DNA of 64,000 nt from Volvox africanus. Its lineage: Eukaryota; Chlorophyta; Chlorophyceae; Chlamydomonadales; Volvocaceae. Of this stretch, positions 1-64,000 are shown piece by piece. Below the pieces are notes generated by a model. The model saw only the letters and a program-made list of their open reading frames with translations, made no database searches and was not told where the DNA came from. The stretch covers positions 685,001-749,000 of the forward strand of contig BSDZ01000027.1 in the NCBI GenBank assembly GCA_030268105.1, read 5' to 3'. Within the stretch, counting starts at the first letter, position 1. Each line of letters starts with the position of its first letter. A program made the translations under genes and the position numbers.

Positions 1-3000
1 ATCATTCTCCAGCAGGCATTTCTTCGTCATCTCGCCATTATGTCCCCTACCTCCCTGCCTCCCTTACACATAGCTCCATCACGATGGCTAGTAATTTGTC
101 TTTCGCAATGGCATTACCAGGGCTCAACAGCATGACCCGGTCTTCGCCTCTCCACCTCCCCGTGTCCCATCACCTTAGTGGTTCAGGGTTTTAGGGTTCG
201 GTAACGGGCTCCATCACCTTCCTACCTCCGGCGTAACGTCATACTTCTCGAAGAACTCGCTTCCGGGCGCCATTACCGGGTAATGCGTCCCGTTCTCGAC
301 GTTCATGAGGTCGGAAATCCACAAAGCCGTCCAGGCGATCTTCTGGGGAGGGAACTGCAAACAGAGAGTCGTGCGCAGGCTGCGGTGGGGGAGGGGTAAC
401 AACGCGGAGTGAGTCCGGAGTGAGTGGGGGAGTAGAAGGGCGCGGGGAAGGGAGGCAGTAAATAAAAGGCGAAACGAGGAAATACTTTGGGATTAACGAG
501 CTGCAGCAGGGTCAGGGAGTGGTGGGGAAATGGTGGCCTTACAACCTCCCGCCGAATGGGAGAGAGAGATGGGGGAGAGATACACATACACACAGAGGAC
601 AGAGAGACGCAGGCATAAAGATAGGAAACGGGCCGAGGGGGTACGGCGAGTAAAACGAACCAGCTGGTGCTGATACTGGAGGAACGAGGACTAAAAACCG
701 TGAAGGCCGGATAATGATGGCTGACGTCGTCCAAAGTAGGGGAATGAGTACTCGAGTTGAGGGCCGGGGTGGTAAGTAGGGCCGGGAGGTGCATACTCCA
801 ATGCATGCATGCGGTTTGTTCAAACGGTTATGGAAATAGCTTCTCGCACTGCAGAAGACGATCCGCACCTTCTAGCTCATTGGTCGACAGGGGAGGGGAA
901 AACGCATCTCAACAGAACGATTCTGTGTACAACCAAAAGAGAATATAAGAGAGATTCTTTTAACCTCTCAACCATGCCGCCGTCGATATTGGGGAAATCG
1001 ATCCTTTCCGCAAGCAAATAATAAATAGTCGACGAACCTGTCATTCAGAAGGTTCCATGCGTTTTGCACCAGCGGTTTGTACGTCAAATCATTCAGTTGG
1101 TCGGTCAACTGCGCGTCGCGTTTCATCCACTCCATCAAAGTCTGCAACGCATAACGGGGGAGGGGTGGACGCACGCGAACTTGTGATGGGATAAAAAATT
1201 CTTATCTATATAGTTCATACATTAGAAACATATACACTGGGTTTTAAAGGTATACGTTTAAATATATATGGGTTTAAAAATTCTAAAACCATATATAGGG
1301 AGGGATATAGAGAGAGGGAGAGGGAGAGGGAGAGGGAGAGGGAGAGGGAGAGGGAGAGGGAGAGGGAGAGGGAGAGGGAGAGGGAGAGGGAGAGGGAGAG
1401 GGAGAAGGAGAGAGAGGGAGAGAAACCTCAGACGCAAACAATCGTTGAACACAACGAAACCAAACTGTGGGGTACAGCAACGGACTCGGGACAACGACAA
1501 CGGACTTGAGCGGGTGAGCAGGTGCGTGGGTGAGAATTGGGCGGAAGGAAAGTGAGACACAGGAGAATAACAAATACGGGTACGTCCTTGATTAGCAGAT
1601 ACCGGTACAAATCTTTATGTATGTTTAAATCCATGGCCGGCAGTGTTTTGCTTCTTTCTTGTTGCCTTCTCTTCTCCCTTTCATCTTTTTTTCTTCCATC
1701 TTGCTCTGTCCACGTAAGACCACTCCTTTATAAAGTGTTGCCAATAACATAGGTGCCTAAATGCCGTATGTCGTACGATAAAGCGCACCTTGTACGGCTG
1801 CTCAATTTTTAAATCGAATCCCAGCGTGTACAGTACCGCCCGCTCTGCCTGCAGGACCTCCTCCCTGAGCCGGTCGAAGTTGACCTGTTGAACATATACG
1901 GTGTACACAGTGTACGGCACACATAAGTAAGATCGCGCTTGTTGTTGATGGTGGTAACATTAGTGTTCATGGTCTTGAAGGTCGTCTGCCACAATCTTGC
2001 GCCCCAATGCCCACAATCCCACAATTAACACAATCCAATGCCCTCCATCGCCCCGGCTCACCTCGCGCTTGCTCCAGGGGCACAACTGCTGCAATGCAAA
2101 GGACCCACAAGACCCCTGTTAGGCCCCTCTCGCCCCTGTTAGGCCCCGATTCCTCCATTTGCTTTTGCTCTGGAGCTCTCGTCTTCCCCTCCTCCCAGCT
2201 AACCTATGGGATCGTTCCCCATTCCGCAGCCGGGTGGAACCTCTCTTCTGGCGGGCGGTGCCTCACCGGGTCATCCAGCGCCCGCAGCGCTGCCGGGTTC
2301 TTCGTGTGCCGTATCCGCTCGCTCTCCATTATCACGCTCTTCAACAGCTTGGGACTCTCCTCGATCTTGGCGGCGAGGAAGAGACACGCCGTGGCGACGA
2401 GCTGAGAAGGGCAAGGTACAGGGGGAGTAGAGATTGGAGGCGAAGATGGAGAGAACCGCCACCATTACCCCTATCATCAACTACCACCTCCACTCCCCTT
2501 ATCACCACCTTCACCCCTTTTATCACCTCCCCCGTCACCATCTCCAACCCCCCTTCATCACCTCCATCCCCTCTACCCCAAACCCCACAACCATGTTCCG
2601 TGTATTCGCCTTCCCCCACCCCCACCACCTCCACCACTTCCAACATCACAAGGTCTTTGTGGGCATCTACAAAATACAGACCATGACATCCCTTTTGCAT
2701 CACTGATGGAGACCACACAATAGTTAATAACACCACTCATTTTTTGAAAAAACAACATTACATAACAACAGATCTACGTACTTACGAATCGGTCATTCTT
2801 CTTCATGGACTTAATGGCGAAGAAGCGGTGGCATAACGTGATGGCCACAGATATCCCTCCCCATTGAGGACTGCGGTCGGAAAGTTGGCCAGAGGGAGCC
2901 GAGAGGGTGGATGGAGAAGGGCACCCGGAATGGGGAAAATGCAAAAAAGACGGAACAGATGAAGCGGAAGCCCACTGAGCTGCCACGTAATGTGGTGTAC

Positions 3001-3701
3001 CAACTAACCATACGATGATGACTCTTAAGACGCCCCCGGCCCCCGCCCCGGGGGAGAGAAGGCGAGGGTAAAAGTCGGGTTTTACTTACACAGTAACGAA
3101 AACCCAGATCCCTGCGTGTAGGGAACATGTAAAATTCCCTTATTCCCTGGCCTCTAGTTTGAGGCAACCGAGCGGACCCAGTCACATGAACCCGGGCCAA
3201 GTCGGGGCTCCTGGAGCTCTCTATCGTAATCTCCGCACAGCGGACCTAATACCCTGTAGCCATAACCTCTATGTTCACCTTGCCATCCCCTTACCCTTAC
3301 CCTCATATATATCGTATGCCCTAAACTGCACGTGCAGTTTCATAGCCGCCATCACCATACCCCACCGCCTCCACTCACATTTTTAGCGCCATTCCTGCTT
3401 CTTGTATAAGTTTGCAGTACTGCCGCCTCCACAACACCTCCTTATCTGGGTCCAGTCCGTCCCTTATCGATGGATTGGTGGCCCTAAGCTCCTCGAGCGG
3501 CCGGAAAATGTAACGCGATGCCTTATGGGTCTTATCATTCGCCAGGTCTTGCTTGTGTTCGTTCTCACGCTGCATCTGTCGCTGCTGTGAGACATAAAAA
3601 GACTGGTTCCCGTGATCACCCTCGTACCCCTGACTGTACCCGCCATCTAGCACATAGCTGTCGGGCTGGTGTGGAAAGCCTGGGAAAGCCATGGTCGCCA
3701 T
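1..3701 (-). CDS. CYCT: Cyclin T/K-type cyclin, partial (3' end outside window)
   Basis: Partner cyclin of a CDK9/CDK12-type kinase, expected to act in the nucleus on RNA polymerase II elongation; this role is known for the family and inferred here. Exons 3701-3379, 2870-2786, 2401-2267, 1884-1789, 1141-1038 and 379-226 join in phase to 299 codons. Cyclin box 1 begins around residue 55 ([11 protein letters not shown]) and contains [10 protein letters not shown] and [15 protein letters not shown]. Box 2 contains [19 protein letters not shown], which is typical of T/K/L cyclins. The first 50 residues are Gly/Gln/Tyr-rich. A possible seventh exon lies at 30-1. The stop codon is beyond the left edge. 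The start is the first ATG of the 3701 exon, and DIS3 is transcribed divergently 645 bp away. T versus K versus L class is not settled because the C-terminus is missing. Confidence 0.85.
1311..1405. repeat. (GAGGGA)n hexamer microsatellite
   Basis: About 95 bp of near-perfect GAGGGA repeats in the cyclin intron between the exons at 1141-1038 and 1884-1789. The purine strand is +, so the cyclin transcript carries the pyrimidine strand. Long Arg-Gly or Leu-Pro open frames here are artefacts of the repeat. Confidence 0.95.
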
Positions 3702-4345
3702 CTCGAGAGCTAGTTCGTATTTCGAATGTCAGCAGATTCAGATATATATAAAATCTAGTATTATTCAGAGATTGCGGCTACCCTGGCCTCCCTAACAGGC
3801 CTGGGCAGCCGCAAGGAGATGTCAAGCCTGGCCAACTATAAGGAAAATTTCCCGGGTAGAAAGTTAAAACAATAACTCGATTGAGGAAGGTTAAAGCTAT
3901 TAGATCTTTTTTAAGCCGGAGCAGTTATTACAACCTAATCTAACAAAGCAAGGGTTCTCTATGGCAGCAAAATTTATATTAATAAAAAGGAAACGCATCA
4001 CTTATTTAAAAGTGGAGAACATAATAGTATTCCGACGGCATCGCGAAAAAAGCCCGAACGGGCGTTGGTACGGCATCGCATTTTTGTAGTTGTTGTTTCC
4101 GCCTTTGTGATCAATGTAGTGTGATTTATTCTTAGTAAGTAACGGGTTGTCAAGGTACCTTTTAAAATCACTCTTCGTCCTTATCTCGCCGCCGCTATCT
4201 CATACTTTGCCACGCATTTATCCGGTTTGGGTCGGTCTCGAATTGCTCCAGTGGGTGCATATTTATCATAATTGAAGTCTCTAGCATCATTTTGGTCCAT
4301 AAAACTACCTGGGCCTTTCCTTACAGGCCACTGTCATAACAGGAG
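3702..4345. promoter_or_regulatory. Divergent intergenic region, cyclin / DIS3
   Basis: 645 bp between the start codons of two divergently transcribed genes, so it must hold both 5' UTRs and probably a shared promoter region. It is more AT-rich than the flanking exons. A short inverted CCTGG/CCAGG arrangement is seen near 3780-3835 and a GCCCGAACGGGC palindrome near 4050. No clear TATA box could be assigned to either gene. Confidence 0.5.
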
Positions 4346-14858
<10,513 letters not shown>

Positions 14859-16425
14859 TGACACATGTGTGTGTGTGTGCGTATGTTTAGTATGTGTATG
14901 CCTGTGTGTGTGCATGGGGTTACGTGTGCGTGTCGGTGCGGGTGCATATGTGAGGTGTGTGATTTTGTGTGTTTGTGGTTGTTTGATTCCTATAGTAGAG
15001 AAGAGAGGAGGACGGGTAATGTACGATAGGATTTAGAGCTTCTTGTGGGAATGACGAAAACGATTATTGTAGGTGTGAGTGTGTGTGTATAAGTGTATGT
15101 GTGTGCGTGTGTGTGTGTCGTACGGGATAAGGTGGGGTTGAAGTTATCATCGCATATCCTTATGCTTTGCTTGGTGCGGCAGCTGGCCCCGGCCCTAATG
15201 GTGTACGGCATAGTGAATTACCTTTTCTATGTGTACTGCTGCCGTTTCGAGGCTTTAGTACGGATGGAGGAGTGCCCCCGTGGCGTCGTCATGGAGGCAT
15301 CGGGTCACGTCGTATCTAACCACCGCGCCTTAATGTTTCGAAGAAGGTACCGCTCCCACATGTTTTGCATGCATGCTCATGTAATGCATGCACCGATTGT
15401 AAAGCTTCTGTGAACACGCAGTCGGCCAATTGGACTGTAAAAGTCGGATTGGCCGTCAGACATCCAATTATCAGTCCGGAATTCTACGACACTTCACTTG
15501 GCAACGCTTGGGAATGGTCGAATCATGGGTTCTGACGCAGCGGCGTTGCGGCCAATAACGTATGTCGACGTTTTAGACAGATGTTTCTTAACTCATGAAA
15601 TTACGGAAATTGGTGATTTTTTTTGTTGCGTTTCATGGACGCATGTAACGCAAGGAAACCGGTATTGTGCATGTTGACATCTGGGTGGGAGACTGGACAG
15701 CGCATGTTATTAGTAAAACCAACCAACTGGCGAAAAAAAGCCGGATAGCGATGCCCATGATGATGTGCGCATGATGATGTGAACATGCACGCCCAATAAT
15801 CGAAACTAATAATTATAGGATCAGGAATGAAAGTAGGCTTACCATCACGATTTGTGGGAAGCATCGCGCACCGACGACTTCGTAGGACCTGCGATGGGAT
15901 GTAACTTGATGTACGAAGAAACAAATCCCCTCCACGTTATTTGCAGGATTAATAAAAGAATCGAACATGATGGTAAATAGAAGGCATTTGAATGCTGTGA
16001 ACGGTTAACTGCTGCAAGCGCGGTGGGTGAGTAGCTTCAGTACAATTCGGCGGTCGTTATGTTATGCGCCTAATCGTCGGTCAATGCCTTGAATGAAGAA
16101 AGACCAGCTAAACATATATGGATCATTTATTATGTATAAGGGGATAACAACACTCGTTTTATTTGTAGGCCTCGGAATCTGTCGGAAACCGTTGAAGACC
16201 ACGAAGTACATGCGATCAGAAGTTTCCATGGTTGTTATGTAAAAATATAGCATAAGCAAACCCAAAGTTAATTATAATGTAAATTTGAAGCGTCCAGCCG
16301 TGGTGCTTGCGCTGAGCATTGTTTGGTGGACCGTTGAGAACTTGAGAAAATTGATATGAATCCTTTGTCCTTTTGCATTAGATGAAAGTTCTTATGATAA
16401 CAGTCGCATCATGAAATCATTTCAG
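14859..16425. other. DIS3 3' region and unresolved 5' part of the kinase-like gene
   Basis: TG-rich stretches (14866-14990, 15075-15120) follow the DIS3 stop. TGTAA signals lie at 15380-15384, 15398-15402 and 15436-15440, the last in the loop of a hairpin (15423-15455). An open + frame from an ATG at 15198 to a donor at about 15347 reads FEALVRMEECPRGVVMEA, which resembles a kinase glycine loop with its key residues replaced. It could be the first exon of the kinase-like gene, but it overlaps the likely DIS3 3' UTR. Nothing else is supported between 15460 and 16425. Confidence 0.45.
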
Positions 16426-19400
16426 CAACCTTCTTACCAATATGGCGAGCATTTGGACTGGCGGAATGCGTCGGCACTGCTAGACGCAAGACCACTGGGG
16501 TTAAGCAGTTTTGAATTAAAGGCGTTTTCTTGGAACCTCTGCCGCGCAGTACGCGACTTTCACGGCAAGAACAAGGTACCGGTAAGAACGGGTAGTTGTG
16601 ACCTCTTTGCTGGCCTCCTGATTGACATGGCTCCACCCTGCTTTACAAAGCCCCTAAAACACCGCAAAACAATATTTAAATATTGATCGAATTTTAAAAT
16701 CATGATCTGTGCCCGTCCATCCGCTCATCCATCCTCCGGCAAGACGGAGCCCTCAACAAACTTGCCTAATTATCATAACTGCTGAGAGTATTCTCACGCT
16801 ATTTTGTCCCTGTTCCATGGTTACGACAGTCGGAGACTCATGGCGGTCTTGAGCTTGCTTCCATCGTAATCAGCAGCGACGACCCGACAAAGTGCTCCAT
16901 ATCGTTGAATCGAATCCTTCCCTGCAGCAAGTGCTATCATAGCTCCGCAACTACGCCAGACCCACTTGTTACGGCTGCCGGCTCAACCGTCCCAACCGCT
17001 CTCTGTAAGGTTTCTAAGCCTAAAACAACGGCTGCGTTCGGGTCAACGACCAAGCCACCTGGCTGTAGTCCTTCATCCGCAACGTCTAACAGTTACTCCT
17101 GGGACGATGTCGTTCCTGGCAACCACCTTCAATGCGGCGACGCCAGCGGCTGTTGCAGCTCCAGTGCAAGCGGCAACAACTACCGTACATATGGTTGCAG
17201 TACCAAGACCAGCAGAAAAGGTGACAGTAGCGTCTGCGGGGCGGATTCCCAGGGCACTGGCACTTTCTTCCTCAGCTGCAGCAGCAGGTGCTGTCGCGGG
17301 ACGAGCTCCGGCAGCGGTGGCGCCGATATGGTGTATATGGAAGCCCCTAACGGGTGGTGTCGGGCTCCGGAGCAACTGTTGGGGGTGCCGTACGGTCCAC
17401 CTGCTGGTAAGCAACAGAAGAATACAACATTTAAACTGTATAGGAATTTCCCTTATGTCCTCATGTCATGTCATGCCTTCCTAAACCCTAACACCCAATA
17501 AGCACATACACATACATATATAAGCATACACGGGCCCGTACAGTTGCAGACTTTTGGGCACGCTCTTTTGCAGCGTTGGGAATACCTCACTATGGCTGGG
17601 ACCAATTGGGACCACAACATCCCCTCCTAGCCATAGTTGGCACGCAAATGCGGTGTGCAGTTCCGGTTGACATCACCGACCATGGAGCAGCAAGAACAGA
17701 GCAGGGGCTTAAAGACAGGAGTTTTGAAGAGGAGGTTCTGTGGGAGGAAAGAGGGAGAGAGTCAGGGAGGTAGAGACAAGGAGAGGGCGGTCTAGTTCTC
17801 GAGGAGGGGAAGGGAGAGGATGGAGGGTTTCGTGGCTAAAGGGTTTTAGGGGGGGTCAGCGAGAGAGGTCTTTCCTTTTTGTGCAGTGCAGGTGTTTGCG
17901 GGGCCAGCTTTGGGTGGGGCCGGAATCCTTTCTAGGGGGGCGCCAGTTTGGCTTGTCATCCCCCCCTCCGCCTCTTGTTGGGTTCTTCCGGCTTGGCTGT
18001 GTAAGAGTGTGCTTTCCTGCTGGTGTTTCTCCTCTGAGGGGATCTGTGTGTGTCTGTCAGGCTCCTGTCAGGTCAGTTTCGGGTTAGAGAAGAGGGTTCC
18101 CCTTCCGTTGAGCAGCTAGGTGTCCCCCGTTTTCCGTTGCTTCCCATTGTGTTTTCTTGGTGGCCCTGAGTGCTCTGTAGGTGGCCAGGCGAGAGCCTGT
18201 GAGGTCTTGCTGGCCCGAGTGAGAGGGGGAGCACGTGGCAGGACAGACAGACAAAGCCACGTGTTCCTCCCCTGCGCTGTGGCTCGGTCCGGTCAGGACC
18301 CCCGGTGCTCGTCTTTGAAGGGCGAGTCGCCCACAGTGTAACACCCAAACATACACATACACATACACATACACATGCACATACATGTACATATACATAT
18401 GTAAACATACACAAGCCGTCACCATTTCCACCTCCCCCACAGATATGTTCGCTGTTGGCTGCATACTCGCGGAGCTCGCAACCGGCCAGCCGCTGTTCCC
18501 AACTCCCTCGGCGGCGGCGCAGCTGCATCGTATTTTGAGGTTGCTCCGACCCGTGGGTCAGTGTACAATCGGTCAATGCAGCCGCCCCGGCACCACCGCA
18601 ACGGAAACACTGGATCCATACGGCAAGCATCAGACTGGCGCAGTCTCATTAACTACTGCTGCTACTTCCGCTGAGGCGGCGGCGGTGGGCGATGACGGAG
18701 CTGCTACTGCCGTGGGGGCCTCGAACACGACTGTTGATGCCCTGACGGTTGGGGAGAAGTGGTCCGACAGTGGTGGCGGCGGCGGCGGCGGCGGTGGGGA
18801 CTGTGACGGCGGGACTAGCCGTGGTCCATTGCGGCAGTGGCTCCTCCGTCAACTCTCTTTAGGTACGGCTTGGGAAAGTTCCGTACGAATTTCGGCCGCC
18901 ATGCTGACGGACGGTACGGCTGCAGCGGCTGGGGAAGATGAGCTCTTCGCGGACCTCGTTGAGGCGTGTTTGGAGCTCGATCCCACGCGCCGCCCGACGG
19001 CAGAGCAAGCGCTACAGATGCCGTACTTTGCTTCGTACGTCGTTGCAGTACAGGACACCGCCGTCATACTAAGTAATGCAATCGGAGAGACTCAAGTAAG
19101 GGGACGGGCGGGCAGCGGCCCCAACGTCGCCGTCGAGTATGGTGGACTGTGTGTTGTCAATCCTCGCGTCAGAGGCAGCAGCGGTAGCAGTAGCAGCAGC
19201 AGCAGCAGTAGCAGTAGCAGTAGCAGGCCGGAGAATGGGGCAGAGGCGGTCGCGCCTCCGACATCGTTAGCAAGTGCAGCTACAGCCGCAGGAGTCCCGC
19301 CTCCCTGCGCAGATTCCAAAGGTTGCATTTCATCAGAGGTTGCTGAATCGGATCGCGGCTTGAACACGCCTTCACCGCCGCCAGCACCAGCACCAGCACC

Positions 19401-22400
19401 AGCACCTCCAGTTGCTGCTATGTACGACACCAGTCGTACTCGGCAACGCACATTGCAGCAGCTTCTTGCTGGGTCATCTTCATCAATTGCATCGAACCAC
19501 TTACCAGCGCCGCCTTCATCGCCGCCAGCAGTCGCGGCGACGGCAGGGTCAATGGCAGCACTGATGAGTCATACAGCGACAGCGACCCATGGGTCAGTGG
19601 ACTTCGCCTCCGCCTGCGCCTCCGCGGGCGACTCTGCATCCTCCACGCCCCGGTCACGCATCTGGAGGAACGGACAGACCCCGGAAAGCGCCCCCTTGCC
19701 GATCGTCACCTTTTCCACTGACATGAGCTCATGCTTAGTGTCGGCTGGCGCCATCGCCGCGCCACCGCCAGGTGAGATCGACCCACGCGTCATTGCCGGC
19801 GCTGGCGAGTTGCCATTCACCTCCAACGTGGACGAGCAGCCCCCCCTGTTGTTTCGCCCTTCCTTCGGCGGGAGCCCGGCCAGCGGCCGGATAGCTGAAC
19901 CGGGCTCGTGTACGAATACATTCCCACTATGCCCATGGCGGACTGGCGGAGGCGGCGGTGATGGCGGCGGCCGCGGCGAAGGCGGCGATGATGGCGGCGA
20001 TGACGGTGGCGCCACTACTCCATCACCTGGCACGCACCTGAAGCCGCAGCCCCTGCCGTGGAGGTTTTGCACCAGGGACGGCCGCGGCGGGGAGAGCACT
20101 CTGGATTTGCCGCTCGTCCTGCTCCAGGGAGACCGTTCCGTTGTCCCGCGGTACAATCTGAAATCCGCGGTACACTCTAAGCCGCGTCCCCAGTACCACA
20201 GAAAACATGGTCCCATGGGTCGCTCGCTGCCGCCCTTCCTTCAACATCATGAAATGGGCATACAAAATGGTATCGAGATTGCAGAAGATTGCGAAATGGT
20301 ATGGCGCAGTTTCGGGAATGTACGGTTGTCTGTTGTACGGTTGTACTGTTGTACGGGTGAAGTGGATGAACAACGTGTAATGGCTTCTGGTTTGTCTGCG
20401 TGTAAGCCACTGTGTAACAGTGGCTTCACACAAAAGAATACTTGAAATAAAAAGTTGTAACAACAATAAAATAATAATGGATATGTGATAATATGTTTCA
20501 TGATGAGAATGCAAAAAAATACTTTTATTAATGCAATATCGAATGCCGCTCCCACAGGTGCCTCCGGGAGGTTGCGGAAATCAGTGCGACACTGCTACTG
20601 CCGCCGCCATTTCCACCGCTACTGCTAGCGCGCCTGCCTTAGCTGCAGATGTTTCCGGGGGAAACATTGCCATTCCTTACGCCGCCGGAGGACGAGGGGC
20701 GGTCGACAGCAGACGCGCGTTTTCCCCTGTGCCATGTCTTAGCTCCGGAACCCGAGCCGCTGGAGATGCGGCGGCGGTGCCTAGTGGCGGCGGCTGCGGC
20801 GGCTGCAGCGGCACTGGTGGTGGTGGCACTTGCTCGTCCCTCGCTGTTCGTCGCATGTACAACACACCGCCGCCGTTGCTGCTTGCTCCGGATGCTGCGG
20901 AATCCGAATTGGCCGCTGCACTCGTCCATTCCTTACCGCAAGGCTCCGTCGGCGATGGCATGTCGTCGCCGTCGAGTTGCCGAATGCTAACTTTACCATC
21001 CCAATCCTTGAGCAACCGACAGTCGTACCTCAGCCCCCGCCAGCAGCTTCCGCAGGCCCAGGGATGGTACGACGGGAGCGTTCGTGCCGTCAGCTCGTCC
21101 GGACCGGGCCCTTACGCCCCAACACCGCCACTGAGCTTACACCCTGACGGCGTTTCGGACGGCCGCCAGCACTTCCCAGGTGCAGATGGTGTGACGGCCG
21201 CGGCGGCGACGGCGGCGGCGGCGGTGGCGTGTCGGGCTGCGAGTGGGGGCAGGGAAGGCATCATGAGCAGAGAGGATGGATGGCGCTTGGAAGGCCGGGG
21301 AAGGCTAGGTTTCTCGGGACCCTTAATGTCGGTCAATGTGACCAACGAAGAGCAGGCGCTCCCGTACTGGCAGCATAACCGAAACAGTTTCAACACCACT
21401 GAACCACGGGTATTTTCACCGTCCCACGGGTCGCGTCATTCAACGCTACAGCCTTTGGCAATGCATCCGGTTGCACTCGTACCGAGTGGCAGTCAAAAAA
21501 CGCCAGCGTGGCGCAGTAACTCCGAGTCGCAACTTGTCATCGTCCCGAGTGACCCATGGGTCAGTGGGGCAGCCCACGGCGGCGGCGGCGGCGGGCCGGG
21601 GACGGCGGCGGGCGGCGTGGGTCGAAGAGGATACGTTTCTACGGGGACCTCCCGCCCAGATACGGCCAGTGCTGACGGCCCAGAACCCGGGCGACTGGCA
21701 GTAGCAGTGGAGGCTGAGCCAGAGGCTGTAGCGGGTTTTAATGACAGTGGGCCCCTTTGGCCCATGGGTCGCGCGCGGCCCCACTCCATGAAATGGGCTG
21801 GCAGCGTCCGGGTCGGCGGCGTCGGCGGCTGCGGTGGCGGCACATATGCCTGCGGCGGCGGCAGCGACGGGCCGCTACCCCGCCTAATCACTGTACTGCA
21901 ACGGGAGCTTATAGCACAACATCAACATTTGCCGTACATCGTCGGCGGCGCCGGCGCCGGCGCCGGCTGTGGCGGTGGCGGGTTTCTTCGGTCGCACACA
22001 CCGACAGAGACGGACCCGCTGCGGACTCTTTCTGAGGTCTGCGAATCGAGTTGTAGCGAAATGTGTCTGCCCGTCATCCTATCTGTCACACAGCCGTACG
22101 GCGCCGCCGCTACCACCGCTGCCGTATCAGAATTACCGTTGCCGCCAGGGCCCCATTCGCAGCGTCGCAGCCTCATGGTGCCTCCGCCGGTCAGAGGACC
22201 CAACGCAGCATCCGAAATCAACGGCGGAGGCGCCAGCATCGTTGCGCTGACGCCGCCGCCGCTGACGGTGAAAGGTCTAGCCCGACGAGCCAAGGACCGA
22301 TTACAACGATACTTCAGTGAAGACGGGGGCGGCGGCAGGGACGGCGGCGGAGGCGGAGGCGGAGGCGGAGGCGGAGCCAGAGGCGGAGGCGGCGGCGCCA

Positions 22401-22702
22401 GCACCGGCCGTGGTGGTGTTGCTGTCGGCGGCAGCGACGACGCCGCAAGGTCACTTCATCATGACGTCATTCCCAGCCTCGGTGTCGACGGCCGGGGCGG
22501 GAGTGACGTCGTTGACGGCAGGACTAGAGGCCACGGCGGCGGCGACGGCGATGTCAGCGGTGGTGACGTCAGCGGTGGCGGCAGCGGTGGCGGCAGCGGT
22601 GGCGGCGGCAAGCGTCGGATAATGAGCACCCTCTCTCGTGCGTTTAAGCTCGGAACTTCCCTCGGGCAAAGGGTGGTTCCTGAGAAAAGGATAGTGCGTT
22701 AG
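16426..22702 (+). CDS. Divergent CMGC-like (pseudo)kinase with long low-complexity tail
   Basis: Kinase-like pieces: exon 16426-16575 with GLSSFELKAFSWNLCRAVRD (helix E-like); an exon ending at 17406 with GWCRAPEQLLG (APE motif); and from 18443 DMFAVGCILAELATGQPLFP (helix F), which splices in phase to it. The arrangement matches CDKL/MAK-type CMGC kinases. The tail is Ala/Gly/Ser/Pro-rich, from 18443 to a donor near 20319 and from 20558 to the stop at 22702, ending in a basic segment (KRRIMSTLSRAFKLG). No intact N-lobe, VAIK lysine, HRD or DFG was found. A frame at 16701-16866 resembles a catalytic loop but holds TAA stops. Start, first exons and activity are unresolved. The two long stop-free tail exons suggest an expressed gene; a pseudokinase or a partly decayed gene both fit. 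Confidence 0.55.
18341..18380. repeat. Short (ACACAT)n tract before a kinase-like gene acceptor
   Basis: Same hexamer as the large array at 6466-6622, here about six copies, in the intron just upstream of the acceptor at 18442. Confidence 0.85.
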
Positions 22703-22785
22703 AGGCCTTATGCAATGTCGGAGGCCTTATGCACTGTCAGAGGCCTTATGCACTGTCAGATGCAGTGTCAGAGGCCTTATTGGAT
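22701..22785. repeat. 19-bp tandem repeat overlapping a stop codon
   Basis: Three copies of AGGCCTTATGCACTGTCAG (first copy with two changes), then a partial fourth after a spacer. The array begins at the stop codon of the kinase-like gene, so it lies in its presumed 3' UTR. Confidence 0.85.
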
Positions 22786-25700
22786 TTCGTCCTTATCTGT
22801 TCGGATGTTGAGATTCCTTCCTTGCAGTGCGGTGGAGCAGCAGGCGGTATATGTACGGATCCAGGATGGGATGTTGCGCAGAGTGACCTGGGGGCCTTAT
22901 ACTGACGAGCACGTCAGCGGCTGCTGGTTATGATAGTACCAGGTTGTTTACCTGCGTTGCTTTCCCCCGGGGGTTGGTGGCTAGTGGTTGGTGGTTGGGT
23001 GGTTGGGGAAAAGGTTGGCGAGCAGCTAAAAGCTGGACGTACGAATAGGTACGACATTTGTATGTTATGAAAAGTCAGAGCCTGCTGCAGTTCCAGGTTC
23101 TGCTGCGAATGGATGCATGCGTTTATGTCCAGGGCGGGGTACCCCTAGTTATGCTCGTCAACGTTATGTACGAAAGCCGGCTGCCGATCGGGTATTCCGT
23201 CCTGTCCTGTGACAGCTGCATGCCTAGTAAACCGGTATCCTTACCTGAACAATAATTACAATAATAGCAAAATCCATAGCTTCGTACATTTGTTATATTA
23301 CATTACTTGAAATGGACATGCGAGAGTAAGGGGGGAAGGGGACAAGAGATATAGATGCATGTATGTATATGAGATTGGAGGATTGGTTTTTCGTACTTTC
23401 TAGCCAGCCTGGCTAGTTAAGAGTTAAACCCGACTCATCAAAAAGGATGAGACACGTTAGAGGTCTAGGTTAACAGCACCTTTCACAGATTTAGGTTTGC
23501 AGCTGGCATGTCAGGATGGGGGTTGTGGCTCCGGCTGAAGGGATGGGGATGGGGCCCTGGCTGGCAGGATGAGGATTGGGGACACAGTTGCAGGATGGGT
23601 CTGTAGGAATGAGGATGGGAACTCTGCAGGAAGGATGGGATCAGCCACGCGCCCTTGGGGGATGGGGGATGGGGGATGGGGGATGGGGGACGGTCGCCCC
23701 TGCCAAGGACGGGAGGATGGCTGACCGGTACTCACCCCCATAATGGGGGATGGGACCCCTTTGCACCCCTCCTCATGGCAAGCCACGATTGATGCTGCAC
23801 CCGAGACAATACAGATACAGATTCGAGGTAGAGGCAGGGAGAGAGTAAGAGGCAGGGCGGCGGTTGAAGAAGAGGGATACCCGTATTGAAGAACGGCAGA
23901 GGATGCGGGCAAACGCCATCTCGGACTGCAGCTACGCGGGATGCGGATGAATGATGCACAACTTGTGACTCTTAAAAGGCAACATACTTTCAAAGACATG
24001 TTTCACATTGCAGCACGCCTGGGAACACGGGAAGGACTCAACCGATTCACGCGAGCTCCCGCCCGCTCCAGCAAGGGTGCGTGCGTGGTTGGGCACATGG
24101 CATGTAGTTGCCGCTGCCGTCTTTGATCCTTACTGGCTGGTGCTCGGCCAGGTGCACGCGCATTTCCAAACCGTGCATACACACACACACATGTTGCACA
24201 CATCCTCACGCATGTCCCCAGAAGGCAGTGTGTGGGGGCGTGTGTGTGACAGGGGGGGGGGAAGGGAGGAGGCAGCATCTCGTTGTCAAAGCGCATTAAC
24301 ATCATTCAAGTCAAAACCCTTATAATCTCATTTACATAAAGGGACCTATATCTCTTGTCCACTTTCCCCCTTTCTCTCGCATGTACATTTCAAGTAATGG
24401 TGTTGATTTCCGATGAGCCATTAATGGCTCTACCTGGAGGGTTCAGCACCAGTAGAACAAGCAAACCTTTATTCGTCCGAACATATGCCGTACATGTTTT
24501 CGTACAACTTTGCCATAGCGAGCCGAGCCTGGTGGCCCCGTCCCATCTAACAGCAGCAAGCAATATGTCGTACAAGACATGTCAATCATGATGACATCAT
24601 AATCATAATCACAATTACCACTGCAGCAATGTACTTTTGATAAGAGGGGAAGTGGAATCACCTCTTCACCATCCTTTTTGACGCTAAAACAACCCCCCGC
24701 CCTTTCCAGCATTCTTAAGGATGTCCCAAAATAAGGCGGAGACGAACTGCCTGAGCATAATAAAATGGACAGACAAGAAACCCTGACCGCTTTTGTACGG
24801 CGATAGATGTACAACACACAACAGAGACGCCTCCAGCAAAAAGGGAGAATGATAAGAGATATCAAGAGCGAAAGTGAGAGAGTGAGTGAGAGCCACTCAC
24901 TCACTTTAAGGAAGCCTTCCGGCCACCGGCATAGCGCCCTCCGATGCTAAAACCTGCACACCTGATTCCCATCCGCAACTTTTCATCAATGCACATTCGT
25001 GTGCACCGGAAAAACGCCTCCACATAAAAGGGGGGGGAGTAGTGAGTTCAAAGAAGGCCGTGAGAGGGAGTGTACAACCCTTCTTTTCAGCCCTCTTGAG
25101 GACCTTCCTAGAACCTATAACTGTTAAAACCTGATTTCTCATCGCCCAGTGTACACCGATACATGCTACCTATACATGTTGCCGTGGTAGTACCTTGGCG
25201 ACCTCTAGCCCATATCCTTCATTACCCTTCGTTACTGGCGGCGACCTCAAAATCATGGAGAGGACAAAATGTCGCTGTTGAAGTGCCCTTCTTCCCCATA
25301 CATGAGGGTACGGGGTGGGGTGGGGTAATCCACCGATGGCGTCGTACCACACCCCGTACGAAACAAGGTGTATATGCCCCTCTGCAGAATCCCAAAATCA
25401 CTAATTCAATCGATACAGTATTCAGAAAAATAAGCAAGATGCATTAGTAAGCACGTACTTACGTACAGACGAACAAACACACCGGTACGCGCATACGCCC
25501 CTGGAAAGCTCTCGCCCCCCCCATCCCGCGGGGATATACACACATACACATACACACATACACACACATACACACACATACACACACAGGAATCACCTTT
25601 TCTTTTATTTTCTTTTTTCAAGTCTCGTCCCATTCGTACATAAGTGCGCATCCAGACCCCCGTCTAGAATCCCATCTAGAGGTCCCGGGTCCACCTTGCT

Positions 25701-25905
25701 CACATACACACATACACATACACACCTGTGTATGCATGGCACGCACGCACGCGTAAACACACAACCAACTGCTCCCCCACCCCTGCCAGTGCCTTCCCCC
25801 TTTTGCCCCACGCCCCTCTACAAGGGGACACATGGTCGTCACCCTCCTCCTCCTCCTCCTCCGCCTCGTCCTCCATCCTCATCTCCATCCTCATCCTCAT
25901 CGTCT
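22703..25905. other. Intergenic region without a recognisable gene
   Basis: 3.2 kb between the (+) kinase-like gene and the (-) SAXO-Hsp70 gene, so both 3' ends face into it. It holds the 19-bp repeat, a GGGGAT tandem tract at 23655-23695, GT/AC tracts (24178-24190, 25536-25590) and TTACA (TGTAA on -) at 24332-24336. Open frames are short, without homology I recognise and without consistent splice signals. Confidence 0.6.
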
Positions 25906-28900
25906 TCATAGCACCAAGATGTCCGCGGCGAGTGCCCGTGCCTCCATACTCCCCTGCCGGAGCCACTGCTCGTGCCGGTTGGCGTCCAGGTCGGTGGCGG
26001 TGGCGGACAACACATTGTTGACGTCCAGGTTGAGAGTGATCTCAATGCGGGGCAGGCCACGGGGAGCTGCGAGGGGGGATGGGTTCGTGGGTTAGTTAGT
26101 AAGACTGTTAGCATTAGTTGGTCTGACGGTTACGCCCGAGCCCTCCACTTCTATTTTCAACCAACAAAGCCCATTTCCAGAACTAGTTCCCCCCCCCACC
26201 TTCCCCCCACCTTCCCCCCACCTTCCCCCCAACTCCCCGAGGACGCACCGGGGGGAATACCCTTCAGGTCGAACTGCCCGATGACGTTGTTGCGGCTCGC
26301 CACGGCCGCATCACCCTGGGGGCGGGGGGAAGGGGGGGGACGAGGGAGGGGGGGAGGGGGGAGGGGGGGGATGAGGGAGGGGGGGAGGGAGGGGGGGCGG
26401 GGAGGAGGGGGGGAAGGGGGGAGGAGGGGGGGGAGGAGGGAGGGAGGGAGGGAGGGGGGGGAGGGGGGGAAGGAGGGATGAGGGGGGGGGATGAATGAGG
26501 GAGGGAGGGAGGGAGGGGGGGAGGAGGGAGGGATTGAAGGTATCCGAAAGAAAATCATCCACTCACCACCAGCACCACCAGCACCACCAGCACCACACCA
26601 CCACCCCAGACCGCACGCACTATTCCTGTCTCCTTCCTGGAAGAGCCAGATACCTAACTGTTGACCACGATTATTCGGAAGCACGAGCAACGCAATGTCG
26701 CACATGGTGTTTTTACTCCGGCACACACATCGCCCCGTACGCCTCTCTTTGGGCGCCCCCTCTCCCCCCCCTTCCCCCTCTGCCTCCCCCTCTCCCTCCC
26801 CTTCCCCCTCTGCCTCCCCCTCCCCCTCCCCTTCCCCCTCTGCCTCGCCCTCCCCCTCCCCCTCCCCCTCCCCCTCTCTCACCCGCAGCACGAGCACGCA
26901 GATCTCTGTCTGGTTGTCGTGAACCTGTGAGCAAGTAAAGAAACGTGCATATTGCGTTTCTGGGAAATGAGGGAGGGTACGTCGACAAAACGAGGCATGA
27001 TATCGCTGTAGACGCTGCTGTATGGCATGACTAACCGCGATGGTGGAGGACAACGTCTAGCTCCGGATAGGGGGGCTTTGCGTCACCCGTGGCCACGACC
27101 ACCTGGCAGCCGTCCCTACTTTCCCCCTGGTGTATTTCGGGGCACCCTCATCCGTTGACCCCTAGGAAGTTGGCTTCTCCGAAATGAGTGTTTTTCCGGC
27201 AGGTAGGTGGTTCAGCACCCACCGCCAGCATCCAGTGGAATCTGCCGGATCAACGGCAGCCTCAACTCCACTCCTGGTCGGCTCACAAGTCACTGTAACC
27301 GGTCCTCACCGTCCACCGAGATCGGGGCGGGGTACATCCTCCCTCTGACAGCCTCTGACAGCCGAATGTTTTTTACTCCGCTCTCAGTCAGGATCGATCA
27401 TGGAACTTCCAGAGGCACAAAATCATGCCATAACAGTTGTGTCCGAACACATATATTTATACATCCCTACGTAAACCCTAAAACACAATATAAAACCCTG
27501 AACTCCGACGTCACCTCCTCCTCCTCAACCTCCACGCCGTACAGTCTAACCCACCGTCGTAAAGATCTGCTTGCCCGCCGCCGGCAGTTGCGCTTGCGAA
27601 GGAATGAGCACGTAGGTCCGGTCGCCCTGCATCTGCACGCCGAGGGCGGGCCGCCGGGCGGGCAGCTTCCAGCCCCGGTAGTCCTGGCTGTAGACGGAGG
27701 AGCCCTCAAAGGCAGCTGAGGGGTGCATGGGGGGCAGCGGCTGGGAAGCGCGGGACAGGGGATAGGGGATAGGGTGTTAGGAGGGGAAGGGGCGGTGTAG
27801 ACAACCGAGAGGGGGGATTGGGGGGAGGTATGGCGACATACACATACACACATACGGCCATACACGCATACACAACGGATAACATTGAACTCGATCATCA
27901 ACACAGGACTTCCTGCCCGCCCCTGCTCACCCCCGCCCGTTGCACAAGCGAGGAGTCGACGGGCCAGGGTTGGTACTGGTCGCGTGTTTCCGTACTGCCC
28001 TGAAACGGTGCCGGATTCGGTTGGTAGTTGGGGGGCGGGAGGGGCGAGCGCGGCTCCAAGGGATAGGCCTTGTAGTCACTCCTGCATGCGCACATGGGAC
28101 GTGATTTCTGGTTTTTTCAAAACATCTAAGAATCTTCGGATATTGGATTGGTTGGGGTACTGGGGTACTGGGTTAGGATTCGCGGTTAAGGTTTTGCGGG
28201 CTCACAATTAGTTGCGGTTAACGGTTATGAAACGATGGCGATGCAAAAAGATACCGGAAGCGTGATGCTCATTGACATGCGCGTGCACGTCTTGCGTACT
28301 GCCGTACCGGTGGCCCTAGCGAAGGGTCAAGGCTGAACGGCGGACGTGACGATTGAGGCGGGGTGATTGGAAGAGGTATCAACACAGGTCAGAATCCAAC
28401 CCGGATCCAGATCTGTGAGTGCCGTACGGCATCACAACTTCGTACCTGTAGTTCGTTTGCCCTTCGAACGGCACGGGGTTGACAGCAGGGGATCCGGTGG
28501 GTACGGGCGGCCGGGGGCCGATTGGGTGGGCCTTATAGTCGGCCTTCACCCGCACACACGCACGTCGGAGGAGGAGGGGTAATCGAGGGGTTAGTGCGCG
28601 CGTGTGCGTGTGTGTATATGCGTGTACGTACTGGTGGTGTGTATATCACACCCGTACAACTATGCCGAGATCATTGCCGAGATCATACCTAGTCTAGTAA
28701 TTGTAGATACCATCTTGTACATCTTTAGTTCTTTATCTTTTTTGACAGTTTTATTTCTTTAGGTTTAGGTTATGATAATTTATTATTTTACAATATCTGT
28801 GTATATGTCATATTTCACCTCCACTGTGACGAGTCCTAGCAGGATAAGGCCCCCGGGAATTTTCGCCGTCGCCGGCAAAATGTGCTCACTTGCTTGCAAA

Positions 28901-30293
28901 CTTCTACTTTCATTTATTTAGCTGGTTTAGTAATCGATTTCATTTTTTTAGCTATCACCCTTTCGTGACAGGTTAAGCGGTAGTCCCATGTATATATCCA
29001 AAAGCACATGGTATTGTGTACCTTGTAGAGGGAGGTGCCGTCAAAAGGCGCCGGGTTGGGCTGGTAAGCCGCGGCGGTGTGCGGCAGTCTCGGCTCCAGG
29101 GTGTGTCGCGTGAAGTCCTGCCGGTACAGCGAGCTGCCATCGAAGGGCACGGTACTGGGGTTGTACGGCCTGGGAGTGACGGGTGGCTTGGGCTCGATGC
29201 TATGGCCGCGGTAGTTATCGCGATACAGAGTGGTGCCTGCGGGGGAAAGGGGGGACGGGAGAGGGGAGGGGAAGGGGGGGAGTTGGATAAACGAGGCGTG
29301 AAAGGAGGGAGGGTTTGGAGTGGCCGCAGGGCACATTTGGGGCGGAATCAAAGATGCAATATCTTCTTTCTTCTCTACCAGAGATAATGTTTATTCATCA
29401 TCATCTGGTTAAATATTGCCATTTACTATCCTTCGGTTTACGCTCACGTTTCCTCCAATCACTTCCACAAAATGAGAGGCAAATTCACAACACCATGGGC
29501 GTAGTAAAAGCTATTTATAGCTATCTCGTTCTTTATCCTTGGCTATATACACTGCGGGGTGCAAGTACGGACAGTGAACCGTATATAACGGATTAATAAA
29601 TACAGGCTGTTGAGTGGCTGTTGTTTTTCTGTTTGCCATTTTCTGTATGTGTGTGTGAATGTGCATGTGTTTGTATGGTGTGAAATGAAAACAGAGCTAT
29701 GTGGGCGAAGCGGTATGAGAATGCTCCTGGACAACATGCTGAGGGAAAGCGTTGCCATCAGGTAGTTTGGATGCAGTGCTTCACAACCCAGTGGGAGGCG
29801 CTGTGAAGGCTCTGACAAGACTGGCATCACAAGCGCCGTGGGTGATGCAAGGCAAACTCAACGTACGGCTGCAAGGAATAAAAACCGCTTACCCTCGAAG
29901 GGTGCGGAGTTGGGCTGCCACTCCCCGGGCTGAGGCGGAGATCTTGGCTTTATTGGGTATGACTGGTAGTCCTGCTTGTAGGAGGAGTTGCCGTCAAAGG
30001 GAACGAGGTTGCCTGCCATACCGAACACCATGGGTCCGACACCACAACATCGCGTCACCGTAACACCAAACTTGTAAACGGAGCTTTCCAAAGGCCCTAA
30101 AACATTTGTAAGATGCTTAATATTCCTCACCATTGTATTGACGCCCAGCAGGCGGAGGCCGAGGATCAATATGATGGGGAATGTAATCCGATGCGTAAGA
30201 TGAGTGCCCCTGAAACCCAGGCTGTGATCCATAAAGTTGGATTTCTCTTCCTACGTAATGATCTCGATAGGGATCTCCAGTCTTAAAGCTCAT
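25906..30293 (-). CDS. SAXO/MAP6-type repeat protein fused to Hsp70 substrate-binding domain
   Basis: Nine exons: 30293-30131, 30012-29893, 29236-29022, 28543-28446, 28081-27931, 27740-27555, 26924-26883, 26315-26249, 26066-25906. Phases agree and give 400 residues. Residues 27-280 hold eight repeats of the form F-(D/E/Q)-G-x-(S/T)-x-Y-x-x-D-Y-x-x-x-x-(I/L)-x-P-R, starting at 27, 60, 93, 126, 159, 192, 225 and 260. They resemble the microtubule-binding repeats of SAXO/MAP6 proteins in axonemes. Residues about 281-375 match the Hsp70 SBD-beta fold in order: GVQMQGDRTYVLIP, AGKQIFTTVHDNQTEICVLV, NNVIGQFDLKGIPPAPRGLP, RIEITLNLDVNNVLSATATD. The ATPase domain and helical lid are absent. Likely an axonemal or microtubule-associated protein that uses the SBD for binding rather than as a chaperone engine (inference). 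A TGTAA lies on the minus strand at 24336-24332. Confidence 0.92.
26318..26535. repeat. G-rich tract (pyrimidine tract in the transcript)
   Basis: About 215 bp of GGGGGGAGGG-type sequence on +. In the SAXO-Hsp70 transcript it is an extreme polypyrimidine tract directly before the exon 8 acceptor (start 26315). Confidence 0.95.
26757..26878. repeat. CCCCTC-rich tract (purine tract in the transcript)
   Basis: About 120 bp of CCCCTCCCCCTCTGCCT-type repeats on +, immediately after the exon 7 donor in the SAXO-Hsp70 transcript, where it reads GAGGGGGAGGGG. Confidence 0.95.
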
Positions 30294-31926
30294 TTTTATC
30301 GCTGTTTGTTCGCTGCCCGATTCCTCTCCTAGGTTGAAGGAATAATCGCCCTACTTTGCAGTCCTCAATGCGAATGTTTGGTTTGATTTCAATATTTTTA
30401 CTTGAGGAGCCAGAGTAGGCATGGATAATTTGAAGAAATGGCTTAAGACCTGCCGAATCCGAACCGCCATACCGTAAAAAATTGATCTGCAACATAACGA
30501 CAGAAAATGCCGGAAAAGATAACTCTGGATTGTGTTTGACAGATACCATTTATCTGACATAAACATCTCGCGAAGCACACTTCGTTCAAGCATTTTCATT
30601 CAAGACGAAACTTAAAGTGGACTTTTAAAATCGCCTACTTCGGACTGTCTCGACTGGTGGGCGAGCTCCAGGCCTCAACCTAGGTGTCCCATATAAACGG
30701 GATTTTTGAACCATACAGCCACTTAACCATTCTCATTTCTTGATGATGAAGCGGTTATCGAAACGACCACCTGTAACGAATCACCCCACAAAAACCGCTG
30801 CAACCGCAAGAACAGAATGTAAAGTTGTTACCGGCAGCGATACCATGTAATGGGCAAACGTCTAAGAAATCCAACAGATCTTTCAATTTCTCTTAAAATC
30901 GCCAGCGATTTCGCAGTCCAAGTCGACCCCACAGCCCACACCAGCGACGGCCAAAATTGGCTGGGCGGGTGAATATTATATCATATTATGATATGATTAT
31001 ATTATTTATTATTTAATTTATTCTTATTGTATTGGATACACAAACGCGCTCTGACCAACACTTCTGCATCAACAGTTATGCCTGGTGTTTGGATAGGCCA
31101 TCAATCACATAAGCGTCAACTATCTAATCCTTGCATTATGGGCATACCCTGGACCCCCTTCTTGGACTCTGACCCCTGTCCCTGCTCATTCCCTTCCTGA
31201 TCAATCCATGGTAAAAGTATTTCTTACAGGTATCAGCGAATGGGCTTCTGGGACTCACTTGGGCCTCACGAGCACCTGCGAGTCGATACGACATTAAAAT
31301 CACCAAATTTGTGGGCCCGGGGTATCGGAGGGTTCATTTGTACGATGCAGTTCGCGTAGCGGTAGGGAGCAGGACCGCAGCGCTGCCATAAGGCCTCATG
31401 GAGACCGCGTTAAAACAAAACGAGTCAAAACGCTACACGCATTTTCCAACCCCAACGGCGGCACCATCTTCAGGTGCTCACATGCAATCCAGCATTACTT
31501 TCCTCCGCAAACTCCTACCACTACCTCTATCTCTACCTCTGCCGCTACCGCTACCGCTACCTCTACCCCAAAACCTTGCCCGAATCCCCTTACCTGCAAG
31601 AAGTACCTTTACCCCCTTCACCTTTACGCTGGCTCCTAACCCCCCGCACCACACCCAGCCCAAGCCCCCAACCCCTCACTGTCAGACTCACAACCTCTCA
31701 CAATTGTACCACAGTTGTATCATTAATTACAGCTAATGTGCTCGTCCACAGCCGTATCTGGTCTGTACGTCAATTCGCCTTCCCCACCTTGTCACGCCCT
31801 CCCGAATACACACAAATACATATACACTCATATACATCACATGGCATATAGCATGTAAACTTGCGAACCGAGCTTCTCGCAAAGTTTCACGTTGTCATGC
31901 CCTAAACCCTCCCCACCCAGGGGGGC
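30294..31926. other. Intergenic region upstream of the SAXO-Hsp70 gene
   Basis: Contains the promoter side of the (-) SAXO-Hsp70 gene and the 3' end of the (-) SET gene. TGTAA on the minus strand at 31731-31727, about 200 nt after the SET stop, is a plausible poly(A) signal. 30950-31020 is AT-rich. A pyrimidine-rich stretch with CTACCG/CTACCT repeats lies at 31505-31570. No gene is supported. Confidence 0.5.
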
Positions 31927-31927
31927 A

Positions 31928-34900
31928 TTACACGTCCCCCTCCCCCTCCCCTCCCTCCCCCTCGCCACTCTCCACCCACTCCTCATCGTCCTCGTCAAAA
32001 TACAGCTCTGCCACAGCACAACCCGCCGCCAGTCTTGCCCTCCAGCTCGCGACTACCTGAGCGGTCCCGCGCAGGGCCAGCTTCTGTGAAGCCAGCGCCA
32101 CCACTGCGAGGCGCTCCGGTCTGGCGCGTAAGAAGGAAAGTTGAAGGGGGAGGGGAGGAAGGAGTGCGAGGGAAGGAGGGAGGGCGGGATGAGGGAAGGA
32201 GGGAGGGATTGTAAGGGAAAGGAGGGAGGGAGTGCAAGGGAAAGGAGGAAAGGATGTGGGGAAGGGCAAGATAAAAACTCTACAGTGAAGCGCAGGCGGA
32301 GAGGCCAGGACCAAGAGGCCAGGACCAAGAGGCCAGGACCAAGAGGCCAGGACCAAGAGGCCAGGACCAAGAGGCCAGGACCAAGAGGCCAGGACCAAGA
32401 GGCCAGGACCAAGAGGCCAGGACCAAGAGTATCAATATAAATCAAGGCACGTCATCTGGACACCATCCGAAGAAGCAAGGGAAGCAGAACCACGGACAAC
32501 AAGGAATCATGATCTGGACAGCGAATAGGGAGAGTGAAAAATAAAACGTCATCTGATAGACACAGCAAATATAAAGTACATATACGCATCAACACACGTA
32601 TATGTATATGTAGTGCAATACACGTGACACAAAAATCGATTTACTTCACCTCTTTCACCCAATTCACAGAACTAACTGGAAGATTTATTTCTGTTGCCTT
32701 TCGCCAACTTCCCCGTCCCCCGTTCCCCGCGCCCATTCCCCATTCCCCACCATCATCCTCATTCTTACGCCAACTCTTAGAGTCGCCCCAACACCTCACC
32801 CCGTGACCCTCTCGTGGCCGTCCCTGCCCTCCAGCCGAGCCAGGTCTCGCTCCAGGGAGGACGGGAAGCGGCCCAGTGCCGCCGCCACATACTCCGCCAG
32901 CGCCTCCAGCAGCGCCCCCTCCGTCGCGGCGCTGGAAGGTTGGGCGAGAGCCCCCATGGCCCGACATGCCAGCTCCACATCCCTCTCACTGGCCTTGACA
33001 CGCCAACCTGCCGAAGTGGGGTGGGGTGGGGTGGGAGGTAGGTCAGGCGGGTAGACGAGACGCGGTACTTCCCTCTTCCCCCTTCCCTCTTCCCCCTTCC
33101 CCCTTCCCTCTTCCCCCTTCCCTCTTCCCCCTTCCCCCTTCCCCCTTCCCTCTTCCCCCTTCCCCCTTCCTCCTTCCTCCATCCCCCGTCGGCAGCAGCC
33201 TTGGACGCGGACGACAGCCAGTCATCCTTGACGGTCAGTCCTGGCTTCGTCAGCGATCATTACCAGCGTTTCGATGTTCGTCTTACCTCTTCCCCTTTCC
33301 CCGCACTCACCCGCGCGCACCAGCTCCACGTCGGAGGCCAGTGATGCCCTCAGGTAGGCCAGAGAAGCGGAGTCGGGGCCTCTCTCGCCCAGAGCCACAT
33401 GGCAGCCCTCACCCTGCACTGCCGCCAGCGCCGCCAGCAACGCCGCGTTACGGGAGGTGCGAGGCGGCGCTGCCCGGGGCGGACGAGGAGCAGGTAATGG
33501 TGGCGAAGGAAGTCCGAGAGGGGGGAGAGGGGGGAGAGAGGGGGGAGAGAGAAGGAGTCAGAGAAAAAGAACAGTGAAGAAGATTATTGAGGTGGTGGAG
33601 GCGTACGAATATTCTGCACTGATGGTCTGATGGAGACCTGGCGGCAGACCCAGGTCCAAGATCTGGCACCTTGTGCAACGCCATGGCGACGTGGCCATTC
33701 GGGGGTATTATGCCTTCATGATGGCGAGGTGGTAGTGTTGAGGGGTGGTTGTGGTGGGGAGGTGGTGGAGTTGTGGAGTGGTGGGGAGGTGGTGGAATGG
33801 CAGAGTAGTGGCCCCCTACGTCCCCAAGATCCCTCCGCTGTAGCTTTCCCCGACACACCCTCGCTCACCGACTTCAGTGGGATCTGCGTCAAAGCGATGC
33901 CGCTGCCACCCGATGTCGCCCCCTCCTGCTGCTCCCTCCACAACCACCTCCGGGGCCCCCTCTCCTTCCCCCTCCCCCTGTCCCATCACCGGCTCCAGCG
34001 CCCCGCTTTCCGCTGCCGCCGACAAATCCCCACAATGCCGAAGGTCCGCTACAGCCGACCCTGTAAATTTCTCCCGTTGCTGCTGTTGCTGCCGCAGCGG
34101 CTGTAGCTGAGACGGCTGCTCCTCCATTCCGTAATCCAGGAAGATGTCCACGGGGGACAGATGGGGGCCGTGGGAATCGAACACGGGTTCTCCCACTGCG
34201 TAATCCCGATGTGCGGAAAGAGTCACGACGCCCAGTTCGTACTGATATCGCGCACACGATTCCAGACCTGCTCTTGGATGGGATTATACAAAGGTGTCCC
34301 GGGATTGTTCCGGGCTTCAGGATTGCGGCCGGAGAGAGTGCGTGTGGGTTTCAACACTTTTGTGACTCCCAGACTGGGAAGCTGACAGACAGACAGGGGT
34401 ACAGGCAGACAGACAGACAGGGATACAGACGGGTACAGACAGACAAACAGACACACAGACAGACAGAGAGAAATACACCACTAGCTTCGATACACACCAT
34501 GATTGATTCCGGCCGTGGGCTCCTCCTGGACTGAGTCCGCCATTACTTGCCACCCATAAGGCCCCCTTCAACACAGCCGCATGTCAATAACACCCCCATC
34601 AATCCCCTCCGCAACCCAACACCAAAAGCCCCCAGCAGCCTCCCCCTCCTAGGCCCCTACTCCATCTACCCGACATTCACCCACTCACCCACCCACCCGC
34701 TGAGCTGCAGTGCGCCAGGCAGTCCGCCCAGGGCACCAGCGCCAACACATCTGCCGCGTGACTGGTCCACGTCCCGAAGTAACCCATATCCCCCTCCAGA
34801 GACTCCTCCTCAGACAGGTCCAGAGAGAAGGACCGGGATAGCAGTATGGCAGCGGCCCAAGCCACCGATGCCTGGCTTACCAGATCCAGCTGCAGAGGGG

Positions 34901-36720
34901 GGGGGGCGCAGGTCGGGTTGAGAGGGGGAAAGGGAGGGGGATGGGGGAAGGCGAATACACAAGACCTGGTGCTGCTGTTGATAAGCGCAAAGAGGGGAAA
35001 GGAGAGAGTGGTTTTTCGGCTCTTAAAAGCTTTGCCTCGCTATGTTCTGCCGGGTTGGGGGTCAGGAGAGAGTGGGGTCTTTTGGGGGCGTTCCAATCTA
35101 GATACTACCCATATCCAAAATTGGATCCACCAAAATCCAATCCACCTTAAATTTCACAATCTCGGATCTGAAGTTCCAAACCCTCACCCCAGTGTTCAGG
35201 CGGTACTCCTGCGCGAGCTGCAGGTCGTTCGCCCCGGCGAGCATCAGCACCTCCGTATCCTCTACCACCTGGGCTTGGCGCTGCTCCAGGGTTGTCACGA
35301 GAGGTGATCCCGCCAACCATGACAGCCTCTCGGGTCCCCACAGCAGCGGATGGAATGACTGGAAAGAGGAGGAGAGGGGGAGAGGGGGCGGGAGAGAGAG
35401 TTAAGATGAGTAAGCGAGACATGGTTTATTTATAAAGCATAAATAACCGCGGTGGTGGAAGACGGCGCGCGAGGGGGGGTTAGGTGCCAACTACGTCCTC
35501 ATCTCATCTTATATCTCATATCTCATCTCATCCTGAGTGGTGTCGATCCCAACACACTTTTTCGGGAACGTTAACCTGTGTGCGGTGTGCGGTGTGCGAC
35601 ACAGGCAATACACAGCCTTCCTTCAGCAGTTCAGTTCCCCTTGTCCCCTCCTCTCAACCTCTCTCCCCCGCATCAATTGCCATGTCGTCACTGTCTCATC
35701 CGGAGAACCCGATGACGACTCGCGGGATTGAGGGAACGGACCCGTGCGACCCTTTGTGAGGGGACTCATCCCCACGGCCCCCCTCCGTACGTGCATCCCC
35801 GGCCGTCCCGCCCCCTCAGTCCCCACTCGGCCACCCCGCAACGCGTGAGCCGTCCGGAGGGCACAGCTATCTCGTCCTGTTTCACGAGCATAACAGGACC
35901 ACGTGAATCCCACCAAACTCACCATATCCCGCGGCAGTGTATCCAGATATGGCCACCAAAAGCTTTTTGAGCCAAGAGCCTTCTCGCAAAGCAGGTGCAG
36001 AATAAGAGACTGCCACTCGTTCAGGCCCGCATCCCGTATGGCCCGGCCGCAAGCCTTGCTGGCGCGCGCAGTCTCGGGGCTAAGCAACAGTCGGCGAGGG
36101 ACACGTACGAGGATTTGACCACGCCGTACGGGCTCGCATGCAACGAGGGAGTATGCACCGCTGTGTTAGGAAGGGAAGGGGGAGGGGAGGAAAGAGGAGG
36201 GGAGGAAAGAGGAGGGGAATACGGGTTGAATGAATGCAAGGAAAAAATGGACGGGAAGGAGTTAGTGCTGTGTGTGTGAAATGTCTACGTCTTTGCGTGT
36301 GTGTTTGAGTGTGTGTATGTATGTGTGTGTGTGTGTGTGTTTGTAATAACCACCACTTTATGGCTCCCACAAGGAGGGAGAGCGGAATGGTACGTGGCAG
36401 CCCGCGGTGGCAGGCGGTCCCAGGCCGGACCCAAAAGGCCCCCTCCCCACCCCACCCCACCCTACCCCTCTCATTCCCCGATATGACTTTGGATGTAACT
36501 GGGTATGCAGGGTCCCGATGTCCCCGGCAATGTAGGGACAGGAGCCTTACTCGCTTCGCTGCACGGGCGCCAGCTGCGTTGGCAAGAAGTTGCTGTGCTC
36601 TAGGACCCAGGCCTTCAGCCGATCAGCGCGCGCATCAGAGACTGCCAAGCTTCCATTGTCCACGGGAGCTGTGCACGCGGCCCCGGCGGCTGGAGCCGCC
36701 CTAGATGGCCAAAGGGTTCC
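31928..36720 (-). CDS. SET-domain protein lysine methyltransferase, Rubisco-LSMT/SETD3-like
   Basis: Exons: ~36720-36551, 36160-35923, 35358-35188, 34889-34697, 34525-34496 (tentative), 34267-33869, 33469-33311, 33007-32800, 32120-31928; stop TAA at 31930-31928. The SET part runs from LKAWVLEHSNFLPTQLAP through SLVACEPVRRGQILVRVP, WQSLILHLLCEKALGSKSFW and LVPWADCLAHCSSA to VTLSAHRDYAVGEPVFDSHG and FLDYGM. The C-terminal half looks like an LSMT substrate-binding domain (RFPSSLERDLARLE, then ERLAVVALASQKLALRGTAQ) and ends in an acidic Glu/Gly tail. Family members methylate proteins such as Rubisco or actin; the substrate here is unknown. The usual NH pair of the SET core reads AH. The start codon and any targeting peptide lie upstream of exon 1 and were not resolved. 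A Gln/Glu/Gly-rich insert follows the SET domain. Confidence 0.8.
32299..32430. repeat. 14-bp minisatellite AGGCCAGGACCAAG, about nine copies
   Basis: Nearly identical head-to-tail copies in the intron before the last exon of the SET gene. The Leu-Val-Leu-Ala-Ser-Trp frame on the minus strand is an artefact of the 14-bp period. Confidence 0.95.
33064..33182. repeat. (CTTCCCC/CTTCCCT)n pyrimidine tract
   Basis: About 115 bp in the SET-gene intron between the exons at 33469-33311 and 33007-32800. The transcript strand is purine. Confidence 0.93.
34381..34472. repeat. (CAGA)n tract
   Basis: Interrupted CAGA/CAGG tetranucleotide repeats in a SET-gene intron, next to the tentative 30-nt exon at 34525-34496. 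Confidence 0.85.
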
Positions 36721-37419
36721 ACGTTCAGGTACGCGGCAAGTTCCTTTAAATTGTTTGCATTTAATTTTGTTTTTATGTATTTTATTTCTATAATGTGTAG
36801 CTATCTTTGGGTATAAACATGAGTAGCGCACAGCGCGCTCGGCCAGAGTTGTTGCTTCTCGCTTAAAGGAGCTATGGATTGATCCTAAGTGACCAGAAGC
36901 TAAATTCCACATCCTGGTTGCAAATAGCGTCTCTTGAAAGCTTCTGTGGGCAAAAGGTTTAAGGGTCTCAGGGTCCAAGGGTCTGGTAACTAGCGTCCGA
37001 AGCACATACACAGAACTAAATTCGTAATACAATTGTGACTAAGGAATGATGACACGAAGTACTGAAAGACCTTGCTTAGGATACCCCTCACAGGTCACAG
37101 CTGCGTTCGGAAATCCGTTAAGGCCAGGGTGTTACGGCAACTGAAAGGTAACACGATAGGTAGCTTGCCATTCTTCCGACAGCAGTAGCTTTATCGCAAC
37201 GTATTTAAACTGCCGCAAAGTGTTTAAGTTTCTTTTCCCCAGTTATCCACACTTGCTCTTGAGGATGTTTCAGCTTTGTAAGCTCCATTTAGAAAGTGGC
37301 AGGGACTGTACGGAAGCTCATTACATGATGTTTTAGGAGTCTGATCTTAGGGCTTCAGCGAGACGTGGGGGTTGTTGAAGTTGCAAGCAGTTACCTGCTT
37401 GTCCTCTGTCCAAGCCAAC
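36721..37419. promoter_or_regulatory. Divergent intergenic region, SET gene / membrane protein
   Basis: About 700 bp between a (-) and a (+) gene. It should contain both promoters and possibly a missing first exon of the SET gene. A minus-strand open frame continues from the SET exon to 37032 but turns AT- and Lys-rich, so it is more likely intron. No core promoter element was assigned. Confidence 0.4.
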
Positions 37420-40400
37420 ATGCGCCACCGACTGCGCTTTTTATTGAGATCCCAAAGCTATAGTGGATTGTCATGTTCGTATGGACTCCTCACTGTTCTT
37501 TTGGCCATGGTCGTTCAGGTACAGTTGGTTGGCTCCAAGCGCCTTTTTACTCTTCACCACCTTACTTCTCTGCTTGATCTAAGAGCGGCCACGACTTTGC
37601 TCATTTTGTTGGTTTCTTTACTGCACGTCTGGTTGTGCACTTTAGTTGCCAAACTCCAACCTCGTAATTTCAGGGCATGCCGCTCAACCGAGTCCTTTAC
37701 CATTCAATTAACCGACACGACGATCTAAAGCCTACCTAGTTCTTCTGAATTCCGGACCTTTGCTCGTGACATGCTTTGATAACTTTTAAAACCCCTCAAT
37801 TCCCTCCACCTCCATCATTCGTCCTCCTTCCAGATCCATCTTTGTCAAGGCGCCACAATGCACCCTCACCCGAACTGCGATGGGCCCTGCGATGAAACGA
37901 ACCGCATGTGTCGCTCTACCACATGCGATAAGGCCTGGGATAGCTGCATGCCGGGCACTGTGCAGGTAGGGTAGGACACAACAATGCATGATGTGTGTGT
38001 GTGTATGTGCATGAATGAGTGAGTCTGTTTTAAGTGGGAAATGAGAACTGCGACACGACTAAGGAAAATCCGTTGCGGCGAATTAGATAAGATGCGTTTG
38101 TGTGGTGAGATCAGAAGGATGGGTAATCGGTAAAGAACAAAGCAGAGAAAAGAGCTGTAACAATAAAATATCGGTAGAAAACGCAAGCGTGCCAGAGACA
38201 CACGATTACTGGACACCTCAAAATTCCAGGAAGTTTACCTCTGCTCAGTCTATTGCAGACTTGAAAGCCTTCAGCCTCTACCGCGCTCTCATTCAGAGTC
38301 TGCTCCTCGCAGTTGAATAGTTTCATTTCAGCTTTCTGAACCCCTACCCGGTCCCGCCTCACCCTACGCCATTTCGCAAAATCCTTCCTCATTTGGGTCC
38401 TTATGATTGTCCTTATGACACTCATGTGCCCGCACCCACACCCACACCCACGCTTCGACACAGAATACCTCCTGGATGGAGGCGAATACGAACAGCAATG
38501 ACTGTTATTGGACGGAATGCACTCCGGGGGGGTGTCCGGAGGGCTTCGAGCAGATTGGAAAGGAGGTGCGCTTTGTTTGTACGGGCTGGAGCGTTCGGAT
38601 CCTGAGGAGGGCCGTGTTAAGAAGGGCATGGAGGGAAGTCGTGTGGGGCCATGCACCCTCCTGCATTTACATCTGGCTCTGATGCTGCAAATTCAACAAT
38701 TCAAAATTGTGTCAGCAAGCTCCCTCTTCACTTGTCTGAGAATCATGTCGCGATTGAATCAAAGCACCAAAGCGCCAAAGCTGACTAAAGTACAAGTTAG
38801 ATCGGGGCGAAGCCGGATTGGCTTCCCCGTAAACAACCGAAGCGACCGAAAGCTATACCGACCTCAAAACTGTGCTGTACAACCTCATAAAGTACAACCT
38901 AACGCAACCGAACCCTCAACCACCCCTTCTGCAGCTCTGCTTCGACGTAAAGCAATGTCCACAACATGTAGGGGTGTGCAACAAGGAACACTGTTGTCCT
39001 TTGGAACCCCGAGTGGAGTGTTGTAAGTTGCTGCCATGCGATGTGACATATGAAGGTGAGGCTGCTGCGTGGAGCTGTCTGGGCTCTGAAATGGCAGACT
39101 CGGATGAGAATGTCGACTGAGCAGGGTGTTGGAAGAGGTGGTAGGATGGTGGAGGAGGTCCAGATTACAGAGGCCGGGGCCAGGCGAATATGTCACTGAG
39201 GGCGATAGCAGATGGTGGCGCCACAGCCGACAACTTAAAAAACACCTAACATAAAGCACCTATCAAGATACTCATTTCTAACCAATGCGACCGCTTTCTC
39301 AACCATCAGGCTGTCAGATGCCGCAGCACTCATTCAACACCTCCACCAGCGTCTTCCTTCCCCATGGCAGTACCACCATGTCTTCCTTCTATACTGCTGC
39401 TGCCGTATTTATGGGTGGCGGCACCTGTGATGACGTACGAGTGTGGGGCAGCTGCCAATGCGATGACGGCCGCATAAGGCCTGGCTGCGAGGTATAAAGA
39501 CGCACGCGCACCCCCTACGTTGCATCATTTTATTTTTCGCACATGGACAACAGCGGAGTAGTTGTTGGAATGATAGGAATGCATTTCTTGTCACACTTAT
39601 TGCATTTCTTGTCACACTTATTGCATTTCTTGTCACACTTATTGCATTTCTTGTCACACTTATTGCATTTCTTGTCACACTTATTGCATTTCTTGTCACC
39701 GTGTCGAAGTGGTGTGTCAATAAGCGCCGGTCTTTGTTCACATCTCAGGTGCTCCTCCCTTGCCCCCGGCCCGGCACCCGACCTGCTTCCACCCTCCCTC
39801 CCTCCCACCAGCGTCTACAGCGGCATCGTGCCTCGTTTATTCGACTTACCCTCCCTCCCTCCCCTCTCTCGGTCACTAATTGTGCCGTATAGCCGTGTCT
39901 CTTCAGCAGTACGAGATTTCTCGTGTACTCGCCTTCCACGGTCCCTCCCTCCCCTCTCCACACGCTTACGCGCTTACGTTGACATAGCGTTTGTTTTCCA
40001 TTTGTCCCGTCTCCCGCCGCACCGCAACCTCCTCCCGCCCCTCGCCAGTTGAGCAACTCGTCCACCTGGTATCTCCAAACGCCCGGGAATCCTTCAGAGA
40101 GCAGCACGGCCAATCCAAATGGCACCCTTCTGCCTCCAGATCTGTCCATTACTTGTGTAGCGGTGCCGGCGGAGGAGTCAGCAACGCAGGGGGGCAGCCA
40201 GCAGCGCCACCGCGAGGGGATGCCCCGCGGGGCACTGGTGGCGCTGATAATTATCGGGTGCCTGCTGTTGGCGGGATGTACCGCAGGTGTAGTGCTTTGG
40301 TGCTGTGGCCTGCTGCCCGACATGCATAATCTTCGGATCCGGGTGCGTATGTATTGTTATTATCATTGTTGTTGTCCTTGTTGTTATTATTGTTGTTGTT

Positions 40401-41532
40401 GTCATTAATTTTTTGTTTTGATGTTTTATTATTATACCTTATATAATTTGTAAAAATCTCTTTCTTATTTTATTGATGATTATAATGATGGTGATGGAGC
40501 CGTGAACGATATGGTTAATCAAGACATCACGTATGGAATGCAACGATAGATGTGACGTGTCTGCATCCCTGGCTGCCTGACCTCGGCAACTGCATGCAGA
40601 GCCTCACGTCATACGAGCCCGTTTTCACGGGGCAATCATATACGCCAAGTATGGGCGGCAGCAGCAGTAGCCGCCGACGCGCGCCGCCATCATCCTCATT
40701 CTACGAGGACATCCCCTGGACGCGATTCTGTGCCGCCGTCACGGAGGTTAGTCGCCGTGTACTGTACGGCAAGCGCTACATCGAAGAGTCAGCGAGCGCC
40801 GCGGCGGCTGCAGAACGCTACCGAACACTCAACTCTCTCGGTCGCCGCCGCCGTGGTGGCGGCGGAGGCGGGGTTGTTGCCGCTCCGGGGGACGAGGAAG
40901 AACCAGAGTCTACATGGCCCCCAGGAAAGGTGCGACCGACCCTTGGGCAAGTGGGACTCACCGTATACCCCTCCCACCGGGGGAAGGTCCTCAATGACGA
41001 CGATCTGGGAGTGGATGAAGTGTTCACTCTGGATGACCTTGGAGCCAATAGTGGTGACGCCATCATGACTGCGGCATGGCGACCCATGGGTCACCAGCTG
41101 CCCGTCAGCCGGTCTGCCACAGCTGCGGCCGCTGGCACGCTGCCGCCATTCTTCCGTGCCATTAGTGGTACTTCCGTCGCAACTGTCCAATCTCCCGCTG
41201 GTCCCTTTCGTGGGCCTTCCATCAGCAGCACCACTGGCACCGCCACCGCCACTGCTGCGGCAGCAGGGCTGAATGTAAGGTCAGCTGGCGGACGTACATG
41301 CTCCTCCACCACCGCTACACCTTCGGAGCATTCTCGGCAACGGCTGAACCAGTTTGGGCTGAGCAAAGACTTGGGAAATGACGATGATGGAAAAGTTTAT
41401 GGAGGTGGCCATGACGTCATCCATACGCGGCCGCTAGTGCTAGGTGACAGTGGCGTTGAGGAAGATGCAGTGCCACCTGATGTGGATGCGCCTTTACGCT
41501 GGCTACCCAGCCCGCAGGTCACAGGGCAGTAA
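37420..41532 (+). CDS. Secreted Cys-rich single-pass membrane protein, function unknown
   Basis: Exons 37420-37518, 37834-37965, 38464-38565, 38935-39055, 39310-39491, 40049-40342, 40600-41532 join in phase to 620 residues. Residues 1-33 form a signal peptide (YGLLTVLLAMVVQ core). The ectodomain carries about 20 cysteines in short modules: CDGPCDETNRMCRSTTCD; CYWTECTPGGC; a stretch of nine cysteines around CNKEHCC; and an EGF-like end GSCQCDDGRIRPGC. Asn-X-Ser/Thr sites include NTS, NSS and NGT. A transmembrane helix (ALVALIIIGCLLLAGC) in exon 6 precedes a cytoplasmic tail of about 330 residues rich in Ser, Ala and Gly with an Arg/Gly run. It looks like a cell-surface or matrix-contact protein. 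I recognise no named family. The exon 3 donor (GTGCGC at 38566) was chosen by phase and is the weakest splice call. Confidence 0.75.
39584..39702. repeat. 21-bp minisatellite in an intron of the membrane-protein gene
   Basis: About five and a half copies of TTGCATTTCTTGTCACACTTA between exons 39310-39491 and 40049-40342. The period is a multiple of three, which creates long open frames on both strands. Confidence 0.95.
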
Positions 41533-43094
41533 GAAGTATGGGTTGGCCATATAAAGGGCCCTGACCGCTAGGGCTTGGAACTTGGAGCTTTGAGTGGATG
41601 ATATCTCCCACTCAGTGCGTATTCATGTTGTGTCCTGTGTTGGCCCTGGCCATCGCAGTGTTGGGTTGATGATCCACCCATATGCTTTGGGGTTCTTCGG
41701 GGTTCAGGATTGAGGATGGCGATGTTCCCGCACTGACCTCGTCGCGATGTCAACGCCGGCGAAAGCTGCGGCGAGGGGGTTTGGCGGCCGCGGCAGGGGG
41801 TGATGCAGTAGAGGTGCGTAGTGCATAGAAACCTGATGGTCACAGAAATGCACGTTCGGTCCAAAAGTGCATGGGATGAGGCATGCGCTAGCAGACGAGG
41901 CAAGGCCTTCCTGTCCATCATACAGCGGGCTCATTAAACTTTCATGTGAAGGGGCCCCGGGGTCCCAGGGTCTGCTGGTCGATATTCGTGGGGACATCAG
42001 AAAGGGCGGTGTAGCGGTACAGGGCCAGCCCGTTGGCCGATTAGTTCAGATGGCCCCTGGCAGGTTGGCGGGAACTTTGAAGCTGCAGAGTTTTCCGTTG
42101 CAAAGGGTTTTGGATTTGGAAAGGGTGGGAATATGGTAAGGGCTGTGTGCATATGTTACGCTTGCCGTTGTGTTCACGCTGTATGTTGCCGCAGCTGCGG
42201 TGTTTGTGAGTGCACCATGAGACTGCGGGCAATCTAGGAAGCAGCGTATATGAGTGAATAGAAGTTGCAAGGTTACAACGTTGAAATGGGGCGTTAAGTC
42301 GTAAGATGGCTCTGAGAATTAGGGTGCCATAATGGTTTGTCATCCGGACTGCCAGCAACTTGTTTGTTAACGAGAACCGGGGTGGCAAAGGACCTGTGGG
42401 GGCGCCTTCGAGGGTAGGGGGATAGCAAGGCTCTTCCAATGTGACCTCACTGGCAGTACTCATCAGCGGTTTTAAATGCTCGGCCGGCGAAGGAAGGACC
42501 ATTGGCCCCTTTGGGAGGCCTAGTGGTGCGGCGGATGGCTTGATACACACCTAAAGGCCAGTACGTGGTCCAGTCAAGGTTGTCACATGGATAGGGGCCG
42601 CAGAGAGCAAGAGAATCTGCAAAATATCAAACGACCCCGAGAACCCTAGCAGCCTCAACAATGAGGTACGTATGCTCAATGATGTATAAACTATCCCCGG
42701 GGTTCCTTGCAACGCAGGCGCAGTGGGGTTTTGCAGCTTGCAAGCGGACATGCGGTCTGCCATACCATGGATATACAGCATGCTGACAAGGCATGGGTAT
42801 AGGGTGAGAGATCGGATGGGCTAGGTGTGTATGTTGGTGACATATGGTTGCGGGCGTTGGCCTCGGCTAGTGGCAATGGGGCCTCCATCCGGGCGTAGCT
42901 ATAGGGGGGAGTATCCCTCACTTTGGAATCAGCTGCACCCACATTGTGCAATCATGGTTTTTCCTCAATTGAACTAAACTCCGCTGTCCAAAAGCAAATC
43001 CACCAAGCATTTGCAGAAGGCGCTTGAGCAATTTGGACGCCGAAGGACGGTAATGAGATCATAGAAGCATCGCGCGCAAGGTGTGTACCCTGCT
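41533..43094. other. Unassigned region with chained minus-strand open frames
   Basis: 1.5 kb between the 3' end of the membrane-protein gene and the 3' end of the SelU gene. Minus-strand open frames (42951-42691, 42781-42551, 42550-42041, 41997-41704) follow each other with few stops and moderately proline-rich translations. I recognise no domain, and neither terminal repeats nor target-site duplications were seen. It could be a decayed element or an unrecognised gene. Confidence 0.35.
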
Positions 43095-43111
43095 TCAATT
43101 CCTCTATGGGA

Positions 43112-43116
43112 TTACA
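43112..43116 (-). promoter_or_regulatory. TGTAA poly(A) signal of the SelU gene
   Basis: TTACA on +, hence TGTAA on the SelU strand, about 380 nt after the stop. TGTAA is the standard poly(A) signal in volvocine algae. It bounds the 3' UTR in which a SECIS element must lie if the in-frame TGA is read as selenocysteine. Confidence 0.55.
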
Positions 43117-43344
43117 AAATCGTGGAGACTTGGAAACACGCGTTGCTTATTGAGTCAGGCCGGCATCATCCACAATTCAAGCCACACTGCAGACATCCAG
43201 CGAGGGTGTTGAAAAGTTGGCCCAGCTCCAAGGTCAGGAATGGGTAGTATCGGCCGCAAGCCCGCCAGCGAGGTGTGCCCCGCAATCCCCTCCATGCGGC
43301 ACACAAACCGCCACTGAGAGTGTGTTGCGAGGCCGCCAGATTCG

Positions 43345-43392
43345 AACTTGGGCGTCATGTATGACCAAAAGAGCCGCCAGCTCGACCCAATT
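43345..43392 (-). other. Structured element in the SelU 3' UTR
   Basis: On the minus strand AATTGGG (43392-43386) pairs with CCCAAGTT (43352-43345, one bulged G). Between them are a GAGC/GCTC hairpin and a GTCAT/ATGAC inverted repeat, giving a three-way-junction shape. A GTGAT lies just 5' and a CGAA just 3' of the closing stem, as in a SECIS quartet, but no apical AA loop was found. Possible atypical SECIS or a tRNA-like remnant. Confidence 0.3.
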
Positions 43393-43496
43393 AGCATCAC
43401 TATTGTTCCCTTGGACCGCCACAAATAAACAAATCTCCCTCCAAGTCCCCTAACCTATGGTCGTTCCTGAAGAGAATTGATGCCCGGCTGCGGTGG

Positions 43497-44697
43497 CTAC
43501 GGCGGCGGCAATTCACACTGCGCGTTGCAGTCCGTCGGCGTCGCTGCCATCTTGGATGCAATGTCGATCAGCTGATCTAGGTCCGCATGTGCTCCAGTAG
43601 CTTTGTCGTAATGGGTCAGCACTGTTCGGTCGCCGTCGAACATAAACAGACCACCCTGCTGAAAAGCCTGCATTCGGAACATCCAGCCATCCGATGACAT
43701 GTAAAATGATAGCAGGTCTTGCCGACGGCAGAAGTGGGCAACCATGCACGCCCATTATGCGGGTACCAGGACCATGTCTTTGCCAGAGGGTACAAGACAA
43801 CTGCAGTTTTCACAGCCTCACCTGATCGTTCTTTGGAGGCATCCACAACTGCCAACGCTTTAGGACATCTTCCAAGTCGCCGGTTCGACCCTCGTCCATG
43901 CGGCGCTTGATGGCAACAGGGGTGTCGACAGAAAAGAACGTAGCGCCCACGCTCTTCACCAGGCCCAGCGCCTCGTACAAGGCGTTCTCGGGATCCGCAA
44001 AGAGGCAATCGGCTGGAAAGTCCGTGACCTGGGGGTTGAGTAGAAGAAACGAAAAATACGATGAATTTCATTGGGTTGGGGTGTTCACAGTTGATGCTTG
44101 GGCAGGCACAGACTGTCACGACTGGGAAGCGAGGGGCCGCAACAACAAGAAGCTGTCAAGAAGGACAGCTAGATTTGAGTGTTGAGTGACCGACGCGCTG
44201 TGTTGACATAAAACACGTACCCTGACGAAATCCTTCGACCGTGCATGTGTTCCGATGGAAACCAGGAAAAGCTTGATGCCCATTTCATCAAGTCGAGGCT
44301 TCACATCACGTCGGAGCTGGATCGCCAGCTCCCTGTGTCAATCATCGTGCAGGATGTGATGCGTACGCGCCTACTGGGAGAAAAATCGTTGCTAGATCCC
44401 CGGGTGTTTCATTAATACCTTAAACCTATGAGTAAGTCCTTACCAGCAAAAAAATCAGCCGAAACTGCGCGCGAACGCCACCACAGCTCGCTCGCCAGGG
44501 CCCCAGAGTGTCGTCAAATCTACAAGCTGACCATCGCTGGACCGGTATACTTTAATACCTTTCATCCTGTTATACGCTTCAGTACTTCCACTTTTAGCTA
44601 TGCTGGGAGCGGCAGCACAGACGACTGATGAGCGGACGCCTCGAGCCACACAAATCCTTGCGGCCGCCCCAACTGGGCACCGCTGCAACATTTGCAT
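43497..44697 (-). CDS. SELU: SelU/PRXL2-type thioredoxin-fold selenoprotein
   Basis: Exons 44697-44444, 44332-44221, 44028-43822 and 43667-43497 join in phase to 248 codons. After a 40-residue Ala/Arg-rich leader that looks like an organelle transit peptide comes the peroxiredoxin-like 2 fold: LTTLWGPGERAVVAFARSFG, then TGA (codon 81), then FFCWELAIQLRRDV, KLFLVSIGT and GGLFMFDGDRTVLTHY. In the family this site is C-x-x-C or U-x-x-C, so TGA sits exactly where Sec or Cys belongs (U-F-F-C), with an in-frame Cys three codons on and a clean GTAAGG donor behind it. It is therefore read as selenocysteine, not stop. The family role is thiol-disulfide redox. A conventional gene finder would truncate the protein or skip this exon. 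The SECIS element was not positively identified. Confidence 0.85.
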
Positions 44698-45544
44698 AGT
44701 AGGTCTCCAATAGGGCAAGAAATATGTGATCTAAATATATATGTGTAACCCTGGATGTGCATTCAACCGAGCCCGGATTGGAATGGCTCTGAAACCTCTA
44801 AAACTCTACGCCGTGCAGCAGAGCCACCTTGCAGCGATCAAGCCGACCGGCTATCTGTCGTATCTGTCAGTATGCATATATGGGCTCTTTTAGTGCGTAC
44901 ATAGCTTGATTCATATCGACTGTACCCTGGCAAGGTTACAGCCTCGAAAGAACTGGCGTTACCTACGAAGGACAGGGCCGCCGGAGCTCCCAACGGTGTG
45001 CCAACCGGATTGCTGGCGCACATAGGTTTTGAGGCAGTAGCATTCGCGTGCAATCTACCACGTATCGCTCATACTCCCTCAACTCCAACACCACAAAACC
45101 CAGCCACAGGCGCAGCGCAGGGCTCGATGTCCGCATCCCTTCCCCCTCTGCAATGAATGCACCCTACTACCTGCGCCGTCTTCCGGACCTTCCATGCCCT
45201 CGGCCTTCCCCGCTGCCGCCCCGAGTGAGCACAACCTTGGAGCTCCGGACAGTGACACATAACACACCGTCGACCCAGTAAGTAAAGCCTGCCGGAAAAC
45301 CTGCTGCCCAGAAGTCTAACTGCACCTGCTTCGTTCTGCGTTCTGTCCACTGCGGGGAATTTATATAAGCCCCTTGCTGAGACTTGAACCGCGTACACAA
45401 AGTTGACGATATGGGTTTTGGCGAGCGGCGGCGGCCGGATAAATGCTGTACCCCGGGTGACCCCTGCTTCCCCTGTGCGTTGGTGAATCAATACCCTGTA
45501 ACCAAGTCGCGTTCCTCAACGCCCAGCTCCGCCTGGGACCTCAA
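44698..45544. other. Intergenic region, UFD1 3' end / SelU promoter
   Basis: 850 bp upstream of the SelU start and downstream of the UFD1 stop, both genes on -. TGTAA on the minus strand at 44940-44936 is a candidate UFD1 poly(A) signal. A minus-strand open frame at 45491-45069 has no recognisable domain and is probably 3' UTR. Confidence 0.45.
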
Positions 45545-47497
45545 CTACCCCTTGAGGCTGTAACCCTTCCCGGAAAACGCCTTGAAGTAACTGTTGGGGT
45601 CTTCCTTCTTATCCTCGGGTGGTGGGGGCGGCGGCTTCGGCGCCCCGCCGGACTGTTTGGCCTGCGCCAATGGTCGAGGGAAAGCACAGTGCAGTGCATC
45701 GCGTATATAAATGCGTCGCGAAAAGAAATATTTAGACCGGGCAACAACCAGCCCGAAACCAGCTTAACGAAAAGCCATACCGCAAAACCAAAATGGCGGA
45801 GCCTTAACGATGGTGAAATGCTGTGCCACTAAGTGTGGGCACACAATGCACATCCCGGAGCCCGTTCGTCATGTAAGGTTGGGATCCCCGACACCCACTC
45901 CGTTCCGTTCGCTGCTTTGCCAAGCCCCCAAGCTCGCGCATGAACACTAGATACAGCCCCGCCTCGACGAGATGTGCAACCAGCCCTGCTGAGAAACACA
46001 AGCCATCTGACCGCAAACACATGGGTCATCAACATGCATCGCTGAGTATAAGTGACTGATGGCCGATATTCCAGCCCAGAGGCCTCACCGCCAACTTGGC
46101 CTCCAGTCTGTTCCCCGTAGGGCCGAAGTTCACAAATGTCCCCGCCTTCTGTGAACCGCCGCTGGCTCCAGCAGACCCTGATGGCCCAGCTCCGGAACCG
46201 CTAGGCCCTTCTTTGGGACTGGCTGCAACGCCAAGGGAGTTATTGGATGGCACTCGAAGCGGCACGGGCACAGGGTTGGAAGGGCCCCCCGCCTTGCCGT
46301 CTAACCGCCGCCCTGTGCCCGCAAACGCCAGGAATTTGGGCTCCTCTGGTTCTGGCGCTGAGGCCGGACCGGCAGCGGGCCCCGCCTTCCCTTCTGCCGC
46401 AACTGGCACTGCGCGAGTAAGCGGAGCACAGCGGTCGTGCCGCGAACGAGTGTATGGGGCGTCGACGGGAAGACGGCTCACTCGTGCGAGATTACGACAA
46501 GCGGATGGATGGAAATTAGGACCATGCGTGGAGAACACAAGTTGAGGAGGCGGACGCAATATTTTGCCTTAACAACTTAGCACATGGCCATATACACAGG
46601 AGTAACTGTATTCCGTGCCGAACTTCCATCAAGCTCAACGCAGCTCCCGGCACATGCCCGTGTACAACACCTGGCGGCGGCGGTTCAGACGCCTTCGGCG
46701 GGACGCGCTCGGGCTCCTTGTAGTCCTTCGGCGCCTCAAAGTCCACTTGGCAGTCCGTCTCAATGACCGATATGGCCGGCCCCGGTTTTGCGTCTTTGAC
46801 CTCTATCTCGTAGTTTTTATTATTGTAATTGACCACGAAACAGTCCCCCATAGTAAGACAGCTGTAGCTTCTTAAGGTTCGCTCCAGAACGGCCTTAGGG
46901 TTTGTGATATCTAGGAAGTCCGATGTCACGGGCTGAAGCTTCACATACGTGCCCTTGGGCAGGGAGACGCTGCGCACGCGAATGGTGTCGCCCACTTGAA
47001 GAAGAAGGTTTTGCATCATCTGCAGGGTATTGGCAGAGGAAACGCCAGCAGGGCGGACGGGCTAAGCGTCCTGCTGAGCTTAAGACGATTGAACAGATGT
47101 TGGTGGACCCCGGGGGCCTTGGAAGGCGTGTTCTCACCCAATGCGGCATGTACACGACACCCTCCTCTGCGATGAATTCCAACACGCCGCAGTGCGTATG
47201 CCGCTTGGACTGCATGCCCTCCACTTTAAACAACATGGGGTACTCAATGTGTAGGGAAGCTGCGCGACAAACCAGTGTCCGTCAGCTACATTAATGAACT
47301 TTCATATTTCCTCTTTTGTATTTTGCCATATAGCAGTATGTGTTCCTACCCAGGCGCTCTAATGCAGAGGGCGGCATGATGATCTTGTCGCCATGTTCGG
47401 CAGATTGTTTGTCAATGAATGCCACGGGCATCGCTCTATACATCGCCTCAAAGGTTTGAGGCGAAAAGCCAGGTATGCCCCCAAAGCCCCCGAACAT
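45545..47497 (-). CDS. UFD1: UFD1, ubiquitin recognition subunit of the CDC48-UFD1-NPL4 complex
   Basis: Adaptor that, with NPL4, brings ubiquitinated clients to the CDC48/p97 unfoldase in ER-associated and nuclear protein degradation. Exons 47497-47350, 47259-47138, 47019-46671, 46408-46089, 45661-45545 join in phase to 351 residues (human UFD1 has 307). The UT3 domain is clear: FEAMYRAMPVAFID, GDKIIMPPSALERL, CGVLEFIAEEGVVYMPHW, LPKGTYVKLQPVTSDFLDI, SYSCLTMGDCFVVNYNNK, ISVIETDCQVDFEAPKDYKE. The C-terminal part holds p97-binding SHP-type boxes: FLAFAGTGRRLDGK, FVNFGPTGNRLEAK and, at the very end, FKAFSGKGYSLKG. The start MFGGFGG was chosen because it matches the family; an in-frame upstream ATG at 47557 adds only a hydrophobic stretch. 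Confidence 0.96.
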
Positions 47498-47950
47498 TTT
47501 TGCGTTGACAGAGATTCCGGATGTGAAAATAGAAAGTATGAATAGTTTGAAGCACAACAGGAACTACAAGCAAAGTTCTGCTTACATAGGAAGGTATACA
47601 GTTACGTGAGTTTCGTAGTGCATTAGTGCGTCGGGCAACAGCCTGAATGGTGAACGCGATGGCTGTCGTTCATGCATCCGCGAGTGCGCGGTCGTGGGGA
47701 AAACCTGAACACAAAAGTATTGTTCTCGTAGGGTAAGAATAACCTCCAAAAGGCGTTATCCACGACTCACTGCTTTTGCGGCTAGAAGTCCGCTAAGGTT
47801 CACAAGATTCGCAACACCCAAGGGGCATGAAACCCCGCCTTCGTTCATAACACCTCTTGACTCCCTACACGCGGCCTGAAAGCGGTTCCATTAGCATCTC
47901 CTGCACACTCCATTTCTTCGTGAGCAACCGCACTTAGCGCTGCCAAGCAT
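47498..47950. other. Intergenic region, POC16 3' end / UFD1 promoter
   Basis: 450 bp between two (-) genes. TGTAA on the minus strand at 47586-47582 is the likely POC16 poly(A) signal, only about 90 bp from the UFD1 start codon, so the UFD1 promoter must be very short or overlap the POC16 3' end. Confidence 0.5.
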
Positions 47951-50900
47951 TTAGAAGTCAAAGAGCGTTTTCCGCGGCGGTGGGTCGGGTGATGGGACGA
48001 GCTTCCGGAGCACTTCCCCTGCGTCCCACACCATAAGAACATTGCCAGCTGCCGTCACAGCTTGGTTTCCTGCGGCGGTGAATGACACAGCTACCACCGG
48101 GCCGGTATGGCCCGTCAGGCTCTCGAAGTTTCCGCTGGCCAAGTTCACCAGGAATACCGTGCGGTCCGTGCTTCCAAGCACCAGCGCCGCACCGTCAGGT
48201 GAAAGTGCCAACGAGCGGATCACCTGTTTCAGGACACGTTCGAATCAGGGTCACAAAGGATGCTCTGATGTGGTGCCCAGAATGGGTGTTCAAACGTTGC
48301 AGGCGTGATGGTTTTATACCTTTTTGTTGAACGCGCCCCTGGGATCGGAGCGCAATTTTTTTCATGTAACAGGACGACTAGTCATTCGTGCGGAATTCAG
48401 GTGGGATGGGTGCGGACTTTCCGCTGAATGTCAGCAAGACGTTTTATTGCTCTGCAGCTGATGCCGTAGACAATTATTTTCCTTTCATCACACGTCGTGT
48501 CTCCCCCCTCCAGCGTTTGCATTTTTCCTTAACAAACACCCGACGTTATTACGAGCACGCACATGCCCACGCGGTAAAGCCTCCCACAAAAGCAAAGGCA
48601 AATCTCCGCGCACCTGCGGTATAGTAACTTTCCGAACCACCACCCCCAGTCGGTAGTCAAACACAACCACCGCGCCAGGAATCAACGGGCTGCTGAAGGT
48701 GATGAGCTTGGTGGCGGTGCCCACGAATGCCAGCAGCGCAGGAACATCTGGCGAGGGTCGTATCCGCTCTGAGCTGCCCCGGAGAGCCACCTGCACATCA
48801 CAATGATATGAATCACAAAGAAACGAAACCGCTATATGGTACGATTCAGGACAAAGCACAGAGGAGGCCGAGGAGCCATTTAGATCGCTGGAGAACTGTT
48901 TGTTCGAGTCATAAGCAAGCTTGAGCAATGGTTATGACAGGTACGGGGCTACTTACTGGCTGGCAATCGTAGAAGGAGATGGGCAGACAGCTAGGGTCAT
49001 CCCAGGGGGAGGGGAAGACCACGAGGCGATCTTGCCACGCTGCGGCGGCCACGGATGCGCCGGCGCCGGGGGAGACTGCGACGGCCTGCAAATGGTTGTA
49101 TGCTAAAACACTCAATTCGTCCGGAGTTCTCAATTCCGGCGTCGTCAATTACTTTTTTATCAGTTGCGGCACCAGCACACCTCGAAGGAAGCTGCAAGAA
49201 CGCACATACACCATCCGATTTCCCGTGGCTTAAAATGCACCGCTCCTACCCTTGCCATTGGGGTTGAAACAGCGTGACAGATGCCACGACCACTCGACTC
49301 GCATTGCAGAGCCATTATTCTTGTATAATTGTTGTGGGCCAGCAGTAAGATATTGGCTGGATGGATTTCTGCCAGCATAACCAGTGCCTCGTAACCCGCC
49401 ATGGCTTCCATGCGCGCGCTTTTACCTGCAAGGGACCAGTGCCGGGGCGCGCTGAGGACGGCGCCGGCACCGCGGCACCCCTCCTTCCGGAGGGGCTGTT
49501 TGCAGAGGGGCTGCTGGGGCCCAGCGCCGTGAAGGTGGTGACATAGGATATCAGGCGGGTGGATTTGAGGTCCGTCACCGCCAGACTGCCGTCGCTGCAG
49601 GAGGGCCCGATCGGGTAACAGAGGATGGGTTTGGATATGAGAGGGTGAGACCAGGGCTGGGGCGTGGCGGTGCTCATTGGGGGTTTCGGCCCGTCAGGTG
49701 CAAAAGCGAAGCGCCCCTCACCCAATAAATATGCCGCACTGCCAAGGAAGAGTGACGGCTGATTCTCCATGGGAGGCCGACCCATACCATTCTGCACTGC
49801 AATCCCACAAATGACGACGCACCAAGGCCCTGAATAACCCAGCACCCGCCAGCATATCTATCAGTCCATTCGCTCACCTAGAAGCAGTCAGCACAAGAGA
49901 CTTATACGGGTGTGGAACGACAGCCACCAGCGGTGCAGGATGACGCGCCAGTGCCCATTGAAGCTCCACTGCCGGCGCCAACGCAAACAGCCTCAGTGAA
50001 CCGTCCTGATAGCCGCCCAACAGCATGGGCTGCGGGTCCAGCTGCGGGTCCAGTGCTCTCTCTGACGCGCATGTGGCCTCCTCCTCCTCCTCCTCCATGT
50101 CCTGTCTCAAGGTTGTGCTGCTATCGGAAATGCGCATCACAAAGGCAGCGGCTGTGCAGGCTGATGAGGAACGGAGCTCGATGATTGGCTCAGCCTGTGG
50201 GATGAGAAGAACGCGAACATCTGCAACAGGTGTAGATATATGAACTCTAAAATAACATAACGGCGCTTCACGGCGCTGCTCCCGTTTCGCAACTTAATGG
50301 GAGAAGTCGTGAGACAGATAAAAAGGGGTGGACAACGCCCAACTCTAGCACAGTGCACCGCAGTGCCGCACTCACGTCCTCGGGTCCGAGGTGCCACACA
50401 CGCAGCAGGCCGTCAAGAGACGTGGAGGCCATGACATGTGGGTCATGCGGGGCCGGCAGAAGCGCCAAGACCGGGGCAGGTTGACCGCATACGATGGGCA
50501 CAGAGCTTGTGTCCTGCGACCAGACACAACGCAATTGTGCATCGCTGAATAATGCTCATCATCCAAATAGGGAGGGTATTGCGTATTTTGCAATCTTTGA
50601 TAAGTGATAGGGCCTCAGGGGAAGATCACGCCGTAAGCCCTCGACAATGGTCGCCAATATTTCACTACGAGTTATGAATCCAGTTTGGCCAAACTGAGTG
50701 ACACGCGAAAACACCCGGTGCAGCAAGATGGTGTGAGGAAATGCCGGGACGCACTAGTGCAGCAACGGCTTAAACAAGGCGGTGCGATGTTGCGCAAGGA
50801 ACGATGGCTTCCATATTACACCTCCCCCTCCATGCTGTGCCGTCCGGCAAGCGCACCTGCATACCCACGAACCAGATGGTGGATGTAGAAGTAGCCACCA

Positions 50901-53900
50901 CCGCATCCGCCATTTGTGGCTCCGCAGAGAGACTCAGAACCCGCCCATCCAGCTGCACGGCGGTGTCCTCAGTCCACGTGCCACTCAGGGTGGAGCGCCT
51001 GATGCATTAACATACGTCAACAGCGCGACAGGGTCGGCTGGAAATCGCGGGATGATGGCAAATCCAATATTGTTCCTGTTAACCTGCTAGTATGATTCCA
51101 CGAACTGCCCAACTCGACCTGTCTAGTTTCACGGTCCTCTCCCAAAAACCCCTCACCTAAAGCGCACCACGTGGCCTTGAGCCGTCGCAACGAGGGCCGA
51201 GTCAATGCCCGCAGCCATGGCTGTCACAGCCGCATCCCCGGGCATACGCGCGACCTGCCGATGTTGAATTACGGCAATGTTAATGACATCATCACCATAG
51301 TCACAATGGGTCTGTTTTCATTGGGTATGTTTACATTACCCAGTCCATGCGAATGCGCTTCTGGGGCCCTAATCCTGCGTTTCTGCTTCTCGAAGATGAG
51401 ATATGGTGTGATGCACATCAAGCGCACGCATGGGCTGAAGCCCCCTTATATATGGCAGCCGCAGCACAGGAGTTCCTGCAGCGGAGTTCCAGCGCACGCA
51501 CAGCGCAGGTGAGCAGGTGAGCAGGCGTACGTCGACCTCTACCCGCATTCCCCACCGCAAGTCCCCGACCTGCGCCATGGTGACCGAGCCTCCGGCAACA
51601 GCCCCCGCCACCTCCACGTGCCAGATGGGAGTGGGCGGCGGCGGCTCGGCTGCGGATCGTGGGCTTCTTCCCGATGCCGGCGCCTCCGCCACCAGAAGCG
51701 CACCGGCGGGGTCCACCGCCAGCGCCGTACACGGCACGGGCCTATCCTGGTCGCTTAATGCGACGGAGCGCTGCTCGAGGAAGCTGCAACGGGAGCAGAA
51801 CGGAATAGCTGTCATAGAATGGAAAGTAAAGGACAGGTTAGAGGGTAGGACCCAACTGGTGGGCGCATGGATGTTTGGAAGAGGCATCGTCGTAATAGAA
51901 AGCAACGCCATCTAGATAACCGGACATTTGCAGAAACAGACGCTCGCTCGCGTTCACAGCTTACCCGGCCGCTTGACGGATCGCAACAAACGCATGCACG
52001 GACGCATAGCTTCTCATGCTCAGGTCCCTGGGCTCAGGAGACAGGTTCCGGACGCACAAAGTCGCGTGCACCTCCAACTCGCGTGCAAACATGAGAAACA
52101 CACACACACACACACAATGCTGTCTTCCCTTTAACACACACGACGTGCCTGTCTTGTAGCGTCCACAGCAGCAGCCCCTCCGCCCCCACGCTCGCAAAGA
52201 CCGGGTGGTCGCCACCCCACAGCCACTCCGCCGCGGTGGGCAGCTTTTCGGTGCGTCCCGCCGCCACCAGCAGTCCTTCAAACACGTCCCAGACCACCAC
52301 GGAGCGCTCGGGCTCGCGACCCAGCGACAGCAGCCACCGGCCATCTGGCGAGAAAGACAGCGCCTGCATGGCGATGAGTGGACGAGGCCTAAGTTCCGGG
52401 TGACAAGTTAGGTCCGGGATGGACCGGGGACCACCCCGTTCCGGTGCGGGTGCGGTGCTGGGTCCACGAACAAAACGTGACGTGGAGGAGAAGTGGGTTA
52501 TGTGGTTTCGGTGCCGACGCGGCGACGGCGGGGATTAGTTCCCACAGGACCCGTACTATCGTGCGATATTCAGGCTTAAGGAATGAGGTATGCCTAGAGG
52601 CATATCTTGCTGGATGTGTGTCCCTGTGACAATGTTCTTTACCTATCAGGGTACCCTCTACCATCAGAGTATATCCAGGGCGCCTTGTCCTGCTTTGTTT
52701 CTGTAGTTGCATTTTCGTTAGCAGTACCACATCGCCACGGCGCGCATTTCAGACTTTTTTATACCGAGTCCGGCGGTCTGTATCAACATTCGGCATACGG
52801 CACATTTCACCCTATACCTCCGCACCTGAACTGCTTGCGTGTGGTACCTTAGCCTCCACCGCTCCCTGCCACTGGCAATATCCCACACCACCACATCCGC
52901 GAAGGGCGCCGTTGTGCAGGGCACCGCTAGGACCGACGTCACCGACGACGGGTCCACGTTGTACAGCTCCGGCGCCAGCGGTGCCGCCGCCAGCTGCGTG
53001 CCGTCGTATGACGTCGCTAGGCACGCCAGCGGCTGCGTATGGCCGCGTAGGTAGCGCTGGTGCCGCGTGGCGAGGTGCTCCAGAACCACCATGTCCTGTA
53101 CGACGTAAGCAAAGAGGCCAGTTTCGGGGCGCCAGCTCACATTATTACACCCGGTCGGGGTGTAGCCAAGTAGCCAGCTGCACTTGGGTGGGGGCTGCGG
53201 TAGCTGTGGAGGCGGGAGCATTGCCCTTGTCGGTGATGACATTCCGGGTCGATGTTGCTCTACGGCAAGGGATCTAGGTGATTCCAGCGGATGTACGGAT
53301 CGTGGTGACAATGATGATGACAGGGTCTGTGTATGTTGCGGCAGTGCCGTCACCGCCAGCACGCTACTGCCGTCAGCGGCACCGCCAGGTGCTGGGGAGC
53401 GTGGCCGCGGCCTCCCAACGCCATCATACGTTGACTTGAGCTGTTGCGTTGGCCATGGAGATAGCTGCGGTCCGCTGTCGCCGCCGGCGGCGGGGCTGGA
53501 GATCCGTGCTGACGCCAGCGCAGCGGCGGTGGCATTGAACGCAACCGCTGCTGGCTGAGACCCCGTGGTTGTGGCTGTCAAGCCGTCGGGATGTGCAAGC
53601 AGCGCCGCAGGAGCCGGGATTAGGATGGTGCCTGGAGGCAGAGGTACACCGCTGAGTGCGGCTGCACGAGTTGTAAGGTAGTGGTCGCCGGCGTCCGCCA
53701 CGGGCCCTAGGGACGTCCACGGTGCAGCGCGGGAGAGTACGTTGTGTGGGTCGTTAAGGGCTGCCATTGCGGCAGGTTGCGCGTCTTCTGGAGGCTGTAG
53801 TGCCAGCGGCAGCGCGGCGAGGCGCAGCGCTGCGGCAGCGCGTGCTGCCTGCTGTAGCTGTTGTTGATGCAGCGCATCGGCGGTGACGCGCCAAACGCAG

Positions 53901-56900
53901 ATGAAATCGGCGTCGCCGACGGTGATGAGGTGGCCTCGGTGGAAGGCGGCCCCTGCATGAGTATGTGTTGGGGTAACAAAGTTGTGGATGGACACCCATA
54001 TGTGCGTGTGTATGGTATGTGTCTGTGTATGGCCGTAGGGATGTGGCTGTAGGGATATGGGGGTGTATCTTAAAACAACCATCAGTCCGAGGCCAAGTCA
54101 TTCACTTTGACTCACACAGCTCAATTCGATACCCTAAAGCCCAGGCGCAGGCAAGCAAGCATCCAGCACCCAGCGCCTAGCCCATCTCACCGAGCACCGC
54201 ACTGGGGTGTCCCACGAATGCCTGATGCGGCGGAAGGCTGCATGGCTGGAGCGCCGAGATGGGCATTGCGGCCCACATCCTCAAGATCCCGTCGTTGCCC
54301 GCAGTGAGCACGTAGCGCCCAAGAGGGTCCATCGCCATCGTCGTCACGTCCAGCGACGATACCTCAAAGATCTGTAGCGGTGGCGAAGGAACAGCCGGTG
54401 ACAGCCAGATCCCGGAGTTAAATTGTCCGGATCGAGCCAAGGTTGAAACGAACGCGGAGGATTGGTGATTCCCTGGAGATGTAAACGTTGGCCGGAACTG
54501 GTTACGTTTGAGTAGTGAAACGGCTTGAGTGAAACGGCTTTGTCGGTGTTTGGTTGACGTGCAATGCACTTCGCCGTGCGAGGGAAGTAATAGGTTTGGT
54601 GTCCTTACCTGCTGGACTACGTGTCCGTCAGCCAGCTCATAGCGGTCTAATCGGCGGCAGGACGCCAGTGCCCACAGCTCCTTAGAGTCGGAACTGAAGG
54701 CCAGCCTGGGTGCCGTAGATTTCAACGGATAAATGATCAGTGGATTCAGAATCTCAACAACGCTTTGAAATTTTGAGAAATAGGAAAACATAGGACTTTG
54801 ATTGTATGGTCCAAGGTATGGACCAGAAATAAAAACACGCGATCATGTATGTCGATAACTGACAATCCGGAAGCTCGTCGCGTGGATGCAACCCAGCCGA
54901 CATGCTTGCGGCCCTAACAAATACGCGGAAGCAGACGAGTGAGGAAAAAGGTGCTCCGGAGTGCTGATATGGCTTGCGGGCGAGCAACCTTCCCCTTCCT
55001 TCCACCCTCTCCTCCGCCTTGCTCCCCTTCCCGTTTCGTATGACTGAGCCTGTGTTTTTCTGTCCCCTTCCTCTCCCTTCCGTCCTTTACCCCGGTGACG
55101 CACTTCACGTAGGCCTCCGCGTCCGTCTCGATCCGCATGAAGGGCTCCAACGACTTGCCATGGAACACCAGCAGCGAGGTGACGCCGCGGTAAGGATCCC
55201 GGATGAGGCTGGCGAAGTAAGCGCCGTCGGGACTTACAGCCACGCAGACCTGCGGGCAGCGACATAAAGACATCGGTGTGGATATGGGAACATAGGTAGC
55301 ACTGATACGGGAACAAAGGGAGCGTCAGCCAGAGCATTACAGAAACGCTTAATGAGGCGAGGCGAGTTGAAAGGAACAGAGATCATGCGACGCAGGTGCG
55401 TTAATGTGATGATATGTGTACGGAACTTGATTACGTGAAGGTATGATGATGATGGCGTCTAACTTAGAACTGACTTCTGAATAAGTTTTTATAACATTTT
55501 CGCCCACAAACGAATGAGAGAGATGCCAGCATTACTGATAAGCTTGGCGGCAAAGGAGCGGCCGTTGGCATACGCGCCGCCGTGGGCTTTGCGAGCGACT
55601 GCGGCACTGGCTGACGGCCAAATACGGCAATATTGGAAAGGTCTGGTCAGTCTCAAGTTCGTGGGCGTCAGAAGTCTAACTCTGTGCGGGAGTGGGAGTA
55701 GACGTGAGGCTTCGGGTGTAGGAATGAATGGGAATACACACAGGCGCGGAGGATCTCCTGCGGATCGTGTCAACAAGTACCTTGATATTGCGCACGCCAG
55801 CTGACAGGTATTGTGTCGGAGCATACAGCCTCTGGACATCGTACATGACTAGCGCACCGTCCATACCGCCACTGAACAAGCGGTCACCTGCCGGCGTGAA
55901 AGCCAGCTCAGCCACTGGGGCGCGGTGCTGCTGCTGCTCCTGCACATGCCAAAGAAAAAAGTCACAAAGAGGAAGGTGGCAATCCCGTTAGGATTGGTCA
56001 GCTTGGGAGCGGGGCCCCAATTAAAATTGAAGTGTAATACCAACAGCCAAAACCCGGCTGCCAGAAAATATTACCAGAAATTATTACCGGCAGCCAGAAG
56101 TTATTAACTGCCTGCCTAATACTGCCTAACATCTGACGGTTGAAAGGTCGCGCCGCCACCGGCCAACTAAAACGACACGGGCGACAGCGACTAAGACAGA
56201 CCCGAAGGGTGGCCGAGAGGGGACTTTGCGAGGGGTGCTATTTCTTAATAATTATGGCGAATGTTAAATGCGTTAGGTACTCTGTTGTGTTATTCTCAGG
56301 TCTCATCATACTTGGGCCATCGACCTTTTGCTCATTAAACAGGTTTTATCACCACCAACAACAGAGTGCGGAGTAAGGAAAAAAGAAATGCGGTGGGTCA
56401 ATGCTGTATAGCACTAATCCGGCGTGATAGTTGAAAATTAACCAATCCAAATAAGGTTCGACAGACAGACCTGGATGAGAGTGGTGGTGCTGACGTCAAA
56501 CACGCGCACGCGGCCATTGGCGAAACCCGCAGCGAGCTCATGGTTTGATGGCAGTGGGTGGTAAGCGACACACGTGACCGCCTCTCCCGGAGCGTCGAAC
56601 TCATAGAGCTGCTGGTACGTGAGCAGGTGCCAGATGCGCAGCGTGCCATCCGTGGACACCGTGCAAAAGTGGTCCCTGGAGGTAGGTGGGACGTCGGGGC
56701 ATGTGAAGGCAACACGACACCTCAAACGGTGTGGTGTGGGAGTTGGGTGGGCTACAGGACGGGGAGTGATGGAGAAGGAGTGCGAGGTGCTGCAGCACTA
56801 GCATAGTTCTAGCCATTGTCTGCGATTCGTGTTGTTTCTTCTCTTCTACTTATTGGGCTTTACTTGATTTATTTTCAATCCGTGTAAAGTTTGGGATTCA

Positions 56901-59900
56901 AGGTTTGGGGCTCGTTGACGAATCCGCAGTTTTTGCTCTTGTTCATGATGCTAGTCCCATGCCGTGTTTTCGCAGGGGACCGTGGCTCCTGAAGCAATAG
57001 AGCGGACAGGTGCTCAAGAGATCAAAGCTGTTTGCACCGCACCGTGCAGAGCCGCACTTGCGCACCGCACCGCGGACCTGTTGGGATCCACAGCAACCGC
57101 ATTGACGGCGCCAGAGTGCGACCTGAGCAGCGTTATGTAGGAGTGGTCAGGGATGTGCAAGCAGCCCAGCGCGCCGGTCTCAGTGCCGATAGCCACTCGG
57201 AGCGCGTCTGGAGACAGTGCCAGGCCTGTAACGGCACCCTCGTGCTCCGCCTGAAGAACGGGTGCAGGAACCGCGTTAGGGAGCAGGAAACGATAGAGGG
57301 GCTGCTGCAGATTTTATCGGTTTTGTTGAGCAATAAACCATGTTGTTGATAGGAGTTGGGAGGCGATTTGAGGGTTCGGCGTTCCGGCTGCCAATTGTTG
57401 GAGGCGTAATTGATTTTGTCGCTTGGGAACAAGCATTGGTGCTACCAACAGGCAGGAACAGGTTGAAGCATGAGTGTCTGATGCAATTGAAAGAGGCATG
57501 TACGCCACATGGGCGAGAAAGCAGGGCTTGTGTCGGTGTGAGAGAAGAGCAATTGCGAGAGACATGAGCAAGATGATGCTTCGTTGAGACTTCGTCATTC
57601 CTCATCCGCCTTTGGCGAGTTCCTGTGACCCTGGGCCAGCAGTTGGGTGCTCCATCCGGATGTGAGGAAGGAGATACGGATGCGGAAGCCGCGGAGCAAG
57701 GACACTAATATAATGATATAAAATCTATTGGTGCCTGGCAAGGCAAGGGTCTTTTCGGACTGTTGTTTTACACCCCCCACCTCCAATAGATAGTCTTTGA
57801 AGTCGAGGGGCCATGCGCGCAGGAGGCGGTCGTCCCCGCCTGTGATGGCCAACCCATCAGCCACCAGGAGGCAGTTGATGGCGGCGGAGTGAAGCTGATA
57901 GATGCAATCCAGATTGCGGGTGGTGTAGTCTACCTGAAATACGGCACCTGAGGCGGACGAGACGTAGACCTGGGGGGGACCCAGGGGCGCGGACCCCGCA
58001 TCGTTGTGTACAGTATTGCCCGTTGTGTACAGAAAAATACCGTACTGAGTCGTATTGACTGCGGTCAGGAAGGTACTGGTCCTGTATGCCCAGAAAAAAG
58101 GAAAAGCCCCCAAATCCTGAGAATCCTTTACAAATTTGCATCCTGCAGCAATAAATACATCTGGTATCTGAACATGACGGCGCTCTCACGTTGTAGTTTG
58201 ACCTACGCTCGCGCTGTCACACATTACAAAGGACATTACAAAGGACCAGAAGGGGAGCGCGACACAAAGCTAGGAAGATAGCTGGAGAGGGTGAGAGGGT
58301 GAGGCCAGAGGCACCAAGGGACACAAGCAGGGTGAGACGGTGAGGATTAGCAAGCTCGGACCTTAAAGGCGTCTACGCCGTACACGCCCACGCCTGCTTC
58401 GAACGCTATGTCGGTGAAGATGTTGGGTCCAAGGGCAGCGGACACGCCGCCCACATGGCTGGTCACCTGCGGACTCACAACCGGCAGCCGAGCCGACGCG
58501 GGGGAAATTCATTAATAGGACTTCTTAGGTTTTGTCGCTGATAGGGACTTAAACAAGCATGTGTCGTAGACCGTAAGCCAAAAGCCAATCCGGGGAGGTA
58601 GTAAGTGTACAAGGAAAGAGTAGGGAAGGGGAGCAACCACCAAACAACAAAATTCTACGTCAATAGTAAGCTAAGTCGACAGGCCCCGGTGCCAACAATG
58701 GTGAGCTGTTGACATGAACCCTCCGGTGTCCTTCTGCCTCCCGTGCTCTACTGACCCGCGCGCCCATGCCCCCGGCCTGCACGCACGGGGCCACCTTTCG
58801 TATTCTTGTTTATATCCACAGCTCTTACCCTCTTGTTTTGCGGCACTAAGCGGAGGGAGGTGCCGCGTAGCTGTCCTGCTTTGAGGCGATAGATGCGGAT
58901 GCTGTCGCGGCCAGCAGTGAGGAGATGATCTTCCTGCGGCCACCCAAGAGAACAGGCAGTGTAGGGTTAGGGTTAGGGGCTTAGGACTCGTCCAGAATTT
59001 GTAATGATCCACTGCTATATCGATGAAGGGTTGTACGAGGAATAAGGCACATGGCACTGGGTTAGGAAGGACGGAGTTAGGACAGCAAAAAAAGGCCGTG
59101 GATGGGAGCGTGCTTGCGTGGTAGCATCAAGGCCTACTATATTAGGAAGGCCTAAACGCGGATGGGTCGGGGACAGATAACCGGGTAAAAGGGGCCATAG
59201 ACGAATATAACTACGATCCAAAACTTCAAGGCACAAGCCCCAGTGGCGGGTACTGCCCCATGGCTGAATTACAACTTCCAAAGGCGCCGAGGAACCGCGA
59301 GGATGAAGCTCAGCATGGCCCAACCGAGCTGCCTGAAGTTAGTACTGGTTGAAGCCCCTGATGCGATGAGGGCGGAGGTATACCTGTTACGTGCCACGCA
59401 TGGGCATGCATGGCACTTAGTAGGAAAGGAAACCAACAGACGTACCTGGTAAGCGCTAAAGCGAAGCACCTTAATGTTGTAGTCCGTCGCGTGGCGGGTC
59501 ACCAATTCGATCTGCAGTAATGACATGAAACGATATGTTAAAAACATGAGTAGTTAATATGAAAGAGAAACTCTTGCAGAACACGGACGCTCGTCATCAT
59601 AACACATTTAAAAAAAGCAGTACCACGGGTGCACAGCCATTGTTGAAAGCGTAGCATTGACCCAAGCCCGGTGTGCGCGTGTGTCAGTATATACTCCATC
59701 GTTCGTACCTTACGGTGCGGATTGCGCATCTCGGAGATGTTCCACAGCGCAATGGTCTGTCGGGCGTGTGCGTCCAGACCCACCGCGGCCACCGCGCGCA
59801 CGTCTGGGGAGATGTCCACGCAGCTGAGCCCGCTGGCGTGGGCTGTGCACCGCGTCAACAAAGGGACAGACGGGAAAGAGGAGAAGGAAGTGGGTGAAAG

Positions 59901-62900
59901 TGCGGGGATAATAAGTGTGGGATGGTAAGAAAGTGGTAAGCAGGTAAATATCTGGGGTTAGGGACTCAGCGGACCGAGAAAAAAGGACGTGGGATTTGGA
60001 CGCTCCCTGACGCCCTCGCACCATCCCGTCCTAACTTTCTATCCCTCTCCCGCATATGTTAGTAATCGCAGCCGACTAAAAGAGCTTCATGGGATCATGG
60101 CAGCCGGCATCCTATCCCATAAAAAAATCATCCGGAAACCAGATAGATCCACATCGAAATTCAACATGAGATCTAGGTCTGGCATAGAGGCATACCGTTG
60201 AGAATGGCCAGACACGCACAGGTCGCCACATCCCATAGCCGCACCACTGCTTCTTTGCCCTCCTGTGCGCTCGCAACCAGCTCCCCGTTGCTGCTGGCTG
60301 CTAGCGCGCAGACGAAGGCCGTGTGACCCAAAAGGTACCGCTGCTTCCCCGGCTCCTGCTGCAGCCGCTGTGCTTCTGCTGCCAGCGCGGTTGCGCCCGC
60401 TGCCACAGGTGGCACATCAGAGATCCGCATTATCACAACCACGCTGGCCGCTGTGAAGGCGACTTCGTCTCCACCGGGGATCCAAACTAGGCAACGCACA
60501 AACTCGCCCGAGTACGAGTTCATGCGGACGAGTGACAAGGCGGGATCGGGAACCAGCGGCGGGCACTGAATAGTGGCATCAACACCGAGTGTTGCCGCCG
60601 CGATGACGGGTCTGTTCGGCTGTGCTCCAGCCGCGGTGGATGGATTAGCGATGGCTGGGGTACGGCGAGGGAAGCCAGCGGTGACGTCGGGGTCGCCGGG
60701 ACGCTGCGGTACCGCTGCGGCACCAACGACGGTGGAGGCCGCCGTCATAGCAGCGAGGTTAGCGGCCGTGGTTCGTCGAATGGCTTCGGCCGCGGAGATG
60801 GGTGATAGTGGAGTTCGAACCGGGGACGGCGGCGGCGGCGTGCCCTTCTCATTATCGGAACTCATGTAACCGCTATGCTGGTCGTTGGCATGGTCATTCG
60901 GCACGGCGCTGCCATTCCTGACGCCGCCGCGGCCAGAGGTAGTGGCGCCAGTGGCACTGGTGCCGCGTGCGGAACCCCGGGTGGGGGCTGATGTCGAGCC
61001 CTTGGCACTGGACGCGCTCTTCGCAGCTGCCGGGGCCGTTTTGGCGGACTCCGTCGTTCTCCTCCTCCCGGAAATGCGCTTCGGTGGCGGCCTGCAGAGC
61101 CAACCCAGTTAGACCGGGTGGCCCGAGTGAGAATACCCATACCGGTGCATTCGGCCTTCCGCGTTTTAAATGAAAACGACGGAGAGTGAGTGCGCAGATC
61201 TTTCGACCGCCCTCCCTGTAACCGGCGTGTCCATTGCACCCATAGAAAGCGCCAAACCCTTCAGGACTGGCCCTTCAAGAAGTACCTCACGGACGGCCCG
61301 CAGGTCAGAACGGGTCTGCAACGCTGAGGCGATCGAGGGGCGGCACGCACTGCTAGCTAACAGCAACTAGCGCAGCACGCGCAGCTAGCTGACCCTAAGA
61401 CTACATTTATAAAAAAATCGCCTGCCTGCTTGCTTGCTTACATGAAGTCAAGGGTGGGTGCGTCCGCCGCCTCCTTTGGCAACCACGCCATCTCAAACAC
61501 GCCTGAGTCCAAGGCGTGCGACAGCGCCATATCGCTGGGCAGATTCTAAGGCGGCAGCGGCACGGGAAATACAATTGGATAGAGACGGTCCTCCAAAGAA
61601 CCTTAACTTTATATTTTATACATGTTATACCCCTGCACTTGTCTCCAGGACGATTGGCCGAATGTGACCGCAGCGAGGGCGACAGAGAGGGACACAAGTA
61701 CTCGAGGTTCGTGACATCGGAAGTAGACGGGTGGTCGTGGGAGGGGAGCGGAATAGGGAAAGATGTTCATGCGGCAGGTGATGCGAGTTTGCTCGCCACA
61801 ATTGCCCACAGGTGATAGGCATGGTGGTCGCCAGTCAGGTCCTACCCTTTGAACCCTGTCCGTCCCCTTTTGACTCGTCCAGCCTCTTCCCCCGCCGGCT
61901 CTGGTGGAACACCACGCATCCCTACCTCCAAGGTGAATTTGTAATCTGAAGTAAACATAGTCCGCACAGTGAGCCATGAGCACATCTGGATGGACTTAAT
62001 GAAAGCGAAAGGCGAGGACGTGAGCCCGCGCAGAGCTGCGCACATGTCCACCGCGAGTACACACCACCGGTGGCTGGCGTGGGGGAAGGCCAACTGCACG
62101 CCACTGGACTTGCGCTGCGGAAGACCAAGAGTTGGCATCGTGAAAAGCAGCGCCAGGAACGACGGGGAGGAGAAATTTCCCAGTTAGAAGCCCAGGGACA
62201 GCCCAGGGACAGAGAAGAAAGGAGGGAGAGACGACGGCGACAAGGTGCGGATTCACAATGCGGATTCAATGGAGTCAAAAGGGGACGGGAAGCTGGGGAA
62301 GGGGTTATTACAGGGGCGTGGGATCCGGCAAAGTCGCGATGGGAGCACCAGCACCCGCAACGAGTGTTATGCTGCTGTGTGCTGCTGCTGCTTCTCTTTG
62401 TTGTGTTTCCATCCTTGTTGGAGGTCAGGTCAGGAATTCAGGTTAGATGATCCAGAAGTGGGGCCATGATAGGAACTGTGGCGTGTGGCAAGAGGAGCCC
62501 TATGGCGAGAGCTCAATGGCAACAAGGAGCCCCTAATTCAAAAACGTGGTTCTGTTTGGAACTTCAAGGCACGGTCAGAAGTTGACGGTAAAATTGCGTT
62601 AGGATAGCAATATGATTCAAGATAAGGACTTAAAACCTGGACAAAGTAGGCTTTAATCGCTGATGCTTTTACTGGGCCTTACGGCAGGTACAGCTGTGAT
62701 ATAGATATAGCCTCTCAGGAAACAAAGCGCGAGAGCAGACGGAAGTGCGTGCGTTGGAATTCCCACGGCGACATAACATAACTTGGTTTCAACGTATCCG
62801 GTGGGGTCCCCAGTATAAAGGGTTGCTAATTGCAACCGCATCCAGGCTCACCTTGGGGGCGTCTGGGGAGTACATATTGCTGACGGAGACGCGGTGTACA

Positions 62901-63839
62901 TTTTGGTCTTCTGTCACCGCCTCGATATGAATTACAAATACTTTAATAGGCGTGACCTTGAGCTGCGCGTCCCGAAAGTGGTGACCCAAATTGGGTGGCG
63001 CAAAGAGGTTGTGTGAATGGAGTGGCGGCTTTGCTAGGGAAAGGACGTGTGACGTGATCGGATCGGGCTTGTGCCGGTCCCGATTGGTTTTAGGAGGCAA
63101 GGGCTACGTGGAATGTTCGGATTTCGAGCCTGTTTAATAGCCACCGTGAACACGCAGCATCTGTGTACTGTACAACGTCATGATTGGACAAGGCTATCGC
63201 GCATCGGTCAACTCAACTTTCCTGTACATCAGCATTACTTTACATTAGTCCTTTCCCGCACAGTTACATAACAGGGATCTTGTCCCTTGGCATGCTATCA
63301 GCATAGTTTGAGACTGCCAAATCCTGCCGTTCTGCCGTAGACCTCTCTATGAGCTTCCTAAGAACTATCTAGGCTTACGAAAAAACATGTGCACGCGCAC
63401 TGCCTTCTACCCAAGGCATCGTGGCCGACCGTACCTGAACATACAAAATGCGACCAGTCAGACCCAACGTCTGTTGTTTATTGCGTGGCACACGCAAGTA
63501 GTTCCCCGCCGGTATTGCACCTCGAATTTTGAAAACTTTCTTCCCAATAATCTTATCCTGCAGGTGAAAGTAGTCACGCACCCATCAGCACGCCAACAGC
63601 AAGCTTTGCCAACATGCCAGCGTCACGGCACCGACCATATGCTCCGTAACGTCCCCCTTCGCCTCGAACTCCTTCATAGTATCCACGTCGCATATTTTGA
63701 ACACGTTCACAAATGGATGCTGCCATTCTGCGATAATTACAAAGCATGGAGCTTGGCTGTCGTTGACCTAGACGATTTGCGCCAACAGCTTTAAAGGGCC
63801 GCCTATCAAATTAACTCATTTACCTGGCGCTAATGGCAT
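47951..63839 (-). CDS. POC16: POC16/WDR90 centriole protein, CFA20 domain plus WD40 repeats
   Basis: Centriolar wall and inner-scaffold protein: the CFA20/DUF667 head binds doublet microtubules and WD40 propellers follow (family knowledge). Thirty exons give 2103 residues, all phases agreeing. First exons 63839-63824, 63727-63636, 63557-63435, 62962-62852, 62114-61926 encode the CFA20 domain (WQHPFVNVFKICDVD, KKVFKIRGAIPAGNYLRVPR, KVFVIHIEAVTEDQNVHRVS). Then 61545-61442, 61315-61286, 61091-60196, 59842-59709, 59511-59446, 58933-58829, 58466-58362, 57969-57781, 57250-57078, 56675-56471, 55939-55781, 55249-55104, 54705-54609, 54371-54191, 53952-52826, 52363-52140, 51783-51531, 51254-51157, 50998-50857, 50513-50376, 50194-49878, 49738-49426, 49085-48957, 48790-48614, 48223-47951. 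WD motifs include SPDGTLRIW-like DGTLRIWHL, DGILRMWAA, DGLLRVWHL, DVVVWDIASG. Long Ala/Pro/Ser inserts fill the exons at 61091 and 53952. Weakest calls: acceptors at 49738 and 61315, donor at 52140. Confidence 0.93.
52090..52120. repeat. Short (CA)n microsatellite
   Basis: CACACA tract directly downstream (transcript sense) of the POC16 exon 52363-52140 donor. It supplies several alternative GTGTGT donors, making this exon end ambiguous. Confidence 0.8.
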
Positions 63840-64000
63840 TGTACGCACTAACTACCCTGTTGTATACTGAAAAGGCGTTAAACGAGGAGCGTCAAAGCTG
63901 ACAGCTGTGCCAACTCATATGTCTGTCCGTCAAATATATCATATTTAGAAGAGAAAAATTTTCGTCAAATGACATATTACTTAACTTTTAACGTTTCTGT
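63840..64000. promoter_or_regulatory. Upstream flank of POC16
   Basis: AT-rich 160 bp upstream of the POC16 start codon, holding its 5' UTR and part of the promoter. No other gene is seen before the right edge. Confidence 0.4.

What the first reader, a model, noticed from the sequence alone, without database searches (positions are those of the whole stretch)
25906..30293. Fusion of SAXO/MAP6 microtubule-binding repeats with a lone Hsp70 substrate-binding domain
Seen: eight F-x-G...Y-x-x-D-Y...P-R repeats run in frame, across phase-consistent exons, into a complete Hsp70 SBD-beta (GVQMQGDRTYVLIP to LNLDVNNVLSATATD) and stop. There is no ATPase domain and no lid. Known: SAXO repeats bind axonemal microtubules; the Hsp70 SBD binds extended hydrophobic peptides and normally depends on the ATPase domain. 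Inference: a nucleotide-independent peptide-binding head attached along a microtubule, perhaps docking client or structural proteins in cilia. I do not know a described protein with this layout.
Basis: partly seen in the sequence, partly recalled or inferred. Interest (0 to 1): 0.92.

Follow-up and report, generated by a model that had tools for sequence, protein, structure and literature searches.

The report
FAP363-like flagellar protein paralogue in Volvox
A Volvox gene joins eight microtubule-gripping repeats to the peptide-binding half of an Hsp70 chaperone; the layout is real but already known from FAP363, a protein inside algal flagellar microtubules, and this gene is an unstudied sister of that one.

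Summary
A nine-exon minus-strand gene (30293-25906, all eight introns GT-AG) encodes 400 residues: eight SAXO/Mn repeats, mostly 33 residues apart, then an Hsp70 substrate-binding beta domain, with no ATPase domain or lid found. The joint lies inside one exon (27740-27555), so it is not a splicing artefact; relatives of the same layout are annotated in other volvocine algae.

The layout is not undescribed. The best-matching solved protein is Chlamydomonas FAP363 (6U42/8GLV, E 1.2e-36), a doublet-microtubule inner protein whose Mn repeats bind the lumen and whose Hsp70-like domain bridges two RIB43a copies. The window gene is a paralogue: the same genome carries FAP363 on another contig, and both groups form one clade apart from 20 Hsp70s (100/100).

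Most likely it is a luminal strut using the Hsp70 fold as a fixed docking head. The groove's central valine, kept in 198 of 198 sampled Hsp70s, is replaced in 11 of 11 window-type rows. No PDB sequence is nearer than FAP363, so position and partner are open.

The parts
25906..30293 (-). Whole gene, nine exons, 400-residue FAP363-family paralogue
   Evidence: GT-AG at 8 of 8 introns, open frame; collinear 89% identical annotated protein P0001 of the same length
30234..30248 (-). N-terminal REIQL motif, residues 16-20
   Evidence: Found by pattern in FAP363-type rows as REIKL; 0 of 11 SAXO controls
30131..30293 (-). Exon 1: N-terminal motif and repeat 1 (from 30215)
29893..30012 (-). Exon 2: repeat 2 and start of repeat 3
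29022..29236 (-). Exon 3: rest of repeat 3, repeat 4, start of repeat 5
28446..28543 (-). Exon 4: rest of repeat 5, start of repeat 6
27931..28081 (-). Exon 5: rest of repeat 6, repeat 7
27555..27740 (-). Exon 6: repeat 8 (from 27710) and the start of the Hsp70 domain (residue 280 on) in one uninterrupted frame; this is the joint
26883..26924 (-). Exon 7: Hsp70 SBD-beta, VHDNQTEICVLVLR, with the altered pocket residue Ile319
26249..26315 (-). Exon 8: Hsp70 SBD-beta
25906..26066 (-). Exon 9: end of SBD-beta with the family-specific RHxxW element (residues 378-382) and last strand, then stop
   Evidence: RHxxW pattern in 13 of 14 window-type and near rows, 26 of 31 FAP363-type rows, 0 of 134 Hsp70 rows; strand 387-392 in the model of P0001

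Best explanation
The gene encodes an uncharacterised paralogue of FAP363. Each of its eight Mn repeats grips one tubulin dimer on the inner wall of a flagellar or basal-body microtubule, so that the chain lies along protofilaments as a strut. The C-terminal Hsp70 beta domain, without ATPase, linker and lid, is a fixed docking head that ties the strut to a neighbouring filament or to the next copy of itself, as FAP363's head bridges two RIB43a copies. Shown here: the gene, the repeats, the domain, common descent with FAP363, the changed groove. Inferred from FAP363: luminal position, docking role. Unknown: partner and which microtubules.
For: Best PDB sequence match is FAP363, in both halves; top Foldseek match of the model is also FAP363. 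Shared marks beyond repeats and domain: N-terminal REIxL-type motif and C-terminal RHxxW. Family clade 100/100 against 20 Hsp70 rows. FAP363's Mn repeats bind the tubulin intra-dimer interface in the lumen (PMC8144581, passages) and its HSP70-like domain bridges RIB43a (PMC7590530, passages). Groove change: the position of DnaK V436 is V in 198 of 198 Hsp70 rows, I or M in 11 of 11 window-type rows, A or C in 25 of 26 FAP363-type rows.
Against: It is a paralogue, so place and partner may differ: no PDB chain is nearer to it, or to its C. schloesseri relative, than FAP363, so it is not among the solved axoneme chains. Eight repeats in a row would cover about 64 nm of one protofilament, longer than the 48-nm repeat, so a different run than FAP363's six is needed. 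No expression, localisation or binding data. FAP363-type as one group has only 75/44 support.
Confidence: 0.7

Rival explanations
1. One reading: the SBD still holds extended hydrophobic client peptides, nucleotide-independently, along the microtubule, as a tethered holdase.
Against: The central pocket residue and T405 differ from nearly all sampled Hsp70s (V438 in 0 of 11; T405 is M or L in 11 of 11). No lid or ATPase domain. The FAP363 domain is described as a bridge, not a chaperone. Against this objection: the arch change Y431 to V is also seen in 21 of 198 Hsp70 rows, and an isolated pocket change does not prove loss of binding.
Confidence: 0.1
2. It is a microtubule protein of another array (cytoplasmic, rootlet or spindle), not a flagellar lumen protein.
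For: Not in any solved axoneme model, although FAP363 is. Mn-type proteins also serve on non-ciliary microtubules, for example MAP6 and SPM1 (PMC8144581, passages).
Against: FAP363, its nearest solved relative, is a doublet inner protein; the relatives found with names are algae, which I know to be mostly flagellate (recalled, not tested).
Confidence: 0.15
3. Artefact: two neighbouring genes read as one, or a pseudogene.
For: Transcripts were not examined; intron 7 holds long low-complexity arrays.
Against: The joint is inside exon 6; no internal stop, 8 of 8 introns GT-AG; five annotated relatives (P0001 to P0005) align over 98-100% of it and keep eight repeats plus the domain.
Confidence: 0.01

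Closest known systems
FAP363 of Chlamydomonas reinhardtii (PDB 6U42 and 8GLV, chain 5F) and its green-algal orthologues
   Same: Tandem Mn repeats, lone C-terminal Hsp70 SBD-beta, no ATPase domain or lid, N-terminal REIxL-type motif, C-terminal RHxxW, similar length (390 and 400 residues)
   Different: Separate gene in the same genome; eight regular repeats against six Mn motifs described for FAP363; pocket residue Ile against Ala/Cys and no insertion after the first strand; different intron sites within the domain; matches Pfam SAXO1-2, whereas the FAP363-type rows carry only PF00012 as precomputed, apart from a few basal rows
SAXO1/SAXO2, MAP6 and SPM1 (Mn-motif microtubule stabilisers)
   Same: Mn repeats with about 32-33 residues per unit; SAXO1-2 Pfam match
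   Different: The 11 SAXO-type rows sampled have no REIxL-type motif, and none carries PF00012 in its precomputed domains
Hsp70/DnaK chaperones
   Same: SBD-beta fold
   Different: No ATPase domain or lid; central pocket residue changed; helix with RHxxW between the last two strands

Membership tests
FAP363 family (Mn repeats plus lone Hsp70 SBD-beta) | Tandem Mn repeats followed by SBD-beta, with no ATPase domain and no lid | tested here: met
FAP363 family (Mn repeats plus lone Hsp70 SBD-beta) | SBD in one clade with FAP363, apart from ordinary Hsp70 | tested here: met
   40 family rows against 20 Hsp70 rows, 100/100; 97/86 when the long-branched P0017 is included
FAP363 family (Mn repeats plus lone Hsp70 SBD-beta) | N-terminal REIxL-type and C-terminal RHxxW marks (defined here, not taken from a paper) | tested here: met
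   window has REIQL and RHEQW; family counts
FAP363 orthologue proper | Being the FAP363 gene itself rather than a paralogue | tested here: not met
   A second gene on contig C20 encodes the named V. africanus FAP363 relative P0097; window-type rows are a separate clade, 100/100
FAP363 family (Mn repeats plus lone Hsp70 SBD-beta) | Position in the A-tubule lumen, bridging RIB43a, end-to-end assembly | not testable with these tools
   Known for FAP363 from passages only
SAXO (Mn-motif) proteins | Tandem Mn repeats, Pfam SAXO1-2 above its cut-off | tested here: met
   35.2 bits against 26.5
SAXO (Mn-motif) proteins | Cysteine-rich N-terminus (feature recalled, from no call) | tested here: not met
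   Residues 1-26 hold no cysteine (sequence)
Hsp70 chaperone | Nucleotide-binding domain, linker and lid | tested here: not met
   Pfam match to positions 391-493 of 599 only; no other Hsp70 match in the window
Hsp70 chaperone | SBD-beta fold | tested here: met
Hsp70 chaperone | Binding of extended hydrophobic peptides in the groove | tested here: inconclusive
   Only residues compared: pocket changed, scaffold kept

The most novel reading that the evidence does not exclude
The family turned a chaperone groove into a polymer joint. The N-terminal REI(K/Q)L peptide, shared by both paralogues and absent from the 11 SAXO rows sampled, is the permanent 'client' held by the Hsp70 domain of the next molecule, so the strut builds itself head to tail inside the microtubule. 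The two paralogues, with opposite changes of the central pocket residue (Ile against Ala/Cys), form two filaments that do not mix, on different microtubule populations, one of which has not yet been seen in solved structures.
Probability: 0.13. Interest if true: 0.6.

Novelty: new member of a known kind. Interest (0 to 1): 0.32.

Why it matters
It shows that the striking fusion is not a curiosity of one gene: an Hsp70 substrate-binding domain already serves as a building part in the flagellar microtubule lumen. The window adds an old, conserved second subfamily with no known place. That points to a microtubule population or position not covered by the solved structures, and the REIxL motif and pocket residue give handles to ask how a chaperone groove became a structural joint.

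Tried and rejected
Rejected: fusion by mis-splicing (joint within exon 6); a nearby split ATPase domain or lid; orthology to FAP363. A very recent duplication is unlikely, since the three introns inside the SBD lie at other codons in the two genes (the two later FAP363 sites are approximate) and the two groups are separate on the tree.

Led nowhere: naming the Chlamydomonas reinhardtii orthologue. One paper lists FAP257, FAP203 and FAP236 as FAP363 paralogues (PMC10973386, passages) and another lists FAP257 among SAXO orthologues (PMC3280300, passages), but I had no sequence to match. The FAP203 text hit in PMC6408466 looks like FAP20 with a superscript reference; the FAP236 hit in PMC3536430 is a line in a phosphoprotein table. 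The third protein search was swamped by DnaK: 120 of 3074 hits were listed and only P0140 was a new family row. A count of SAXO genes in the genome (PF05217) never ran.

Against my bolder reading: the model of P0001 gave the N-terminal stretch 11-20 a mean pLDDT of 88 and a short strand 18-20, as if it docked somewhere, but the model of FAP363 gave its REIKL stretch low confidence (58-60 and 62-64 under 50). The outputs do not say what the strand pairs with.

Rows left out: one search dropped six algal rows (P0111, P0118, P0119, P0127 too short; P0117, P0124 without an SBD match); one search also left out P0017 (long branch); one search kept 11 of 12 named window-type rows and 26 of 27 named FAP363-type rows. 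The Hsp70 rows are those that my searches returned, mostly bacterial DnaK; eukaryotic cytosolic Hsp70 is represented almost only by HSPA1A.

Full report
What is there. On the minus strand, nine exons between 30293 and 25906 join at eight GT-AG introns into 400 codons and a stop. The protein search returned a relative of the same length, 89% identical, named Volvox africanus Vafri_2471 (P0001), and relatives named V. reticuliferus, Pleodorina starrii, Edaphochlamys debaryana, Astrephomene gubernaculifera, V. carteri, Chlamydomonas schloesseri, Gonium pectorale and C. euryale (P0002 to P0009); P0001 to P0005 cover 98-100% of the query, the others 70-86%. Of the 10 members of alignment A1 (window plus P0001 to P0009), 10 match Pfam HSP70 and 9 match SAXO1-2.

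Which organism. The assembly G000 has 141 Mb in 126 contigs, with the window at C27:685001-749000. Its contig C20 (2,568,970 bases) encodes P0097 exactly in collinear pieces, except residue 16, whose codon is split; P0097 is named VaNZ11_008052 of Volvox africanus on a contig of the same length. I infer that the window is from that assembly.

The repeats. Eight units of the form F-x-G ... Y-x-x-D-Y lie 33 residues apart, the last 35. P0001 to P0005 also show eight; P0006 shows six, P0007 seven, P0008 five and P0009 three, perhaps because their models lack exons or starts. SPM1 of Toxoplasma uses 32 residues per 8-nm step along a protofilament (PMC8144581, passages), so one unit per tubulin dimer is the natural reading. 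Eight in a row would span about 64 nm, more than the 48-nm repeat of the doublet; FAP363's six are split over two protofilaments, and something similar may hold here (inference).

The known counterpart. Against the PDB sequences the best match is FAP363 (1.2e-36), then Hsp70s from 8e-22; the profile of A1 aligns with FAP363 in both halves. From passages: FAP363's Mn motifs sit at the intra-dimer interface of tubulin in the doublet (PMC8144581); one FAP363 bridges two RIB43a copies by a globular HSP70-like domain and FAP363 assembles by N-C contacts (PMC7590530); FAP363 is one of the Chlamydomonas inner proteins missing from bovine doublets, in the group that overlaps tektin's site (PMC8595878), and its gene is reported absent from Tetrahymena (PMC8742875); human SAXO6 has been proposed as its orthologue (PMC13087473). 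The primary structure paper was not held.

Paralogue, not orthologue. The FAP363-type search found rows named Astrephomene, Edaphochlamys, Gonium and V. africanus, species that also have a window-type row. In this genome the FAP363 gene gave seven of 12 matches, all on C20, while the window-type protein matched full length only at the window. On the SBD tree the 11 window-type rows are one group (100/100), the 40 family rows are one clade against 20 Hsp70 rows (100/100), and the 26 FAP363-type rows are a group at only 75/44. In the first tree P0123 and P0125 sit beside the window-type group (92/75) and P0122 beside FAP363 (93/80 for that group of 26); their branches are long, so the duplication is old but undated. 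Intron sites inside the Hsp70 domain differ between the two genes.

How it may work. The analogy with FAP363 makes a luminal strut with a docking head the likeliest mechanism. The groove speaks against general client binding. In HSPA1A numbering (anchored on V438; the roles of these positions are recalled), V438 is V in 198 of 198 Hsp70 rows, I in 10 and M in 1 of 11 window-type rows, and A or C in 25 of 26 FAP363-type rows; T405 is M or L in 11 of 11 window-type rows against T, A, S or V in Hsp70; Y431 is V in 11 of 11, which 21 of 198 Hsp70 rows also have; F428, T429, T430, D433 and Q435 are kept in 11 of 11. The pocket is thus filled in one paralogue and emptied in the other, while the scaffold stays.

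A shared N-terminal motif. The pattern (R/K)(E/Q)(I/V)x(L/I/V/H) occurs within the first 90 residues in 5 of 14 window-type and near rows (P0002 has it at 108; by eye P0004 has REL and P0125 REP; several models start late), in 26 of 31 FAP363-type rows (one, P0111, in a different context), in P0017, and in 0 of 11 SAXO rows. In the model of P0001 it is confident (mean 88 for residues 11-20) with a strand at 18-20; in the model of FAP363 it is not. I keep docking of this motif in the neighbour's groove as the boldest open reading.

What stays open. No PDB chain is nearer to the window protein or to P0007 than FAP363. Paper searches found 8 papers for FAP363, 2 for FAP257, 11 for any of four FAP names and 1 for 'HSP70-like domain' with 'doublet microtubule'; the passages I read do not describe this paralogue. 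Only passages were read in all papers, and most subscription papers are not in the library.

Noticed in passing
window 18319-20442 +: Long open frame (708 aa) with a protein kinase match (PF00069, 40 bits, E 3.9e-10), followed by a 731-aa open frame at 20507-22699 without a match above a Pfam cut-off.
   Followed up: no
window 52721-54097, 54180-54842 and 60176-61108, -: Open frames with weak WD40 or EML-like beta-propeller matches, perhaps exons of one or more WD40 genes; one piece has CFAP52 among its weak PDB hits, another EML1 and FAP251.
   Followed up: partly
window 46519-47061 -: UFD1 N-terminal subdomain 2 (PF24842, E 1.5e-34), so a UFD1 gene.
   Followed up: no
window 26318-26533 and 26756-26876: Long C/T-rich (G/A on the + strand) low-complexity arrays inside intron 7 of this gene, which interrupts the Hsp70 domain.
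   Followed up: no
window 5553-5871, 6468-6622, 12542-12663: Simple tandem arrays (ATA, ATACAC, AATA), 97-100% matching.
   Followed up: no
window gene against P0001: Two proteins tied to the name Volvox africanus (the window's, by inference, and Vafri_2471) are only 89% identical, so the two assemblies may be different species or very divergent strains.
   Followed up: no
P0017 (metagenome protein, 380 aa): A very divergent protein with SAXO-like repeats, a KEIRI motif and a C-terminal SBD-like domain; long branch at the base of the family.
   Followed up: partly
G000:C11:342394-342696 +: Weak match (34%, E 5e-4) to the repeat part of P0001, perhaps a plain SAXO gene.
   Followed up: no
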